Shown: positions 1 through 64,000 of the stretch, in pieces | Layout: every line of letters starts with the position of its first letter | How positions within the stretch are numbered: the stretch's first letter is position 1 | DNA from: an uncultured Gammaproteobacteria bacterium | GTDB taxonomy: Bacteria; Pseudomonadota; Gammaproteobacteria; HyVt-429 | NCBI GenBank assembly: GCA_947259975.1 | Contig: CAMYOD010000003.1 | Span: forward strand, 120,517 to 184,516 | Direction of reading: 5' to 3' | Length of the DNA stretch: 64,000 nucleotides | Program-made: the position numbers and the translations under genes | The notes under the pieces: model-generated | What the model was told of the DNA's origin: nothing | What the model saw: the letters and a program-made list of their open reading frames with translations, nothing else | Databases searched by the model: none

Positions 1-1709
1 TTCGCCAGCAACAATTCCTTCGCGACTTTGCGGAACACTTTAGCGATCTCGCGCTCCAGGCCGCGGACACCGGCTTCCCGTGTGTAATAGCGTACGACGT
101 CGTACAGGGCGTTCTTCGAAATCGAGATTTCGTCTTCCTTCAACCCGTTATTCTTGCGTTGCTTGGGCACGAGGTAACGCGTTGCGATATTGACCTTCTC
201 GTCCTCGGTGTACCCCGAAAGCCGAATCACTTCCATACGATCCAGTAACGGTGCCGGAATATTCAGGGTATTCGCGGTCGCCAGGAACATAACCTCAGAC
301 AGGTCGTAATCGACCTCAAGATAGTGATCCGCAAACGCATGGTTCTGCTCAGGGTCGAGCACCTCGAGCAGGGCGGACGACGGGTCACCGCGAAAATCCA
401 TCGACATCTTGTCCACTTCATCGAGCATGAACAGGGGGTTACGTGCCTTTACCTTGGACATGTTCTGGACGATCTTGCCGGGCATCGAACCGATATAGGT
501 GCGCCGATGACCACGAATCTCTGCCTCATCGCGCACGCCGCCCAGGGACATGCGAATGAACTTACGGTTCGTCGCCCGCGCGATCGACTGCCCGAGAGAC
601 GTTTTTCCCACCCCCGGCGGCCCGACAAGACACAGGATCGGCCCCTTGATCTTATTGACCCGCTGCTGGACCGCGAGATACTCGAGAATGCGTTCCTTAA
701 CTTTTTCCAGGCCGTAGTGGTCCGCCTCGAGAATGCCCTCGGCGGCGGCCAGGTCCTTGCGCACCCGGGTCCGCTTCTTCCACGGCACATTCACGAGCCA
801 ATCGATGTAGTTGCGCACCACCGTGGCTTCCGCAGACATCGGCGACATCATCTTCAGTTTGCGCAATTCGGCATCCGCTTTCTCGCGCGCCTCTTTCGGC
901 ATGCCCGCCTGCTCGATCCGGGTGGCCAGTTCTTCGGCCTCGTTGGGCGCCTCTTCGAGCTCACCGAGTTCCTTCTGGATAGCCTTCATCTGTTCGTTCA
1001 GATAATACTCGCGCTGACTCTTCTCCATCTGTTTCTTCACGCGGCCGCGAATACGCTTCTCGACTTTCATCAGATCGATCTCGGAATCCATGACACCGAG
1101 GATATGCTCAAGCCGCACGCGGGCCTCTTCCATTTCGAGGATCGCCTGCTTCTCCTCGATCTTCAGGTTCAGGTGCGCCGCGATCGTATCTGCAAGACGA
1201 CTTGGGTCGTCGATACCGCTCACTGAGGTCAGAACTTCGGGCGGGATTTTGGTGTTGAGCTTGACGTAGTTGTCGAACTCGGCGAGCACCGTGCGTACCA
1301 ACGCCTCGGCTTCGCGATCTTCCATCGGTTCGCCCTGGATCGACTCTGTATCCGCAGCAAAATATTCGTCGCTGTCCACATAGGAGACAACTTTCGCGCG
1401 ACCCTCACCCTCGACCAGGACCTTGACCGTACCGTCTGGCAGCTTCAATAACTGCAGAATACTGGCGACGGTTCCGTATTCGAAAATACCCTCGATCGTA
1501 GGATCGTCCTCTGCCGCATTCTTTTGTGCCAGCAGCAGAATTTGCTTACCTGACTCCATCGCCTGCTCGAGCGCACGAATGGATTTCTTGCGCCCCACAA
1601 ACAAGGGGATGACCATGTGCGGAAAGACCACCACATCGCGCAACGGCAGGATTGGAAGAACCGAGGTAGAGCCGGGCGCGCCTGGAGCCAGATCACCGAT
1701 ATCTGTCAT
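1..1709 (-). CDS. lon: ATP-dependent protease Lon (3' part outside window)
   Basis: Lon is the cytoplasmic AAA+ serine protease that degrades misfolded and short-lived regulatory proteins. About 569 residues are visible: an N-terminal substrate-binding domain that begins [10 protein letters not shown] and runs into the [11 protein letters not shown] motif, a long helical middle, then the AAA+ module with Walker A (GPPGVGKTS, near position 610) and Walker B ([10 protein letters not shown], near position 430). The C-terminal Ser-Lys protease domain lies beyond position 1, so the gene is cut by the window and not broken. It follows clpX on the same strand after a 256-bp gap that holds its own sigma-32-like promoter. 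The start is the first ATG in frame before the conserved N-terminal domain. Confidence 0.97.
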
Positions 1710-1825
1710 GTTTTCACCTGAGACGACTTTTTGCAAAGCCGTGGTTGCGCTGGCGGCTGCATTGATGTGAACCAAAAACCATGCCGCCAGCAGGTACGTC
1801 CCGTGCAGGCACGTCTGTCTTTACA

Positions 1826-1854
1826 CTATGGTGTTAACGCGTGTGGAATTCAAG
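1826..1854 (-). promoter_or_regulatory. Probable sigma-32 (RpoH) promoter of lon
   Basis: On the minus strand CTTGAA (1849-1854) is followed after 15 bases by CACCATAG (1826-1833), close to the heat-shock consensus CTTGAA-N13-16-CCCCATNT. It sits about 115 bases before the lon ATG in the clpX-lon gap. lon is a classical RpoH target, which supports the call. The -10 matches 6 of 8. Confidence 0.5.
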
Positions 1855-1965
1855 CGCCGACCTGGTACATCAAGCAAGGATCACGCCAGAAAACGCGTAC
1901 GGAATGCAACACGCAAAACACACACGTTTTGCGCTGAGAATGCGGCGCGTGGCCGCGAAGTCCGC

Positions 1966-3252
1966 CTACTGCGGCGAGGACGAGGCCGATTTGGTTTCTT
2001 CGTCCTCGTAAATGTAAAGCGGCTGGGCACCTTCGCTGATGACGCTGCCATCGACGACCACACGCTTCACATTGGTAAGACCCGGCAGATCGTACATGGT
2101 GTCCAGCAAGGCGTGCTCCAGAATCGAGCGCAGGCCACGGGCGCCGGTTTTCCGCTCCATTGCCTTGTGTGATACTGCAACCAGGGCATCGTGACGAATG
2201 TCCAATTCCACGCCTTCCAGCTTAAACAGCTTCTGGTACTGTTTCACCAGGGCGTTGCGCGGTTCAGTGAGGATCCGCACCAGGGCCTCTTCGTCGAGCT
2301 CGTCCAGAACCGCAACGATAGGTAACCGGCCGACGAATTCCGGAATAAGGCCATACTTGATCTTATCCTCGGGCTCGACGTCGCGCAGAATCTCGCCGAC
2401 GTTTTGCGCCTCTGACTTGGTCCTGATCTCGGCGCTGAAGCCGATGCCGCTCTTTTGCGACCGATCCTGAATAATCTTCTCCAGGCCGGCAAACGCACCA
2501 CCGCAAATGAACAGAATATTGCGCGTATCGACTTGCAGGAACTCCTGTTGCGGATGCTTGCGCCCGCCCTGCGGTGGCACCGAGGCCACGGTGCCTTCGA
2601 TCAGCTTCAGCAGCGCCTGCTGCACGCCCTCGCCGGATACATCGCGCGTAATCGAGGGATTGTCGGACTTGCGCGAAATCTTATCGATCTCGTCGATATA
2701 GACGATTCCGATCTGCGCCTTCTCGATATCGTAGTCACATTTCTGCAGAAGCTTCTGAATGATGTTTTCGACATCCTCGCCGACATACCCGGCTTCCGTC
2801 AGGGTCGTCGCATCCGCAATGGTAAAGGGTACATTGAGCTGGCGCGCCAACGTCTCGGCGAGCAGGGTCTTGCCCGAACCGGTGGGACCGATCAGCAGGA
2901 TGTTGCTTTTCGAGATCTCGACATCGCCGACCTTGTCTTCATTCTCGATCCGCTTGTAATGGTTATACACCGCGACCGAGAGAATCTTCTTGGCATCGTG
3001 TTGGCCGATAACGTACTCGTCGAGGATCTGCTTGATCTCGTTGGGCTTGGGAAAGCGCGTCGTACCCTCCGCCGCTTCGTTGCCTTCCTGGACCTCTTCA
3101 CGGATGATGTCGTTACATAACTCGACGCATTCGTCACAGACGAACACAGACGGCCCGGCGATAAGCTTCCGCACTTCGTGCTGGCTCTTACCGCAGAATG
3201 AGCAATAAAGTAACTTTTCGCCCTTGCCATCGAGCTTGTCGTCAGACATCAC
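1966..3252 (-). CDS. clpX: ATP-dependent Clp protease ATPase subunit ClpX
   Basis: ClpX is the AAA+ unfoldase that recognises tagged substrates and feeds them to the ClpP chamber. The 428-residue product has the N-terminal zinc-binding domain (Cys17, Cys20, Cys39, Cys42 in CSFC...CDEC), Walker A GPTGSGKT, Walker [11 protein letters not shown] and the ClpX-type C-terminal small domain. Length is normal (E. coli 424). It lies downstream of clpP on the same strand with a 119-bp gap. The start could be either of two successive ATGs (3252 or 3249). Read with tig and clpP it forms the standard tig-clpP-clpX-lon order. Confidence 0.98.
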
Positions 3253-3371
3253 TTACTCCCAAAACGAGCAAAACCCCTATATCGTCGGCTTATGGTGCCG
3301 GCCGCGCTGCGTGGCAGACCGGACCCAGCCCCAGTCTTAAAAATACTACAAATTCGCGACTTGCGCCAAAG

Positions 3372-4019
3372 TCAGCCCCGCGCCTCGATTACCGAGTCGA
3401 TAAGGCCGTATTTCACGGCCTCCTCGCCGTCCATAAAGTTATCCCGCTCCGTATCCTGCGCGATCTTCTCCATTGACTGGCCGCTATGTTTGACCAGAAT
3501 CTGGTTCAGGCGTTCGCGCACCCGCAGGATTTCCCGGGCATGGATGTCGAAATCGCTGGCCTGCCCCTGAAAGCCGCCCAGGGGCTGATGGATCATAATC
3601 CGCGAATGGGGTAGACAGTGGCGCATCCCCTTGCTGCCGCCCGCCAGAATTATGGCACCCATGCTGGCCGCCTGACCCAGGCACACCGTGCTCACATCCG
3701 GCTTGATGAATTGCATCGTGTCGTAGATCGCGAGTCCCGCGTTGACTGCCCCGCCGGGCGAATTGACGTAGAGATGGATCTCTTTGTCCGGATTCTCCGA
3801 TTCCAGGAACAACAGCTGCGCCACAACCAGATTCGCCATATGGTCATCCACAGGGCCGACCAGGAACACCACCCGCTCCTTGAGCATGCGCGAATAGATG
3901 TCATAGGCCCGTTCTCCGCGTCCGGTGGTTTCGATCACCATGGGGACGAGCCCGATAGCCTGCGGATCGGTAGCGCCTTGCCCGGCACCGGCGTGATTAG
4001 AATCTCCAATATGTTTCAT
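3372..4019 (-). CDS. clpP: ATP-dependent Clp protease proteolytic subunit ClpP
   Basis: ClpP is the serine peptidase that forms the double-heptameric proteolytic chamber used by ClpX. The 215-residue protein carries the catalytic triad at the expected spacing: Ser119 in GQAASMG, His144 in IMIHQP and Asp193 in TERDN. The N-terminal extension before LVPMVIE fits the family's cleaved propeptide. Only 13 bases separate it from the end of tig, so the two are probably cotranscribed, with clpX following. Confidence 0.98.
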
Positions 4020-4032
4020 ACGATCTCCACCC

Positions 4033-5361
4033 CTAGTCTTGCTCTTGATTATCGGCCGTAGGCGACGTTTGCATTAATTCCACGAAGCTCACTGGCACAT
4101 CGACGGCTTCCGCCTCTTGCAGCAATTCTTCCACAATCATCTGTTCCATAACGGTGGCCTGCACCTCACCGAGACGCCGCTGATCCGCCATGTGCCAGCG
4201 GATGAATTCATCCGGATCTTCGTAGGCCGCCGCCATCCGCTCGAGGGCGGCGCGAACACGTGCCGGATCCGCACTGATTTTGCGCGCCGCCGCAATATCC
4301 GCCAGGATCAGCCCCAGGGCAACACGTCGGCGCGCCGTGGATTCATAGAGTTCACGGTTGTCCGGCAATTGCTCCGGGTCGATGCCCTGGCGTTGAAACA
4401 TCTCTTTGTTGGACTGGATCAAACGCCCGATCTCTTCATCGACCAGATGTTTGGGCAACTCGATATCATTGGCCGTCAGGAGCGCCTCCATCACCGCATC
4501 CCGCGTCTTCTGGCGAACCCGGTCTTCCATTTCCGTCTCCAGGTTAGCCTTGACCTCTTCACGCAGACGCGCAACGCCGCCCTCCGCAACTCCGAAGGCC
4601 TTTGCGAATTCCTCATTTATTTCAGGTAGTTGAGACTCCATGACCTGGTTCACCTGCACTTCGAATTCGGCCGTCTTACCGGCCAGGTCCGGGTTCGCAT
4701 ATTCGTCCGGGAAGGTAACCGTGACCGTGCGCGTGTCACCCGCCGCGGCGCCGGTCAGCTGGGACTCGAAATCCCCGATCAACGCTTTGGATCCCAATTC
4801 GACTGCAAAATCCTTCGCCTCGCCACCGGCAAAAGGCTCGCCGTCGATGCGTCCGAGAAAATCGATCTCCAGCTTATCGCCCTCTGCGGCTGCCCGATCC
4901 ACCGGCCGCCATTCGAGGCGCTGTTTGCGCATGGTTTCGAGGGTGCGATCGACATCTTCGTCTATCACTTCGCAGACGGGTCGCTCGATCCTCGCGCCTT
5001 TGATGTCCAACTTATTGACGTCCGGATAAACCTCGAACGTCGCCACATACTCGAGATCCTTGCCGCGGCTGAGGGTCTTGGGCTCGATACTCGGCCCCCC
5101 GGCCGGACGCAGCTTCTCCTGACCGACGGCCTCCTGGAAGGTCGATTGAATGAGGGCGCCGGCGACCTCCTGCATGATCTGCGGCCCGTATTGTGCCTCG
5201 ACCATCTTGAGTGGCACATGGCCCGGGCGGAACCCTGGCATCTTCACGTTCTTGGACAAGCCCCTGATGCGGTCCGAAAAGGCCTTTTCGAGCCGGTCAG
5301 CGGGTACAGCAATCGTGAGGCGGCGCTCGAGGGCGCCTGTCGTTTCAAGGGAGATCTGCAT
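4033..5361 (-). CDS. tig: Trigger factor, ribosome-associated chaperone and prolyl isomerase
   Basis: Trigger factor binds the ribosome exit tunnel and shields nascent chains. The 442-residue product has the ribosome-binding domain with signature GFRPGHVP near residues 44-51, an FKBP-type PPIase domain beginning near residue 155, and a long helical C-terminal chaperone domain ending in an acidic tail (DNQEQD). Length is typical (E. coli 432). It is the first gene of the tig-clpP-clpX block and starts 85 bases after the tRNA-Leu gene on the same strand. Confidence 0.97.
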
Positions 5362-5446
5362 CGAGTTTCGTGAACCTGGTTTGGCAATAATGGACGGAGA
5401 TCGGTCGCAGCCCCGTCGCCGAAAGAACCTGCGCCCGGACCCGATC

Positions 5447-5531
<85 letters not shown>

Positions 5532-5677
5532 CTCTCGACCAGATCCCCTGGCGCTACCCGGAGGCGGTTACCGGATCCGGTCGGGCTGCTAATGTCGGCG
5601 CCACATTACCATAGCCGCATGGCAAAAAGAATATCGCGGCCCCGACGTGTGCCAGCGCTGGCGTACCTGCTGAGGCT

Positions 5678-6433
5678 TTAAGAGGCTAGAAATTTAAAGT
5701 GGCTGTCGGCGATTTGCAGGATATCGCCGTCGCGCAACTGCTGGCCGTTAACGCCAATTTCCTGGTCATTAATACGCGGAAACTGATTGCCCCATAGATG
5801 GGACACGTAGTAGCCGGACCCCCGACGGGCAATGATTGCGCGTGGGACATTGTTCGTTTCTATCGGCGTGATGCCTTCGGCGGCAATGTCAATTCGATTA
5901 CCCGCATCCGACCCGTCCTGCACGATCAGCGCCACCGCTTGTCGTTGCGACTCGCGCGGTGCTTTCGCAAGTTGACTTATTATTAGTATGATCTCAATCC
6001 CGCCACCTGACTCGGCGGGACGCTCAAGATACTGCAACTTATGTCGGCCAAGCACGAAAGCCTGGCCGCTAACCAGGGAGTGCTCGCGGACGCGCTTACC
6101 CTTTAGGTATATTCCGTTGGTGCTGCCCAAATCAGATATATGCGCGGGCTCGCCAGCCACGCGCGGGAAATGCAGGGACATATGGTAAGAACTGATCGCG
6201 GGATCGAATATACAGATATCATTCCGCGGATCCCGCCCGATACCGATCGTCCGGTGTGTATCCGGCGCCTGTACGATCCGCTCAATCCATACCCGTCCGC
6301 CGGCGGCCTCGGCTCCGGTTTGGGAGGAGTCCGCATCGGCTAGCCGTTCGGTGTCGCGGAACCCAGGACTGCCCGCCCGCGGACGAATAAGCATGTCAAC
6401 TTCAGAAAATAAACCGCTAACTCCGGCCATCAT
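5678..6433 (-). CDS. FHA-domain protein with two FHA-like modules
   Basis: A 251-residue soluble protein. Residues about 60-135 form a canonical forkhead-associated domain: GIGRDPRNDI, then SSYHMSL and DLGSTNGIYL, the residues that bind phosphothreonine. Residues about 160-250 look like a second, degenerate FHA fold (RAIIARRGSGYYV, INDQEIGVNGQQLRDGD) that lacks the phospho-binding Arg/Ser/His set. The N-terminal 50 residues are low complexity. No kinase, phosphatase or secretion gene is adjacent, so the partner is unknown. The start is uncertain: ATG 6433 has GGAAGGG upstream, but ATG 6394 (MLIRPRAG) is possible. Confidence 0.85.
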   Translation of the reverse strand: MMAGVSGLFSEVDMLIRPRAGSPGFRDTERLADADSSQTGAEAAGGRVWIERIVQAPDTHRTIGIGRDPRNDICIFDPAISSYHMSLHFPRVAGEPAHISDLGSTNGIYLKGKRVREHSLVSGQAFVLGRHKLQYLERPAESGGGIEIILIISQLAKAPRESQRQAVALIVQDGSDAGNRIDIAAEGITPIETNNVPRAIIARRGSGYYVSHLWGNQFPRINDQEIGVNGQQLRDGDILQIADSHFKFLAS

Positions 6434-6684
6434 GACCCTGTCCCTTCCAGCAAATAGAAAGATTGCACCCAGTTACCCCACTGCGCCAATCCTAGCGATA
6501 CGCGCACGGCAAATCTGTGATTTGGTTCACAATCGGTACGGGAATACTGGCCGGGGGGGACGAGCGCGCCGATTCGGGCGACAAACGGCGCTGCAGGCCG
6601 GGACCGGGGGTCAGCCCCCGCGCTTAGCCCGGTAATTTAGGGACAGAACCCGATCGGTTGACGAATGCTCCCGCAGGACCCCAC

Positions 6685-6714
6685 AAAAAAAGGCTTACAC
6701 CTGCGTGTAAGCCT
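6685..6714 (-). terminator. Rho-independent terminator of the tRNA cluster
   Basis: A perfect 10-bp stem (aggcttacac/gtgtaagcct, 6691-6714) with a 4-nt loop, followed on the minus strand by seven Ts (6685-6691). It lies 9 bases past the 3' end of tRNA-Lys and ends the Pro-Arg-His-Lys transcript. Confidence 0.9.
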
Positions 6715-6722
6715 CGTTTTAG

Positions 6723-6798
<76 letters not shown>

Positions 6799-6811
6799 AT
6801 AAATACAGTGT

Positions 6812-6869
6812 CAAGTTACAAGATTCAAGATACAAGTATTCTTGCTTGCAGCTTGTCCCTTGCAACTTG
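6812..6869. repeat. Heptad inverted repeat (CAAGNNN units)
   Basis: Between tRNA-Lys and tRNA-His. The left arm (6812-6836) is a run of CAAG every 7 bases; the right arm (6841-6869) is the reverse-complement series CTTGNNN. The same unit occurs at 14580-14636. It would form a long imperfect hairpin in RNA of either strand. Confidence 0.75.
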
Positions 6870-6880
6870 TCACTTGAAAT

Positions 6881-6957
6881 TGGGGTGAGCGATGGGGCTC
6901 GAACCCACGACCACCGGAATCACAATCCGGGGCTCTACCAACTGAGCTACGCTCACC
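6881..6957 (-). tRNA. tRNA-His(GUG)
   Basis: A 77-nt cloverleaf with encoded CCA. Anticodon stem CCGGA/TCCGG closes TTGTGAT, giving GUG. The extra 5' G (G-1) typical of tRNA-His is encoded at 6957 and pairs with C73. Confidence 0.95.
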
Positions 6958-6968
6958 ATTAAAACAAA

Positions 6969-7037
6969 GTTACGAGTCGCGAGTTTCGAGCGACGAGTTT
7001 CCAGTCCTCCTGGTACCTCACCACTCGATACTCGACA
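6969..7037. repeat. Heptad inverted repeat (CGAGNNN units)
   Basis: Between tRNA-His and tRNA-Arg. The left part reads CGAGTCG, CGAGTTT, CGAGCGA, CGAGTTT in exact 7-base steps (about 6972-6999); the right part near 7023-7037 carries the complementary CTCGATA/CTCGACA series. It is like the repeat in the previous tRNA spacer but uses a different heptad. Confidence 0.65.
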
Positions 7038-7047
7038 CTATATTGTT

Positions 7048-7467
7048 TGGCGCGCCCGACAGGACTCGAACCTGTAACCTACGGCTTAGCTTACCACTAC
7101 AGCTTTCGCTGCCCCGTCCCGGGTTTGTGGTCTGGACTATATCTTCGCCGTCACAGGCGGGGCACGTATAGTCTCTACGGATCCCGGCAGCGGCCGCCGG
7201 CGATCAGCGTCACCGCGCTCGCTTCCAGGACGTCCTACCCCCGGTTCACGGCAAATATGCCGATCGCCGAAACCAGGCCTTCGAACGTTCCGGGGCCACC
7301 CATCGTGCGGCCGTCGGTTTCCTCGGTATTGCCATCGCCGCGACGCGTTAAGGGTCTACCGATACAGTGCCCTCCACTCCGCAAGTTCTGTTTCCTCGCG
7401 GAGGCTCCTATTTGCGACAGTGCCGCTTGCCAAAGGCCGTTGCTCTATCCGGTTGAGCTACGGGCGC
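7048..7467 (-). tRNA. tRNA-Arg(UCU), interrupted by a group I intron
   Basis: Exon 1 is 7433-7467 and exon 2 is 7048-7089, joined across the intron 7090-7432. The spliced tRNA has acceptor GCGCCCG/CGGGCGC, D-stem GCTC/GAGC, anticodon stem ACGGC/GCCGT with loop CTTCTAA, T-arm ACAGG/CCTGT and encoded CCA, closely matching E. coli argU. The anticodon is UCU, reading AGA/AGG. The intron falls inside the anticodon, between U34 and C35. A tRNA finder that does not model introns would miss this gene. Confidence 0.93.
7090..7432 (-). ncRNA. Self-splicing group I intron in tRNA-Arg(UCU)
   Basis: A 343-nt intron following a U and ending in G, as group I introns do. The conserved core is visible: R element GUAGAGACUAUACG (7165-7178) and S element GAAGAUAUAGUCC (7134-7146), whose GACUAUA and UAUAGUC form P7. 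P3 is GGGCAC with GUGCCC. P8 is CGCC/GGCG just before the S element. P2 is a 9-bp hairpin (CUCCGCGAG/CUUGCGGAG). The 5' region AGGAGCCU resembles the internal guide of cyanobacterial tRNA-Leu introns, with GAG pairing to exon CUU. There is no homing-endonuclease gene inside. Confidence 0.92.
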
Positions 7468-7524
7468 AAACCTGTTGTCAGCAGTTCGACCGCGGGCGGT
7501 CGTGCCCCTGACATCAATCTTGTC

Positions 7525-7601
7525 TGGTCGGGGCAGAGGGATTTGAACCCCCGACTCCCTGCTCCCAAAGCAGGTGCGCTACCAGGCTGCGCCATGCCCC
7601 G
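7525..7601 (-). tRNA. tRNA-Pro(UGG)
   Basis: A 77-nt cloverleaf with encoded CCA. Anticodon stem CCTGC/GCAGG closes loop TTTGGGA, giving UGG. It is the first gene of the Pro-Arg-His-Lys cluster. Confidence 0.95.
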
Positions 7602-7705
7602 CGTCACTCAGTTGCCGTGCCGGCAACCCCATCCGGGGCCTGCCACGCCAGTCTGCGATTGGCAGACAGTCGTCGCGACCGCGCCGCGGCGCCGGACTCG
7701 CAAGT

Positions 7706-7733
7706 ATATTATAGATACGCAAACTATGGACAA
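7706..7733 (-). promoter_or_regulatory. Possible promoter of the tRNA cluster
   Basis: On the minus strand TTGTCC (7728-7733) is followed after 16 bases by TAATAT (7706-7711), overlapping TATAAT (7708-7713). The bases after it are strongly GC-rich, as in discriminators of growth-rate-regulated stable RNA promoters. It lies about 105 bases before tRNA-Pro. Confidence 0.4.
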
Positions 7734-7865
7734 CGCGCGCCGGCAAGGCTCGCGACTATACGCGGGCGCAAATACAGCGTCAACGCGGGCTCAGCACGTC
7801 TTGGTCTCGACGTTCGCCCGTGCGATCATCCGCGCATGTCTACCCATGCGATGAACACCAGTTAG

Positions 7866-8726
7866 ATGACGGCAAAGCTCCTGGACGGCAAGGCGCTGGC
7901 CGAACGCCTGCTCGCGGACGTTCGTGCCGCGATCGCGCAGCGGGTGGCAACAGGCCGCCGCGCACCGGGCCTGGCGGTGGTATTGCTGGGGGACGATCCC
8001 GCATCGCAGGTCTATGTTCGCAACAAGCTCCGTGCCTGCGAAAAGACCGGGATCCTGTCCACCTCACATACGTTGCCCGCGTCGATCTCCCAGACGGACT
8101 TGCTGCAACAAATAGACGCACTGAATGACGATCCAACCGTGGATGGTATTCTGGTACAACTACCGCTACCCGCCCATATCGATGTGGAGACCGTCATCGA
8201 ACGCATTCATCCGGATAAGGATGTGGACGGCTTCCACCCTTACAATGTGGGCCGACTGGCGGTGCGCATGCCGGTCCTGCATCCCTGTACGCCACGCGGC
8301 ATCATGTCCCTGCTGGCCGCGTATGAGGTGGAGCTGGAGGGTAGGGACGCGGTAGTGGTGGGCGCTTCGAACATCGTCGGGCGCCCGATGTCGCTCGAAC
8401 TCCTCATGGCCCGCGCGACCGTGACCACCTGTCACAGCCGGACCCGTGACCTGCAATCGCATGTTGCCCGCGCCGACGTGCTGGTCGTGGCGGTGGGCCA
8501 ACCCGGACTGATCAAGGGTGAGTGGATCAAGCCCGGTGCCGCGGTCGTCGACGCCGGCATTAACCGGCTGGCGGACGGTCGCCTGGTGGGCGACGTAGAG
8601 TTTGATTCAGCCCGCGAGCGGGCCGCCTGGATCACCCCGGTGCCCGGCGGTGTCGGCCCGATGACCGTGGCGACGCTGATGCAGAACACCCTGGATGCGG
8701 CGCAAAAACTGCACGCTGACCTGTGA
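7866..8726 (+). CDS. folD: Bifunctional methylenetetrahydrofolate dehydrogenase/cyclohydrolase FolD
   Basis: FolD interconverts 5,10-methylene-, methenyl- and 10-formyl-tetrahydrofolate in one-carbon metabolism. The 286-residue product shows family motifs [14 protein letters not shown] (catalytic Lys region), [10 protein letters not shown], the [11 protein letters not shown] segment, the nucleotide-binding [13 protein letters not shown] and the C-terminal [16 protein letters not shown]. Length is normal. It precedes htpG, which has its own promoter in the gap, so the two are probably not an obligate operon. Confidence 0.97.
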
Positions 8727-8737
8727 CCGCAGGGCCG

Positions 8738-8765
8738 CTTGAAATTCTCAGCGCGAACCCCATGT
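8738..8765 (+). promoter_or_regulatory. sigma-32 (RpoH) promoter of htpG
   Basis: CTTGAA (8738-8743), a 14-base spacer and CCCCATGT (8758-8765) match the RpoH consensus CTTGAA-N13-16-CCCCATNT at every defined base. It ends about 50 bases before the htpG start, the expected position for a heat-shock promoter. Confidence 0.85.
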
Positions 8766-8811
8766 AACTGACATTCCGAGTAAATTCAGCGCGCGAATAC
8801 GCGCCACCCGC

Positions 8812-10698
8812 GTGACCATGGAACAGACAAACACCGCCGAGACCCTCACATTTCAGACCGAGGTGCAGCAGCTGCTACACCTCATGATCCATTCGCTGTA
8901 CAGCCATAAAGAGATCTTTCTGCGCGAACTGATCTCAAACGCATCAGATGCTTGTGATCGGTTGCGTTTCGAGTCGTTGACCAATGGCGACCTTCTGGAG
9001 GACGACGGCGAACTCGAGGTCCGAATCGATATCGATAAGGACGCGCGTCTTATTCGAATCATCGATAACGGGATCGGGATGTCGCGCGAAGAGGTGATCG
9101 AAAATCTCGGCACCATTGCCCGCTCAGGAACCAAAAGCTTCGTGCGCGCCCTGAGCGGCGATGAGGCCAAGGATGTCAACCTGATTGGACAATTCGGTGT
9201 CGGCTTCTATTCGGCGTTCATGGTTGCGGATCGCGTCACGGTACATACCCGCAAAGCCGGCGCACCCCACGATCATGGGGTGCGATGGGAATCCGAAGGT
9301 GCCGGGCAATATTCAGTGGAAGCCGAAGAACGGACCGTGCGCGGTACCGAAATCATTCTGCATCTGCGCGAGGGCGAAGACGAATTTCTTGAGAACTTTC
9401 GTCTGCGTTCAATCGTGCAACAGTATTCCGACCACATCTCCTTGCCCATCCGCGTGCAAAAAGAAGACGACGCCGACGAGTGGGAAACGATTAACAAGGG
9501 TTTGGCGCTGTGGACCCGCCCCAAGCAGGACATCACGGACGAAGAGTACAAGACGTTCTATACCGGCTTGACCTTTGACCAGGAGGCGCCGCTGCTGCAT
9601 TTGCACAATCGGGTCGAGGGAAACCTTGAATACATTTCCCTTTTCTTTATTCCGTCACGGGCGCCGTTCGATCTCTGGGACCGTGATCACCCGCATGGTA
9701 TCAAGCTATATGTGCGGCGCGTATTCATTATGGATGATACGAAATATCTCATGCCGCCCTATTTGCGCTTTGTACGCGGCGTCGTCGATTCGGCGGACCT
9801 GCCGCTTAATGTGTCGCGTGAATTCCTGCAGCACAATAAGGAGATCGACAAAATTCGTTCCGCCTCGGTGAAGAAAGTCCTCACGGAATTGCAGAAGTTG
9901 GCGGAGGAGGATGCGGAATCGTACAACGGCTTCTGGGACGAATTCGGGCGCGTCCTCAAGGAAGGTGTGGTCGATGACCCGACCAATCGCGAGACGATTG
10001 CACGCCTGCTGCGGTTTGCCTCCACCGCCGCAGAGAGTCCCGAGCAACGCGTCGCGCTGGACCAATATTTATCGCGTATGCCATTGAAACAAAAAGCGAT
10101 TTATTACATGACGGCGGAGACCGACGCCGCCGCACGGCAATCGCCACATCTGGAGGTCTTCCGCAAGAATGATATCGAGGTCCTGCTACTGAGCGATCCG
10201 ATCGATGAATGGGTGGTGACTCACCTGACCGAATTTGACGGCAAACCGCTGAAGTCCGTCACCAAGGGCGGTCTCGATATCGATGCTGATGACGTCGCAA
10301 CGGCTGCGGCCAAAACTGACGCGGCCGCGGAAGAATTCAAGGACGTCCTTGGGCGCATGCGCGAGATTCTTGCGGATCGGGTCAAGGAGATTCGCTTCAG
10401 TCAGCGATTGGTTGACTCGCCGGCGTGTCTGGTCAGCGATGAGCATGACTTGGGTGCAAACCTCGAGAGAATCCTGCAATCAACGGGGCAGCAAACGTCA
10501 CAGACCAAGCCCATACTCGAACTGAACCCGCAACATCCCCTGGTGCAAAATCTTTCAAACGTAGAAGATCGGCTCGCGGATTGGGCGAATGTGCTGTTCG
10601 ACCAGGCGGCGCTCAGCGAAGGCGCGGCGTTGGTGGAACCGGCGAGCTACGTGCGGCGCATCAATGCGCTGCTGAGTGAGCAGCTGGGGAACAACTAG
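8812..10698 (+). CDS. htpG: Hsp90-family chaperone HtpG
   Basis: HtpG is the cytoplasmic homodimeric Hsp90 chaperone. The 628-residue protein has the GHKL ATPase signatures ELISNASDACDRLRF, DNGIGMS and GQFGVGFYSAFMVAD in the N-terminal domain, then the middle and dimerisation domains; E. coli HtpG has 624 residues. Translation may start at 8812 (MTMEQ) or at the second ATG, 8818. It is preceded by a consensus heat-shock promoter and faces the nucleotidyltransferase gene tail to tail, only 7 bases apart. Confidence 0.98.
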   Translation: MTMEQTNTAETLTFQTEVQQLLHLMIHSLYSHKEIFLRELISNASDACDRLRFESLTNGDLLEDDGELEVRIDIDKDARLIRIIDNGIGMSREEVIENLGTIARSGTKSFVRALSGDEAKDVNLIGQFGVGFYSAFMVADRVTVHTRKAGAPHDHGVRWESEGAGQYSVEAEERTVRGTEIILHLREGEDEFLENFRLRSIVQQYSDHISLPIRVQKEDDADEWETINKGLALWTRPKQDITDEEYKTFYTGLTFDQEAPLLHLHNRVEGNLEYISLFFIPSRAPFDLWDRDHPHGIKLYVRRVFIMDDTKYLMPPYLRFVRGVVDSADLPLNVSREFLQHNKEIDKIRSASVKKVLTELQKLAEEDAESYNGFWDEFGRVLKEGVVDDPTNRETIARLLRFASTAAESPEQRVALDQYLSRMPLKQKAIYYMTAETDAAARQSPHLEVFRKNDIEVLLLSDPIDEWVVTHLTEFDGKPLKSVTKGGLDIDADDVATAAAKTDAAAEEFKDVLGRMREILADRVKEIRFSQRLVDSPACLVSDEHDLGANLERILQSTGQQTSQTKPILELNPQHPLVQNLSNVEDRLADWANVLFDQAALSEGAALVEPASYVRRINALLSEQLGNN

Positions 10699-10705
10699 AA
10701 AGCAA

Positions 10706-11830
10706 TCAGCCCGCAGCGGAATCCGCATCGGGGCGTCCGCGCGCATCGGTCACCCAACCCATGTCGCCGGTATGGGTGTCTACTGTGTTGCCGTTCTTGT
10801 CGACGCAAAAACGTCCGAACACGGTGGAATCCTCCACACGCCCGCCGCTACGTACGCGGGTATACTCGAACAGGATGCTTTGGTGAATCACGGCGTTGGA
10901 TTCCACGTGACAGCCGCGATCGATCCAGGTCGGTCCAATGATCTCGCATCCGGCCTCGATCCTTGAATTGGCGCCAATATAGACCGGACCGCGAATATTG
11001 GCGTGATCCCAGTCCACACTGACATTGAGACCGACCCAGACACCGGGGCGCACCTGGGTGCCGGGCATTTCGATATTATGCACGCGCCCGTTCATGAGCG
11101 CCTGGGTCGCACGCCAGTAATCACTCATTTTGCCGATATCGACCCAATTGAACGGCAGATTAACGGCGTAAAAAGGTAGGCCTTCGTCAAGGATGCGGGG
11201 AAATAATTGGCTGCCAATATCGAATTCCTCGTCCTTGGGAATCAAATCGATCACCTGCGGCTCAAAGATATAGATCCCGGTGTTGACAAGATTCGAGCGC
11301 GCCTCCTCGACGCTCGGCTTCTCCTGAAACGAGCTTATTTGACCCTCGTCATCGCATACGACGACACCGTAATTGGGAACCAGTTCCCGCGGCACTTCGT
11401 GTGCCACAATGCTCGCCGCTGCGTTCTTGCGATGGTGTTCGACGACCGCATCGAGAATATTGAGATCAATCAGCGCGTCACCGCACAACACCAACGTGGT
11501 TTCATCGAAGAAACCGCCGAAGTCGTGAATCTTGCGCATGCCACCCGCCGACCCCAGGGGTGTGCTGATAATTTCACCGTTCTCGATCACGCCTTCGAAG
11601 GAGTAGCCGATTTCGACACCCCAGCGGCGACCATCGCCGAAATAGCTTTCGATTTTGTCCGGCAGATGGCTGACATTAATCATGATCTCGCGGATGCCGT
11701 ACCGCGCCAGATGCTCGATGATGTACTCCATTACCGGCTTACCCAGAATGGGTATCATGGGTTTGGGCAAATCATAGGTGAGCGGACGCACACGGGTGCC
11801 TTTACCGGCACCTAAAATCATGGCCTTCAT
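10706..11830 (-). CDS. Nucleotide-sugar pyrophosphorylase (mannose-1-P guanylyltransferase/RmlA-like)
   Basis: The 374-residue protein has a nucleotidyltransferase domain with the activated-sugar signature GAGKGTRVRPLTYDLPKPM at its N terminus, conserved LCGDALIDLN and EKPSVEEARSNLVNTGIY, and a C-terminal left-handed beta-helix (repeated isoleucine/valine hexapeptides such as NIRGPVYIGANSRIEAGCEI). Such enzymes make NDP-sugars from sugar-1-phosphates. Which nucleotide and sugar are used cannot be read from the motifs; GDP-mannose or dTDP-/UDP-glucose are possible. It may feed the surface-sugar genes at the far end of the window. Confidence 0.88.
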   Translation of the reverse strand: MKAMILGAGKGTRVRPLTYDLPKPMIPILGKPVMEYIIEHLARYGIREIMINVSHLPDKIESYFGDGRRWGVEIGYSFEGVIENGEIISTPLGSAGGMRKIHDFGGFFDETTLVLCGDALIDLNILDAVVEHHRKNAAASIVAHEVPRELVPNYGVVVCDDEGQISSFQEKPSVEEARSNLVNTGIYIFEPQVIDLIPKDEEFDIGSQLFPRILDEGLPFYAVNLPFNWVDIGKMSDYWRATQALMNGRVHNIEMPGTQVRPGVWVGLNVSVDWDHANIRGPVYIGANSRIEAGCEIIGPTWIDRGCHVESNAVIHQSILFEYTRVRSGGRVEDSTVFGRFCVDKNGNTVDTHTGDMGWVTDARGRPDADSAAG

Positions 11831-11913
11831 GCTGTTCGGACTCCAGTTCGGGATCGACTTTCCCGGCGATGCCCGCGGAGTATAGCAAAGGAATCCTCAG
11901 GAAAATGGGGCGT

Positions 11914-12034
11914 GGCTCAGTTTATCGCTCGCGTCGGCTACGGCCCGCCAAGTGTCGTTCGGCCTAGTGCGACGCAGGGAGGTACCGCGAGATTTAACGT
12001 GTTGGGTGCCCGGGCGACGCGCGGTCAGTGGGCG
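11914..12034 (+). repeat. Intergenic repeat, copy A (internally deleted)
   Basis: Shares CGCTCGCGTCGGCTACGG, the CCCGCCAAG(C/T)GTCGT(C/T)CGGCC block and GCAGGGAGGTA(C/G)CGCGAGATTTAA with copies at 25175 and 47189. The segment between the two CAGGGA words of the full copies is missing, as if lost by recombination between them. It fills most of the 304-bp gap before the membrane-protein gene. Confidence 0.8.
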
Positions 12035-12134
12035 GATCGAGTCACTGCCGGATGCGACGCCCATTGCTGGCGGACGCATCTCGGTGAGATACTTGAGGCT
12101 GCTCATAACAAAACGGACGACCGGGAGGTCGAAT

Positions 12135-12515
12135 ATGAACCGTGAGAAAGTTATTTTTGGGTTCTTCATTATTCTGGCCCTCACCCTGAACTTCGGGTTT
12201 GTCCTCGGCGAAATCAGCGACCCGGCGCACCACCATGAGTACGAGTTGTTTGCCGCGATCGTCGTCAACCTGATTGCCACCGTATTGAAATTCGGCGACC
12301 GCTCACAGATGGGCGCGCTGCTGTTGGCGACGAGCCTCGTCGCCGATCTACAGTTGGTGGCGGCGGCCGTGGTCTGGACCATGGTCGAGCATGTTACAGG
12401 CACGGGCCTGGATGGGGCCATTGCCAGCATCGTCTCACTGGCGGCCGGCGCACTGCTCGCAAACGTGGTGTCGGTAGTCCTGCTGGTCATCGAGACCGCG
12501 CGCACACATCGCTAA
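12135..12515 (+). CDS. Small integral membrane protein (DUF6394-like)
   Basis: A 126-residue protein with about four hydrophobic segments: VIFGFFIILALTLNFGFVLG, FAAIVVNLIATVLKFG, ALLLATSLVADLQLVAAAVVW and IVSLAAGALLANVVSVVLLV. Start 12135 is chosen because GGGAGGTC lies 8 bases upstream and the membrane segment begins at once; the frame is open further upstream only through the repeat. It is 29 bases before a K+ channel gene on the same strand and is probably translated with it, so a role in potassium transport is inferred from position only. The family name is from memory and uncertain. Confidence 0.75.
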   Translation: MNREKVIFGFFIILALTLNFGFVLGEISDPAHHHEYELFAAIVVNLIATVLKFGDRSQMGALLLATSLVADLQLVAAAVVWTMVEHVTGTGLDGAIASIVSLAAGALLANVVSVVLLVIETARTHR

Positions 12516-12544
12516 GATACCGACCTTGATATCCGGCGCGTGAC

Positions 12545-14218
12545 ATGAACCGGGTCACCTCCATCGTCATTCGGCGCATCCGCATTCCGCTGATCGTATT
12601 GATCACGGCATATGCGGTTTCCATTGTCGGCATGATGCTGGCGCCCGGCATCGATGACAACGGACAGCGTTGGCATATGGGATTCTTCGATGCCTTCTAT
12701 TTCGTGTCTTTCATGGCCACGACCATCGGTTTCGGTGAGATTCCCTTCCCGTTTAGCGCGGCCCAGCGGCTCTGGGCCAGTATCGCGATGTACCTCGGGG
12801 TGGTCGCATGGCTGTACGCGATCGGTACCATTTTCACCATTGTCCGGGACAAAGCCCTGGCGCGAGTGTTTGTCGAGGCGCGCTTTACGCGCGACGTGGA
12901 ACGCCTTCGCGAGCGATTCTATCTATTATGCGGGTATGGTGACACCGGCATTATCCTTTTAAATGCACTCGCACAACGTGACTTGCGCGCGGTGGTGCTC
13001 GACCAGGATCCTGACGCGATCGCCAATCTCAGCGTGCAGGAATATCCCTTCCATGTACCCGGCTTGTGTGCGGATGCAGGGTTTCCCGACTACCTGAAAA
13101 TGGCTGGCCTGCAGGACCCTTGCTGTGCCGGTGTCGTCGCCCTCACCAACAGCGACGCGACAAATCTCAAGATCGCGATTACCGCCAAATTGCTGAACCC
13201 GAAGGTCAAGGTAATCTGCCGCGCTGAGACGCATGACGTCATGGCCAATATGGCCTCCTTCGACACCGATCACATGATCAACCCCTTCGATATTTTTGCC
13301 GACCACCTCGCCATGGCCCTGCACGCACCCAGCGTGTACTTGCTCAACGATTGGCTCACCGGCGTCCCGGACACTCTCCTGTCCGAGCCGCTCTACCCAC
13401 CGCGTGGTCTTTGGGTACTCTGCGGCTACGGGCGCTTCGGCCAGGCGATCAACAAGCGGCTTCAATTCGAAGGTATTACCACGACGATGGTGGATGCCAA
13501 TGAGGAGCTGATCAAGGACGAACGTGGCTCCATTCTGGGTCGCGGCACCGAGGCCGTGACACTCCGTGAGGCCAAGATCGAGGAGGCCGCGGGCGTGGTC
13601 GCCGGCACCGACTCCGACTCCAACAACCTTTCGATCATCATGACGGCACGGGCGCTAAACCCCGAGCTTTTTGCCGTGGTACGTCAGAACAAACGGGCCA
13701 ATGACGCGATTTTCGACGCCGTCGAGGCGAACCTGGTGATGCAGCCCAGCCAGATCATTGCACGCAAGATCCTGGCGCTAATCACAACGCCGCTGTTGGG
13801 GGAATTCCTGCGCCTGGCACGACAGCAAAAGGACGACTGGGCGAACCAGGCCGTCAGCCGGTTGAGCGCCGTGGTGGGCGACGTGGTGCCCGATCTATGG
13901 ACCGCGGAAATCTCATCGCGCGGGGCGCACGCCGTCGCCATCGCGCTCGGCGCCGGGCAGGACGTGCGCCTGCGACATGTCGGTTGCGATCCGCAGCAAC
14001 ACGGTCAGGCGCTGGAATGCGTTGCCCTGCTCCTGCAGCGCGGCAGCGAGTTAATTTTGCTGCCGGACGAAGATCAGCCGCTGCAGGATGGAGATAAAAT
14101 ACTGTTCTGTGGCACGTCGGCGGTCGAGGACCGTATGCAATCCACGTTACACAGCGAATCTACCCTGGCCCACATGATTCACGGCGCCGAGGCCGCGGAA
14201 TCGGCACGGCGCGCCTGA
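12545..14218 (+). CDS. Potassium channel with two RCK/TrkA-N domains
   Basis: The 557-residue protein has two membrane helices flanking a pore with selectivity filter TTIGFGEIP (about residues 60-68), then two Rossmann-fold TrkA-N domains, each starting with a nucleotide-binding glycine motif (LCGYGDTGI near residue 128; LCGYGRFGQ near 293), and a TrkA-C-like tail. It resembles ligand-gated prokaryotic K+ channels of the Kch/MthK type, with the gating ring built from two RCK modules in one chain. Asp residues after the second Rossmann strand (VDANEE) suggest NAD(H) or nucleotide binding. Confidence 0.92.
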   Translation: MNRVTSIVIRRIRIPLIVLITAYAVSIVGMMLAPGIDDNGQRWHMGFFDAFYFVSFMATTIGFGEIPFPFSAAQRLWASIAMYLGVVAWLYAIGTIFTIVRDKALARVFVEARFTRDVERLRERFYLLCGYGDTGIILLNALAQRDLRAVVLDQDPDAIANLSVQEYPFHVPGLCADAGFPDYLKMAGLQDPCCAGVVALTNSDATNLKIAITAKLLNPKVKVICRAETHDVMANMASFDTDHMINPFDIFADHLAMALHAPSVYLLNDWLTGVPDTLLSEPLYPPRGLWVLCGYGRFGQAINKRLQFEGITTTMVDANEELIKDERGSILGRGTEAVTLREAKIEEAAGVVAGTDSDSNNLSIIMTARALNPELFAVVRQNKRANDAIFDAVEANLVMQPSQIIARKILALITTPLLGEFLRLARQQKDDWANQAVSRLSAVVGDVVPDLWTAEISSRGAHAVAIALGAGQDVRLRHVGCDPQQHGQALECVALLLQRGSELILLPDEDQPLQDGDKILFCGTSAVEDRMQSTLHSESTLAHMIHGAEAAESARRA

Positions 14219-14303
14219 CATGATGGACGAGCCAGCGCTTGATCGCGCACCGATCCACCCTCACATCATCGAACATTATGGTGAACGAAATAGGCAGAAC
14301 AAA

Positions 14304-14579
14304 ATGTCAGAGATTACGGTTGAAAAGAATGCATCACCCGCCAAGCTGGACGTAATGGGCGTCTACGACTGGCCCATTTGGTCGAAGGAGGCCGCGTCAT
14401 TTCCGTGGAGTTATGACGAGACCGAGGTCTGTTACTTTCTCGAAGGCAGCGTGACCGTAACACCGGAAGGCGGCGAACCGGTGGAGATGGGTGAAGGCGA
14501 TCTGGTGACGTTCACCAAAGGCTTGTCCTGCACCTGGGAGATCCATACGCCGGTGCAGAAGCATTACAGTTTCAAGTAG
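14304..14579 (+). CDS. Cupin-domain protein (DUF861-type)
   Basis: A 91-residue single-domain cupin of the ureidoglycine-aminohydrolase/ethanolamine-utilisation type: FPWSYDETEVCYFLEGSVTV, the EPVEMGEGDLVTFTKGL turn and a tryptophan-rich ending (CTWEIHTPVQKHY). The acidic and His positions of the cupin are partly present, so metal binding is plausible. Start MSEITVEKN is preferred over the in-frame ATG at 14220 because the conserved domain begins about 15 residues later. No substrate can be inferred. It follows the K+ channel gene on the same strand. Confidence 0.8.
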   Translation: MSEITVEKNASPAKLDVMGVYDWPIWSKEAASFPWSYDETEVCYFLEGSVTVTPEGGEPVEMGEGDLVTFTKGLSCTWEIHTPVQKHYSFK

Positions 14580-14636
14580 CAAGATACAAGATACAAGTCG
14601 CGGATACGAGGGATTTCGCTTGTATCTTGCATCTTG
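14580..14636. repeat. Heptad inverted repeat (CAAGATA units)
   Basis: The left arm CAAGATACAAGATACAAG (14580-14597) and right arm CTTGTATCTTGCATCTTG (14619-14636) are complementary except at one base, with a 21-nt loop. It lies between the convergent cupin and clpB genes, directly after the cupin stop codon, and could act as a bidirectional transcript end. The unit is the same as at 6812-6869. Confidence 0.85.
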
Positions 14637-14658
14637 AAACTTGTATCTCGCGACTCAA

Positions 14659-17256
14659 TTAAGCCACCTCCGCTTTCGATTCTTTTGCGGTGAAGGTGAA
14701 CTCGTCACCTTCCACGTCGACCGCAATGGTTTCACCGGCGGTAAACTTGCCGGCAAGGATCTCCTGTGCGAGCGGGTTCTCGAGGCGAGTTTGAATCGCA
14801 CGTTTGAGGGGCCGCGCGCCATAGACCGGGTCGAAGCCGGCCTCGGCCAGCTTGTCCAGTGCGGCATCGCTGAGCACCAGATCCATATCGCGGGCAATGA
14901 GACGCTCGCGCAGGTAGCGGATCTGTATGCGCGCAATATCGTGCAGTTGCTCACGCAGCAGCGGATGGAACACAACGATATCATCGATGCGGTTGACGAA
15001 CTCGGGACGAAAATGCTGGCCCACCGTATCCATCACCGCAGTCTTCATCTTGGTGTAGTTCTCCTCGCCGCTGAATTCCTGAATCAGGTGCGAGCCCAGA
15101 TTTGAAGTCATGATGATAACGGTGTTGCGGAAATCAACGGTGCGTCCATGTCCATCCGTCAGCCGCCCATCGTCGAGCACCTGCAATAGTACGTTAAAGA
15201 CCTCCGGATGCGCTTTTTCCACTTCGTCGAGCAGAATGACTGAATAAGGTTTACGTCGCACCGCTTCGGTGAGATAACCGCCCTCCTCATAGCCGACGTA
15301 GCCCGGCGGCGCACCGATCAGGCGTGCCACGGAGTGCTGCTCCATAAACTCTGACATGTCGATACGCACCATGGCGTCCTCGGCATCGAACAGGAAGGCT
15401 GCCAGGGCCTTGGTGAGTTCGGTCTTGCCTACGCCGGTAGGACCAAGAAACAGAAAGGAACCATAAGGCCGGTTGGGATCCGACAGCCCGGCTCGCGACC
15501 GCCGAATCGCGTTTGCCACCACGGTGATTGCCTCGTCCTGTCCGATGACGCGCCGGTGCAGTTCCTGCTCCATGCGCAGCAACTTGTCGCGCTCGCCCTC
15601 CAACATTTTCGTGACCGGGATCCCGGTCCACTTTGACACCACTTCGGCGATCTCTTCTTCGGTCACCGCGTTACGCAGCAACTTCATGTCGTGCATCTCG
15701 GCCTGGCTGGCCATGTCGAGCTGCCGCTCGAGTTCCGGGATTCGGCCATACTGAAGTTCGGACATGCGTGTGAGATCGCCGGCACGCCGCGCCGTCTCCA
15801 TGTCCATGCGCGTCCGATCGAGTTCCTCCTTGATGTGCTGGGTACCTTGTACGGCCGCCTTTTCGGCCTTCCAGATCTCTTCCAGGTCCGCGTATTCCCG
15901 CTCCAGCGTCTCGATATCACTTTCCAGGTCGCCGAGGCGTCGCTGTGACGCTTCGTCGGTCTCTTTCTTGAGCGCCTCGCGCTCGATCTTGAGTTGGATC
16001 AAGCGCCGGTCAAGGCGATCCATGGCCTCGGGTTTGGAGTCGATCTCCATGCGAATACGGCTCGCCGCTTCATCGACCAAATCGATTGCCTTGTCCGGCA
16101 ACTTACGGTCGGTAATATAGCGGTGCGAAAGCGTGGCCGCGGCGACGATCGCAGGGTCGGTGATGTCGACACCGTGGTGGACCTCATATTTCTCCTTGAG
16201 TCCGCGCAGAATCGCGATGGTGTCTTCCACGCCTGGCTCATCCACCAACACTTTCTGGAAACGCCGCTCCAGGGCCGCATCCTTCTCGACATACTTGCGA
16301 TATTCATCCAGCGTCGTGGCGCCGATACAATGCAACTCACCCCGGGCCAGCGCCGGCTTGAGCATATTGCCTGCGTCCATGGATCCCTCCGCCTTGCCGG
16401 CGCCGACCATGGTATGCAGCTCATCGATAAAAAGAATGATCTGGCCTTCCTGTTTCGACAGTTCATTGAGCACGGCCTTGAGGCGTTCCTCGAATTCACC
16501 GCGGAATTTCGCGCCGGCGATCAATGCCCCCATATCGAGGGACAACAGGCGTTTGCCTTTCAGGCCTTCGGGGATTTCGCCATTGATGATTCGCTGCGCC
16601 AGCCCTTCCACGATAGCGGTCTTGCCAACGCCCGGCTCGCCGATCAATACCGGATTATTTTTAGTGCGGCGCTGCAGGACCTGGATGGAGCGCCGGATTT
16701 CGTCGTCCCGACCAATGACCGGGTCGAGCTTGCCTTGTTCGGCGCGCTCGGTTAGATCGATAGTGTACTTGTCCAGCGCCTGGCGCAGTTCTTCCGCATT
16801 GGGATCGTCGATATTCTGGCCGCCCCGCACATCCTCGATGACGCGTTCGATTCCAGCCCTGGTGGCGCCGGCGGCGCGCAGAAGCTCACCCAGCGCGCCC
16901 TTATCTTCAACCGCCGCGAGGATAAAAAGCTCACTGGAGATGTAATCGTCCTTACGTTGCTGGGCAAGCTTGTCGGTGACGTTGAGCAGGCGATTCAGCT
17001 CATTCGAGATATGGACATCGCCACTCATACCTTCAACCCGTGGCAGGCCATCCAGCGCCTTGCCAAGCTGCGTCCGCAGTGTCGCAACATTGACATCCGC
17101 CTTGGCTAACAGCGGACGCACCGTGCCGCCATCCTGATCCAGCATGGCCTGCGCCACGTGCAGCGGCTCGATGAATTGATGGTCGCGCCCCACCGCCAGG
17201 CTCTGCGCGTCGGCAAGGGCCATCTGAAATTTTCCGGTCAGTTTATCCATTCGCAT
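14659..17256 (-). CDS. clpB: ATP-dependent disaggregase ClpB
   Basis: ClpB (Hsp104 family) rescues aggregated proteins together with DnaK. The 865-residue protein has the N-terminal Clp repeat domain, a first AAA+ module with GEPGVGKT near residue 205, the coiled-coil middle domain (about 410-530, rich in Glu/Arg) that marks ClpB rather than ClpA, and a second AAA+ module with GPTGVGKTE near 605. Length is normal (E. coli 857). It is not in the rluD-pgeF-clpB order of E. coli; those genes are 13 kb away. A sigma-32-type promoter lies upstream. Confidence 0.98.
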
Positions 17257-17280
17257 GATGGTGTCTCATGTCCGTGCCAG

Positions 17281-17307
17281 TAAGCAGTCAATTCTGATAA
17301 CTGCTTA
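17281..17307 (-). promoter_or_regulatory. Stem-loop at the 5' end of the clpB leader
   Basis: TAAGCAGT (17281-17288) and ACTGCTTA (17300-17307) form an exact 8-bp inverted repeat with an 11-nt loop. The predicted transcription start from the sigma-32 promoter falls near 17303, so the hairpin would sit at or near the very 5' end of the clpB mRNA. A role in mRNA stability or temperature sensing is possible but not shown. Confidence 0.5.
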
Positions 17308-17309
17308 TT

Positions 17310-17338
17310 AGATAGGGCTATTCCGCGGCAGATTCAAG
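17310..17338 (-). promoter_or_regulatory. sigma-32 (RpoH) promoter of clpB
   Basis: On the minus strand CTTGAA (17333-17338), 15 bases, then CCCTATCT (17310-17317) match the heat-shock consensus except one base in the -10. It is 54 bases before the clpB ATG. Confidence 0.75.
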
Positions 17339-17376
17339 CCGGCGGCGACTGGTAACCGCGAGTGCTCCGCCGTGCG

Positions 17377-18894
17377 TCAGGCCGGCCGGGTTTCGGCCAT
17401 CAGTTCCGCGCGTGGCGGCACGTCCGGATAGAGTTCGTTCATGGCGACCGAGCGGCCGTTGTCGGTCACGATACGGGCGTGATAGCGGCGCAGCCGGCGC
17501 GGTTCCGACGCGCCGCAAGAGTGTGCGATGACGCCGACCTCGTGCACCATGTTCTGCGCATAGTGCATTACTCGCACGGCCTTGTCTTCCGGCACGAGAC
17601 CGCGCTGTAGTTTCGGGTCATGGGTGGTAATCCCGGTAGGACAGGTGTTCTTGTTGCATTTCAAGGCCTGAATACAGCCCAGGGCGAACATGAACCCGCG
17701 CGCCGAATTGACAAAATCCGCGCCCATGCACAACGCCCAGGCCACCTCGGTCGGCGTGATGAGCTTGCCGGAACAGATGACTTTGACGCGCTCTCGCAGT
17801 CCGTATTCGCAGAGCTTGTCGACCAACATGGGCAGGCTCTCGCGCAAAGGGATACCCATATTATCCATGAGACTCATGGGGGCCGCGCCGGTGCCGCCGT
17901 CGGCGCTGTCCAGAGTGATGAAGTCGGGCGCGGATTCGATGCCGCGCGCGCGGACCGCGGTGAAGAATTTATCGAGCCAGCCGTAGGCACCCAACACCGC
18001 CTTGAAACCCACCGGCTTACCGGTCACATCGCGTACGCGCGCGACCATATTCAGCAAGTCATCGACACTGTCGATATCCGGATGCCGGTTCGGGCTGATC
18101 GACGCCTCCCCGACCGGGATGCCGCGAATCGCGGCAATCTCCGGTGTCACCTTGCCGCCGGGGAGAATTCCGCCCTTGCCGGGTTTCGCCCCCTGGCTCA
18201 TTTTGATCTCAAACATACGCACACGCTCGTGGCCGGCGACCTCCGTGAGCTTGGCATCACTCAGGGCGCCGTGCTCATCACGCACACCGTATTTCGCCGT
18301 GCCAATCTGAAACACGAGATCGGCACCGCCTTCGAGATGAAATGGCGATAATCCACCCTCACCGGTATTCATCCAACAGCCCGCCATGCGTGCCCCATTG
18401 GATAATGCCAACACCGCGGGCCGCGACAGTGAGCCGTAACTCATGGCGGAAATATTGAACAGGGAATCGGTTACGAAGGGTGTCTTGCAGTAGGGGCCGA
18501 TGGTGACCGACTGTGTGGGCGCCGCATCCAGCTCAAGGGTGGGAAACGGGCAGTTGACAAAATAGATCGTGCCCACCGGCCGCAGATCCCGGGTCGATCC
18601 GAATGCGGATGTATTGCTCACATTCTTCGCCGCCCGGTAAACCCAACTGCGCTCCGCGCGGTTGAATGGCAGCTCCTCCCGATCCATGGCGAAGAAGTAT
18701 TGCCGAAAGAATTCACCGAGCCGTTCAAACAGACTGCGAAACCGGCCGACCACCGGATAGTTGCGGCGCACCGCGTGCGTCGTCTGGCTGACGTCAATGA
18801 TATACATCGCCAAGACAGCCAACAGAATGGTGCCCACCACGAAAATAAACAGGTAGGTAAGGAGTTGGAGCACTAGCATCACGGGGCCTTCCAT
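17377..18894 (-). CDS. Membrane-anchored FMN-binding glutamate-synthase-family protein
   Basis: A 505-residue protein with an N-terminal membrane helix (MLVLQLLTYLFIFVVGTILLA...) followed by the alpha-subunit (GltB) catalytic barrel. It has the FMN-site motif SADGGTGAAP and a Cys cluster GCIQALKCNKNTCPTG like the 3Fe-4S ligands of glutamate synthase. It lacks the glutaminase domain, so it is not a full GltB; stand-alone members of this family have unsettled function. The start at 18894 is fixed by AAGGAGAG seven bases upstream; the longer frame to 19056 has no such site. Confidence 0.88.
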   Translation of the reverse strand: MEGPVMLVLQLLTYLFIFVVGTILLAVLAMYIIDVSQTTHAVRRNYPVVGRFRSLFERLGEFFRQYFFAMDREELPFNRAERSWVYRAAKNVSNTSAFGSTRDLRPVGTIYFVNCPFPTLELDAAPTQSVTIGPYCKTPFVTDSLFNISAMSYGSLSRPAVLALSNGARMAGCWMNTGEGGLSPFHLEGGADLVFQIGTAKYGVRDEHGALSDAKLTEVAGHERVRMFEIKMSQGAKPGKGGILPGGKVTPEIAAIRGIPVGEASISPNRHPDIDSVDDLLNMVARVRDVTGKPVGFKAVLGAYGWLDKFFTAVRARGIESAPDFITLDSADGGTGAAPMSLMDNMGIPLRESLPMLVDKLCEYGLRERVKVICSGKLITPTEVAWALCMGADFVNSARGFMFALGCIQALKCNKNTCPTGITTHDPKLQRGLVPEDKAVRVMHYAQNMVHEVGVIAHSCGASEPRRLRRYHARIVTDNGRSVAMNELYPDVPPRAELMAETRPA

Positions 18895-19059
18895 CAGCAC
18901 TCTCCTTCGCCGGCTATAATCGCGCGGCGCCCTATTTTTGTGTCTGGCACGGGAATTCGATCCCGCGGTCATATGGGCCGTGCAGCCTATGTTAACGCTG
19001 CAGGCATTGCTGTTGTAGACCGACGCGTAACGGTGGAGTTCAGCGACGCCGGGCACGCA

Positions 19060-19785
19060 CTAGCCGCGGGATCCATCCGCTGTTGGCGACAGATTGGCGG
19101 CGAGCCGCGCCAGGACCGCATCGGTGGTTTCGGGGGTGCACTGCAAAGGTGGGAAGGCGCGAATCCGCGTGCGGCTGCGCTTGAACACAGCAGCCACGGT
19201 TTCTCCCTGGGCGCTCACGCCGTCGATGCGCAGGGGCACGATAGGTGCGCCGGTCAGGGTCGCCAGAAGCACGCTGCCACGTTTCGGGCGTACCGGCTCA
19301 TGATCCAGATGAATCCGCCCCTGCGGAAACAGGGCCACGACTTCACCCGCGTCGAGCGCACGCCGGGCGGCGTACAGGGCCGTGGTCGGACTTGTACTGC
19401 GCTCGACGGGAATCACCTTGATCCAGTCGAATAACCAGCGCAACCACCAGCGATCATACTCCTTGCGCGCAATCATGAAACGCAGAGGTCGATCGCAGGC
19501 CGCAACCATCAGCAACGGATCCAGTCCGGAGAGATGATTGGCCACCACGACCGCCGGTCCCGTGGCCGGCAGATCGACCGGGTCCGCCTCGAGACGATGG
19601 TACCAGCGGCAGAAAAATCGATTCAGCCCGTCGAGCCGATTGAGCCACTTACCGCCCCAGTCCGCACCCTGGTTTCGCTCACAGAAACGAAACAGGCGCC
19701 GGGCCGCATACCACGCGACTAGCAAGCAAAGCACTACTGCGGCCGCATAAAGCGTCGTCGCAGTGAATTGAATACCTGACGGCAT
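19060..19785 (-). CDS. 1-acyl-glycerol-3-phosphate acyltransferase (PlsC family)
   Basis: A 241-residue membrane-associated acyltransferase with an N-terminal hydrophobic segment, the catalytic NHLSGLD (HX4D) motif and ALFPQGRIHLD, a variant of the FPEGTRS glycerol-phosphate binding motif in which Glu is Gln. The latter change is seen in some divergent PlsC proteins and may alter substrate choice. It lies 40 bases after an acyl ligase on the same strand; the pair could act together like the two domains of Aas, which activates and re-esterifies lyso-phospholipids (inference). Confidence 0.87.
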   Translation of the reverse strand: MPSGIQFTATTLYAAAVVLCLLVAWYAARRLFRFCERNQGADWGGKWLNRLDGLNRFFCRWYHRLEADPVDLPATGPAVVVANHLSGLDPLLMVAACDRPLRFMIARKEYDRWWLRWLFDWIKVIPVERSTSPTTALYAARRALDAGEVVALFPQGRIHLDHEPVRPKRGSVLLATLTGAPIVPLRIDGVSAQGETVAAVFKRSRTRIRAFPPLQCTPETTDAVLARLAANLSPTADGSRG

Positions 19786-19825
19786 CTATCGAACTTCGCG
19801 TGCGCCCGGGCGGCTCATCGACATT

Positions 19826-21388
19826 CTATGCCGATGCCTCGGTAATCTCTTTTTCGGCGAACAATTCGGGCAGCTTCTGCAGGGCAACCTTGCCGACCGG
19901 GGTGCGTGGCAACTCATCGACGAGCGCGAAACGCGTTATTTGATTATGGCTGGATACACGCGCATTGAATTCACTCAGAATCTGTCGCGCATGCTCCACC
20001 TGCCGTTCGCCCTCCACCACCATCACGACCACGGGCCGCATGTCAACTTCGAGCACACCTGCCTCCGCCACATCCGGCATTCGCTCCAGTAATGTCTCCA
20101 GCTCCTCCGGATAGACATTCTTGCCCGCCTCAGTAACGATCAAGCGCTTACTTCGACCCGTGAGCGTAATTTCGCCACGCTCGTTTAGCGTTGCGAGATC
20201 ACCCGTATTAAACCACCCGTCATGCATGACCTCGTTAGTCTGCTCCGCGTCCGCATAACCCAGCATGACATTAGGCCCCGAAACCCACAGCTCGCCGCTG
20301 CCCTGCGCGTCGGGATCATGAATCTTGACCTTCACGCCCTCCAGCGGCGCGCCCACGCTGTCCAATTCACGCGCAAAATTGTCCTGAATACTGATCACCG
20401 GGGAGGTCTCGGTAAGTCCATAGCCCTGCCGAATCGGCAAGCCGAGATCACGAAAATATTTCGCTATCAATGGATCCAGCCGCGAGCCACCGCTTACCCA
20501 GGCGGTAATGTGACCGCCGAGGCGGCGCCGGATCGGCCAATTGAGCAGTCGGCGAATCGGTGTCGGCGAGAGGCGCAACAACTGTCGATACAGACGCATC
20601 CAGAATCCTCCCTTGGCGAATCGCCGCTCAAGCCCCAGCATGATGTTACGGAATAGCTTGGGTACAGCAATCACCGCGGTGATCTTCTCCTCCACCAGGG
20701 TCTGCAGGATCTCGCTGGCCGCCAGTACGCGCGGCAAAACGATGGTTGCGCCGGTGCTCAAGGGCAACAGCAATCCGCCGGTAATCTCGAACATATGCGA
20801 CAGTGGCAGCAGCGACAGAAATCGGTCGCGGGGATGAATCCTGGCGCATTGAGCCGCCGCGAGCACATTGCTCAAAATATTATTATGGCTCAAGCGAACC
20901 ATTTTGGGCGTACCGGTGCTGCCCGAGGTATAGCTCAGCACCGCCAACTGATCGCCGGCAATAGTGACCGGTGCATCCTCCTCATGGACCGCGCGGGTAC
21001 CGTCACAGGTCATGGCGATCTCCATGGAGTTCGCAATTCGGCGTTCGATACCATGGGTGAGGATCAATTTGGGCTGCACGGCCTCGAGCATCGCTGCGAG
21101 CTCGTCGTCGCTGTAACTTACATGCACCGGTGCGAGCACCGCTCCCAGCTTCCATATCGCCAGCGCCGCAATACCCCACTCCGGGCCGTTTGGTGCCAGG
21201 ATACTTACGATGTCACCGGAGGCGATGCCCCGCTCACGCAGACGCGAGGCCAGATCCAGGGCATGGGCGTAGATCTGCTCGTAGGAATACACCTGGCGGC
21301 GACCGCCCATCAGGCGGCAAATCCACGCGGACTGCTGCGGGCGGGCCCGCAACGATTCAGCGATCAAGGACCAGAGATCCTCGGCCAT
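19826..21388 (-). CDS. AMP-dependent acyl-CoA/acyl-ACP synthetase
   Basis: A 520-residue adenylate-forming enzyme. The AMP-binding motif LSYTSGSTGTPKMV is near residue 152, then QGYGLTETSP, GWFNTGDLA, and the C-terminal PRTPVGKVALQKL bearing the catalytic lysine. The organisation matches long-chain fatty acyl ligases. It precedes the PlsC-type gene on the same strand, suggesting fatty acid activation for phospholipid repair or recycling; the exact acceptor (CoA or ACP) cannot be read from sequence. Confidence 0.9.
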   Translation of the reverse strand: MAEDLWSLIAESLRARPQQSAWICRLMGGRRQVYSYEQIYAHALDLASRLRERGIASGDIVSILAPNGPEWGIAALAIWKLGAVLAPVHVSYSDDELAAMLEAVQPKLILTHGIERRIANSMEIAMTCDGTRAVHEEDAPVTIAGDQLAVLSYTSGSTGTPKMVRLSHNNILSNVLAAAQCARIHPRDRFLSLLPLSHMFEITGGLLLPLSTGATIVLPRVLAASEILQTLVEEKITAVIAVPKLFRNIMLGLERRFAKGGFWMRLYRQLLRLSPTPIRRLLNWPIRRRLGGHITAWVSGGSRLDPLIAKYFRDLGLPIRQGYGLTETSPVISIQDNFARELDSVGAPLEGVKVKIHDPDAQGSGELWVSGPNVMLGYADAEQTNEVMHDGWFNTGDLATLNERGEITLTGRSKRLIVTEAGKNVYPEELETLLERMPDVAEAGVLEVDMRPVVVMVVEGERQVEHARQILSEFNARVSSHNQITRFALVDELPRTPVGKVALQKLPELFAEKEITEASA

Positions 21389-21494
21389 GGTCTGAACTAA
21401 TAACGCTCGAGGTTGGATGAAAGGCTGTGTTTCAGTCTATTGGAGCGACCGGGCGCGGACAAGGGATGCTCGAGCCCGCAACGCGCTTGACCGC

Positions 21495-21836
21495 TCACGC
21501 CGGCTTGTCGAGAAGCTGGCGATCGTCGGCACGAGCCACGACGAACTCGTGGACCTCCTGCAACACCTGTTCACAATAGGGGTGATTGACGCGATAGTAG
21601 ACTTCTTTGCCGCGTTTTTCGCTCAGCACCAAACCTGCGTCACGCAGGACCTTCAGGTGATGCGAGATCGCGGGCCGACTGAGATCGAACATGCTGGCAA
21701 TCTCATTCACGCAAAGTTCTTCATCTAACTCAAAGATTAAGATGATTTTCTGTCGATAAGGATCGCCGAGGGCAGAAAAGAACCGCGCAAATTTATCCCA
21801 CGCAGGTGGAAGATTTTTCGCGAATTCGGCATTCAT
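21495..21836 (-). CDS. ArsR-family winged-helix transcriptional regulator
   Basis: A 113-residue DNA-binding protein: FFSALGDPYRQKIILIF, then the helix-turn-helix VNEIASMFDLSRPAISHHLKVLRDAGLV and wing RGKEVYYRVN. The classical arsenic site ELCVC is reduced to ELCVNE with a single Cys, so canonical alpha-3 metal sensing is unlikely. It lies between the acyl ligase and egtD, all on the minus strand, with 168 bases to egtD; which operon it controls is not evident. Confidence 0.9.
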   Translation of the reverse strand: MNAEFAKNLPPAWDKFARFFSALGDPYRQKIILIFELDEELCVNEIASMFDLSRPAISHHLKVLRDAGLVLSEKRGKEVYYRVNHPYCEQVLQEVHEFVVARADDRQLLDKPA

Positions 21837-22004
21837 CGGGCGGGGTTACAACCAACAATCAGGATGTGACGGCTCGGAACTCTGGCTTCGATACTCGGGG
21901 ACATCTGATCAATGGACGATCCTCAACGACATTCCAGCGTAGAAGAATAACCACTGGGCGCAACATGTCAACTCGCGCCTGCACGGTGTCTCCGATGCCT
22001 GAGT

Positions 22005-23018
22005 CTAGACTAGGGTACGTTGCGGGCTCGCCACTATCAGGGAATAGTAGTTATTCGCAGGCGTAAAGTGTCGCACTACGCCCAGATCCGCGGCGTCGAG
22101 GAGCCGATTGAGGGTACGATCGGTGTACTTGTGGCTCAGTTCAGTCAGGATCGTTTCGCCCGCCGAGAATCCGATCTCTACGCCAAGACCGCCAATTGAC
22201 ACCGAGTGTTCACATTGTGACTCAAGGTGCATCTCGATGCGCGCCAACGCCTCATTGTAGAACGCATAGTGCTGAAACCGGGCCAACTCGAAAGATGCAT
22301 CCAGCTCGCGATTTATCACATTTAATACGTTTGCATTGAATTCTGCGGTGTATCCGGACGCGTCGTTGTATGCTGCATGTAGCACCGCCGGATCCTTGAC
22401 CCTGTCGGCACCCAATAACAGGAAATCCTGCGGCCGCATGAGCGCGCGAATCCTGGCAAGAAAGGCCACTGCTTCGGGTTCGGCGAAATTACCGATGGTA
22501 CCGCCTAGATACAGATACAGGCAGGGTCCACCGTCGGGTTTGAGTACCTCCATATCCGTGGCGTAGTCACCCACCAGACCATCCACCGACAGCCAATCGT
22601 GGCGATCCAGCAGGCGATACCCAGCCTGCTGGATCACAGCACCACATACGTCGACCGGCTGGTAGCGACAATAGAAACCGCGCCGGCCGCAGGCGTCCAG
22701 CAGATGTGTGGTCTTGTGCGAAGAACCACTGCCAAATTCGATGAGTCGTTCCGGTCTCGCAAGATCAATGATTTCATCGGAATACTCACCCAACAGCGCG
22801 CCCTCGGTGCGGGTCGGATAGTATTCCGGTGTTTGACAGATCTTTTCAAACAGCCGCGATCCGTGTTCATCGTAGAAATATTTTGGCGGCAGTTGCTTGG
22901 GCGCCGATGCCAACCCAAGGCGCACGTCGGTGCGCAGATCACCGGCGGCGTTTGTCGCCGGAAGGTAACTGATATTCAGACGACTGTCGTCGATTTCGCG
23001 AGCGTCTGTTGTCGGCAT
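22005..23018 (-). CDS. egtD: L-histidine N-alpha-methyltransferase EgtD
   Basis: EgtD trimethylates histidine to hercynine using S-adenosylmethionine, the first step of ergothioneine synthesis. The 337-residue protein shows PPKYFYDEHGSRLFE, the SAM-site EFGSGSSHKT, YLYLGGTIGNF and the C-terminal IEMHLESQ motif that lines the histidine pocket. Length is typical (about 320). It is divergent from egtC-egtB with a 191-bp intergenic region, so the three genes probably share control sequences. Confidence 0.95.
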   Translation of the reverse strand: MPTTDAREIDDSRLNISYLPATNAAGDLRTDVRLGLASAPKQLPPKYFYDEHGSRLFEKICQTPEYYPTRTEGALLGEYSDEIIDLARPERLIEFGSGSSHKTTHLLDACGRRGFYCRYQPVDVCGAVIQQAGYRLLDRHDWLSVDGLVGDYATDMEVLKPDGGPCLYLYLGGTIGNFAEPEAVAFLARIRALMRPQDFLLLGADRVKDPAVLHAAYNDASGYTAEFNANVLNVINRELDASFELARFQHYAFYNEALARIEMHLESQCEHSVSIGGLGVEIGFSAGETILTELSHKYTDRTLNRLLDAADLGVVRHFTPANNYYSLIVASPQRTLV

Positions 23019-23209
23019 GGCGTTGAGATCTGTTGGGTGATTCAGGAGCGCGGCAACCCGCTTGATCCCGGCAGGTCACCGTGGTCCATTATGATACCCG
23101 CTGCATGTGTTAATACCAAACCGCATCTATGCGATACTCCGTCTTGTTCGATTCGTAATTGCAGACGCGGTTAACAAACACATTAACATCTGGACCGGGC
23201 TACGAATTC

Positions 23210-23989
23210 ATGTGTCGATTGGCAGGATATCTGGGGCCTGAAATCACGCTGGGTCATTTCCTCTTACACTTGCCGCACGGCCTCATGGAGCAATCCTGGG
23301 CACCGCGCGAGATGCAGGAGGCACGCTTGAATGCGGACGGCTACGGCTTCGGCTGGTACACCGACGACGGTCAGATCGGAACCTACAGCTACCCAATGCC
23401 GATTTGGACCGACGTCAACCTCGAGTCCCTGGGGATTTCGCTCAAATCCGCTGCCTGGCTCGCCAATGTGCGCAGTGCCACGCGCCTCATGGCAATCCAT
23501 CATGACAACACCATGCCCTTCACCGACGGCACCCTGTTATTCATGCACAATGGCTTTGTCGACGACTTCGGCGTAACACTGCGCCCAAAACTACGCGATG
23601 AATTGAGTTCGGAGTTCGAGTCCGACGTACAAGGGACGACTGACTCGGAGTACATATTCGCGCTGTTGCGTCAGATTATCGTCCAGGATCCACGGCTTAC
23701 GATCGGCGACGCTATGCGACGGCTGGCGCAAAAATTTACCGCAATGCTCGGTACGACAAAGGCGCTATTGAATCTCGTGGTCGGCAACGGCAGTCATATT
23801 TATGCGCTGCGCCATGCCATCCACGGAGATTGTCCCAGTCTCTACTACTCGACCCGGATTCCACGCTTCCCCGGCGGTCAGCTCATTGCCTCCGAACCGC
23901 TGACAGATCGGGACGATTGGGACAGTGTGCCGGAACACTCCCTGATTACCCTGGAGTCCGGTCGCGAACCTGTCATCGAACCTTTATGA
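23210..23989 (+). CDS. egtC: Class II glutamine amidotransferase EgtC
   Basis: EgtC removes the gamma-glutamyl group from gamma-glutamyl-hercynyl-cysteine sulfoxide. The start is set at 23210 because processing of MCRLAGYLG exposes the catalytic Cys2 of the class II amidotransferase (Ntn hydrolase) fold; an earlier in-frame ATG at 23159 would bury it. Other conserved blocks are NADGYGFGWY and FMHNGFVDDF. The product is 259 residues. Its stop overlaps the egtB start by 4 bases (ATGA), which indicates translational coupling. Confidence 0.92.
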   Translation: MCRLAGYLGPEITLGHFLLHLPHGLMEQSWAPREMQEARLNADGYGFGWYTDDGQIGTYSYPMPIWTDVNLESLGISLKSAAWLANVRSATRLMAIHHDNTMPFTDGTLLFMHNGFVDDFGVTLRPKLRDELSSEFESDVQGTTDSEYIFALLRQIIVQDPRLTIGDAMRRLAQKFTAMLGTTKALLNLVVGNGSHIYALRHAIHGDCPSLYYSTRIPRFPGGQLIASEPLTDRDDWDSVPEHSLITLESGREPVIEPL

Positions 23990-25149
23990 CAGCCGAACTG
24001 GCAAAGCAGCTCGAGGCCGTACAGCAGCGCTGTCTCGAGTTGTTGGGCCAGGTGAACTTTCGCGACGCCTGTACTCAGTACCACCCCGATCTTAGCCCGC
24101 TGGCCTGGCATGCCGGCCACGCGGCATTCGTGGAAAACTACTGGATTCGTGAAGTCGTGCTCGGCGACGACGCGTTCACGGCGCCATGGCATGACCTGTA
24201 CTTCCCCGAACAAAGCCCCAAGGCCGCGCGCGGCGCGGCCCTGGCCGAACATGCGGGGCTCGCAGAATCGGTTGCCCGGCACTTTGCGGAGAATCGCCAG
24301 CTATTGCTACGACTCGACCACGAGCAACATCCACATGCCCTGCTCGCAAACGATTATCTTTGGCACTTTCTGATTCAGCATCACAGTCAGCATACGGAAA
24401 CCATGCAGATGATCCTCGGGCAACGCGCCCTGGCGCAACGCTGGCCCACGTTTCGCTGCCGCGAACCGCTTCAGGCACAACCACCGCAATTGCCGGCACG
24501 ACGATTCGGTGGCGAAGCCAGCATCGGTCATGCCGGTGGGCCGCAGGCTTACGACAATGAACTCGCGCAACATCGCGTCAGCCTCGAACCGTTCGTTTTC
24601 GGCAGCCAGCCGGTATCCAACGCGGAGTACCTTGGCTTCATCGAGGCCGATGGCTATCACCAAGCACAATATTGGTCCGTGGCCGGCTGCAGCTGGCGCG
24701 AGACGAATCAGGCAGTGGCCCCGCAACACTGGCGGCGTGATGCCGATGGGCACTGGTTTGCGATCGAACGCGACGGACCGCAGCCATTGGAGCCCGCTGC
24801 GCCGGTGTACGGGATCAATTACTTCGAGGCACAGGCCTTCGCCGCCTATGCCGGCTGCCGCTTGCCACATGAGCAAGAGTGGGAACACGCGGTCACGCGC
24901 GACGCAGCACTGTGGTCCTCGAGCGGGCGTGCCTGGGAATGGTGCAACAATGCCTTCTATCCATATCCGGGCTTCGAGGCGTTTCCCTATGCGAGCTATT
25001 CGACGCCGTGGTTCGACGATCACCACTTCAGCCTGCGCGGCGGCAGCATGCATACCTGCGCGGCCGTCCGGCGACCGACCTTTCGCAATTTCTATACCGC
25101 GGAAAAACGACACATCTTCGCCGGCCTGCGGCTTGCGGCCCAGGCCTGA
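23986..25149 (+). CDS. egtB: Hercynine oxygenase EgtB
   Basis: EgtB is a non-haem iron sulfoxide synthase joining hercynine to a thiol. The 387-residue protein has an N-terminal DinB-like helical bundle with the iron-binding HHSQHTE motif (near residue 133) and a C-terminal FGE/sulfatase-modifying domain (GRAWEWCNNAFYPYPGF, FSLRGGSMHT, FRNFYTAEKRHIFAGLRLA). Whether it prefers gamma-glutamylcysteine or cysteine is not visible; the presence of egtC argues for the gamma-glutamyl route. No egtA or egtE is in the window. The related SenA (selenoneine) is less likely because senB/senC are absent. Confidence 0.92.
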   Translation: MTAELAKQLEAVQQRCLELLGQVNFRDACTQYHPDLSPLAWHAGHAAFVENYWIREVVLGDDAFTAPWHDLYFPEQSPKAARGAALAEHAGLAESVARHFAENRQLLLRLDHEQHPHALLANDYLWHFLIQHHSQHTETMQMILGQRALAQRWPTFRCREPLQAQPPQLPARRFGGEASIGHAGGPQAYDNELAQHRVSLEPFVFGSQPVSNAEYLGFIEADGYHQAQYWSVAGCSWRETNQAVAPQHWRRDADGHWFAIERDGPQPLEPAAPVYGINYFEAQAFAAYAGCRLPHEQEWEHAVTRDAALWSSSGRAWEWCNNAFYPYPGFEAFPYASYSTPWFDDHHFSLRGGSMHTCAAVRRPTFRNFYTAEKRHIFAGLRLAAQA

Positions 25150-25174
25150 CGGCAACTGAAATCTTCGCTAATGA

Positions 25175-25327
25175 TTCAGTTCGCCGCTCGCGCCGGCGGT
25201 GGCCCCGCCAAGCGTCGTCCGGCCTTGCGCGCCACAGGGACAGCAAAGTGCAAGGCCGCGATTCGAGCGCTACAGGGATGTAGCGCGATTAAGTGCGGCG
25301 GAGGGGCCCGGACGGCGCGCGACGCAG
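25175..25327 (+). repeat. Intergenic repeat, copy B, with two GGA-loop hairpins
   Basis: About 150 bases nearly identical to copy C at 47189, lying between egtB and the alanine symporter. Hairpin 1: CGGCCTTGC...GCAAGGCCG with ACAGGGACAG in the loop. Hairpin 2: GCGCUACAGGGAUGUAGCGC (25266-25285 region), a 7-bp stem with loop AGGGAU. The second matches the CsrA/RsmA SELEX consensus RUACARGGAUGU in 11 of 12 positions. It is read on the + strand, downstream of egtCB and upstream of the symporter. Confidence 0.85.
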
Positions 25328-25424
25328 AGATAAACTGAACCACTACCAAATCTTCGCGACTGCATCGCGAATTCCGGTTTCGCGTTACAATAATGCCTGG
25401 CCACGACAACTCGACAATAAACCT

Positions 25425-26798
25425 ATGCCAACGGGGGCGCCTGTGGACCGGCTTAACGAACTTCTGACCACACTCTCCGGCTACCTGTGGACGCCGGTCA
25501 TGCTGATCCTGCTGCTCGGTACTGGAATTTATCTCACCGTAGGCCTGCGTTTCGTCCCGGTACGCCGTCTGTTTTATGGCTTTCGTATGCTGGCCGCCGG
25601 CCGCAAACACAAGGAGCAGAAAGGCGAAGGCGAGATCACCCCGTTCCAGGCGTTGATGACGGCTCTGTCGGCCACCATCGGCACCGGCAACATCGCCGGT
25701 GTCGCCACCGCCATCTACCTGGGCGGTCCCGGCGCCGTATTCTGGATGTGGGTCACGGCGCTGGTGGGCATGGCGAGCAAGTATGCCGAGGCCGTGCTCG
25801 CCGTGCGCTATCGCGAAAAGGATGCCCGTGGCGTCTATGTCGGCGGCCCCATGTACTACATCAGGAACGGGCTCGGCCGGCGCTGGGCCTGGCTCGGCGG
25901 CGCCTTCGCCGTGTTCGGTGCCATTGCCGCGTTCGGCATCGGCAATACCGTGCAGTCCAACTCGGTTGCGCGCGCCGTCGAGACGTCCATGGGCCTGCCG
26001 CACTGGGTCAGTGGGTTGATCATGATGACCCTGCTGTACGCGGTGATTATCGGTGGTATTCGGCGCATCGCTGCCGTGGCCGAAAAGCTGGTGCCGATCA
26101 TGGGTGTAATCTACGTCACCGGTGCGCTCGTCATACTGATCGTGAATTACGAACGGGTGCCTGCCGGCATCATGCATATCATCAGCGATGCCTTTACCGG
26201 CACTGCGGCGGTAGGCGGCTTCGCCGGCGCCGGTGTAATGCTGGCGATACAATACGGTGTCGCCCGCGGCATGTTCTCCAACGAGGCCGGCCTGGGCAGC
26301 GCGCCCATCGCGCACGCCGCCGCGCGCACCACCGACCCGGTGCGTCAGGGCCTGGTCGGGATGCTCGGGACCTTCATTGATACGATTATCGTGTGCACCA
26401 TGACCGCATTGGTACTGGTCACCACCGGCGCATGGCAGAACGGTAAGACGGGTGCGGCCCTGACGGCGGAAGCCTTCAGCCTGGGGCTGCCCGGTGTGGG
26501 CGATTTCGTTGTGACCTTCGGCCTGATCGTATTCGCCTTCACGACCATGATCGGTTGGGCCTACTATGCCGAGCGCTGCGTGGAGTTTCTGCTCGGGGTG
26601 CGCGCGATTGTCTGGTTCCGTCATCTATGGGTCGTGGCGGTGTTGATCGGTGCTGTCGCGAGCCTCGATCTCATCTGGAACATCGCGGATGTCACCCTGG
26701 CCTTCATGGCGATCCCGAATCTACTGGCGCTGGTGTTGTTAAGCCCGGTCGTGTTCCGTTTGACGCGGGAATATTTCGCGAAACACGCCGTAGACTAA
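25425..26798 (+). CDS. Sodium:alanine/glycine symporter (AGCS family)
   Basis: A 457-residue transporter with about ten to eleven membrane helices. Signatures are QALMTALSATIGTGNIAGVATA, MWVTALVGMASKYAEAVLAVRYRE, and FSNEAGLGSAPIAHAAARTTDPVRQG in helix 8, diagnostic for the AGCS family of Na+-coupled amino acid carriers. Start ATG 25425 is chosen just before the first helix (GTG 25443 is an alternative); further upstream the frame runs through intergenic repeat B, which could sit in the leader mRNA. Confidence 0.93.
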   Translation: MPTGAPVDRLNELLTTLSGYLWTPVMLILLLGTGIYLTVGLRFVPVRRLFYGFRMLAAGRKHKEQKGEGEITPFQALMTALSATIGTGNIAGVATAIYLGGPGAVFWMWVTALVGMASKYAEAVLAVRYREKDARGVYVGGPMYYIRNGLGRRWAWLGGAFAVFGAIAAFGIGNTVQSNSVARAVETSMGLPHWVSGLIMMTLLYAVIIGGIRRIAAVAEKLVPIMGVIYVTGALVILIVNYERVPAGIMHIISDAFTGTAAVGGFAGAGVMLAIQYGVARGMFSNEAGLGSAPIAHAAARTTDPVRQGLVGMLGTFIDTIIVCTMTALVLVTTGAWQNGKTGAALTAEAFSLGLPGVGDFVVTFGLIVFAFTTMIGWAYYAERCVEFLLGVRAIVWFRHLWVVAVLIGAVASLDLIWNIADVTLAFMAIPNLLALVLLSPVVFRLTREYFAKHAVD

Positions 26799-26832
26799 AC
26801 CGCGTGCTTGCCGACCGGGGAATTCCGCGATC

Positions 26833-27675
26833 ATGACCAGCAATGAAATCGATGCCATGGAACTGCGGGCACAAGTCCAGGCGGCATTAGCCGAGGACGT
26901 CGGTACCGGCGATCTGACCGCCGACCTGATTTCGGTCGACGCAACAGCAAGCGCGCAGGTATTAAGCCGCGAGGATGCCGTGGTTTGTGGCACCGCATGG
27001 TTCGACGAAGTATTTCGCCAGATCGATGCGGATATCACCATCCGCTGGCAGGCGCGGGACGGTGATCGCGTCGCCGCGGAGACGGTCTTGTGTGAACTGG
27101 CGGGATCGGCGCGGGGAATCCTGACCGCTGAACGCACGGCATTGAATTTTCTCCAGACCCTCTCCGGCACGGCCACAGTGACGCGCACCTACGCCGACGC
27201 CGTGACCGGTACGGGCGCGCAAATACTCGATACACGTAAAACCATCCCGGGACTGCGCACGGCACAGAAATATGCGGTGCGCTGTGGCGGCGGACACAAT
27301 CATCGCCTCGGCCTGCATGACGGCGTCCTCATCAAGGAGAATCATATCATCGCGGCGGGTTCACTCACTCAGGCGGTCACCCGGGCAGTGGCGTCCACAC
27401 CCGCCGGCGTGACGCTCGAAGTGGAGGTCGAAGATCTGACCATGCTGCGCGAGGCGCTGGCGGCCGGCGCGCGACGCATACTGCTGGATAATTTTGACCA
27501 GGATACTCTGCGCGATGCGGTCAAGGAGAGCGGCGGGCGCGCAAAGCTCGAGGCCTCGGGCAATATCACACTCGTCAATATCCGCGCCATCGCCGAGACG
27601 GGTGTGGATTTCATTTCCGTGGGCGCGCTGACCAAGCACTTGCATGCCGTCGACCTCTCCATGCGCTTCACATAG
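26833..27675 (+). CDS. nadC: Nicotinate-nucleotide pyrophosphorylase (quinolinate phosphoribosyltransferase)
   Basis: NadC converts quinolinate and PRPP to nicotinate mononucleotide in de novo NAD synthesis. The 280-residue protein has AALAEDVGTGDLTADL, the conserved RTALNFLQTLSGTAT, ILDTRKTIPGLR and KYAVRCGGGHNHRLGL motifs that bind quinolinate and PRPP, and EVEVEDL with the second half of the barrel. Length is typical. It follows the symporter by 34 bases and may be cotranscribed. nadE, later in the pathway, is 5 kb away. Confidence 0.97.
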   Translation: MTSNEIDAMELRAQVQAALAEDVGTGDLTADLISVDATASAQVLSREDAVVCGTAWFDEVFRQIDADITIRWQARDGDRVAAETVLCELAGSARGILTAERTALNFLQTLSGTATVTRTYADAVTGTGAQILDTRKTIPGLRTAQKYAVRCGGGHNHRLGLHDGVLIKENHIIAAGSLTQAVTRAVASTPAGVTLEVEVEDLTMLREALAAGARRILLDNFDQDTLRDAVKESGGRAKLEASGNITLVNIRAIAETGVDFISVGALTKHLHAVDLSMRFT

Positions 27676-27708
27676 GATTAAAAATACCGGGCTACTCGTC
27701 TTACAATC

Positions 27709-28212
27709 ATGTTACGACTCACATTCGTATTGCTTGCCGCTATCTTTGTTCTCGGCGCCGGCTACTGGTTCGCCAGCACCTCCGTCAGCCTCCAAACCGC
27801 AAAGCCGCAAGTTGCCCTGCGTCAGGAGCAGGCAAATCCGGAGCTTCTCGACACTCGCTACGTGTTCGATATCAGCGTGCACACCGAGGACGAGCTGCGG
27901 ACCATGCTGGAACGGGCCGATAAGATCGCCGACAGTGCGCCGGACCTGACCGGCAAATTACCCGTCGTCGCCCTGGTCCTGCACGGGCCGGAAGTGGAAT
28001 TCTTTGCGAATGAGAATTACGCGAAGTTCAAGGATATCGTTGACCGCGCGGCGGTACTCGACGGGCGTGGATTCATCGAGGTCAAGATGTGCCGAACGAT
28101 GATGCGGAGCAGGAACATGAATGACGATGACGTTCCACCGTTCATTGAAATCGTACCGTTTGGGCCGGATGAAATCGAACGTCTGCGTCGCAACGGTTAT
28201 CAAGTCATGTAG
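27709..28212 (+). CDS. Membrane-anchored DsrE/DsrF-like protein
   Basis: A 167-residue protein with one N-terminal hydrophobic helix (LTFVLLAAIFVLGAGYWFA) and a DsrE-fold domain from about residue 48: strand YVFDISVHTED, a long helix, VVALVLHGPEVEFF, and a C-terminal VKMCRTMMRS with single Cys128, followed by IEIVPFGPDEIERLRRNGY. The Cys and the ending align with the two DsrE proteins at 39863 and 40634. DsrE proteins handle or sense reactive sulfur; here the orientation predicts a periplasmic domain. It is 33 bases after nadC. The exact function is unknown. Confidence 0.78.
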   Translation: MLRLTFVLLAAIFVLGAGYWFASTSVSLQTAKPQVALRQEQANPELLDTRYVFDISVHTEDELRTMLERADKIADSAPDLTGKLPVVALVLHGPEVEFFANENYAKFKDIVDRAAVLDGRGFIEVKMCRTMMRSRNMNDDDVPPFIEIVPFGPDEIERLRRNGYQVM

Positions 28213-28222
28213 CTGGACGCAC

Positions 28223-29005
28223 TCAATGCAAGGTTGAGTGCACCATATAGACCAATCCAATACCCAGAAGGATCAACGTCATCTGCTCAGCGGTCGCGCG
28301 TGCCTCGAGGCGTTGGTGTAGATCCGGAAGCAAATCCGCCATCGCGATATAAATAAAGCTCGCCGCCGCGATCGCAAGCACATAGGGAGTTGCGCTTTCG
28401 GCCCACGACAGTACGAAAAACGCCGCCACGCCGCCCACCAGAGTCGTCAGGCTCGACAACAAATTCAATACCAAGACCCTGGCGCGGGCGTAACCACTAT
28501 GCAGCAGAATGGCGATATCACCCAACTCCTGCGGTACCTCGTGCGCGATCACCGCAAACGTCGTCACGATGCCGAGGTGAATATCCGTGAGAAAGGCCGC
28601 GGCGATCAACACCCCGTCGACCAGGTTATGAATGCCGTCGCCGATGAGAATCATGGTTCCGGTAGCACTCTTCTGTGCGGCCTCGAGGTCTACGCCATGG
28701 GCCTCGCAGTGTGCGGAATGACAGTGCCGCCAGAGCAGCATCTTCTCGAGCAGAAAGAAGATCAACACGCCGATGAGGATCACCGCCGTGATCCGGTGCG
28801 TACCGGCCAGATCGGTACCCGCCATGGCGTGGGGTATCAGGCCCAGGAACGCGGCTCCCAGCAAGCTGCCGATAGCGAAACTGACCAGGCGCGGCAGCAG
28901 ACGGGAAATCGTGGCCGACGATAACAGCAGCACGCCGGACGCGGCGAGCGCACCAACCAACGCGCCCAAGGCCGTGAAAACCAGGATCCAGATCAGCAGG
29001 GACAT
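28223..29005 (-). CDS. ZIP-family metal transporter
   Basis: A 260-residue protein with about eight membrane helices. The conserved metal-binding helices of ZIP carriers are visible: GDGIHNLVDGVLIAAAF (helix 4) and AVIAHEVPQELGDIAILL (helix 5). A His/Cys-rich loop, RHCHSAHCEAH, lies between helices 3 and 4. Substrate is probably Zn2+ or another divalent metal; ZIP carriers work in uptake but some run outward. It is convergent with the DsrE-like gene, stops 10 bases apart. Confidence 0.92.
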   Translation of the reverse strand: MSLLIWILVFTALGALVGALAASGVLLLSSATISRLLPRLVSFAIGSLLGAAFLGLIPHAMAGTDLAGTHRITAVILIGVLIFFLLEKMLLWRHCHSAHCEAHGVDLEAAQKSATGTMILIGDGIHNLVDGVLIAAAFLTDIHLGIVTTFAVIAHEVPQELGDIAILLHSGYARARVLVLNLLSSLTTLVGGVAAFFVLSWAESATPYVLAIAAASFIYIAMADLLPDLHQRLEARATAEQMTLILLGIGLVYMVHSTLH

Positions 29006-29055
29006 GGTGGTTATTTATGGGTAATGAAAGCGCGCATCATACCGAATGCCTTGGT

Positions 29056-29796
29056 CTAATCAATCCAAATCAGCGAGGCCATGCGACCGCATTGGCCGTT
29101 ACGTCGATAGGAGAAGAACTCCTGCGGATGTGTGTAGGTACAGCGATCCTGTCCATAGATTGCCTGCACGCCACAGCGGCGCAGTCGCATGCGCGCGAGC
29201 GCAAACAGATCGGCATGCCAGCGACCGTTTTCCCCGGCGGCGGCAAATGCCGCCGCGGCGTCACTGTCTTGTATCGTGAAGGCGGCACGCACATCCTCGC
29301 CAATGACAAAGGCCCGGGGTCCGATGGCCGGTCCCAGCCAGGCCATGAGGTCGACGCCATCTTGGGCCATGGCGGCGACACCGGCCTCGATGACGCCACG
29401 GGCGAGGCCGCGCCAGCCGGCATGCAGGGCGGCGACGCGGCGCCCGTCGCGGTCGCACAACAGAATCGGCACACAATCCGCCGTCAATACGGCGCATACC
29501 GCACCCGATCCGTCACAAAAGCTGCCATCGGCTCCGACGGCTACGGCCGCCGTGCGAGCATTGACCACGCTGGCACCGTGCACCTGGCGCAACCACAGCG
29601 GTGAATGCGTCAGGTCAAGATCCACCATCAGCCGCCGGCGATTCTCGGCCACGGCCTCGGGTGTATCGCCGACGTGGTCGGCGAGGTTGAATGCGTCATA
29701 GGGGGGACGGCTGACACCGCCCACGCGCGTCGTGGACACGGCGCGCACACCCGCCGGCGCGGGCCAATCCGCGACGATGTAACTAGAATCCGGCAT
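29056..29796 (-). CDS. pgeF: Purine nucleoside phosphorylase/polyphenol oxidase PgeF (YfiH)
   Basis: A member of the YfiH/LACC1 family of multi-copper-oxidase-fold enzymes, implicated in peptidoglycan quality control and in purine nucleoside cleavage. The 246-residue product has LRQVHGASVV, the metal-site Cys in VLTADCVPILLCD, the His in ALHAGWRGLARGV and the C-terminal CTYTHPQEFFSYRRNG motif. Start 29796 (MPDSSYIV) overlaps the rluD stop by 14 bases; 29808 is an alternative. The rluD-pgeF pairing is common in gammaproteobacteria. Confidence 0.93.
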   Translation of the reverse strand: MPDSSYIVADWPAPAGVRAVSTTRVGGVSRPPYDAFNLADHVGDTPEAVAENRRRLMVDLDLTHSPLWLRQVHGASVVNARTAAVAVGADGSFCDGSGAVCAVLTADCVPILLCDRDGRRVAALHAGWRGLARGVIEAGVAAMAQDGVDLMAWLGPAIGPRAFVIGEDVRAAFTIQDSDAAAAFAAAGENGRWHADLFALARMRLRRCGVQAIYGQDRCTYTHPQEFFSYRRNGQCGRMASLIWID

Positions 29797-30784
29797 CACG
29801 CTTACCATCAGCTGTGGCCGCCCCGGCGGCGTCTGCCGCAAGCGCGTCGATGAGACACTGGAAATCCTCCGGCGGCGCGGTGGACCATTCCATCGCCTCA
29901 CCCGACACGGGATGCACCAACCCCAGTTGTTCGGCGTGCAATGCCTGGCGCCGAAACCCGCGCAACGCGCCCACCAGAGTCTCACTCGCCTCCGCTGGCA
30001 CGAAGAGCCGACCGCCATACACCGGGTCACCGACAATGGGAAAGCCCGCGTGCGCCAAGTGCACGCGAATCTGATGCGTGCGCCCGGTTTCCAGGGTCAC
30101 ACGCACCAAGGTATGCGCACGATAGCGCGCCGCGACACGATAGTGGGTCACTGCCGGACGGCCGCGTGCCGTGACCGCCATGCGTACCCGATCCCGCGAA
30201 TGGCGGCCAACCGGTGCGTCTACTGAGCCACCGGCGATTATCACGCCGCGGACCACCGCCAGATACACGCGCCGCACACTGCGCGCGGCCAACTGTTCCG
30301 TCAACGAACGGCGCGCGACGTCGTTGCGCGCTACCACTAACAGGCCCGAAGTGTCTTTGTCGAGGCGGTGCACGATGCCGGCACGGGCCACTCGCGCGAG
30401 TGACGGATCGTGATGCAATAACGCATTCAACAGGGTACCGTCCGGGTTACCGGCACCGGGATGCACGACGATACCGGCCGGCTTGTTCAGCACAATTAGA
30501 TCATCGTCCTGATAAAGGATGTTCAACGGCAACTGCTGCGGCAACCAGGGTCGTTCGATGGGCGGTGGCACGGCGATCTCGATCACTTCCCGCCCCTGCA
30601 AGCGGTGCCGCTGTTTCGGTGTTGTTGCGTCCAGGCGGACAACACCGTCCTTGATCCACTGCTGCAGTTGGGAACGGGAATACTCCGGCAACATGCTCGC
30701 CAACGCCTGATCCAGGCGCTGACCGGCAGCGCCGGGCACGACACACATACTGATCTTGTCTGCGTCTTCAGGTCCCACCATCAT
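29783..30784 (-). CDS. rluD: 23S rRNA pseudouridine synthase RluD
   Basis: RluD makes pseudouridines in helix 69 of 23S rRNA (1911/1915/1917 in E. coli numbering). The 333-residue protein has an N-terminal S4 domain (QRLDQALASMLPEYSRSQLQQWIKDGVV), the catalytic motif HRLDKDTSGLLVVARN with Asp, and ETGRTHQIRVHLAHAGFPIVGDPVYGG. It is divergent from bamD with an 81-bp gap, the classical arrangement, and overlaps pgeF downstream. Two successive ATGs (30784, 30781) are possible starts. Confidence 0.95.
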   Translation of the reverse strand: MMVGPEDADKISMCVVPGAAGQRLDQALASMLPEYSRSQLQQWIKDGVVRLDATTPKQRHRLQGREVIEIAVPPPIERPWLPQQLPLNILYQDDDLIVLNKPAGIVVHPGAGNPDGTLLNALLHHDPSLARVARAGIVHRLDKDTSGLLVVARNDVARRSLTEQLAARSVRRVYLAVVRGVIIAGGSVDAPVGRHSRDRVRMAVTARGRPAVTHYRVAARYRAHTLVRVTLETGRTHQIRVHLAHAGFPIVGDPVYGGRLFVPAEASETLVGALRGFRRQALHAEQLGLVHPVSGEAMEWSTAPPEDFQCLIDALAADAAGAATADGKRDAGF

Positions 30785-30865
30785 GTCTCGCGTGCGGTGC
30801 CTTCACCGCACCATGGAATCAGGTTATGCTTGGTAATCATAACCAACCGCCGTCCAGAAATCAGA

Positions 30866-31636
30866 ATGCGAGTTCCCGCCCTTTTTCTCTCTCTCATGCT
30901 TGTGCTTGTAGTCGCGGGCTGTAAATGGCTGCCCAAAGACGAAGATGCCACCAAGAACTGGTCGGCGCAGCAGTTCTATGAGGTCGGCAAGCAGGCTCTG
31001 GACAAAGGCGACTTCGAAGCCGCCATCGAACATTTCGAACAGCTCGAAGCGCGTTTTCCCTACGGCCGATTTGCCCAACAGTCGCAGCTTTCCGTCGGCT
31101 ATGCGTACTACAAATATGGCGAGCCGGAATCGGCAATCACCGCCGCGGATCGGTTCATCCGCTTGCATCCGACTCATCCCAACGTCGATTATGCGTATTA
31201 CCTGAAAGGTCTCGCGCACTTCAACATGAAGCGACAGATTCTCGATCGTCTCGGCGGTGAGGAAATCTTGAGCGAGCGTGACCCGAAAGCGGCGCAACTC
31301 GCATTTCAGTCCTTTCGTGACCTGGTGACACGTTACCCCGAAAGCCGATACGCGCCGGATGCCACAGACCGCATGGTGTATCTGCTTAATATTCTGGGCC
31401 GGCATGACGTTAACGTCGCACGGTATTATCTCGAACGGGGCGCCTATGTTGCGGCGGTCAATCGCTGCAAATATGTGATCAAGCACTTCCAGAACGCGCC
31501 CGCGGTAGAGGATGCCCTCGGGATCATGGCCCAGGCCTACGACCTTATGGGTTTACCTCGGCTCGCTCATGATTCCCGCCGCGTACTCAAACTCAATTTT
31601 CCGAACAGCACCTATCTCACGGATACCAGCGGCTAA
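30866..31636 (+). CDS. bamD: Outer membrane assembly lipoprotein BamD
   Basis: BamD is the essential lipoprotein of the BAM complex that inserts beta-barrel proteins. The 256-residue precursor has a lipoprotein signal with lipobox VVAGC (Cys19), then TPR-like repeats: FYEVGKQALDKGDFEAAIEHFEQLEARFPYGR is typical of BamD. The start is ATG 30866, directly before the signal peptide; the frame is open further upstream but there overlaps rluD. It is divergent from rluD. Confidence 0.95.
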   Translation: MRVPALFLSLMLVLVVAGCKWLPKDEDATKNWSAQQFYEVGKQALDKGDFEAAIEHFEQLEARFPYGRFAQQSQLSVGYAYYKYGEPESAITAADRFIRLHPTHPNVDYAYYLKGLAHFNMKRQILDRLGGEEILSERDPKAAQLAFQSFRDLVTRYPESRYAPDATDRMVYLLNILGRHDVNVARYYLERGAYVAAVNRCKYVIKHFQNAPAVEDALGIMAQAYDLMGLPRLAHDSRRVLKLNFPNSTYLTDTSG

Positions 31637-31674
31637 ACACGCGCGATTGCGGCAACCAACCGGAGCGCAATAGG

Positions 31675-32196
31675 ATGTGGGACTTTTTTGAGACAGTGCG
31701 GCGGCGGCATTCGGTGCGCAAGTACCAGACCGACATGGCGGTCGAGGCGGAAAAACTGAATGCGATTCTGGAGATGGCCTGCGCCGCCCCCTCCGCCGGC
31801 GACCTGCAGGCGTATAAAATGATCGTGTGCACCACGACCGCCGACCGCAAAGCATTGAGCGATGCCGCGCACGGCCAGACCTTTGTCGCCGAGGCGCCCG
31901 TTTGTGTAGTTTTCTGCGCGGATCCTGCGCGCTCGGCAGAAAAATACGGCGCGCGCGGCAGCACGCTCTATTCCGTGCAGGATGCGACGATTGCCGCGAC
32001 CTACGCGCAGCTGGCGGTGGTGGCCGCCGGCATGGCATCGGCCTGGGTGGGTAGTTTCGACGAGGCGCAGGTGCGCACCGCACTCGACATCGAAACTGAA
32101 CTGACGCCGGTGGCCCTGCTCGCGATCGGCTATCCGGCGGAATTGCCGGAACCAACGCCCCGCCGCCCACTGGCGGAAATCATTCGATCTCGCTGA
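31675..32196 (+). CDS. Nitroreductase-family flavoprotein
   Basis: A 173-residue FMN-dependent oxidoreductase. It starts MWDFFETVRRRHSVRKYQTD, the usual nitroreductase N terminus that binds FMN phosphate through RRRHSVR, and contains AAPSAGDLQAYK and the GM-rich helix LAVVAAGMASAWVGSF. Substrate is unknown. It is convergent with nadE, overlapping it by 17 bases at the 3' ends. Confidence 0.9.
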   Translation: MWDFFETVRRRHSVRKYQTDMAVEAEKLNAILEMACAAPSAGDLQAYKMIVCTTTADRKALSDAAHGQTFVAEAPVCVVFCADPARSAEKYGARGSTLYSVQDATIAATYAQLAVVAAGMASAWVGSFDEAQVRTALDIETELTPVALLAIGYPAELPEPTPRRPLAEIIRSR

Positions 32197-33826
32197 TTCC
32201 CTGAGTGTTGTCGAAGCCCGAGGTAATCGGGTAACGGCGGTCGCGGCCGAACGCGCGGCGGGTAATGCGCACGCCGGGGGCCGCCTGGCGCCGTTTGTAT
32301 TCGTTCCGATCGACCAACTTGATCACCTGTTTGACGGCGCCGGAATCGAATCCGGCCGCGACGATGTCGATCGCGGAACGATCCTCTTCGACATACATCT
32401 CGAGGATCGGGTCCAACACGTCATACGGCGGCAAGGAATCCACGTCCGTCTGATCGGGACGCAGTTCCGCGGACGGCGGCCGCTCGAGAACCCGCGCCGG
32501 GATCACCGGGGCAACCGAGTTACGATAGGCCGCGAGACGATAGACGAGGGTCTTGGACACATCCTTGATGGCGGCGAAGCCGCCCGCCATGTCACCGTAC
32601 AAGGTGGCGTAACCTACAGCCATCTCGCTCTTGTTGCCGGTAGTCAGCAGAATCTTGCGCTGTTTATTCGAGATCGCCATTAACAATACGCCCCGGCAGC
32701 GGGCCTGTATATTTTCTTCGGTGGTATCGGGCGGCAAACCGGCGAACTCATCCGCGAGACCTTCGAGAAATGCGTTGAACATGGGTTCGATGGAGATGAC
32801 CCGATAGTTCACTCCCAGCGCCTCCGCTTCACTCCTGGCATCTTCGACACTCATGTCCGCGGTGTATCGGGACGGCATCATGACCGCCTCGACACGTTCT
32901 GCACCGATGGCATCAACGGCGATGGCCAGGGTAAGCGCCGAGTCGATCCCTCCGGAAAGACCCAGGACGACACCGCGGAAGTGATTCTTTTCGATATAGT
33001 CACGCACGCCAAGCACAATCGCCCGGTACGCGCTTTCCTCGATATTCATCGTCACCGGTATGGTCGCCGGCACGGGTGCCGGCGGGTCAGCGGGACTGAA
33101 TTCAGCCACAAAGATGTCGCTCACAAAGGGCGGATACTGTTGCATCAACTGCCCGCGGGCGTCGATGACGAACGATGCGCCATCGAAAACGAGCTCATCC
33201 TGCCCGCCAATGAGATTGACATAGACCACCGGCACACCGTTCTCCTCTGCCCGTGCCGCGGCCGCCTCCTCGCGCGCGTGACCCTTCTCCAAATGATAGG
33301 GCGAGGCATTCAGGTTGACGATCAGGCGCGCGCCCGCGGCGCAGGCCGCGCGCGTTGGACCCGGTTCCCAGAGATCCTCGCAAATGGTAATGCCGATCGG
33401 TATGTCCTTGACGTCCACCACGCAGGGCTCACTGCCGACGTCGAAGTAGCGTGCTTCATCGAACACACCATAGTTGGGCAATAAATGTTTGCGGTAGGTC
33501 GCAAGCACAGCCCCGTCCCGCACCAACGAGGCGGCATTATAGAGACCCGTAGCCTCACGCAGGGGATAGCCGACAACGGCATCGATACCCTGCACACCGG
33601 CGATGAACCGCCGCATACCCGCCTCGACCTGGTCGATCAAACCTGGTCGCAGCAGCAGGTCTTCGGGCGGATACCCGGTCAGTGTCAGCTCGGGAAAGAT
33701 AATAAGATCGCAGGCCAGGACATCACGTGCCCGCGTGATCGCCTGCAAACATTCATCGGTGTTGCCGCGGACGTCACCGACGAGAAGATTAAGCTGCGCA
33801 ATCGCAATCTTGAGGGCGGCGGCCAT
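32180..33826 (-). CDS. nadE: Glutamine-dependent NAD+ synthetase
   Basis: NadE amidates nicotinic acid adenine dinucleotide to NAD+. The 548-residue protein has an N-terminal CN-hydrolase (glutaminase) domain with catalytic residues in the FPELTLTGYPPEDLL, LEKGHAREEAAAARAEENG and ICEDLWEPG motifs, and a C-terminal ATP-pyrophosphatase domain with LGLSGGIDSALTLAIA. The start at 33826 overlaps the sucD stop by one base (TAATG), so nadE is translated directly behind sucCD; the frame extends to 33886 but inside sucD. Confidence 0.95.
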   Translation of the reverse strand: MAAALKIAIAQLNLLVGDVRGNTDECLQAITRARDVLACDLIIFPELTLTGYPPEDLLLRPGLIDQVEAGMRRFIAGVQGIDAVVGYPLREATGLYNAASLVRDGAVLATYRKHLLPNYGVFDEARYFDVGSEPCVVDVKDIPIGITICEDLWEPGPTRAACAAGARLIVNLNASPYHLEKGHAREEAAAARAEENGVPVVYVNLIGGQDELVFDGASFVIDARGQLMQQYPPFVSDIFVAEFSPADPPAPVPATIPVTMNIEESAYRAIVLGVRDYIEKNHFRGVVLGLSGGIDSALTLAIAVDAIGAERVEAVMMPSRYTADMSVEDARSEAEALGVNYRVISIEPMFNAFLEGLADEFAGLPPDTTEENIQARCRGVLLMAISNKQRKILLTTGNKSEMAVGYATLYGDMAGGFAAIKDVSKTLVYRLAAYRNSVAPVIPARVLERPPSAELRPDQTDVDSLPPYDVLDPILEMYVEEDRSAIDIVAAGFDSGAVKQVIKLVDRNEYKRRQAAPGVRITRRAFGRDRRYPITSGFDNTQGISEIE

Positions 33827-34695
33827 TATTGCAGGGCGGCACGCATCTGCGCGCCCATTTCCGCCGGCGAGCGCGCAACGGCACAACCGGCGTCTTCGAG
33901 TGCGCGGAATTTTTCTTCTGCGTCACCTTCGCCACCGGTGATGATGGCACCGGCATGGCCCATGCGCTTGCCGCGCGGTGCGGTGACACCGGAGATATAA
34001 CCCACCACCGGCTTGGTCACATGGTGCTTGATGAAATCCGCGGCCTCCTGCTCTGCGGTACCGCCAATCTCACCGACCAGAATGATGCCCTTCGTTGCCG
34101 GGTCTTGTTCGAACAACTCAAGACAATCGATAAAATCCATGCCATGAATTGGATCGCCGCCGATTCCCACGCACGTGCTCTGACCCAGACCGACCGCGGT
34201 GGTCTGATGCACCGCCTCGTAGGTCAAGGTGCCGGAGCGTGACACGATTCCGATGGTGCCTGGCGCATGAATGGCCGCCGGCATAATGCCGATCTTGCAT
34301 TCGCCGGGCGTAATGATGCCCGGGCAATTGGGTCCGATCAGATACGCGTCATGATGCGCCAGGACCGCCTTGACCTTGAGCATTTCCAGCACCGGGATGC
34401 CTTCGGTGATACACACGATGGTGTCGATGCCGGCGTCCGCAGCCTCGAGCACGGCATCGGCGGCGAACGGGGCCGGTACGTAGATCATGGTCGCATCGGC
34501 ACCGGTGGCATCCACGGCCTCCTGCACCGTGTTAAATACGGGTCGACCCAGATGTTCATCGCCACCCTTACCGGGCGTCACACCGCCCACCAGATTCGTA
34601 CCGTAGGCGATGGCCTGCTCGGAGTGGAAGCTGCCCTGTTTGCCGGTGAAGCCCTGGCAGATGACCTTGGTTTGTTTGTTAACCAGAATACTCAT
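33826..34695 (-). CDS. sucD: Succinyl-CoA synthetase alpha subunit
   Basis: SucD carries the CoA-binding domain and the active-site histidine of succinate-CoA ligase in the TCA cycle. The 289-residue protein shows [40 protein letters not shown] and the phospho-His motif [13 protein letters not shown] near the C terminus. Start [11 protein letters not shown] is preferred over an in-frame ATG 24 bases earlier because it matches the family's N terminus. It follows sucC after 54 bases and overlaps nadE by 1 base. Confidence 0.97.
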
Positions 34696-34749
34696 GATGA
34701 CCCGTTCCCGGAGCGACACGTGCTGCGATTTGCCATTGCGCCAGGCGCA

Positions 34750-35916
34750 TCAGGCCGTCTGGGCCTGCGCCACCGCTGTTTGCGCCGCTTCGGTAAGACC
34801 TTCTGCAGCGATGATATGCAGGCCGCTCTCGGCCAGCAGTGCGCGTCCCCGTTCCACGTTCGTACCTTCCAGGCGCACGACCACCGGAATTGAGATACCC
34901 ACTTCGCGGATGGCCGAGACGATGCCTTCGGCAATCAAATCACAACGCACGATACCGCCGAAGATGTTCACCAGGATGACTTTCACATTCGCGTCGGAAA
35001 GAATCAGCTTGAACGCCTCCGCCACCTTATCCGTGGTCGTACCCCCGCCGACGTCGAGGAAGTTCGCGGGACGCCCGCCGTGCAATTTGATCAAATCCAT
35101 GGTCGCCATGGCCAGGCCGGCACCGTTGACCATGCACGCGATATCGCCGTCGAGTGCGATGTAATTGAGCCCGAACTGACGCGCCTTATGGTCCTTGGCA
35201 TCCTCCTGCGAGGGATCGCGTAAATCTTCGGTCGCCTTCTGTCGATACAAGGCGTTTTCATCGATGTTGATCTTGGCATCCAGGGCGACCAGTTCACCGG
35301 TCTGTGTCACCGCCAGTGGATTGATCTCGACCAGACTCAGGTCGCGCGCCACAAACAGCCGATAAACGCCGAACATGATTTTTGTCAGGGCTGCGGCCTG
35401 TTTTGCATCCAGACCGAATGCAAACGCAACACGCCGGCATTGGTAGGCCTGCAAACCAACGACGGGATCGATCAGCAGGCGCATCATCTTTTCGGGCGAG
35501 CGCGCGGCAACCTCCTCGATATCCATGCCGCCCTCACTCGACGCGATAAACGCAACCCGTTCGTGTCGCCGATCGACCAGACAGGCCAGATAGAGTTCAC
35601 GCGCCACCGGGCAAGGCTGCTCGATGAGCATACGATCCACGGGTTGGCCCTGCGGACCGGTTTGATGGGTCACCAGGCGCGACCCGATCAGCGCATCCAC
35701 GGCGGCTTCCAGGGCGTCCTGGCCGTGCGCCTTTCGCACACCCCCGGCCTTGCCGCGACCGCCGGCATGAATCTGCGCCTTGACGACCCACTCGTCACCC
35801 CCCAACTCGGCGGCGACCGCGAGCGCCTCGCGTACCGAAAAGGCCGGCTTACCCGGCGGTACCGCGATCCCGTACTCGCTGAACAGGGCCTTGGCTTGAT
35901 ACTCGTGCAGATTCAT
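34750..35916 (-). CDS. sucC: Succinyl-CoA synthetase beta subunit
   Basis: SucC provides the ATP-grasp domain that binds nucleotide and phosphorylates SucD. The 388-residue protein begins MNLHEYQAKALFSEYGIAVP and contains VVKAQIHAGGRGKAGGV, SLVEINPLAVTQTGELVALDAKI and ANFLDVGGGTTTDKV, all canonical. Length is the same as the E. coli protein (388). It heads the sucC-sucD-nadE operon on the minus strand. Confidence 0.98.
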   Translation of the reverse strand: MNLHEYQAKALFSEYGIAVPPGKPAFSVREALAVAAELGGDEWVVKAQIHAGGRGKAGGVRKAHGQDALEAAVDALIGSRLVTHQTGPQGQPVDRMLIEQPCPVARELYLACLVDRRHERVAFIASSEGGMDIEEVAARSPEKMMRLLIDPVVGLQAYQCRRVAFAFGLDAKQAAALTKIMFGVYRLFVARDLSLVEINPLAVTQTGELVALDAKINIDENALYRQKATEDLRDPSQEDAKDHKARQFGLNYIALDGDIACMVNGAGLAMATMDLIKLHGGRPANFLDVGGGTTTDKVAEAFKLILSDANVKVILVNIFGGIVRCDLIAEGIVSAIREVGISIPVVVRLEGTNVERGRALLAESGLHIIAAEGLTEAAQTAVAQAQTA

Positions 35917-36016
35917 GATTTTTAACGCTTATGTGGAGGCGGTATTTTGGAGCAAAGCCCCGGATTAAGCAAAACTCACGCCTGCGTAACGCGCTCGAAG
36001 TGATACACTTTTTCGT

Positions 36017-37156
36017 ATGCGGACCATGATTGTCGATACGCTCTCCGAGATCTCACCGGCGGCCTGGAACCACATTGCCGGCGACGAGAATCCGTTTCTG
36101 CGTCATGAATTTCTCCACAGCCTGGAGACAAGCGGCTGTCTGTCCCGGCAGCGTGGCTGGGAGCCGAGACACGTCGCGCTTTACGACGAGAGTGAACTCG
36201 TCGGCGCTGTGCCCCTGTACCGAAAATGGAATTCCTACGGCGAGTACATATTCGACTGGGCCTGGGCAAACGCGTACTACCGTGCCGGTATCGCCTATTA
36301 CCCGAAATTCGTCGCCGCAGTGCCTTTTACGCCAGTACCGGGCACACGGGTGCTTGTGGCCCCCGCCGCGGATCGGGACGCCGTCGAGGAGACCCTGATC
36401 CAAGGCACCCTCGAGTTCGTAAAATCCGCGGGCGGCTCGTCGCTGCACTGGTTGTTCACACCAAAATCGACCAGTGATCGACTCGCCCGGCACGGGTTCC
36501 TGCGTCGCGTCGGTCATCAGTTTCATTGGTTCAACAACGATTATGAGGACTTTGACGCCTATCTGGCCGCGTTCTCGGCGGCGAAGCGTAAAAAGATCAA
36601 GCGTGAACGGCGCCGCGTGCATGAGGCAGACGTCCAGGTAAAGCTGCGCCCCGGCGGCGACCTCGGCCCACAGCATTGGGACACCTTTTACGAATTCTAT
36701 CTGGCGACGATTCATCGTCACGGCGCAACGCCGTATCTGACGAAACAGTTCTTTCATACGCTCGGCGAGCGTATGGGTGAAAATGTGGTCATGGCCATGG
36801 CGGAACATCGTGGCCAGTGGGTGGCGGGTGCGCTAAATCTGCGCGGCGCAAACGCGCTGTTCGGCCGCTACTGGGGTGCGCGCGAGGACTTCCACAGCCT
36901 GCACTTCGAGACCTGCTATTACAGTGCGATCGAATACTGCATCCGTCATCGACTCAAGGAATTCCAGGCCGGCGCCCAGGGTGAGCACAAACTGAGCCGC
37001 GGCCTGCTGCCCACGGAGACCTTTTCGGCGCATTGGCTGGATCACCCGGAGTTCTTCCAGGCGGTGGCCGAATTTCTGGACCAGGAACGGGTGGGTGTAG
37101 GACACTACATGCGCGCATTGGACGCGCACTCTCCATTTCGTAAGGGGATGCGCTAA
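36017..37156 (+). CDS. GNAT/FemAB-like acyltransferase (DUF482 family)
   Basis: A 379-residue protein of the peptidogalycan-biosynthesis/recognition family (COG3146-like) with a GNAT-type fold. Conserved blocks are PFLRHEFLHSLETSGCLSRQRGWEPRHV, the Lys/Arg-rich AAFSAAKRKKIKRERRRVHE, and FQAGAQGEHKLSRGLLPTETFSAHWL near the C terminus. It is widely found upstream of aat, as here, where the stop and the aat start overlap by one base (TAATG). The substrate is not established. Confidence 0.85.
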   Translation: MRTMIVDTLSEISPAAWNHIAGDENPFLRHEFLHSLETSGCLSRQRGWEPRHVALYDESELVGAVPLYRKWNSYGEYIFDWAWANAYYRAGIAYYPKFVAAVPFTPVPGTRVLVAPAADRDAVEETLIQGTLEFVKSAGGSSLHWLFTPKSTSDRLARHGFLRRVGHQFHWFNNDYEDFDAYLAAFSAAKRKKIKRERRRVHEADVQVKLRPGGDLGPQHWDTFYEFYLATIHRHGATPYLTKQFFHTLGERMGENVVMAMAEHRGQWVAGALNLRGANALFGRYWGAREDFHSLHFETCYYSAIEYCIRHRLKEFQAGAQGEHKLSRGLLPTETFSAHWLDHPEFFQAVAEFLDQERVGVGHYMRALDAHSPFRKGMR

Positions 37157-37866
37157 TGTTTCTGCTGTCGCATGACCTGGATGATATTCGTTTCCCGTCG
37201 GTGGATGCCGCCTCGCCGGAAGGGCTCGTGGCCATTGGCGGCGATCTGCGGCCGGAGCGGCTCATCGAAGCCTACCGCAACGGCATCTTTCCCTGGTACA
37301 GCGACGGGCAACCGATCCTGTGGTGGTCCCCGGAAAAACGTACGTTGCTTTTTCTCGACCAGCTCAAGGTGTCGCAGAGTCTACGCAAGACTATAAGACA
37401 GCAACGTTTTCGTGTGACCATGGATCAATGTTTCGAGCGCGTGATCCACGCTTGCGCGCAGCCGCGGGACGACCGGGAAGCGCCGGGGACCTGGATCACC
37501 GGCGATATGATCGATGCCTATGTCAGGCTGCACGAAATGGGGCTGGCACATTCGGTCGAGTGTTGGCGCGATAAAACCCTGGCCGGAGGATTGTACGGTG
37601 TCACCACCGGACGTGCTTTCTGTGGTGAGTCCATGTTTCACCGCGCCAGCGACGCATCCAAGGTGGCGCTGGTGCATCTGGTACAGCAACTGCGGGCATG
37701 GCAGTTTCATTTCATCGACTGCCAAATGCCGTCCGCCCATCTCAGCCGCCTCGGCGCCGTTGAAGTGGAGCGGGCAGAGTTTTTGCGCCGCCTGGATGCG
37801 GCACTACGCTATCCTGATAAAATGGGTGAGTGGGAATTCGACACCAACCTGCGGATTGACCAATGA
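37156..37866 (+). CDS. aat: Leucyl/phenylalanyl-tRNA-protein transferase
   Basis: Aat adds Leu or Phe from aminoacyl-tRNA to proteins with N-terminal Arg or Lys, marking them for ClpS-ClpAP. The 236-residue protein shows the family's FPSVDAASPEGLVAIGGDLRPERLIEAYRNGIFPWY, ILWWSPEKR, HSVECW and CGESMFHRASDASKVAL. It sits between the GNAT gene and bpt with 1-base and 4-base overlaps, giving a three-gene unit whose last two members both serve the N-degron pathway. Confidence 0.97.
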   Translation: MFLLSHDLDDIRFPSVDAASPEGLVAIGGDLRPERLIEAYRNGIFPWYSDGQPILWWSPEKRTLLFLDQLKVSQSLRKTIRQQRFRVTMDQCFERVIHACAQPRDDREAPGTWITGDMIDAYVRLHEMGLAHSVECWRDKTLAGGLYGVTTGRAFCGESMFHRASDASKVALVHLVQQLRAWQFHFIDCQMPSAHLSRLGAVEVERAEFLRRLDAALRYPDKMGEWEFDTNLRIDQ

Positions 37867-38624
37867 CCACCCGACAGCCGCGCCCCAACCTGTATTTGTC
37901 CATGCCGCACCTGTGCAGCTACCTGCCCGATCGGCTGGCCTGCACGATGTTTGTCGACCCGCAGCACCGCATCAGCAATCACCTTTTCAGCGCGCTCATG
38001 CGTCAGGGTTTTCGCCGCAGTGGCGATCTGATCTATCGACCCCATTGTCAGGAATGCCAAGCCTGCGTGCCGGTACGCATCCCCATCGCACAATTCCGCC
38101 CGAACCGCAGCCAGCGGCGCACCCGGCGCAAGAATCAGGACCTCTATTGTCGCGAGTGCGGACCGGTTTTCAGTCGCGAGCACTTCAGTCTCTATTTACG
38201 TTATCAGACCAAACGACACCCCGACGGCAGCATGAATGATCCGGACCCCAAGAAATACATGGACTTCCTCGTCAGCCGGCATACGGACACGCGGTTTTTC
38301 GAGTTCCGTAGACAGCCGGCGAAATGGGCCGGTGAGGATGCAATCGATGATGCCGCCGATCCCGGCGAACTCGTTAGCGTCGCCGTCGTCGATGTGCTGC
38401 CGGACGGTCTGTCTGCGGTGTACACCTTCTTCGACCCGGATGTCACCGACCGGGCACTGGGAGTGCACGCGATCCTTTGGCTCATCGAATACGCACGCGA
38501 ACACGAGCTCGAGTGGCTCTATCTCGGCTACTGGATCGAAGAGAGCCCGAAAATGGCCTATAAGGCCAACTACCGGCCGCTGGAGGCCTACCAGAGCGGT
38601 CGCTGGGTTACCTTTACCCCGTAA
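37863..38624 (+). CDS. bpt: Aspartate/glutamate leucyltransferase Bpt
   Basis: Bpt (ATE1-related) transfers Leu to proteins with N-terminal Asp or Glu. The 253-residue protein has the N-terminal Cys-rich ATE domain (LYLSMPHLCSYLPDRLACTMFVDP and YRPHCQECQACVPVRI) and the C-terminal GNAT-like domain with AVYTFFDPD and YLGYWIEESPKMAYKANYRPLE. It overlaps aat by 4 bases and is followed by infA, the usual gammaproteobacterial order. Confidence 0.96.
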   Translation: MTTRQPRPNLYLSMPHLCSYLPDRLACTMFVDPQHRISNHLFSALMRQGFRRSGDLIYRPHCQECQACVPVRIPIAQFRPNRSQRRTRRKNQDLYCRECGPVFSREHFSLYLRYQTKRHPDGSMNDPDPKKYMDFLVSRHTDTRFFEFRRQPAKWAGEDAIDDAADPGELVSVAVVDVLPDGLSAVYTFFDPDVTDRALGVHAILWLIEYAREHELEWLYLGYWIEESPKMAYKANYRPLEAYQSGRWVTFTP

Positions 38625-38626
38625 CT

Positions 38627-38653
38627 GGATCCCACCTTCCTGGTGGGGTCCCA
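38627..38653 (+). terminator. Hairpin after bpt
   Basis: GGATCCCACC and GGTGGGGTCC form a 10-bp stem (one T-G pair) with a 5-nt loop, a few bases past the bpt stop. There is no T-run, so it may be an attenuator or mRNA-stability hairpin and not a full intrinsic terminator. Confidence 0.45.
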
Positions 38654-38785
38654 TAACTGCCGACACACAACCCGATCGGCCCTTGCGCGAGCGCTTTACC
38701 GACCCTGCCACTTGGGGCATGATACGCACGCGCTCGACCCCACCGGGGCCTGTAGTGAGCATTTCTTGCGAGGACAATCGACGTA

Positions 38786-39004
38786 GTGGCGAAAGAAGAT
38801 CACATTGAAATGGAGGGTACCGTTGTTGAAACCCTCCCGAATACCCAGTTCCGGGTCGAACTGGAAAATGGTCACGTGGTGACCGCGCATATCTCCGGCA
38901 AGATGCGCAAACATTACATTCGCATTCTCACCGGCGACAAGGTGACCGTGCAACTGACGCCCTACGACCTGTCCAAGGGCCGCATCGTCTACCGCGCCCG
39001 CTAA
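38786..39004 (+). CDS. infA: Translation initiation factor IF-1
   Basis: A 72-residue S1/OB-fold protein that binds the 30S A site during initiation. The sequence [22 protein letters not shown]...[32 protein letters not shown] is nearly invariant in proteobacteria. Translation starts at GTG (38786). Only 23 bases separate its stop from a small secreted-protein gene, so read-through into the ECF operon is possible. Confidence 0.97.
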
Positions 39005-39027
39005 GCACACCGGCCGACCGTCCACTT

Positions 39028-39303
39028 ATGCCGGTCACACCGTCTTTCCGCATCACCTTCTGTCTGCTTGCCATAAACGGCGGTGCCCATGCCGGCGAGG
39101 CGGACGTCACCAGCGCAACTATCAGTTGCACCGATGACATTTGCCGAATCAGCGCCACATTACGTCACGCCGACGCAAACCCCCACACAAATCAGGTGAA
39201 TCCGTCGCCCGAACCCGCGGCGCGATGGGGTGATCCGCGGCGGTGGAAAATATTTTGGAATAAACTGGGCGACCCGCCGTCTAAATCACGGCAGACAAGT
39301 TAA
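39028..39303 (+). CDS. Small secreted protein with a CX4C pair
   Basis: A 91-residue hypothetical protein. Residues 1-22 look like a signal peptide ending AHA-GE; the mature part has SCTDDICRI, two Cys four residues apart, then LRHADAN and a Pro/Trp-rich basic tail. The first half resembles the opening strands of secreted proteins with a TLRHAD motif, but the usual rest of that domain is absent, so it could be a shortened relative. Its stop lies 8 bases before the ECF sigma start, the strongest sign that it is a real gene and part of that operon. Confidence 0.5.
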   Translation: MPVTPSFRITFCLLAINGGAHAGEADVTSATISCTDDICRISATLRHADANPHTNQVNPSPEPAARWGDPRRWKIFWNKLGDPPSKSRQTS

Positions 39304-39311
39304 ATGTGACT

Positions 39312-39866
39312 ATGAATCCCGTTAAACGCTATTGCCAGTCGAGAGATCTGCTGAAGCGGCTCGAAGCGAGCCGTCCGCGCCTGTATCGCATGGCGTATGC
39401 CTGGTCGCGTAATCCGGCCGTCGCCGACGATCTGACGCAGGAGGCATTGGCCAAAGCGCTCAAGGGCGTGCGCAAATTGCGTGACCCCAAGGTACTGGAT
39501 ACCTGGTTATTCAGCATCCTGACCAACTGCTGGCGGGATTACCTGCGGCAGCGGCAGCAGACCGAAGACATCGACAATGTCACGCTGCTGCACGAGTCGA
39601 CGCCGGAAACCGAACACGACGAGCAGCGGCTCGTGAACAAGGTGCGCGAGGCCATTTATCGTTTGCCGGTCGGACAGCGCGAAGTGGTCACACTGGTGGA
39701 CCTGGAAGGTTTCACGTATTCAGAGGTAGCAAAAATTTTGGTGATTCCGATCGGTACCGTTATGAGTCGTCTCTGCCGTGCCCACAATGCGCTGCGCACA
39801 CGACTGCTGCGCGACTTCGATCAGAAGGCACCTGCCGAGGGAGCTCGCTTCAGGAGAGTCAAATGA
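39312..39866 (+). CDS. ECF-type RNA polymerase sigma factor
   Basis: A 184-residue sigma-70 family protein with only regions 2 and 4. Region 2: LYRMAYAWSRNPAVADDLTQEALAKAL and LDTWLFSILTNCWRDYLR. Region 4: IYRLPVGQREVVTLVDLEGFTYSEVAKILVIPIGTVMSRLCRAHNALR, a full helix-turn-helix. Start ATG 39312 is favoured; GTG 39306 is in frame. It overlaps the anti-sigma gene by 4 bases (ATGA), the standard arrangement for an ECF and its regulator. It would direct polymerase to a small regulon in response to an envelope signal. Confidence 0.92.
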   Translation: MNPVKRYCQSRDLLKRLEASRPRLYRMAYAWSRNPAVADDLTQEALAKALKGVRKLRDPKVLDTWLFSILTNCWRDYLRQRQQTEDIDNVTLLHESTPETEHDEQRLVNKVREAIYRLPVGQREVVTLVDLEGFTYSEVAKILVIPIGTVMSRLCRAHNALRTRLLRDFDQKAPAEGARFRRVK

Positions 39867-40582
39867 ACAACAAAGAGAGACTTTCGGACGAATTTCTGAA
39901 CGCCTTTGTCGACAATGAGTTGACGGCGGACGAGAAAGGCCAGGTTTTCACCCGCATCCATGAGGATGAGGTGTTGAATCGACGTGTTTGTGAACTTCGC
40001 AAGGTCCGCGACCTGGTGCAAACGGCATTCGCCGAGGTCCCGTCGGCGCCCGACCGCAGCGGCGCAAGCCAAGGCGCGCGTCAGCCTGTCGGACTCAAGG
40101 CAGTCGCCGGGCTGGTGTTGGGCATCGGCATCGTGCTGGGTTGGGTATTACACCAACCCAAGGCGCCCGAGCTTGCGGCCGCGATCGACGCGCCGGCCAG
40201 CGCACCCAGCCGCGCGTTACAGAAAGTCGTTCTGCACCTCAACAGCGGTGACCACGAAGTCATGACCGAAGTCCTGGATGAGGCGGAGAATCTCTTACGC
40301 TTCTATGCGCAGACGAACCAGTCGGCGCGGGTGGAGATCATTACCAACGGTGGCGGTCTCGATCTGTTGCGCGTGGGCTCGTCGCCGTTCCAGGATCGCA
40401 TTCGGCGCATGTACGAACGCTACGACAATCTGGTGTTCGTCGCATGTCAGAACTCTATCGACAGACTCCGCAAGGAGCGTGGGTTTACCGCGCGACTGCT
40501 GCCGGAGGCCGTCGTGATCGACTCTGCTGTGGCGCAGCTCATGCGGCGCCAACATCAGGGGTGGGCCTATATTCAGGTCTAA
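39863..40582 (+). CDS. Anti-sigma factor with C-terminal DsrE-like domain
   Basis: A 239-residue membrane protein of unusual design. Residues 1-56 are a cytoplasmic anti-sigma-like helical domain (SDEFLNAFVDNELTADEKG) without the zinc HX3CX2C motif. Residues 77-97 (VGLKAVAGLVLGIGIVLGWVL) form one membrane helix. Residues 118-239 fold like DsrE: KVVLHLNSGDHEVMTEVLDEAE, ARVEIITNGGGLDLL, VFVACQNSI with Cys195, and a QHQGWAYIQV ending. The topology places the DsrE domain in the periplasm, where it could sense sulfur or redox signals (inference). Confidence 0.85.
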   Translation: MNNKERLSDEFLNAFVDNELTADEKGQVFTRIHEDEVLNRRVCELRKVRDLVQTAFAEVPSAPDRSGASQGARQPVGLKAVAGLVLGIGIVLGWVLHQPKAPELAAAIDAPASAPSRALQKVVLHLNSGDHEVMTEVLDEAENLLRFYAQTNQSARVEIITNGGGLDLLRVGSSPFQDRIRRMYERYDNLVFVACQNSIDRLRKERGFTARLLPEAVVIDSAVAQLMRRQHQGWAYIQV

Positions 40583-40633
40583 CTCTATATTTTAATTATT
40601 ATTATTCGTTCTAGAATTCGACTGGAGGGCTAT

Positions 40634-41074
40634 ATGAAGAAGTTGATCGCAGTACTCATGATGTCAATGGTGGCCTTGGTGGCCGGTAATGCTATGGCCA
40701 GCGGCTATGGCAAGCAGAAAGTGGCTTACCACATCAACTACGATAACGAAAAGCGTATCGGCGGCGCGCTGCGCAACATCCAGAATCACATCAATGCCGT
40801 GGGCAAAGAGAATCTGGATCTGCGTGTCGTTATGCACGGTAAGGGCTACAAGGTCCTCGAGCTGGCCAACAACAATCCCAACTTCCAGCAGAAGGTCACC
40901 AACCTGAAGGATCAGGGCATCAAATTCAACATCTGCGCCAACACGATCCGCGGCAAGAAGATCAACGTCAAGAGCGATCTCTATGACGTCGACGAAGCCA
41001 GCGACATCGTGCCCAGCGGTGTGGCGGAAATCGCTAAACTGCAGCAGGAAGGCTACGCCTACGTTCGTCCGTAA
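40634..41074 (+). CDS. Secreted DsrE-family protein
   Basis: A 146-residue protein with a signal peptide (MKKLIAVLMMSMVALVAGNAMA-S) and a complete DsrE fold: KVAYHINYDNEKRIGGALRNIQNHINA, DLRVVMHGKGYKVL, IKFNICANTI with a lone Cys101, DIVPSGVAEIAKLQQEGYAYVRP. It has TGGAGGG 8 bases before the ATG and a strong terminator after the stop. It aligns with the C-terminal domain of the preceding anti-sigma factor, so sensor and likely target share a fold. It may bind or carry persulfide sulfur in the periplasm. Confidence 0.85.
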   Translation: MKKLIAVLMMSMVALVAGNAMASGYGKQKVAYHINYDNEKRIGGALRNIQNHINAVGKENLDLRVVMHGKGYKVLELANNNPNFQQKVTNLKDQGIKFNICANTIRGKKINVKSDLYDVDEASDIVPSGVAEIAKLQQEGYAYVRP

Positions 41075-41094
41075 GCGAGAGTCACGCGCAAATG

Positions 41095-41124
41095 AAAAGC
41101 CCACCTCACGGTGGGCTTTTTTTT
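41095..41124 (+). terminator. Rho-independent terminator of the ECF/DsrE operon
   Basis: An exact 11-bp stem AAAAGCCCACC/GGTGGGCTTTT with loop TCAC, followed by an unbroken T-run, about 20 bases after the secreted DsrE stop codon. Confidence 0.92.
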
Positions 41125-41207
41125 GCCTGGCGCGCGGCGTTTTCCGCTGTGGGCGGGACGACAGACCCCGGTAAAACCGGGCGCTTACGCCGCCTACCGG
41201 CACGCCC

Positions 41208-41236
41208 TTGTAATCTCAGCCGCTAACTCCTATATA
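41208..41236 (+). promoter_or_regulatory. Probable sigma-70 promoter of the desaturase gene
   Basis: TTGTAA (41208-41213), 17-base spacer, TATATA (41231-41236). It leaves a leader of roughly 100 bases before the GTG start at 41341. Confidence 0.5.
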
Positions 41237-41340
41237 TAGATAAGCAACCCGGCCGGACCGATATCGAAGACAGGTCCACCGCCGCCTCGTGCAGCCATTT
41301 CCAGGCTCGTCGACCATCACTTTCCAGAGGTCTCATTGCA

Positions 41341-42537
41341 GTGATACTACACGCCGTCTTTCAGCTCCCATGGTGGGGCTACGCACTCATCGCGCTCGCA
41401 TTAACGCATATCACCATCGCCAGCGTGACGATCTTCCTGCACCGTCATCAGGCGCACCTGGCCCTCGACCTGCACCCGATCGTCAGCCACTTTTTTCGCT
41501 TCTGGCTCTGGCTGACCACGGGTATCACCACCAAGGAATGGGTGGCGGTACATCGTAAACATCACGCCAAAGTGGAAACGCCGGAGGACCCGCATAGCCC
41601 GCAACAAATGGGTATACACCGCATCCTCTGGCTCGGCGCCTTCGCCTATCGGCGCGAGGCCAACAATGCGCAGACGCTGGAAAAATACGGTTTCAAGACA
41701 CCGGACGACTGGCTCGAGCGCAACCTCTACGCCCGGCATGCCTCGCTTGGCCTGATCCTGATGCTGGTGATCGATGTTTTCTGTTTCGGCGCCGTCGCCG
41801 GCCTCGCGATCTGGGCGACGCAAATGATCTGGATTCCGTTCTGGGCCGCCGGCGTCATCAACGGCATCGGTCACTACTGGGGCTACCGCAATTACGAGGT
41901 CGGCGACGCCAGCCGCAACATCGTGCCCTGGGGAGTCATTATTGGCGGTGAGGAGCTGCACAATAACCACCATGCGTTCGGAAGTTCGGCGAAGTTTTCC
42001 ACCCGTCGCTGGGAATTCGATCTCGGCTGGAGCTATATCCGCGGCCTCAGCGCCCTGGGGCTGGCGCGGGTCAAGAAGGTGGCACCGGTACTGGTCATCG
42101 ACGAGGCCAAGCAGCGCTGCGATCTGGATACCGTGCGCGCCGTGATCGGCAGCCGCTTTCACGTCATGGCCCGCTTCGCGCGCGAGGTCATGGGTACCGT
42201 ATACAAGGAAGAACTGCGTCAGGTCGATCGACACGATCGCGACACCTGGACGCTGATGAAACGCGCGCGGCGTTTATTATCGCGGGAAACCCGGCTGCTC
42301 GACGACGTCAGCAAGAACTGGCTGCAAGAGCTGTTGCAGCGCAATCAGCGTCTGCAGACCGTCTACGCCATGAAGGAGAACCTGCAGTCGATCTGGACCC
42401 GGTCTGCGACGACGCAGGAGCATCTCGTGCGGGCACTCGAGGATTGGTGCAAACAGGCCGAGGCGTCCGGTATTCAGGCCTTGCGTGACTTCTCCAGGAA
42501 ACTGCCGAGTTTTTCTCTCGCCCCTGCAACAGCTTAG
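41341..42537 (+). CDS. Acyl-CoA/phospholipid delta-9-type fatty acid desaturase
   Basis: A 398-residue integral membrane di-iron desaturase. The three histidine boxes are HRHQAH (about residue 38), HRKHH (about 77) and HNNHH (about 205), separated by paired membrane helices. It introduces a cis double bond into membrane fatty acids and is usually cold-induced. The C-terminal 140 residues beyond the third box are longer than in minimal desaturases and look helical, a feature seen in some proteobacterial members. It starts at GTG. Confidence 0.92.
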   Translation: MILHAVFQLPWWGYALIALALTHITIASVTIFLHRHQAHLALDLHPIVSHFFRFWLWLTTGITTKEWVAVHRKHHAKVETPEDPHSPQQMGIHRILWLGAFAYRREANNAQTLEKYGFKTPDDWLERNLYARHASLGLILMLVIDVFCFGAVAGLAIWATQMIWIPFWAAGVINGIGHYWGYRNYEVGDASRNIVPWGVIIGGEELHNNHHAFGSSAKFSTRRWEFDLGWSYIRGLSALGLARVKKVAPVLVIDEAKQRCDLDTVRAVIGSRFHVMARFAREVMGTVYKEELRQVDRHDRDTWTLMKRARRLLSRETRLLDDVSKNWLQELLQRNQRLQTVYAMKENLQSIWTRSATTQEHLVRALEDWCKQAEASGIQALRDFSRKLPSFSLAPATA

Positions 42538-42550
42538 AGAAAAGATAAAG

Positions 42551-42660
42551 AAAAAAAGGGGACATGCTATTTTTTCTTCGACGAACTGGTTCGTAGAAAA
42601 AATAGCATGTCCCCTTTTTTTCGAACTGGTTCGTAGAAAAAGTAGCATGTCCCCTTTTTT
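42551..42660. repeat. Long hairpin with a tandemly duplicated right arm
   Basis: Left arm 42551-42577 (A7, GGGGACATGCTA, T6) pairs with right arm 42594-42620 (A6, TAGCATGTCCCC, T-run). The loop contains a second stem, ACGAAC/GTTCGT. Immediately after, the right arm with its loop half (CGAACTGGTTCGTAG...TAGCATGTCCCC) is repeated at 42622-42660 with one change (AATAGC to AGTAGC). Each arm ends in A- or T-runs, so it can terminate transcription from both convergent neighbours (desaturase and HNH gene), with two alternative pairings. Confidence 0.88.
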
Positions 42661-42668
42661 CGTATCGT

Positions 42669-43346
42669 TTAGGGTCGTTTGCCGATGCGCTCGTGCAGGG
42701 GGCTGGTGCGCGGAAAGTGCGCGAGCAGGAACTCCATCTGATCGGTCAGAACCCGGCGGCCGCGCAGATAGACGTATTCCGCATGGGTGGGTGTAAACGG
42801 TACCGCGAGTAGCGCCATGCCGGCCTGTTCCGGCGTCCGTCCGGCCTTGTGATTGTTGCAGCGCTTGCAGGCGGTGACCACATTATTCCACGCGTCCACG
42901 CCGCCGCAGCTTAAGGGCGTAACATGATCACGGGATAGATCGGCGCTCGAAAAGCGCGTACCGCAATACAGGCATAGGTTTGCGTCCCGCGAAAACAGTG
43001 TCGGGTTGTTGAGTGGCGGGACATAGCTATCGCGCGCCTTGATCAGGGCATGCGTGTCGCCCTCGGTTGCGATAATCGAATTCACGTCGATCACGCTACG
43101 TTCACCACTGCGGGCGTTGGTACCGCCATGAATCCGGTAGAGCACGGTGCCGCAGGCGTAGGAGACCTGCCCTAGATGGTAGAGCCGCACGGCATCCCGG
43201 TACGACACCCACTCAAGCGGCATACCCGATACGTCTGTTCTGAGGACCTGCTGATCGAGATCGTACACGACCCTGCCTCTTGCCGGACCTGTATTTCCGG
43301 CGTTCGTGATGGTTTCCAAATACCCGGACTGCGCGTAGCAAAGCAA
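42669..43346 (-). CDS. HNH endonuclease-family protein
   Basis: A 225-residue protein with a central HNH nuclease domain: CLYCGTRFSSADLSRDHVTPLSCGGVDAWNNVVTACKRCNNHKAGRTPEQAGM, giving two CXXC zinc pairs and the catalytic DHV...N...H set. The flanking N-terminal part (VSGMPLEWVSYRDAVRLYHLGQVSY) belongs to a widespread chromosomal subfamily that is not tied to mobile elements. The role is unknown. It is convergent with the desaturase gene across the long hairpin. The exact start is not certain. Confidence 0.85.
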   Translation of the reverse strand: MLCYAQSGYLETITNAGNTGPARGRVVYDLDQQVLRTDVSGMPLEWVSYRDAVRLYHLGQVSYACGTVLYRIHGGTNARSGERSVIDVNSIIATEGDTHALIKARDSYVPPLNNPTLFSRDANLCLYCGTRFSSADLSRDHVTPLSCGGVDAWNNVVTACKRCNNHKAGRTPEQAGMALLAVPFTPTHAEYVYLRGRRVLTDQMEFLLAHFPRTSPLHERIGKRP

Positions 43347-43656
43347 GTTTCAGCCCGCATTTCAAGCGCCAGGTTGCCGGTACCAGGCGGCGCACACCGG
43401 ATTTGACCGCCGGTGGGTGGTATTCGGCGCCGGAGTCGGCTAAATTCCCGGCCTGAAATCCTGCGACTCCGCCTGAAGCGGTGTTAATGGCGCAACAAGC
43501 ACAACACGGCCTGCGGGCACGCCACCAGGGCATGATCGGTGGCTTGCCGTTCCCGGATTAGACGTACGCGGCGCGGACATGCCCGAGCGCCACGACTAAC
43601 CGTAACGTTTCTGCGCCGGTCCGCTGAGCAGTCAGTTTTGAGCTAGGGAGAAGAGT
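43347..43656. other. 310-bp intergenic region without a recognisable gene
   Basis: Divergent control region between the HNH gene and phosphoribulokinase. I see no gene, repeat or clear promoter in it; the ribosome-binding site AGGGAGAAG of the phosphoribulokinase gene lies at its right end. Confidence 0.5.
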
Positions 43657-44526
43657 ATGTCCAAGAAACACCCCGTCATTGCGGTCACCGGTTCATCCGG
43701 CGCCGGCACGACCACGGTCAAGATTGCTTTCGAGCACATCTTCACGCGCCTCGGTCTCAATTCCGCCGTCGTCGAAGGCGACAGCTTTCACCGCTACGAC
43801 CGGAAGGCGATGAAGGTCGCCATCCATGAGGCAGAAGAGCGTGGCGAAAATCTGAGCCACTTCGGGCCAGAGGCCAACCTGTTTGACAAGATCGCGGAGT
43901 TGTTTCAGGCCTACGGCGAGACTGGCACCGGCAAGAAGCGGTACTACCTGCACAACGAAGAGGAAGCCGAGCCCTACAAGCAGGAACCCGGCACCTTCAC
44001 GCCCTGGGAAGACATCCCCAAGGGGACCGATCTACTGTTTTACGAGGGTCTGCATGGCGGTATCAAAACCGAGGCTGCCGACGCCGCCCAATGGGTCGAT
44101 CTGCTCATCGGCGTGGTACCGGTGGTCAACCTGGAGTGGATCCAGAAGATTTTCCGCGACACAGCGCAACGGGGCTATCGGCCGGAAGACGTGACCGACA
44201 CCATCCTGCGCCGCATGTATGATTACGTGCACTACATTACGCCGCAGTTCTCACGCACGGATATCAATTTCCAACGCGTGCCTCTGGTGGACACCTCGAA
44301 TCCGTTCATCGCGCGTGATATTCCGACGCCGGATGAAAGCGCAGTGGTGATCCGTTTCACCAACCCGCAACGATTCGGTGTCGATTTCCCTAATCTCCTG
44401 CAAATGATCCACGGCTCGTACATGACACGGCGCAATAACATCGTGGTGCCGGGCGGCAAAATGGGCTTTGCCATGGAACTGGTGCTCTCCCCCATCATCG
44501 AGCAGATGATGGATCAGCGGGTCTAG
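43657..44526 (+). CDS. prkB: Phosphoribulokinase (class I)
   Basis: Phosphoribulokinase makes ribulose-1,5-bisphosphate for the Calvin cycle. The 289-residue protein is the short proteobacterial class I form: P-loop GSSGAGTTTVK, VVEGDSFHRYDR, LLFYEGLHGG, FRDTAQRGYRPEDVTDTILRRM and NFQRVPLVDTSNPF. It has a strong ribosome-binding site (AGGGAGAAG). No RuBisCO or other Calvin-cycle gene is in the window; solitary prk genes are common in autotrophic gammaproteobacteria. This is the main evidence that the organism fixes CO2. Confidence 0.95.
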   Translation: MSKKHPVIAVTGSSGAGTTTVKIAFEHIFTRLGLNSAVVEGDSFHRYDRKAMKVAIHEAEERGENLSHFGPEANLFDKIAELFQAYGETGTGKKRYYLHNEEEAEPYKQEPGTFTPWEDIPKGTDLLFYEGLHGGIKTEAADAAQWVDLLIGVVPVVNLEWIQKIFRDTAQRGYRPEDVTDTILRRMYDYVHYITPQFSRTDINFQRVPLVDTSNPFIARDIPTPDESAVVIRFTNPQRFGVDFPNLLQMIHGSYMTRRNNIVVPGGKMGFAMELVLSPIIEQMMDQRV

Positions 44527-44548
44527 CAAGGAACGCGAAAAGAAACAG

Positions 44549-44737
44549 CCGCAAAGGCGCAAAGAAAAATCGAACGCGGCTCGGCGCGTACCGTGACGCG
44601 CGTGCCTGGGCTCAATTATCGGATCGGGACGCGGGAACCCTGTACATGCGTCTTCGGGCATGACCGGAACGCAGAGTACGCGTTTCTGAATTGCTGGCTC
44701 GTTCTTGCTCTCCTTTGCGTGCTTTGCGTCTCTGCGG
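44549..44737. repeat. CGCAAAG heptad inverted repeat
   Basis: CCGCAAAGGCGCAAAGAAA (44549-44567) and the complementary series TTTGCGTGCTTTGCG...TGCGG (44715-44737) flank about 145 bases after phosphoribulokinase. Units recur about every 7 bases, as in the repeats at 6812, 6969 and 14580. No gene lies between the arms. Confidence 0.55.
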
Positions 44738-44752
44738 CGATATTCACTGAAT

Positions 44753-44790
44753 AAAAAGGGCCGAAACGGAAATCCACTTCGGCCCTTTTT
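44753..44790. terminator. Bidirectional terminator between phosphoribulokinase and broken rpmG
   Basis: AAAAAGGGCCGAA/TTCGGCCCTTTTT is a 13-bp stem with a 12-nt loop, A-run on the left and T-run on the right, so it serves both strands. Confidence 0.88.
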
Positions 44791-44810
44791 TATTTGCAGC
44801 GACGTCGCGC

Positions 44811-45345
<535 letters not shown>

Positions 45346-45852
45346 TATTAGAAAATACCAACTCCGCTATAGACTGATTAATGGCAGTTTACCGTGCGTG
45401 CGGCTGATTGCGAGTTCGAACTTTTTGACCCAGCCATGATAGGCACAGATTCTCGGATTGATTACTACCAGCGGTGTTGGCATCTGAAAATCGCCTGCGA
45501 GACCAAGGGGCTCATCAACGAGCTTGAGAAAGGCAACATCTACGCTAAACGACTCGACGAAGGCGTGAAAGAACTAACTCCACACGCGGGCTCGAAAAGA
45601 AACCATTATATTCTTTCAGACTACCGGGACTTGAAGAAAGAAAGCGATTAGAAGCTAAGGCGAAAATATAAGATTGTAATATACCGGGTCGGATCGTGAG
45701 GCCAGATGTCAATCCTTCTCGGTTTATTTTTCAGCGGCGAACCGGCACATGGAACCAACTATTGATCCTGTGCGGGTGAAGTTAATACAGGGATCCCGAC
45801 TGAATTTAGGGGAGAACGCGACCAACAGTTATTTTTCGCAAAGGAGACTAAC
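45346..45852. other. 507-bp AT-richer stretch with one weak open frame
   Basis: Between the degenerate and intact S74-type genes. A GTG-initiated frame (45394-45651, 85 codons; contains RIDYYQRCWHLKIACETKGL) has no family I recognise and no clear ribosome-binding site. Base composition is lower in GC than neighbouring housekeeping genes, consistent with acquired or decaying DNA. Confidence 0.4.
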
Positions 45853-46533
45853 ATGGCAACTGATAGGTTTATTAGACTACTTCCTCTCGTGGGCCTCTTG
45901 GCCGCCGGCATGGTTCATGCCGCCGATATGGCTTCCCCGCCCAATTCATTGGTAGTGGATGAGATTGGGAATATCGGTATCGGGACCGCCAATCCCACGC
46001 AAACTGGTCTGCACATCAATGCGGAAGATTTCCCGGGATTACGAATGGAAGACACAAATACCAGTAACAATTGGACACTGGTCCATAATGGCGGCGGTGC
46101 ATCTCTGATCCACCAATATAATGGCGTTGGTAAGAGCCGTCTGGGTGCGACCGGTAATCTAACCATCGAAGGATTTCTTTCCGAAAATTCGGATCGCAGT
46201 GCCAAGGAGCGTATTACGCGCCTCGATGTAGGCGCTGTGCTGGATAAGGTCCTCGCCATGCCGATCACGGAATGGAGCTACAAAAAAGATGCCGCGGTCC
46301 GACACATCGGTCCCATGGCCCAGGACTTTCATGCCGCCTTCGGCGTGGGCGCCACAGACACAAAGATCGCCACTCTCGATACCAGCGGGGTGGCGCTGGC
46401 GGCAATTCAAGGTTTGAATGAAAGGCTGCAGAAAAAGAACTCTGAGATCGCACAGTTGCAACAAGAGCTAGCGGAGCTTCGCGCTATGGTGCAAACTTTA
46501 ACCGCGAAAGGTCAGATGGTTTCGTTACGATAG
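45853..46533 (+). CDS. Secreted protein with peptidase S74 (intramolecular chaperone) domain
   Basis: A 226-residue protein with a signal peptide (MATDRFIRLLPLVGLLAAGMVHA-AD), a short beta-rich part (VDEIGNIGIGTANPTQTGLHINAED, as in phage tail-fibre stalks), an S74 domain from about residue 110 (SENSDRSAKERITRL, with the expected Ser113-Lys118 self-cleavage pair; MPITEWSYKKDAAVRHIGPMAQDF), and a C-terminal coiled coil (186-215). S74 domains trimerise and cleave themselves off phage fibres; here the cargo is only about 85 residues. Preceded by AAAGGAG. Confidence 0.8.
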   Translation: MATDRFIRLLPLVGLLAAGMVHAADMASPPNSLVVDEIGNIGIGTANPTQTGLHINAEDFPGLRMEDTNTSNNWTLVHNGGGASLIHQYNGVGKSRLGATGNLTIEGFLSENSDRSAKERITRLDVGAVLDKVLAMPITEWSYKKDAAVRHIGPMAQDFHAAFGVGATDTKIATLDTSGVALAAIQGLNERLQKKNSEIAQLQQELAELRAMVQTLTAKGQMVSLR

Positions 46534-46640
46534 TAACGCAGGGAGCGCAATCACCGACCTAGACCGTCGTGCTGAATCGACGGTACGAACGCACTTCACT
46601 GTGGTCCTTGTGCGGCGACTGTAATAGCGATCCCCAATTT

Positions 46641-46678
46641 GGCCGATGCGGGTTCCCCCGCTTCGGCCTTTTCGTTTT
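46641..46678 (+). terminator. Rho-independent terminator after the S74 protein gene
   Basis: GGCCGA-T-GCGGG / CCCGC-T-TCGGCC stem with TTCC loop (46641-46668), then TTTTCGTTTTT. It lies between the S74 gene and rpmG, which point toward each other. Confidence 0.8.
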
Positions 46679-46694
46679 TCGGATGCGCCGAGAC

Positions 46695-46850
46695 TTACTT
46701 GATCTTGGCTTCCTTGTAGATCACATGCTTGCGCACGACGGGGTCGTATTTCTTCAGTTCCAGCTTTTCGCTTTGCAGACGCTTGTTCTTGGTCGTCGTA
46801 TAGAAATGGCCGGTACCGGCACTGGAGACGAGTTTGATCTTGTCACGCAT
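46695..46850 (-). CDS. rpmG: 50S ribosomal protein L33
   Basis: The intact 51-residue L33 of the large ribosomal subunit: [24 protein letters not shown] then [27 protein letters not shown]. It is the form without zinc-binding CXXC pairs. It follows rpmB by 11 bases on the same strand, the conserved rpmB-rpmG operon. A broken second copy lies 1.9 kb away at 44811. Confidence 0.97.
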
Positions 46851-46861
46851 AATCCGGACTC

Positions 46862-47098
46862 CTATACCTTCTGGCCGCGGGCACGCAGGTCTTTGAGCAC
46901 CTCATCGATACCCTTCTTGTCGATAATGCGCAGACCCTTGGTGGATACACGCAAGCGCACCCAACGCTTCTCGCTTTCGACCCAGAACCGGCGGTAATGC
47001 AGGTTGGGCAAAAAGGTGCGTTTCGTCTTGTTGTGCGCGTGCGACACGTTGTTGCCGTGCATCGTACGCTTTCCGGTGACCTGACAAACTCGGGACAT
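46862..47098 (-). CDS. rpmB: 50S ribosomal protein L28
   Basis: A 78-residue L28 of the large subunit: [29 protein letters not shown]...[33 protein letters not shown]. The start at 47098 matches the family N terminus; an in-frame ATG 42 bases upstream gives a non-conserved extension. First gene of the rpmB-rpmG operon. Confidence 0.97.
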
Positions 47099-47188
47099 CT
47101 GCTCTAGCCTCGCGCGGGGCGCCAGTCGAAAGACGCGCATTTATACCAGAATCGCCCGCGCGAGAACAGCCCGGGGGCTAGATGGCAG

Positions 47189-47343
47189 CGGCTCAGGTTG
47201 GCTCTCGCGTCGGCTGCGGACCCGCCAAGCGTCGTCCGGCCTTGCGCGATGCAGGGAGAGCGCAGCGCAAGGCCGCGATTCGAGCGCTACAGGGAGGTAG
47301 CGCGAGATTAAGCTGGGCGGGATTGCAGGCGGCGCGCGACTTT
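47189..47343 (+). repeat. Intergenic repeat, copy C, with two GGA-loop hairpins
   Basis: The best-preserved copy. Hairpin 1: CGGCCTTGCGC/GCGCAAGGCCG, an 11-bp stem with GCAGGGAGAG in the loop. Hairpin 2: GCGCTACAGGGAGGTAGCGC, a 7-bp stem with loop AGGGAG. It lies between rpmB and radC, both on the opposite strand. Copy B (25175) is nearly identical; copy A (11914) has lost the middle. Confidence 0.88.
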
Positions 47344-47366
47344 TGGGCCAACTGAGCCACCACCGG

Positions 47367-48041
47367 CTAGATCAGCCCCCGCTCGCTGAAGGCCACGATT
47401 TCGCCGTCCCCGACCACCAGATGGTCCAGCACCCGCACGTCCACCAGGGCCAGGGCCTCGACCAGGCGCCGGGTCAGGGTCTCGTCCGCGCGGCTAGGTT
47501 CCGCCACCCCGGAGGGGTGGTTATGCACCAGAATCGCCGCGCCGGCGTTATGCGCAAGCGCCCGGCACACCACCTCGCGGGGGTGCACCGAGGCGCCGTC
47601 CAGGGTGCCCGCGAACAGCTCCTCGAAGGCCAGGATCCGGTGCCGGGTGTCCAGGAACAGCACGCAGAACACCTCCCGCGCCCGGTCGCGCAGCCGACTG
47701 ACGAGAAAATCCCGGGTATCCATAGGGGATCGGAGGGTCGCCCCGCGCGCCACACGCTCACCCAGAAAGCGCCGCGCCAGCTCCAGCACGGCACCCATCT
47801 GTGCGTATTTCGCCGGTCCCAGCCCGGCACCGGCACAGAAGCGTTTGCGGTCCGCCTGCAACAGCCCGCGCAGGCCGCCAAACTGGATGAGTAATTCCCG
47901 CGCCAGGTCCACCGCGGTCTTGCCGCGCGCGCCGGTGCGCAGGAAGATGGCGAGGAGTTCGGCATCACTGAGGGCGGCGGCCCCGCGTTCGAGCAGCTTT
48001 TCCCGCGGCCGTTCGGCCGCCGGCCAGTGTCTGATAGACAT
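47367..48041 (-). CDS. radC: JAB-domain protein RadC
   Basis: A 224-residue protein with an N-terminal helix-hairpin-helix-like region ([29 protein letters not shown]) and a C-terminal MPN/JAB metallo-domain with [15 protein letters not shown] and the zinc motif [15 protein letters not shown]. Despite its name, a DNA-repair role is not established. The start at 48041 is fixed by AAGGAGGT seven bases upstream; the frame is open to 48089. It is divergent from coaBC across 59 bases. Confidence 0.95.
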
Positions 48042-48062
48042 GTGTACCTCCTTGTACGGTCG

Positions 48063-48081
48063 TGCAAAGGGGGGCTTTGCA
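48063..48081. promoter_or_regulatory. Palindrome in the radC-coaBC divergent region
   Basis: TGCAAAG-GGGGG-CTTTGCA, an exact 7-bp inverted repeat with a 5-base centre, sits in the 59-bp divergent gap, about 20 bases before each start. It could be an operator or a short RNA hairpin. Confidence 0.4.
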
Positions 48082-48100
48082 AAGTACACTTTACCGGTAT

Positions 48101-49342
48101 ATGGGCACCCTGACCAATAAACGGATTCTGCTCGGCATCACCGGCGGCATTGCCGCCTACAAGTGCGCCGATCTCACGCGGCGACTGCGGGATGCCGGCG
48201 CCGAGGTGCGCGTGGTCATGACCCAGGCGGCGACCCAGTTCGTCACCCCGCTGACCATGCAGACGGTGAGCGACCATCCAGTCTACCAGCACGTCTTCGA
48301 CGACGCGGTCGCCCCGGATACCACCATGGCGCACATCGAACTCGCCCGCTGGGCCGACCTCATTCTGGTAGCGCCGGCGAGCGCCAACAGCCTGGCCAAA
48401 TTGGCGCAGGGGCGCGCCGACGATCTATTGACGACCCTGTGTCTCGCCACCGATGCGGTGGTGGCGGTGGCGCCCGCCATGAATCGGCAGATGTGGCAGA
48501 ACCCGGCGACGCAGGATAATCTCGCCGCGCTGCGGCGCAATGGCATTGCCGTGTTCGGTCCGGCGGAAGGCATACAAGCCTGCGGTGAAACCGGGCCCGG
48601 GCGCATGCTCGAACCCGCCGAACTGATCGCGCTGGCGGCGGATCTGTTCGCCACCGGACTGTTGTCCGGGCTGCGCGTGATCGTCACCGCAGGGCCCACC
48701 TGGGAGTCAATTGACCCGGTACGCGGCATCACCAACCGCAGTTCCGGCAAGATGGGCTATGCCGTGGCGCACGCCGCTGTAGATGCGGGTGCCGAAACCA
48801 TCCTGGTCTCGGGACCCACCCATCTCGACCCACCGGAGCGGGTGGATGTGGTGCGCGTGACCAGCGCGCAGCAAATGCTGGCCGCGGTTCACGATCGTAT
48901 TGGCGAGGCAGACATCTTTATCGGCGTCGCCGCGGCGGCGGATTACCGGCCGGCGGAGGTGTCGGTGGACAAAATCAAAAAGGATGCCGAAACGATGACA
49001 CTCAAGCTGATCCGTAATCCGGACATCCTGGCGAGTGTTGCCGCCATTCCGCAGGGTCCATTCACCGTCGGCTTCGCCGCGGAGACCACGGATCTCATCC
49101 ACCATGCACGCAAGAAGCTGGAGCGCAAAGGCGTCGACATGATCGCCGCGAACAAGGTCGGCGTGCCGGAGACCGGATTTGACTCGGACGATAACGCGCT
49201 CGCGCTGATCGATGATCAAGGCATTATCGAATTGCCGCGTATGCACAAATCGAGATTGGCGCGCAGACTGATACGAGAAATTGCACGTAGCTACCATGCA
49301 AAAGATTCAACTGAAAATACTCGACGAGCGCATCGGCGCTGA
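48101..49342 (+). CDS. coaBC: Phosphopantothenoylcysteine decarboxylase/synthetase CoaBC
   Basis: CoaBC joins 4'-phosphopantothenate to cysteine and decarboxylates the product in coenzyme A synthesis. The 413-residue protein has the FMN-dependent CoaC half ([17 protein letters not shown], the catalytic His in [22 protein letters not shown]) and the CoaB half ([30 protein letters not shown]). Start 48101 ([12 protein letters not shown]) is just before the first strand; the upstream frame runs into the palindrome. It overlaps dut by 47 bases. Confidence 0.97.
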
Positions 49343-49751
49343 ATTTCCACTGCCTGAATACGCCACCGGCGGCTCCGCCGGCGTCGATCTGCGCGCCTGT
49401 GTCGACGATCACGTGCGCGTGGATCCGGGCGAGGCCCATCTGATTCCCACCGGGCTCGCAATTCATATTTGCGATCCGGCGCTGGCGGCGGTGCTGTTAC
49501 CCCGCTCCGGGCTCGGGCATAAACATGGCATCGTGCTCGGCAACCTGGTCGGGCTCATCGATTCTGATTATCAGGGTCAGGTGTTTGTTTCGTGCTGGAA
49601 TCGCGGCCATGAACACTTCGTCATCGAGCCCGGTGACCGGATTGCGCAAATGGTGTTTATCCCCGTTGCGCAAGTGGAATTCGAGGTCGTGACCGACTTC
49701 GAGGAAAGCTCGCGCAGCGGTGGTGGTTTCGGCCATACCGGACGTCAGTAG
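49296..49751 (+). CDS. dut: Deoxyuridine 5'-triphosphate nucleotidohydrolase
   Basis: dUTPase hydrolyses dUTP to dUMP, keeping uracil out of DNA and supplying dTMP synthesis. The 151-residue protein matches E. coli in length and has the five trimeric dUTPase motifs: [46 protein letters not shown] and the C-terminal [14 protein letters not shown] arm. It overlaps coaBC, the usual gene order. Confidence 0.97.
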
Positions 49752-49872
49752 CTTCCGACCCCCCATCGGAAAGACCCGCGTCAACGCTGGCGCTGAGCGT
49801 CGATTCGGCTATGTTCAGGACTGAAAGCCGGCTTGAAGGCATGTCGGCGTTTAACCCTGCGGTGAGCCGTCC

Positions 49873-51327
49873 GTGGTCCTATCACTACGCAAACTCAACT
49901 GGATTCGTTTCGCCTGGAGTGCGGCTATCCTGGTGACGCTGGGCATCGTCGCCGTGGTGGTGCTGCAATCCGCCATCGGCGACGCAGCGGAGCGCGCCGC
50001 CACGGCCCGCTCGCAGCTGATCGCGCAGCGCGTAGCCGATCAACTCGCCGGACATCGGCGGCTACTCGCGGCTGTCAGCCAGAACCCCGTTCTGCTACAA
50101 CTCGCGCGCTCGGATACGCCGGCGGATCAGACACGCTTCATCGCATCGATCAAAGGCCGCTTTCCGCACGCATTGGGGCTGAGTGTGCTGCCCGCAGCCG
50201 CGCATCGGATCGAATTCGTGCCGAGCTGGTTCGATGCCGCCTGTGAGCAGATGGTGCACCTGGCGCGGCGCAACCCGGTACCGGAGTTGCACCAACCACC
50301 GCAGGGCCCCGCGCACATCTCCCTCGTGCATCCGCTACGTGACAGGCACACCAATTCAGTCGCCGGCTATCTCCTGCTGGGCCTCGATCCGCAGTCACTG
50401 AGCGGCGCCCTGACGGCATCACAACCTGCCGAGACCCATATTCGCTTTACCCGATCGACAGACGCATCGGCCGGCGTGGTCGCCATCGAGGGGGCGAACT
50501 TCGGCGTGCGTGTCACAGGTGACGGCGGCTGGCTCGCGAGCACACCCAATGCCCTCACGCGGGTGTTGATCGGGCTTACGATCACCCTCGGTCTGCTCAT
50601 TGTGGGCAACCTGCTCGTTGACCGGTTGTCGGTGAAGGTGATTCGCGGCGACATCGGATCGGTCGCACGCAAGTTCCGGGACATCAACGACGGTGAAGTC
50701 CGCGACGATTATCCGATCCGGCTACTGGAGTTTCAGCGACTGTCCAAATACGTTTCACGCTCGGGCGGCAAACTCATCAAGGAACGACGCAAACTGCAGG
50801 ACATGGGTTTGACCGATCATCTCTCGCAGCTGCCCAATCGCCGCGCCTTCGAAGCGAAACTGCAACAACTCTGGATCCAATCCCGCGTCAGCGTGCCGCC
50901 GTCGCTGCTGCTCCTCGATCTGGATCATTTCAAACAAGTCAATGACAACTTCGGCCACGATGCTGGCGACATGCTGATCTCCATGTTTGCGCGCGAATTA
51001 CGGGACTGCGTGCGCGACTCGGACTTCGTTGCCCGCCTGGGGGGCGACGAGTTCTGCATCGTCTTTCCGTACACGAAATTGGAGATCGCCGAGGATCTCG
51101 CCCAGCGCCTGCGCAAGAATCTGCCCAAGATTCTCGAACTGCGGCCCGGGGTCGATTATCTGGTCAGCTGGACCGGGGGCCTAAGCGCCATGGATAACCA
51201 TGATCAAGACTTCGGCGACATCGTCAAACGCGCCGACCTGGCGCTGTATGCCGCCAAGGAGGCCGGTCGTAATCAGACCCAGCTGCGCCGCTTTCAGCCG
51301 GACAACCACCGTTCGATGCAAGCTTGA
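49873..51327 (+). CDS. Membrane-bound diguanylate cyclase with periplasmic sensor
   Basis: A 484-residue protein: membrane helix about 13-35, a periplasmic sensor domain of about 190 residues of no recognised family (possibly Cache-like), a second helix about 229-251, a short linker and a GGDEF domain (GLTDHLSQLPNRRAFE, LLLDLDHFKQVNDNFGHDAGD, GGDEF near residue 390). An RDSD inhibitory site lies five residues before GGDEF, so product feedback is expected. It makes the second messenger c-di-GMP in answer to an unknown external signal. Translation starts at GTG. Confidence 0.9.
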   Translation: MVLSLRKLNWIRFAWSAAILVTLGIVAVVVLQSAIGDAAERAATARSQLIAQRVADQLAGHRRLLAAVSQNPVLLQLARSDTPADQTRFIASIKGRFPHALGLSVLPAAAHRIEFVPSWFDAACEQMVHLARRNPVPELHQPPQGPAHISLVHPLRDRHTNSVAGYLLLGLDPQSLSGALTASQPAETHIRFTRSTDASAGVVAIEGANFGVRVTGDGGWLASTPNALTRVLIGLTITLGLLIVGNLLVDRLSVKVIRGDIGSVARKFRDINDGEVRDDYPIRLLEFQRLSKYVSRSGGKLIKERRKLQDMGLTDHLSQLPNRRAFEAKLQQLWIQSRVSVPPSLLLLDLDHFKQVNDNFGHDAGDMLISMFARELRDCVRDSDFVARLGGDEFCIVFPYTKLEIAEDLAQRLRKNLPKILELRPGVDYLVSWTGGLSAMDNHDQDFGDIVKRADLALYAAKEAGRNQTQLRRFQPDNHRSMQA

Positions 51328-51347
51328 GCATTCTGCATTTTTAAAAG

Positions 51348-51376
51348 TTGGGTACGCCGCCGCGTCTCTATATAAT
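51348..51376 (+). promoter_or_regulatory. sigma-70 promoter of algC
   Basis: TTGGGT (51348-51353), 17-base spacer, perfect TATAAT (51371-51376). It lies about 42 bases before the GTG start of algC. Confidence 0.65.
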
Positions 51377-51417
51377 AGGGACTCCGAGCAATTCGCGCAG
51401 TTTTAGGTGGTCAATCC

Positions 51418-52830
51418 GTGTCCTCGCAGCCCTCATCTTCAGAAGCCAACGCTTCCAGTAATCTCGCACCCGAAATTTTCAAGGCCTATGACATCCGCGG
51501 TATCGTCGGCAAGACCTTGACGCCCACCGTCGTGCGCCGCATCGGCCAGGCTATCGGCAGCGAGGCCCTGGCGCGCGGGCGCAACGAAGTGGTCATCGGA
51601 CGTGATGGCCGACTCTCCGGTCCGGAGCTGGCGGCGGCGCTGGCAGACGGGCTCATGCAGGCCGGCTGCAATGTCATCGACATCGGCATGGTGCCGACAC
51701 CGGTACTGTATTTCGCCGCCCACCACCTCGATACCGCCTCCGGCGTGATGGTCACCGGCAGCCACAATCCACCGGAGTACAACGGACTGAAAATGATGAT
51801 CGCCGGCGAGACCCTGTCCGGCGAGTCCATCCAGGACCTCAAGCGGCGCCTCGAGGAGAACGATATTGTCACCGGCAACGGGACCAGCCGCCGGCTCGAC
51901 ATCAGCAATGAATACATCAACCGAATCGTGTCAGACGTTAAGCTGGCGCGACCGATGCGGGTGATTGTCGACTGCGGCAACGGCGTCGCCGGCGCCGTGG
52001 CCCCGGAACTACTGCGCAAGCTCGGCTGCGAAGTGGAGGAGTTGTTCTGTGAGGTCGACGGGACCTTCCCCAACCACCACCCGGATCCGAGCCAGCCGCA
52101 GAATCTCAGCGACCTGATTACCGCCCTGGAACAAAAGGGTGCCGACGTGGGGCTGGCGTTCGACGGCGACGGCGACCGGCTCGGCGTCGTCTCCCCCGAC
52201 GGCAGCATCATCTACCCGGACCGCCAGCTCATTTTGTTTGCCCTGGACGTGCTGTCGCGCAACCCGGGAGCGGAGATCATCTACGACGTCAAATGCTCCC
52301 GCACCCTGCCCGCCGCCATCACCGCCGCCGGCGGCACGGCGAGTATGTGGAAGACCGGACATTCCTTCATCAAGGCCAAGCTGAAAGAAACCGGCGCGGC
52401 GCTGGCCGGCGAGATGAGCGGGCACATCTTTTTCAAGGAACGCTGGTACGGTTTCGACGACGGCATCTATGCCGCCGCGCGTTTACTGGAACTTTTATCC
52501 CGCGACAACCGCGACCCGGCGGCGGTCTTCGCCGCTTTGCCCGATACGGTGAATACACCGGAGCTGCAGCTGAAGATGCGTGAAGGCGAGCACTTCGAAC
52601 TCATCAAGCAGTTAGTCGCCAATGCGAGCTTTCCCGATGCCACCGTCAGCACCATCGACGGCCTGCGCGTGGATTTCGACGACGGCTTCGGTCTCGTGCG
52701 CGCGTCCAATACCACACCGGTTCTGGTGCTGCGTTTCGAAGCCGATACCGAGGCGGCCCTGGCGCGGATTCAGGATCAGTTTCGCGATTTGATAGAGCGC
52801 ACCCGCGCCGGCTTAACCCTGCCGTTCTAG
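51418..52830 (+). CDS. algC: Phosphomannomutase/phosphoglucomutase AlgC
   Basis: AlgC interconverts hexose 6- and 1-phosphates, providing Man-1-P and Glc-1-P for surface polysaccharides. The 470-residue protein begins its fold at EIFKAYDIRGIVG, has the phosphoserine motif VMVTGSHNPPEYNGLKM, the metal loop AFDGDGDRLGVV and the sugar-binding GEMSGHIFFKER; the C-terminal phosphate-binding RASNTTPVLVLRFEAD closes it. Starts at GTG. Location after dut is the usual one. It could supply the nucleotidyltransferase (10706) and gmd. Confidence 0.95.
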   Translation: MSSQPSSSEANASSNLAPEIFKAYDIRGIVGKTLTPTVVRRIGQAIGSEALARGRNEVVIGRDGRLSGPELAAALADGLMQAGCNVIDIGMVPTPVLYFAAHHLDTASGVMVTGSHNPPEYNGLKMMIAGETLSGESIQDLKRRLEENDIVTGNGTSRRLDISNEYINRIVSDVKLARPMRVIVDCGNGVAGAVAPELLRKLGCEVEELFCEVDGTFPNHHPDPSQPQNLSDLITALEQKGADVGLAFDGDGDRLGVVSPDGSIIYPDRQLILFALDVLSRNPGAEIIYDVKCSRTLPAAITAAGGTASMWKTGHSFIKAKLKETGAALAGEMSGHIFFKERWYGFDDGIYAAARLLELLSRDNRDPAAVFAALPDTVNTPELQLKMREGEHFELIKQLVANASFPDATVSTIDGLRVDFDDGFGLVRASNTTPVLVLRFEADTEAALARIQDQFRDLIERTRAGLTLPF

Positions 52831-52890
52831 CACGGTACACGTTAGGTCGGCGCCGCACTCCCGTTGCCGGGAAAGGCGATCGATTTCGAC

Positions 52891-54654
52891 GTGGCCGATA
52901 ACGAGACAAAACCCAAACTCCGCGAACGCCTCGCGCGTTTCCGGCCGCGCCTCGCGGCGGTGGACGATCTGCCGAAACTCGCGGTACTGGGTGCCCTGGT
53001 GGGTTTTCTCTCCGGCGGCGTCATTGTCGCCTTTCGTTTGGTCATCGAGACCACCCAGGCATCCTTCCTGCCCGGCGCCGCGCCCGAGAACTACGAAGGC
53101 CTCAGCCCGGAACTAAGGGTGGTGCTGGCGATCTGGGGCGGACTGGTCATCGGTGTGTTATTCCAATTCGTGTCTGCAAACACCCGCAATGTGGGTGTGG
53201 TCCACGTCATGGAGCGACTGGTCTACCACCAGGGCTATTTGCCGCTACGCAACGCGGTGATGCAGTTCCTCGGCGCCGCGGTGAGCATTATCAGCGGCCA
53301 CTCGGTGGGCCGCGAGGGCCCGGGTATTCACCTGGGGGCCTCCGCCGGCAGTTTGTCGGGGCGCTGGCTGGGCCTGCCCAACAACAGCATCCGCACCCTG
53401 GTGGCCTGCGGCGTGGCGGCAGCCATCGCCGCGGGCTTCAACACTCCCATCGCCGGCGTGATCTTTGCCATGGAGGTGGTGCTCATGGAATACACCATCG
53501 CCGGCTTCGCGCCGGTGATCCTCGCCGCGGTCAGCGGCACCGCGGTGACGCGCTCGGTGTTCGGCTCCGCGCCGGCCTTTACCGTGCCCGCCCTGGAACT
53601 CGGCTCCGTGCTCGAACTACCGATCGTGCTGGGCTTAGGTATTGCCCTGGGCATTCTCTCCGCCCTGTTCATCCAGATCCTCATATGGACCGGGCGTTAC
53701 ACGCGCATCCTGCCGATATGGGTGAAGCTGACCTTGGCCGGCGCCATTGCCGGCATCCTCTCGATCTGGCTGCCGCAGATCATGGGCATCGGCTACGACA
53801 CGGTGAACAGCGCCCTGCTCGGCGAGCTCGGTCTGTGGCTCCTGCTCGCCATCGCCGCCGCCAAATTGCTCGCCACCGCTGTCGGTATCGGCCTCGGCCT
53901 GCCGGGCGGGTTGATCGGCCCGACCCTGGTCATCGGCGCCACCGCCGGCGGCGCGGTCGGCCTGCTGGCGGATGCCTATCTGCCCGGGAACGTGGCCTCG
54001 CATGCCTTCTACGCTACGGTCGGCATGGGCGCGATGATGGCCGGCACCCTGCAGGCCCCGCTGGCCGCACTCATGGCCATGCTCGAGCTCACCGCCAACC
54101 CGAATATCATTTTGCCCGGCATGCTGGCAGTGATCGGCGCCCTGCTGGTCAGCAGCGAGGTGTTCAAGAAAAAATCCGTCTATCTCATGATGATGCAGGT
54201 GCGTGGCCTGGATTACCGCAACGACCCGGTGGCCCAGTCCCTGCGACGCATCGCCGTATCACGGGTGATGAATCGGAACTTCGTTACCGGCGACAAAGAG
54301 ATCACCCGGGAACAGGCACAGGACCTGCTCGCCGGGAAACCGCAATGGATTATCGTGCGCGAGGAGAAAACGCCGCACTCGTTGTTGCCGGCGGCGGACC
54401 TGGTGCACTTTCTCGAGTCGAACGAAGACGCGGACATCGATTTGTTGGCGATTCCCGGCAAACGCCGGCAGCTGACCCAGACGTATTTGCGCGCAACGTT
54501 GCAGGAGGCGTTCGATGCCCTGAGCAAGCATAACGCCGACGCCCTGTATGTGATTCAGATGACCCGCGCCAAGGCGTCGCAGATCGCCGGCGTGCTCACC
54601 CGGGAGGACATCGAGGAAAGCTATCGTTACCGGCCGGCGGTGATCGAGGAGTGA
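52891..54654 (+). CDS. CLC-type chloride channel/transporter with CBS-like tail
   Basis: A membrane protein of about 587 residues. The CLC core shows VGREGPGIHLGASAGS (anion-binding GREGP helix), GFNTPIAGVIFAMEVVL with the conserved gating Glu region, and LPGGLIGPTLVIGATAGGAVG. The C-terminal 150 residues carry two CBS-like segments (RVMNRNFVTGDKEITREQAQDLL and LQEAFDALSKHNADALYVIQ). The start is uncertain: GTG 52891 or TTG 52864 (same frame). It starts 34-60 bases after algC. Confidence 0.9.
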   Translation: MADNETKPKLRERLARFRPRLAAVDDLPKLAVLGALVGFLSGGVIVAFRLVIETTQASFLPGAAPENYEGLSPELRVVLAIWGGLVIGVLFQFVSANTRNVGVVHVMERLVYHQGYLPLRNAVMQFLGAAVSIISGHSVGREGPGIHLGASAGSLSGRWLGLPNNSIRTLVACGVAAAIAAGFNTPIAGVIFAMEVVLMEYTIAGFAPVILAAVSGTAVTRSVFGSAPAFTVPALELGSVLELPIVLGLGIALGILSALFIQILIWTGRYTRILPIWVKLTLAGAIAGILSIWLPQIMGIGYDTVNSALLGELGLWLLLAIAAAKLLATAVGIGLGLPGGLIGPTLVIGATAGGAVGLLADAYLPGNVASHAFYATVGMGAMMAGTLQAPLAALMAMLELTANPNIILPGMLAVIGALLVSSEVFKKKSVYLMMMQVRGLDYRNDPVAQSLRRIAVSRVMNRNFVTGDKEITREQAQDLLAGKPQWIIVREEKTPHSLLPAADLVHFLESNEDADIDLLAIPGKRRQLTQTYLRATLQEAFDALSKHNADALYVIQMTRAKASQIAGVLTREDIEESYRYRPAVIEE

Positions 54655-54658
54655 TGTC

Positions 54659-54997
54659 CTACTTGTGACCGACGAGGCGGGCCTCGGGTACGTGAAACTT
54701 CATACAGGTGGCGATATCGAGAATCACACCCGGGGTCGGGCGCACCGAGACCCACAGCAGGTTCAGCTGGATATTGAGGTCGGCGAAGACCACGTCCTTG
54801 AACTCCCGCAACACGGACTGAATGACGTTTGCCTTCTCGATCAGGTCGGGCTTCGCGAGTTCGCGCAGGCCGGGAAACAGCATCATGAAGTCACTGAGCG
54901 GACGTCCGCGCTCATCCTGGGTGGGTACCCGCTCATGGAGAGGCTGTGCGGCTTCGAGCGGTAGAGAACAGCACAGCGAAAAATCACCAGCCATCAA
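54659..54997 (-). CDS. Conserved-looking hypothetical protein
   Basis: A 112-residue soluble protein I do not recognise. Features: CCSLPLEAAQPLHERVP near the N terminus, a Pro-Gly turn LFPGLRELAKPDLIEKANVIQSVLREF, then hydrophobic strands VVFADLNIQLNLLWVSVRPTPGVILDIATCM. Codon usage and a clean frame beside (4 bases past) the convergent CLC gene support a real gene. The start could be 54997 or 54994. A perfect FNR-type site lies 74 bases upstream, shared with the divergent lipoprotein gene. Confidence 0.65.
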   Translation of the reverse strand: MMAGDFSLCCSLPLEAAQPLHERVPTQDERGRPLSDFMMLFPGLRELAKPDLIEKANVIQSVLREFKDVVFADLNIQLNLLWVSVRPTPGVILDIATCMKFHVPEARLVGHK

Positions 54998-55070
54998 GCT
55001 CGACCCTAGCCAAGGGCGGCGGGGAATTCAAGCGCCGTGGCGGAGGTTATTGATTATCCTGGGTTTTCGA

Positions 55071-55084
55071 TTGATACATATCAA
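55071..55084. promoter_or_regulatory. Perfect FNR/ANR-type binding site
   Basis: TTGATACATATCAA equals the consensus TTGAT-N4-ATCAA. For the lipoprotein gene on the + strand its centre is about 46 bases before a predicted start downstream of TAATAT/TATAAC (55110-55118), near the class II activator position. It also lies 74 bases before the minus-strand hypothetical gene. Confidence 0.65.
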
Positions 55085-55195
55085 GGCACCTTATGCCCGC
55101 ACTGTGCTCTAATATAACCAGACTCCCGGTCACCCGATTGGCCGGCCCAGCGTTAGCTGGGTTAACCAGCAAACCATAAATACGGAGATTTCGTC

Positions 55196-55657
55196 GTGAA
55201 CAAATTGACACAAGGCTTCATCGTTGCCCTGTTGGCGGTTTCTGTGACCGCCTGTGAGACCCCGCCGAGCAAGGAGGCGACGGGCGCGGTCACCGGCGCG
55301 GTGGTCGGCGGAATTCTAGGCCAGCAAGTCGGTGGCGGACGCGGCCAGGATCTGGCCACGGTCGCGGGCGTGATCCTCGGCGCCGTGGTGGGCGCCAACA
55401 TCGGCCGTTCCCTGGACGCGCAGGATGAAATGCGCGCGCAGCAGGTGCTCGAGTACAACCGCACGGGCCACTCGGAACGTTGGGTCAATCCGGATACCGG
55501 CGCCGACGTAACCGTGGTGCCGACCCGCACCTACCAGACGGCACAGGGCCAGTATTGCCGTGAGTACACGACCAAGGTGATCGTGGGCGGCCAGAAGGAG
55601 GATGCCTACGGCACTGCGTGCCGGCAACCGGACGGTAGCTGGAAGATCGTGCAATAA
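55196..55657 (+). CDS. Glycine-zipper 2TM lipoprotein (surface-antigen-like)
   Basis: A 153-residue lipoprotein with lipobox VTAC (Cys20) and a glycine-zipper module (GAVTGAVVGGILGQQVGGGRGQ...GVILGAVVGANIGRSLDAQD) that inserts or packs in the outer membrane, followed by a soluble domain with conserved RWVNPDTGADVTVVPTRTYQ and two Cys (YCREYT, TACRQPDGSW) like 17-kDa surface antigens. The domain architecture is common in proteobacterial envelope-stress proteins. An FNR-type site precedes it and an intrinsic terminator follows. Confidence 0.85.
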   Translation: MNKLTQGFIVALLAVSVTACETPPSKEATGAVTGAVVGGILGQQVGGGRGQDLATVAGVILGAVVGANIGRSLDAQDEMRAQQVLEYNRTGHSERWVNPDTGADVTVVPTRTYQTAQGQYCREYTTKVIVGGQKEDAYGTACRQPDGSWKIVQ

Positions 55658-55688
55658 CCCGCGGCGGACCTCCTCCCCGCCGCGGCTG

Positions 55689-55735
55689 ACGGCACACGAC
55701 CGGAGTGTGTAACGCTCTGGGGGTGTGCCGTTTCT
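55689..55735 (+). terminator. Rho-independent terminator after the lipoprotein gene
   Basis: ACGGCACAC (55689-55697) pairs with GTGTGCCGT (55723-55731) enclosing an inner stem CCGGAG/CTCTGG, followed by TTTCTT. Confidence 0.8.
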
Positions 55736-55787
55736 TATTGCAGAGACAAAGAAAATGAGACTTATCTACTGTCTGGCGAACGGAATC

Positions 55788-56918
55788 TCACCGCGCAGCT
55801 GCAATCACTTGCTCAATGACCTCGCCCAGTCTCTCCTCGAGACCAAGCCAAAGGGGCAGCCGTACCAGACGTTCACTGAGAATACGAGTGTGATCGAGTG
55901 ATCCTGAGGTGCGGCCGGCCCGCCTACCCATCGGCGAGTCGTGCAGTGGCACGTAGTGGAAAACAGCACCTATGCCACGGTTCCGAAGGTACGCGATGAA
56001 ATCCGATCGTTTCTCGCGACTCGGCAACAGTAGATAATACATATGTGCGTTATGGGCACACTCAGTCGGTATACGGGGACGGTGCACGAGCCCGTCTGCC
56101 TCTAACGAGACAAATGACTCATGATAGTGCTGCCAGAGCGCAAGGCGGCGCTTGGTGATGGTGGCGGCCTCTTCCATCTGTGCCCAGAGAAAAGCCGCGA
56201 CGAGTTCGCTGGGAAGATATGATGATCCGATATCGACCCAAGTGTATTTGTCGACCTCACCGCGAAAAAATTGATTTCGGTTCGTACCTTTCTCACGAAT
56301 CATCTCCGCGCGTTCTATAAATTGAGGCACATTGATGAGCAGTGCGCCGCCCTCACCCGAGATTACGTTCTTTGTCTCGTGAAAACTGAGCGCCGCGAGA
56401 TGCCCGAAACTACCGAGAGGCCGGCCTTTGTAGGTTGAGAATATGGCCTGCGCGGCATCCTCGATGACCATGAGCCCGTGCCGATCGGCGATCGCCGTAA
56501 TGGTATCCATTTCACATGCGACGCCGGCATAGTGCACCACCACGATTGCCTTGGTCTTGTCTGTGATCGCGACCTCGATCCTGCTCTCGTCAATATTCAG
56601 GGTATCCGGCCGAATATCGACAAAGACCGGAACCCCGCCGCGAAGCACAAAGGCATTCGCGGTAGAAACAAAGGTATAGGATGGCATGATGACCTCATCA
56701 CCGGGCCCGATCCCCCCAAGGATCGCGGAAATCTCGAGCGCGGCGGTGCAGGAGTGAGTCAACAACGCCTTCGGACAACCGATCCAGTCCTCCAGCATGG
56801 CATTGCAGCGCCAGGTGAACTCTCCGTCACCGGCAAGATGGCCGTTGGCGTGGGCCTGGCTGATGTAGCCAAGCTCCTTGCCGGTCATATAGGGCTTATT
56901 AAACGGTATGTCCATCAA
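55788..56918 (-). CDS. dTDP-4-amino-4,6-dideoxygalactose transaminase (WecE/RffA-like)
   Basis: A 376-residue PLP-dependent DegT/DnrJ/EryC1 aminotransferase, closely following E. coli WecE: IPFNKPYMTGKELGYI, LTHSCTAALEISAIL, GDEVIMPSYTFVSTANAFVLRGG, VVVHYAGVACEMDTI, the PLP lysine in SFHETKNVISGEGGAL, and REKGTNRNQFFRGEVDKYTWVDIGSSYLPSEL. It transfers an amino group to the 4-keto sugar dTDP-4-keto-6-deoxyglucose. It is the last gene of the minus-strand sugar island; with the formyltransferase upstream it would give a 4-formamido sugar (inference). Confidence 0.92.
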   Translation of the reverse strand: MMDIPFNKPYMTGKELGYISQAHANGHLAGDGEFTWRCNAMLEDWIGCPKALLTHSCTAALEISAILGGIGPGDEVIMPSYTFVSTANAFVLRGGVPVFVDIRPDTLNIDESRIEVAITDKTKAIVVVHYAGVACEMDTITAIADRHGLMVIEDAAQAIFSTYKGRPLGSFGHLAALSFHETKNVISGEGGALLINVPQFIERAEMIREKGTNRNQFFRGEVDKYTWVDIGSSYLPSELVAAFLWAQMEEAATITKRRLALWQHYHESFVSLEADGLVHRPRIPTECAHNAHMYYLLLPSREKRSDFIAYLRNRGIGAVFHYVPLHDSPMGRRAGRTSGSLDHTRILSERLVRLPLWLGLEERLGEVIEQVIAAAR

Positions 56919-56927
56919 ACGCCTTGA

Positions 56928-57800
56928 TCATTTGCCTTTCCGGGCAACGATCAACAAAGAACCACCCAAAGGGAGCGAGACCCCGGCGCGAATCAATCCG
57001 CGCTCGAGATCCAAAATTTTCTTCAGCACCGTATTTATGTGGCCGCCCAAGCGTAAGTCCGCGAGCGGGTCATATTCGTCGACCGGGACACGCTGCCTCC
57101 ATCGCGAAATCATCATGAGCGGCAGCAACAGGGAGACAAATGAGGTCCGCCGCAGTACCGTGAATCCTGCTGCCTGTACCTTGCGGATCAGATCCTTCGC
57201 ATTGTATCGACGTGCATGGCGGGCGTGTTCATCTGCCTGGCTCCACAGAAAGGCATGTTGTGGGACGGTCAATATGATGCCGCCGTTATTGCGAATCGCC
57301 TGATACATCTGAGATAAGACGAGTTCATCTTCGTCGATGTGCTCAAGTACGTCGAATGCCCCAATTACATCGAATTCTTCCGCAAATGGCATACGACGTG
57401 CATCCATCTGGAACAGGGTACAATCTCCTGTCCGTTCTGCTGCATATCGAATGCCTTCACTATAGATCTCACACCCGCACAGCTCGACATCGGGAAAGGA
57501 CTGCTCGATCCCGGATAATACAAATCCGGTACCGCAACCGACTTCCAGCATATTGTCGATCGCGGGGAAATATTTTCTAAGCGCCCAAATGATGAGCTCA
57601 TTTCGGGCGCGGAACCAAAAATTATTTTCCTCGAGTGGCGCGAGTTCCTGAAAGAACGACGGATCAAAACCATCACTCGCCTCTGCAAGTTCCGGGGCGA
57701 ACGCAAGGAATCCGGCGATTCTGGTGGGCGTGGCTTTGCAGAACGGACATTCCCATCCGGGTGTGTCGAAGCGTTCTCCACACCCAATGCACAATTTCAT
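56928..57800 (-). CDS. SAM-dependent methyltransferase with N-terminal zinc ribbon
   Basis: A 290-residue protein. The first 25 residues carry CIGCGERFD...WECPFCKATP, two CXXC pairs that should bind zinc. A class I methyltransferase core follows: LEVGCGTGFVLSGIEQSF, DVELCGCEIYSEGI, MPFAEEFDVIGAFDVLEHI. The C-terminal part holds a hydrophobic segment (TSFVSLLLPLMMISRW). Such proteins are frequent in O-antigen clusters, where targets are sugars or polyprenyl-linked glycans. It is 9 bases upstream of the transaminase gene. Confidence 0.85.
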   Translation of the reverse strand: MKLCIGCGERFDTPGWECPFCKATPTRIAGFLAFAPELAEASDGFDPSFFQELAPLEENNFWFRARNELIIWALRKYFPAIDNMLEVGCGTGFVLSGIEQSFPDVELCGCEIYSEGIRYAAERTGDCTLFQMDARRMPFAEEFDVIGAFDVLEHIDEDELVLSQMYQAIRNNGGIILTVPQHAFLWSQADEHARHARRYNAKDLIRKVQAAGFTVLRRTSFVSLLLPLMMISRWRQRVPVDEYDPLADLRLGGHINTVLKKILDLERGLIRAGVSLPLGGSLLIVARKGK

Positions 57801-58029
57801 GTATGGCTCATCCAGGATACGCGCAGACAGATGGATGCATCGTCCGCAGAGTCAAAAAGACAATTTGCACACCCCAAAACCTGCACCCTCCGCATGTCGA
57901 AGGTGCGCCTGACCGACAAACCCGGATTCGAGGTTAGCGCAAAAATAGCATTGTTGTTGCGCAAGGGTCCGTAACCAAGAATATTGAAGCTTTTAGCGGC
58001 CACGCAATAAACGACATCAGTATCAGGTG

Positions 58030-58956
58030 CTAGTCCAGCGTAATCGACAGATTTGTTAATAGCTCTTCTGCATTCACTGCTAATCCATTTTCTTGCTGGA
58101 CCTCCCGTAACAACAAGGCGCCATCTCCGGTGAGGACCGCCACGCCTTTCCCGGGTAAAATCTCTGCGACTCGACCCGGGACACGGCCAATATAGTTCAC
58201 GCCCTTGCCGTAAGGGCTGGCGTCCCAGATTCGCAGGAGATTTCCGGCAAGCTGCGTATAGGCCCCGGGATAGGGCCGCGAGTAGGCGCGCACAAGATTA
58301 TAGATTTCGCACGTAGGTTTTCGCCAGTCGATACGGCAGTCACCCGGCAACAACTTGCATGTGTACGTGGCACGCCCGTGATCCTGCTTGCTGCGCGGAG
58401 CCTGTCCTTGTACCAGTGAGTCGAAATTTTTCTCCAAAACCAGCAGATAGGTTTCAGTAACTCGCTCGACGATCTCGCTGATATATTCAGTGGGCCCAAT
58501 GGGCACGGTTTCCTGGTCGACGATGTCGCCGGCATCAATCTCATCAACCATCTCGACCAGCGTAACACCCGTATGATCTTCACCGTTGATTATTGCCCAT
58601 ACAGTTGGAGAGAAGCCACGATAGCCGGGCAGCAGAGAGTCGTGAAAGACGAATGCGCCGCGGCTCGCTGTCTGGTACACGCGCGCTGGTATCAGATAAC
58701 GCCAGCTGACGGCGAAAATCAGGTCGACCCCGCCATTGCCGAGCAGTTTGTTCCAGCGCGCCTCATCGATGCGTTTGGCCTCAATAAACTCGGCGCCAGT
58801 AGAGGCGGCCAATTCACGGATGTCGTCGAAGTATCCTGGCTCCCATGTCTCCTCGCGCGGGCAAACAACCGAAATGTCCCCGTCATCCGCAAGTTCGGTG
58901 AGTCGCTCGAGGAAGCGATATCCGCGCCGTGTTGCGCAGAAAAGCACTATATGCAA
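58030..58956 (-). CDS. Sugar N-formyltransferase (ArnA/FdtF-type)
   Basis: A 308-residue formyltransferase. The N-terminal Rossmann-like core has the active-site region HDSLLPGYRGFSPTVWAIINGEDHTGVTL followed by DEIDAGDIVDQETVPI with the catalytic Asp, the formyl-tetrahydrofolate pattern of sugar N-formyltransferases rather than of Fmt (which has HASLLPRWRGAAP). The C-terminal domain (CRIDWRKPTCEIYNLVRAYSRPYPGAYT) is the Fmt/ArnA type. It likely formylates the 4-amino sugar made by the WecE-like enzyme. The 229 bases downstream, before the methyltransferase gene, hold no clear gene. Confidence 0.88.
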   Translation of the reverse strand: MHIVLFCATRRGYRFLERLTELADDGDISVVCPREETWEPGYFDDIRELAASTGAEFIEAKRIDEARWNKLLGNGGVDLIFAVSWRYLIPARVYQTASRGAFVFHDSLLPGYRGFSPTVWAIINGEDHTGVTLVEMVDEIDAGDIVDQETVPIGPTEYISEIVERVTETYLLVLEKNFDSLVQGQAPRSKQDHGRATYTCKLLPGDCRIDWRKPTCEIYNLVRAYSRPYPGAYTQLAGNLLRIWDASPYGKGVNYIGRVPGRVAEILPGKGVAVLTGDGALLLREVQQENGLAVNAEELLTNLSITLD

Positions 58957-58998
58957 CTGCGGGCCCTCCCGGCCTCGTCTAGCCAGCGTGCTGCCAAA

Positions 58999-60039
58999 CT
59001 ATTGATGCTCCGCGGGTTGAGTTTCTCGCCTATCAGGTGTCGTAGTGACCCCTGGGTGCTCATCTCCCTGGTAACACGAATCGCTCACCTGTCTGATGAC
59101 ATAGGCCGGTCTGTCCATCGTACGCAGGTGTATTCGGGCAAGATACTCGCCAAATATACCGAGGGTAAACAGCTGTGCACCGGAGAAAATCGCGATAATC
59201 GAGGCAAGAAAAGGAAACCCCGGGATACTCGAACCTGCAACTAGGTAACGAACCAGCACCCAGGCCAGCACGCAAAGTCCGAAAACTGTAAACGCAAACC
59301 CAACGACGCTGGCGATCTTGAGCGGCAATGTGCTAAAGCCCGTCATCAGATTCAATGCGTGACGTATAAGCTTGCGCAGCGTGTAGTTCGATTCTCCTGC
59401 AAGACGTCGGTCATGGCGAACCTTCGTCACTGCGAAATTCGAGGTTACCCATGACAACAGTACATCGATCGATACGTTTGGACTGCGATAGTCTGCAAAT
59501 CCATCGCGCAGATACGTCCGAAACGCTCGAAACGCACTGATGTGGCGTGCATTTTCAACACCAATCGCACCCTGCAGCGTCACTTTGGTGAGTTGTGACG
59601 CGATGTCGCGTAACACTCCATGCTGCTCCTCCAGGGGCGTACCGTAGACCACATCATAACCTTCGGTGAGCTTGTTCAGCAGCGTGTTGAGCTCGGATGG
59701 AGGATGCTGAAGATCATCGTCCATAGTGACAATGATGTTATAACGCGCGGCGCGGATACCGCAGAGAAGCGCGTTATGTTGGCCAAAGTTTCGGCTGAGC
59801 TTTAATCCCCGGATACGCGCCTCATTAGCCGCAAGATCTTCTATTACACGCCACGATCCGTCGTGGCTACAATCCTCGACAAACACGATCTCGAATTCGG
59901 ATCCAAGTGACGTCAGCTCCTGAATCAATTGTTCACACAGCTCCGAAATGCTCGCTTCGGCATTGAACACCGGAATGACTACTGACACACCCTCGACAAA
60001 GGTGCCGCTTTCTCCTGATACGTGTTCCTGGTGACTCAT
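58999..60039 (-). CDS. Polyprenyl-phosphate glycosyltransferase, family 2 (ArnC/DPM1-like)
   Basis: A 346-residue GT2 enzyme with GT-A core motifs VSVVIPVFNAEASISELCEQL, FVEDCSHDGSW and the metal-binding VTMDDDLQHPPSE, followed by two C-terminal membrane helices (IASVVGFAFTVFGLCVLAWVLVRYLV and FPFLASIIAIFSGAQLFTLGIFGEYLARI). Relatives load a sugar onto undecaprenyl phosphate for transfer at the periplasmic face. Start 60039 (MSHQEH) is preferred; an ATG at 60078 directly abuts the upstream stop. It heads toward the formyltransferase with a 42-bp gap. Confidence 0.9.
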   Translation of the reverse strand: MSHQEHVSGESGTFVEGVSVVIPVFNAEASISELCEQLIQELTSLGSEFEIVFVEDCSHDGSWRVIEDLAANEARIRGLKLSRNFGQHNALLCGIRAARYNIIVTMDDDLQHPPSELNTLLNKLTEGYDVVYGTPLEEQHGVLRDIASQLTKVTLQGAIGVENARHISAFRAFRTYLRDGFADYRSPNVSIDVLLSWVTSNFAVTKVRHDRRLAGESNYTLRKLIRHALNLMTGFSTLPLKIASVVGFAFTVFGLCVLAWVLVRYLVAGSSIPGFPFLASIIAIFSGAQLFTLGIFGEYLARIHLRTMDRPAYVIRQVSDSCYQGDEHPGVTTTPDRRETQPAEHQ

Positions 60040-60078
60040 TTGGCTAGGCGACCCCCCAAGCTTCGGACGCCGGCACAT

Positions 60079-60687
60079 CTAACACGAACATTCCATGATG
60101 ATATGTGTATAAGGTATCCGCAGAAGGTCGTGATGAATATATGTCTCAACGACCGGGAACCCATTTCTCACGATCTTTTCATATTCCGTTTTCGTACGAA
60201 CATGCTCACCACGATCTTTCGAAAGTAGATAACGCGCTACTGACGATTGTCCGTCCACGTAGCATCCGTCCAATGTTAAGAATCTTCCGTTTTCGGTGAG
60301 GGCGCTACGTGCGAGTTCACATAACGATGCGGCATCCGTATCGTTCAGGTGGTGCATCAGCCCGATTGCGATCACAATATCAAACGCCGGAAACTCTCCC
60401 AAGGTTGCCCTGGTGACAGACTGACAGAAAAAAGTGCCTCGTGCTCCGTGCTTATGCGTTGCGGCGGCGATATAGTCGTGGTTTGTATCAAAGCCCACGT
60501 AATCAACGTTGGATAGTTGCGTCAGTATGGCGCCTGTCCCACAGCCGATATCGAGAATGCGGGCACCGGAGAAAGGCCGCATGTACAGGTCAACGAACCT
60601 ATTGTTGAGCTGAATCCCCCCAATAAGGTAGCGAAAAAGATTATACGCGCCCGGTATCCCGAGAACGCTTCGCAGTGTTACTTCCAC
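60079..60687 (-). CDS. Class I SAM-dependent methyltransferase
   Basis: A 202-residue methyltransferase: SGARILDIGCGTGAILTQLSNV (SAM motif I), DYVGFDTNHDYI, FDIVIAIGLMHHLNDTDAASLC and RFLTLDGCYVDGQSSVARYLLSKDRGEHVRT. The last block is shared with methyltransferases of polysaccharide gene clusters. It is the first gene of the minus-strand island and ends 39 bases before the glycosyltransferase start. Target unknown. Confidence 0.87.
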   Translation of the reverse strand: MEVTLRSVLGIPGAYNLFRYLIGGIQLNNRFVDLYMRPFSGARILDIGCGTGAILTQLSNVDYVGFDTNHDYIAAATHKHGARGTFFCQSVTRATLGEFPAFDIVIAIGLMHHLNDTDAASLCELARSALTENGRFLTLDGCYVDGQSSVARYLLSKDRGEHVRTKTEYEKIVRNGFPVVETYIHHDLLRIPYTHIIMECSC

Positions 60688-60864
60688 GTGTCCGTAGTCT
60701 TTTATTGGCAGGCGAGTTATGAGATTTTCGCTGATAGTTCTTTAGCAGGCAAGGCGTCATTTGACTGAAGGAGAGACCTGCGTTTGGTCTCCCTGGTGGA
60801 ACTCTCCCCTATCTGTTTGAATGCTGACGAATCGATGGGGCCGACCGGCGGCGTTATCGTCAAT

Positions 60865-60892
60865 TTGACGCGATCCAAGAGGCTGGTATCCT
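60865..60892 (+). promoter_or_regulatory. Possible sigma-70 promoter of gmd
   Basis: TTGACG (60865-60870), 16-base spacer, TATCCT (60887-60892), about 38 bases before the gmd ATG. Confidence 0.45.
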
Positions 60893-60929
60893 TTCGGGAA
60901 TCGATTTTGGGCGGCTGGTAGCTAGTTTG

Positions 60930-61943
60930 ATGAAGAAGGCGCTGATAACCGGAATCGCGGGACAAGACGGAAGCTATCTCGCCGAACTCTTGCTGGGCAA
61001 GGGCTACCAGGTCTTTGGCATCCTGCGGAAGGAGGCGCTCGAAGACCCGGTCAATCGCATGTGGCGCCTGCGTCACATCCATGATCAATTGACGCTGCTG
61101 CCGGTTTCCCTGGAAAGTGATGCCAGCCTGTATCGCTGCGTCGAGGAGCTGCAGCCGGACGAATGCTATCACCTCGCCGCCCGCAGTTTTGTCTCCTATT
61201 CGTTTAACGACGGACACGAGACCATTGATGCGAATATAGCCAACACCCACTATCTGCTTTCGGCGTTGAATCAGGCCGCGCCCGACTGCCGGTTCTATTT
61301 TCCGGGCTCGAGCGAAATGTTCGGGCACAGCTCACGCGCGCCGCAGAACGAAGCAACACCGTTCCGCCCACGTTCGCCATACGGCATATCCAAAGTTGCG
61401 GGTTTTGATCTGACGCGGAACTATCGCGAATCCCATAACATGTTTGCCGCCTGCGGCATCCTTTATAACCATGAATCACCGCGCCGTGGTCACGAGTATG
61501 TGACGCGCAAGATCTCATCCAATGTGGCGCGCATCAAACAGGGCCTGGAGACCAGGATCCGCCTGGGCAACATCGATGCGCAGCGGGATTGGGGGCATGC
61601 GCGGGATTATGTGCACTCAATGTGGTTGATGCTGCAGCAGGACGAACCGGATGACTATGTCATCGCCACCGGTGAACTGCATACCGTCAGGGAGCTGCTG
61701 GATATCGCCTTTGCCTGTGTCGGGCTCGATTACCAGTCCTATTTCGAATTCGACGAGAAATTCTTCCGGCCCACCGAGGCGGTCCCGCTCGCAGGCGATG
61801 CCTCGAAGATCGCCAAAAAGCTCGGCTGGCACCCGACGACGTCTTTCGAAGCACTGGTCGAGGAGATGGTCGCGCACGACCTGGGCAAGCCGTTCGCGGC
61901 GCCCCATGGCCGCCCCCGCCACAAGGCGAGTTCTGTCGCCTAG
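60930..61943 (+). CDS. gmd: GDP-mannose 4,6-dehydratase
   Basis: Gmd converts GDP-mannose to GDP-4-keto-6-deoxymannose, precursor of GDP-fucose, -rhamnose and -perosamine. The 337-residue short-chain dehydrogenase has the NADP motif TGIAGQDGSYLAELLLGKGY, catalytic SSEMFG and YGISK (Tyr-Lys), and the diagnostic YNHESPRRGHEYVTRKI. Start is ATG 60930; the TTG just before it is not needed. No fcl, rmd or per gene follows in the window, so the final sugar is open. GC content is like the housekeeping genes, unlike the island beside it. Confidence 0.95.
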   Translation: MKKALITGIAGQDGSYLAELLLGKGYQVFGILRKEALEDPVNRMWRLRHIHDQLTLLPVSLESDASLYRCVEELQPDECYHLAARSFVSYSFNDGHETIDANIANTHYLLSALNQAAPDCRFYFPGSSEMFGHSSRAPQNEATPFRPRSPYGISKVAGFDLTRNYRESHNMFAACGILYNHESPRRGHEYVTRKISSNVARIKQGLETRIRLGNIDAQRDWGHARDYVHSMWLMLQQDEPDDYVIATGELHTVRELLDIAFACVGLDYQSYFEFDEKFFRPTEAVPLAGDASKIAKKLGWHPTTSFEALVEEMVAHDLGKPFAAPHGRPRHKASSVA

Positions 61944-62087
61944 GCCGATTCTGCCGCTTGCCGTGGCCGTATCCAGGCGGCGCCGCGACGACATACGCAC
62001 AATTTCCGCCCGTTAGATCTCCAGTTGGCAGCTGCTATAATTCCCGGTTCCGGAGTGGTTAACCGCATCAATGGAGCAGATTTCTCG

Positions 62088-64000
62088 ATGTCGCCAATGA
62101 ACAGAACCCTATATCAATCCGCGCAGCAGATCGTGATCGTCATGCTGGCTGTCATACTTTATACAGACACAGTCCATGCGCAGCCTGCAGGAATAACCGC
62201 CGAGGAATTCGCCGCCTCGAAGGCCCGTGCCAAGGAGCTGTACGAAAAGCGCCAGCGACTCGACCAGCTGTTATGGGCGCCGGAACTGACGGCGCAGCAG
62301 TACGAGTCCCGTATCGTCAAGCTGTGGGATGATCTGCTGGGAGCGAAGGACAAATTCGAGGTCCTGGGCAATTTTCCCTTCCAGACGTTGGTACTCGGCA
62401 AGCTCGCTGAGCGTGAGCCGCTGGAACTGAACATCGCCCGCTACGGCTTCACCGCCGGCGGCCAGCAGCTCACACCCGGGCAATGGCGCACCTTCCTCGC
62501 GGATGCAAAAAAACAAGGCTACCGAATCGATCAGACCGAATGGCATCACGGCCGCTTCACGCCGCCCAAAGACGATCAACCTGCCGCATCGGACATCAAC
62601 GTGGTCCTGCATGTAGCGCGCGCCGAACCCGCCCATCGTGTCATCCTGCGCGGCACCATCAGGGTGACCTGGAATAAAGAACTCGATGCCGACAAGCAGC
62701 CGGTGCCCGATCACATCGCCGTGACCAGACTGGAGATCCTCGAACGTGAACAGCCGGCGGCGTTTCAGGAAGTCTTTCGGGTCAACGGCACCGTCAAGGA
62801 ACCGCTGATCAGCCCGGTCCTCGTGTACGACCTGAACGGCGACGGTCTCTCGGAAGTCGTGGTCGGCGGGCAGAATATGGTGATCTGGAACCGAGGTAAC
62901 GGCAAATTCGAACCGGCGCCGTTCATCGATGCCAAGCACTCGCTGTACGACGCGGCCGTGTTGGCAGACTTCACCGGCGACGGCCATGTCGATTTCGTCG
63001 GCGTGGACCAGGACGGTTATCCGCTTTTGTTTGAGGGCGACGCGCAAGGCCGTTTCGAGAAACCGGCGATCAAGATTGCCGACACCCACTTCCCGCTACC
63101 CAAGACCTTCACCGCCGGCGACATCGATGGGGACGGCGACCTGGATCTGTTTATCGCCAATTACAAATACGCCTATCGTCAGGGCCAGATGCCCTCCCCC
63201 TACTACGATGCCAACGACGGCTACCCGGCCTATCTGCTGCGCAACGACGGCAAGGGCAAATTCACCGACATTACCGAGGCGTCGGGGCTGGCGAGCAAGC
63301 GGGCACGCCGCACCTACAGCAGTTCTTTGGTGGACCTCGACGACGACCAGGACCTGGATCTGATCGTGGTCAGCGATTATGCCGGTTTCGACACCTACCT
63401 GAACGACGGCAGCGGCAAATTTACGGATATCAGCGATCGCTTCGGCAGCGACCGGCATTTCTTCGGCATGGGGCATACCTTTGCCGATTACGATCGCGAC
63501 GGTACGTTGGACTTTTACGTTATCGGCATGAGTTCGACCACCGCGCGCCGGCTCGAGCGACTCGGCATCGGCCGCGACGACAAGCCGATCCATACCGCCA
63601 TGCGCAAGGCCATGGGCTACGGCAACCGCATGTTCCTCGGCGGCGACAGTGAATTCAAACGGGCCCCGTTTAATGACCAGGTGGCACGCACCGGCTGGTC
63701 CTGGGGTGCAAGTTCCTTCGATTTCGACAACGACGGCGACAAGGATATCTTCGTCGCCAACGGCCACTACAGTGGCCGCAGCAGTCAGGACTACTGCTCC
63801 ACGTTCTGGCGGCATGATATCTATGACGAAGGCAAGGAGGACCTGGCCCGCAACATGCTGTTCCAGGACGCGACCACCGAACTGCGCAAGGCCGATATTT
63901 CCTGGAACGGCTACGAGCACAAGGTATTGATGATGAATCGTGACGGGCGCGGTTTCACCAACATCGCCTATCTCATGGGGGCGGCCTTCGAATACGACGG
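62088..64000 (+). CDS. Secreted FG-GAP/VCBS-repeat protein (3' end outside window)
   Basis: At least 637 residues, continuing past the window. Signal peptide: QIVIVMLAVILYTDTVHA-QP. After an N-terminal helical and mixed region (to about residue 230) come FG-GAP/VCBS repeats with Ca2+-binding-type loops: DLNGDGLSEVVVGG, DFTGDGHVDFVGV, DIDGDGDLDLFIANY, DLDDDQDLDLIVVSDY, DYDRDGTLDFYVIG, DFDNDGDKDIFVANGHY. Integrin-like propellers of this kind are exported and bind ligands or glycans. Start could be 62088 or 62097. It follows gmd by 144 bases. Confidence 0.87.
   Translation, partial: MSPMNRTLYQSAQQIVIVMLAVILYTDTVHAQPAGITAEEFAASKARAKELYEKRQRLDQLLWAPELTAQQYESRIVKLWDDLLGAKDKFEVLGNFPFQTLVLGKLAEREPLELNIARYGFTAGGQQLTPGQWRTFLADAKKQGYRIDQTEWHHGRFTPPKDDQPAASDINVVLHVARAEPAHRVILRGTIRVTWNKELDADKQPVPDHIAVTRLEILEREQPAAFQEVFRVNGTVKEPLISPVLVYDLNGDGLSEVVVGGQNMVIWNRGNGKFEPAPFIDAKHSLYDAAVLADFTGDGHVDFVGVDQDGYPLLFEGDAQGRFEKPAIKIADTHFPLPKTFTAGDIDGDGDLDLFIANYKYAYRQGQMPSPYYDANDGYPAYLLRNDGKGKFTDITEASGLASKRARRTYSSSLVDLDDDQDLDLIVVSDYAGFDTYLNDGSGKFTDISDRFGSDRHFFGMGHTFADYDRDGTLDFYVIGMSSTTARRLERLGIGRDDKPIHTAMRKAMGYGNRMFLGGDSEFKRAPFNDQVARTGWSWGASSFDFDNDGDKDIFVANGHYSGRSSQDYCSTFWRHDIYDEGKEDLARNMLFQDATTELRKADISWNGYEHKVLMMNRDGRGFTNIAYLMGAAFEYD

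Follow-up and report, generated by a model that had tools for sequence, protein, structure and literature searches.

Sequence comparisons confirm that the tRNA-Arg(UCU) gene in the window, by which we mean the whole stretch of 64,000 nucleotides that was analysed, is split inside its anticodon by a group I intron. The intron is real and lies in a tRNA gene that is probably needed; of more interest still is the broad family to which it belongs. As an overall explanation we propose, with high confidence, that it is a spliced group I intron and an endonuclease-less descendant of a homing family. With far less assurance, but on balance, we also favour the view that it is one of a family of tRNA-Arg(UCU)-anticodon introns found across bacteria and carried by phages, which would have spread by means of PF11645 endonucleases, colonised the site several times with different cores, and been overlooked because plain tRNA finders and the Rfam model RF00028 miss it, so that many genomes seem to be without a tRNA-Arg(UCU).

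With introns allowed, ARAGORN finds a tRNA-Arg(tct) gene at c[7048,7467] in which nucleotide 35 of the gene, U34 of the tRNA, is followed by a 343-nt intron; run without introns, it did not call the interrupted tRNA-Arg gene in the window. The features of the gene are collected in Table 1. The tRNA-Arg(UCU) of a genome from the same family (G001) is uninterrupted, and the joined exons differ from it at one of 77 nucleotides. ARAGORN and this comparison agree with the original prediction that the two exons rebuild a perfect tRNA-Arg(UCU), and the placing of a 343-nt insert between U34 and C35 is exact to the base. The tRNA genes here lie on the minus strand in the order Pro (7601-7525), interrupted Arg(UCU), His, Lys, in a cluster between folD/htpG and clpX-clpP-tig (gene names read from translations). 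Two open frames at the intron, of 102 and 154 amino acids, were taken to be chance, since they run antisense to the intron and overlap tRNA sequence.

Table 1. Features of the interrupted tRNA-Arg(UCU) gene (positions in the window), in the order of transcription.
Feature	Position	Strand	Evidence or remark
5' exon of tRNA-Arg(UCU), gene nt 1-35 through U34 (first anticodon base)	7433..7467	-	same stretch identical in the uninterrupted gene of G001
Group I intron, 343 nt, first base U, last base G	7090..7432	-	ARAGORN, R2 match, pair counts
Internal guide GGAG	7405..7408	-	GAG opposite C32-U33-U34 (U34.G at splice site); leading G opposite intron nt 1
P2 hairpin CUCCGCGAG...CUUGCGGAG, 9 bp	7377..7403	-	pair counts in relatives
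P3 5' strand GGGCAC	7367..7372	-	pair counts in relatives
P4 (UCGGU/ACCGA), with P5 and P5a (CGC/GCG) between the P4 strands	7323..7362	-	assigned by reading
P6 region, about 149 nt, GC-rich, variable; position of the endonuclease gene in longer relatives	7174..7322	-	
P7 5' strand GACUAUA, guanosine-binding helix	7167..7173	-	R2 and pair counts
P3 3' strand GUGCCC, forms the P3/P7 pseudoknot	7160..7165	-	pair counts
P8 hairpin CGCC...GGCG	7146..7159	-	double-sided changes in three of four pairs
P7 3' strand UAUAGUC	7135..7141	-	R2 and pair counts
P9 (ACCAC/GUGGU) around GAAA-capped hairpin GCAGC-GAAA-GCUGU	7093..7131	-	covariation
3' exon of tRNA-Arg(UCU), C35 U36 A37 A38 ... CCA	7048..7089	-	ARAGORN and comparison with G001

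The helices that had been named from the letters alone (P7, P3, P8 and the 9-bp P2) were all found in the intron, as were the exon U before the insert and the G that ends it; that U lies opposite the guide G. P3 and P7 are interleaved, which is the pseudoknot of group I introns. All six pairs of P3 are kept in 85 of 86 distinct tRNA-Arg(UCU) introns (shuffled partners: mean 16, maximum 29), and five of the six positions vary among the 86, with up to six pair types each. For P2, at least six of seven positions are paired in 79 of 85 distinct relatives, the shuffled mean being 28. The two strands of P7 change together in distinct tRNA-Arg(UCU) introns (up to 86 relatives), and covariation in P7, P8 and P9a was seen in six introns. 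Among the core helices, P3, P7 and P8 are backed by compensatory changes and P4 by reading. The intron bears a resemblance, and no closer relationship is claimed, to subgroup IC3, the usual one for tRNA introns. RNAfold did not recover the group I core from the whole precursor, as is expected for an RNA that is pseudoknotted and has a long P6.

The original prediction had looked to Rfam's Intron_gpI model for support, which was not forthcoming: in a scan of the window at the gathering threshold and at E ≤ 5, RF00028 (Intron_gpI) gave no match to the intron, and a score of 50 bits was not reached. The same model also misses the tRNA-Arg(UCU) introns of genomes G035, G002 and G003 and of five further loci; in G035 it scores the tRNA-Leu(UAA) intron at 69.4 bits and the tRNA-Ile(CAU) intron at 57.2 bits, and it matches a phage tRNA-Arg(UCU) U34 intron at 62.6 bits. 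We attribute the miss to a weakness of RF00028, because sister Arg(UCU) introns are missed while Leu and Ile relatives score 50-69 bits. A further covariance model, R2, was built from 28 introns, most of them from tRNA-Leu(UAA), the rest from tRNA-Arg(CCU), tRNA-Ile and some other tRNAs, but none from tRNA-Arg(UCU). Arg(UCU) introns are, however, among the six seeds of an older model, R1, to which the R2 alignment had been fitted. In the 64-kb window R2 gave a single match, at 7185-7090 (80.7 bits, E 6.9e-19), which makes the insert kin to introns that the Rfam model does recognise. This match, together with the compensatory changes in P3, P7 and P8, upholds the assignment of the insert to group I.

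The same-family genomes G002 and G003 have introns at the same site, 76-80% identical to that of the window where the sequences match. The G002 intron is identical to one in the public record Acidiferrobacteraceae bacterium HyVt-429, so that the window probably derives from a relative of the Acidiferrobacteraceae. Upstream of a tRNA-Pro in G002 (G002:C142 29791-29819; L061, about 2792-2820) we also noted a broken copy of the intron 3' end, joined to a degenerate 3' half exon, which looks as if it were the leftover of a partial duplication. Near a contig end at G000:C71 5417-5459 (L079), the 3' half of a tRNA with a CAU anticodon stands without its 5' half and is possibly the remnant of an integration site.

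Across the class, R1 matches are spread over 50 of 369 genomes, 17 of which have a tRNA-Arg(UCU) broken after U34. Other tRNAs of the class carry group I introns too, since R1 matches lie in further tRNA genes (L103, L135, L127, L134, L136 and L108); those of L103 and L135 are tRNA-Ile(CAU) by reading, and the ARAGORN labels Ser, Thr and Tyr are uncertain. ARAGORN misplaces some intron edges, which gives the tRNA a wrong name; pairing of the anticodon stem sets the edge after U34, and the re-edged loci include at least one wrong join (L202). A pattern scan of species genomes returned at least 118 stretches, with the intron directly upstream in nearly all, and the same pattern was present in 61 viral contigs. 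Among the matches listed are Gammaproteobacteria (at least 56), Bacilli (at least 19), Bacteroidota (at least 16) and Omnitrophota (at least 12), along with Acidobacteriota, Chloroflexota, Alphaproteobacteria, Elusimicrobiota, Campylobacterota and Thermodesulfobacteriota. Besides the window, at least 100 other species from about nine phyla, as well as viral contigs, have an intron at the U34 site of tRNA-Arg(UCU). When the window gene was compared with annotated phages by BLAST, most matches were to tRNA exons, and a single uncultured phage of 484 kb matched part of the 3' half of the intron.

The core is mostly CUnUAUCGGU... in bacterial introns and AAAUUCGGG... in most phage introns; since the introns at the Arg U34 site are of at least two core types, this site has probably been colonised more than once. 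The Arg(UCU) introns of Enterovibrio nigricans (L178) and Aeromonas veronii (L247) have a different core with a long P8, unlike most cellular ones. In three viral contigs of 83-281 kb (L262, L274 and L301) an interrupted Arg(UCU) and an interrupted Leu(UAA) lie close together, with a third interrupted tRNA in L274 and L301. The gammaproteobacterial genome G035 likewise has three interrupted tRNAs (L063, L064 and L065): the intron follows U36 in Arg(UCU) and U34 in Leu(UAA), and in Ile(CAU) it lies beside the anticodon.

Nearly all tRNA-Arg(UCU) U34 introns have GGAG directly before P2, and the window intron, lying between U34 and C35 with this guide, falls within the definition of such introns used here. 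The insertion place had been predicted to be that of tRNA-Leu(UAA), and indeed the Leu(UAA) introns of other Gammaproteobacteria follow U34 and have the guide GAG. Arg(UCU) and Leu(UAA) U34 introns share this guide and differ in the adjoining pair: between intron nucleotide 1 and the base before GAG, the Arg U34 introns among the matches listed have U.G in 68 cases and C-G in 42, with 13 unpaired, whereas the Leu(UAA) introns have A-U in 18, G.U in six and C-G in one. Introns at other positions have other, fitting guides (by eye, GGG for tRNA-Arg(CCU) after U36 and GGA for the G035 tRNA-Arg(UCU) after U36), so the guide explains the insertion site.

Arg(UCU) introns of about 600-790 nt, from several phyla, encode a protein of about 137 amino acids at no fewer than 34 loci (L094, L161, L209 and 31 others). 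The three such proteins tested all match Pfam PF11645 (PDDEXK_5; E 6e-29 to 5e-40), and one intron-encoded protein matches PDB 2ost (E 2e-7), which we take to be I-Ssp6803I, the endonuclease of the Synechocystis tRNA-fMet intron. Pieces of a PF11645-type endonuclease are present in at least 17 other, shorter introns. In the viral contigs L299, L305 and L315 an HNH-type protein (by Pfam in L299, by likeness in the others) replaces PF11645 in the Arg(UCU) introns. We found no endonuclease gene or remnant in the introns of the window, G002 and G003, and the window intron appears to be a homing intron whose endonuclease was lost. As far as sequence can tell, its likely history is one of homing, endonuclease loss and retention, the last because the tRNA would be needed.

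The window comes from a draft assembly (78 contigs, 92.8% complete) in which only one tRNA-Arg(UCU) was detected, so AGA decoding should need splicing, as had been argued for the case of a sole UCU-reading tRNA. No second copy was found among the 43 distinct tRNA genes of this assembly, whose missing 7% could hold one; intact arginine tRNAs are Arg(CCU), Arg(CCG) and Arg(ACG), and in eight genes of the window AGA accounts for one codon out of 3803. We infer that the intron splices out of the tRNA-Arg(UCU) precursor. That precursor would very likely be transcribed jointly with its neighbours, in the order Pro-Arg-His-Lys, and the intron would fold into a group I ribozyme in which the guide GAG pairs with C32-U33-U34 and U34.G marks the 5' splice site. 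A guanosine bound in P7 would attack at that site, and the freed U34 would then attack after the last intron G and join C35, giving mature tRNA-Arg(UCU). The intron itself would descend from mobile introns that reach the tRNA-Arg(UCU) anticodon by homing, by means of a PF11645 (I-Ssp6803I-type) endonuclease.

It is most improbable that the gene is instead dead and unspliced, with AGA served by another tRNA-Arg(UCU) or read in some other way. The incomplete assembly leaves room for a second gene and the loss might be tolerated with AGA so very rare, but the exons are perfect, one base off the intact G001 gene, and a dead gene would not keep the core helices, which are all intact and conserved in two genomes of the same family at 76-80% identity. 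Rather more weight, though still little, goes to the reading that this group I intron needs a host protein for splicing, the RNA being unable to do it by itself. Such a need is known for some group I introns, and the P6 region is large, GC-rich and open to many alternative folds; against this, the canonical core helices are all present, and the related bacterial tRNA-Leu and tRNA-Ile introns are known self-splicers. An assembly artefact or a chance resemblance, which a draft in 78 contigs might invite, is as good as refuted by independent assemblies, since independent genomes carry the same insertion, and it sits badly with an E-value of 7e-19.

As to where the intron came from, it seems unlikely that it reached tRNA-Arg(UCU) from tRNA-Leu(UAA), by way of the common C32-U33-U34, and not by homing from another tRNA-Arg(UCU). 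The site and the GAG guide are the same in both tRNAs, one phage array has both genes interrupted, and two or more core types are found at the Arg U34 site, all of which would suit such a move; the P1 pair beside the guide, however, differs (Y1-G in Arg, R1-U in Leu), and the closest neighbour of the window intron also belongs to an Arg tRNA. In a tree of intron 3' halves (114 aligned columns, 166 rows), in which resolution is weak overall, that neighbour is L180, a gammaproteobacterial Arg(UCU) intron with 92% identity. One-clade tests on the 114 columns gave p 0.67 for Leu introns and p 0.18 for Arg introns, both compatible with the data, and Arg and Leu introns within the same genome showed no clear excess of similarity, some 3' halves having been cut imperfectly.

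Reviews of bacterial tRNA introns name those of tRNA-Leu, tRNA-fMet and tRNA-Ile and alpha- and beta-proteobacterial cases (PMC3984707, PMC4033280, PMC8450103), and within the open-access PMC literature we came across no survey devoted to the introns of tRNA-Arg(UCU). The novelty implied by the original prediction is not supported, given that the U34 site is so widely occupied and that interrupted tRNA-Arg-TCT genes are already in print: PMC4853749 describes one in Candidatus Thiomargarita nelsonii, with a putative group I intron, and another, by citation, in Beggiatoa BOGUAY. The description gives no structure, subgroup or site; the tRNA gene and the intron class are those of the window, and the interrupted Thiomargarita gene has 324 bases, the same as the G035 tRNA-Arg(UCU), whose intron follows U36 and not U34.

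Among the better-known systems, the tRNA-Leu(UAA) introns of bacteria and plastids resemble the window intron in their position after U34, their guide GAG and a related P7-P9 half (R2 match), and differ in host tRNA, in P1 beside the splice site and in a P3-P6 half of another type. Proteobacterial tRNA-Arg(CCU) and tRNA-Ile(CAU) introns are likewise group I introns of the anticodon loop with a homologous 3' half, but in the genomes compared the former follows U36 with the guide GGG and the latter lies beside the CAU anticodon, the guides being different. The Synechocystis tRNA-fMet intron with I-Ssp6803I also belongs to group I, interrupts the anticodon loop of its tRNA and has a PD-(D/E)XK endonuclease; the PF11645 proteins of the window's sister introns match 2ost. 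The host tRNA is a different one, however, and the window copy is without an endonuclease.

A tRNA that the cell should need would depend on an RNA enzyme within its own gene. The family offers a comparison set for the choice of tRNA target (guide triplet and endonuclease site), for jumps among tRNAs with C32-U33-U34 and for endonuclease loss, and it explains an annotation gap, that of genomes seemingly without a tRNA-Arg(UCU). Cultured hosts exist (among them Exiguobacterium, Thiohalophilus and Lysinibacillus), which makes splicing in this family directly testable.

Follow-up and report, generated by a model that had tools for sequence, protein, structure and literature searches.

A predicted ECF sigma/membrane anti-sigma module with a periplasm-facing DsrE sensor domain in sulfur-oxidising gamma- and betaproteobacteria

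The window analysed here is a 64,000-nt stretch of DNA from an uncultured Gammaproteobacteria bacterium, and all coordinates are given in its numbering. Its core module consists of three genes (39312–41074), for an ECF sigma factor, for its predicted anti-sigma factor in the membrane and for a DsrE protein that is secreted; a terminator follows (41095–41124). The features are as follows.

39028–39303 (+): CX4C ORF, judged to lie outside the system; probable gene remnant with the promoter in its 3' end
39257–39281 (+): ECF-type promoter GGAATAAACTGGGCGACCCGC-CGTC, a conserved motif ~30 bp 5' of the sigma start codon
39312–39866 (+): ECF sigma factor; ATG start at 39312, with an in-frame GTG at 39306
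39863–40582 (+): anti-sigma factor, 239 aa, from AlphaFold2 models and family matches of its members
40214–40579 (+): DsrE-fold sensor domain of the anti-sigma, from structure and profile matches
40445–40447 (+): codon of Cys195, the sole outer-domain cysteine of the anti-sigma, from alignment counts
40634–41074 (+): secreted DsrE protein, 146 aa, with Cys101; Pfam DsrE
41095–41124 (+): intrinsic terminator, a stem followed by a T-run; RNA fold −27.3 kcal/mol, z −4.6

The sigma ORF, its ATGA overlap with the anti-sigma gene and the 51-bp gap before the secreted DsrE ORF were all as originally predicted, and RNA folding bore out the single strong terminator proposed to close the operon. The original prediction was of a four-gene unit, of which three genes stand (sigma, anti-sigma and secreted DsrE) and the proposed first gene, the CX4C ORF, does not. 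No family was found for this ORF among Pfam and other family models, no counterpart adjoined the orthologues checked, and its GC by codon position (0.62/0.54/0.58) was not gene-like when set against ~0.7/0.6/0.4 in its neighbours. One family member has a longer reading frame, part of which is similar to the N-terminal 41 amino acids of the ORF. The 3' end of the ORF, last codons included, overlaps the conserved ECF promoter that serves the sigma operon, so transcription of sigma should begin 3' of most of the ORF. Family, neighbourhood, promoter position, remnant likeness and codon-position GC all led us to reject it as a secreted partner, and its sequence marks it as a probable gene remnant.

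Neither dsrF nor dsrH occurs at the locus, which sets it apart from the DsrEFH/TusBCD complexes, whose genes occur together (dsrE, dsrF, dsrH or tusD, tusC, tusB). Downstream, the product of 41341–42537 (+) is 398 aa long; Pfam matches its N-terminal part to a fatty-acid desaturase (E 5e-16) and its C-terminal part to the transposase family DDE_Tnp_ISL3 (E 5e-16). In 26 of 80 loci, an ORF cluster of similar size lies close to the module, so this fusion may be conserved rather than inserted.

The sigma factor matched Pfam Sigma70_r2 (E = 1.5e-15) and Sigma70_r4_2 (E = 2.3e-13) and scored above the cut-off for TIGR02937, which upholds its assignment as an ECF sigma factor; it holds Sigma70 regions 2 and 4 only, as do group IV (ECF) factors. 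The anti-sigma gene lies directly 3' of the sigma gene in relatives with both genes complete, and it follows and overlaps its sigma gene in the order seen for class I anti-sigmas. The predicted motif 5' of sigma corresponds to the autoregulated promoter with ECF-type −35 and −10 elements that is characteristic of ECF factors.

AlphaFold2 models of the anti-sigma, built from 65 relatives, comprise N-terminal helices (residues 9–57), one membrane helix (~81–96) and an outer DsrE domain (~118–239). When the N-terminal 79 residues were modelled alone, the few Foldseek matches were mostly ECF anti-sigma chains (ChrR, RskA, MucA, RsiW, RslA), each weak (E>0.5); the best VIA Z scores were 7.9 for ChrR, 6.1 for RslA and 5.5 for RsiW. 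At E<=0.1, zf-HC2 was matched by 19/65 members, RseA_N by 8/65 and DsrE by 27/65. The zinc motif Hx3Cx2C occurred in none of the 65, which places the family outside the ZAS subclass and led us to reject zinc-type redox sensing by these helices. The cytoplasmic Cys43 (VCELR; codon 39989–39991) was kept in 62 of the 65 members despite the lack of a zinc motif.

Structure prediction supported a DsrE fold for the C-terminal domain of the anti-sigma. The outer domain was modelled at pLDDT ~94–98, and its top ten structural matches were all DsrE-type proteins, the next, unrelated row scoring 6.8. Z scores were 18.3 for MTH1491 (1L1S), 17.3 for ST0148, 13.8 for YchN, 12.8 for DsrE (2HY5) and 12.5 for TusD (2D1P), and the sequence profile of the domain retrieved 1L1S at E = 5e-17. 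The window's anti-sigma missed the Pfam DsrE gathering score (12.8 bits vs 22.7), and the best Pfam DsrE E-value among the 65 members was 2.6e-06; because the Pfam score is below threshold, we filed the domain under DsrE/TusD (PF02635) by fold and profile. The proposed homology between the DsrE regions of the anti-sigma and the secreted protein was recovered by BLASTP (E = 4e-8, 22% identity). In a tree, the anti-sigma DsrE domains formed one clade separate from the secreted ones (support 0.79), which fits a single event of DsrE/anti-sigma fusion.

The secreted protein matched Pfam DsrE at E = 9.9e-11 and has an N-terminus that reads as signal-peptide-like. Its orthologues at four loci are 62–65% identical and occupy the same place. 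Among the matches listed from a plasmid search, only secreted-DsrE-like half matches occurred, and the literature that we found describes no role for secreted DsrE proteins.

Cys195 is the only cysteine in the outer part of the anti-sigma and was invariant in all 65 relatives, although it played no part in the search pattern that retrieved them; it was also invariant in a separate alignment of 25 sequences. The secreted DsrE proteins carry a cysteine in the same column (54/54). The cysteine proposed to be shared by the two proteins (Cys195 and Cys101) thus falls in one alignment column in 119 of 119 sequences, and its conservation among orthologues has no exception on either side. In the model, Cys195 ends the third beta-strand (190–195), right before helix 196–206, which is the position of the DsrE-family cysteine, and it aligns with the cysteines of MTH1491 (1L1S) and ST0148 (2PD2). 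A lone outer-domain cysteine excludes an intramolecular disulfide; going by sequence, persulfidation, thiosulfonation or an intermolecular mixed disulfide remain as candidate modifications, and Cys195 could also be structural instead of reactive. Metallosphaera DsrE3A, which forms a Cys-thiosulfonate with tetrathionate and hands it to TusA, provides a precedent for the chemistry proposed at Cys195 (PMC4175335). We consider it very unlikely that the DsrE domain senses sulfite or another sulfur compound as a ligand, with no covalent cysteine chemistry. Such sensing would accord with Sinorhizobium meliloti RpoE1/RpoE4 and their anti-sigmas (ECF26), which respond to sulfite and thiosulfate with no DsrE domain described (PMC3511301), but it is at odds with an invariant cysteine at the position of the DsrE-family active cysteine and with the reaction of the DsrE3A cysteine with tetrathionate.

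The pairing of sigma with an anti-sigma–DsrE fusion recurs in dozens of other genomes. The module was retrieved at 80 loci of named genomes and is kept across many gamma- and betaproteobacterial families; most of these genomes belong to sulfur oxidisers (Sulfuricella, Sulfuricaulis, Thiobacillus, Thiohalobacter, Thiohalophilus, Sedimenticola) or are MAGs from groups of that kind. Many of the MAGs are related to one another and incomplete, so locus and genome counts are not independent. When 348 genomes were drawn from the phylum, they gave three full-length anti-sigma matches, all in the window's class and none outside the gamma- and betaproteobacteria. The most frequent layout is divergent, with DsrE and then a porin gene on one side and sigma and then anti-sigma on the other; in the window's group, unlike this layout, the DsrE gene lies 3' of the anti-sigma. 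Among the predicted co-targets beside the module, the commonest is the gene for this outer-membrane porin, whose product matched Porin_O_P in two of four members tested.

Several loci depart from these layouts. Two (L063, L064) carry tandem sigma/anti-sigma copies, one with a divergent DsrE-porin pair and the other with a downstream DsrE gene, each behind its own promoter, and this duplication may separate two signals. Many Acidiferrobacter-type loci (L079–L097) have no DsrE gene nearby and have a lactonase-type beta-propeller gene (PF10282) directly 3' of the anti-sigma. At L183:12050-13833, genes for a thioredoxin-like protein and a Sulf_transp protein (PF04143) follow the porin gene, possibly extending the DsrE-porin operon.

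A conserved motif, GGAATA-N16-CGTC, lies 5' of sigma in 71/77 loci and is also present ahead of the divergent DsrE-porin pair, in 29/33, the motif having been defined on the same intergenic regions that gave these counts. Word counting in intergenic regions returned GGAAT-N17-CGTC in 29 of 31 loci. The window's promoter has GGAATAA at −35 and CGTC at −10, with a spacer of 16 between GGAAT and CGTC, one shorter than the motif. A position matrix run over the 64-kb window placed its best site at 39257–39281 (25.2 vs 11.4 for the next). Across 53 module-bearing genomes there were 323 motif matches vs 149 for the reversed pattern. In the window's genome the reversed control gave 14 matches and the motif itself nine, most of which are therefore chance; full matches with support from position were found only at the sigma operon and soxB, and a site with one mismatch, near the second soxY (L216), is no more than suggestive.

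Elsewhere, sites were found 5' of secreted DsrE genes (L206, L207, L211), Sulf_transp genes (L198, L205), a rhodanese gene (L203) and a cytochrome c gene (L204), these places having been chosen partly for a good motif match. A site precedes soxX in eight genomes (G083, G206, G252, G154, G170, G236, G125, G126) and soxB in seven (G083, G206, G261, G236, G125, G126 and the window's own). A systematic scan found five sites within 1.2 kb upstream of ~43 soxY genes, vs 0.05 expected, and none among the matches listed from 35 soxY-positive genomes without the module. The contrast between genomes with and without the module gave P = 0.012 for dedicated sites and P = 0.002 with operon fusions included (Fisher tests, with hand-counted group sizes). 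In two genomes (loci L181, L182), soxX, soxY, soxZ, soxA and soxB directly follow the anti-sigma gene, and another locus (L138) has the order sigma-antisigma-soxYZ. Most genomes gave no site before sox, and the predicted control of sox is therefore lineage-specific. Among 275 genomes of the class, 54 had the full-length protein, and all 54 had soxY or aprA, vs 96 of the 221 others (Fisher 5e-17, relatedness ignored). The spread of the module among genomes and the ECF promoters upstream of sox and sulfur-transport genes thus lend independent support to the link to sulfur, which was originally guessed from the fold.

Two further explanations bear on these targets. Proteolysis often controls membrane anti-sigmas, and this, together with the weak likeness of the N-terminal domain to MucA/RseA and ChrR and the porin gene as the commonest co-target, would suit an envelope stress response of the RseA/DegS kind. 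The DsrE domain would then only bind or shield the anti-sigma, its cysteine would be structural, and the signal would be a misfolded porin or secreted DsrE. We think there is little chance of this, since a structural role hardly accounts for an invariant, partnerless cysteine common to sensor and secreted protein (119/119) and since porin quality control does not fit sox targets. Slightly less improbable, though still unlikely, is a periplasmic sensor of thiol stress or metal(loids), in which Cys195 would report oxidants, arsenite and the like and the sulfur genes would be induced for repair or detoxification. The single conserved cysteine, the thioredoxin-like protein after the porin in L183 and the change of Thioalkalivibrio DsrE/F-like genes under arsenite (PMC6620896) all favour such a sensor, but the predicted targets (sox, Sulf_transp, rhodanese, cytochrome c, DsrE) are not detoxification genes, and co-occurrence with sulfur-oxidation markers is complete.

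We consider it likely that these genes form an ECF sigma/membrane anti-sigma module of sulfur-oxidising gamma- and betaproteobacteria that switches on sulfur oxidation through a periplasm-facing DsrE sensor. Computation gave the order of the genes, their folds, the invariant cysteines, the conserved promoters and the links to phyletic distribution and to sox; sigma binding and sequestration, its release, the chemical signal and a donor role for the secreted DsrE are inferred. When no signal is present, the N-terminal helices of the anti-sigma would keep sigma at the inner membrane. The signal would modify Cys195, most likely with a periplasmic sulfane-sulfur or a thiosulfate/tetrathionate-derived group. 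Released sigma would transcribe its own operon together with the DsrE gene. Elsewhere in the family its targets would extend to the divergent DsrE-porin operon, soxXYZA, soxB and sulfur transporters, and sulfur uptake and oxidation would thereby come under positive feedback. More tentatively, and with somewhat less than even probability in our judgement, the module may work as a trans-envelope relay, in which the secreted DsrE would take up periplasmic sulfane sulfur or thiosulfonate and pass it to Cys195 of the anti-sigma; the covalent sulfur group would itself be the signal that frees the ECF sigma and turns on reduced-sulfur uptake and Sox oxidation.

Little is known of how sulfur-oxidising proteobacteria sense extracytoplasmic reduced sulfur and turn on Sox. 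The module offers a defined sensor, one mutable residue, a promoter sequence and predicted targets, and named isolates are at hand for its study (Thiohalobacter thiocyanaticus, Thiohalophilus thiocyanatoxydans and Sulfuricella sp. T08). If our reading is true, a sulfur-carrier domain joins the list of anti-sigma sensors and secreted DsrE proteins gain a possible role. No anti-sigma with a DsrE sensor was found in the open literature, and an earlier entry in a supplementary table of an ECF classification is possible.

ECF control of sulfur oxidation is already known; the module described here has a predicted sulfur-oxidation regulon and a DsrE sensor on its anti-sigma that is unreported in the literature that we found. 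S. meliloti RpoE1/RpoE4 resemble the module as autoregulated ECF sigma/anti-sigma pairs controlling sulfur oxidation (sorT), whereas their anti-sigmas are of the COG5662 type, with no DsrE sensor described, and their targets are sulfite oxidase genes (PMC3511301). In Arcobacter butzleri, the parts of the report considered here describe effects of ECF sigma2 and sigma7 on the sox cluster soxCDXYZAB, from mutants and microarrays, and hence a similar ECF control of sox; that species belongs to another phylum, and those parts report no DsrE sensor (PMC3445524). Class I anti-sigmas (RseA, MucA, ChrR, RskA, RsiW) share with the module an adjacent ECF gene and often one membrane helix, and their N-terminal helical anti-sigma domain has a putative counterpart in the module, with weak matches; the module's anti-sigma, unlike them, has DsrE as its outer sensor and no zinc motif. 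The sulfur carriers of the MTH1491/DsrE/TusD family (PF02635), including DsrE3A (PMC4175335), have the fold and the single-cysteine position in common with the module's proteins, but the known members are soluble and cytoplasmic, whereas the module's DsrE is either fused to an anti-sigma or secreted.
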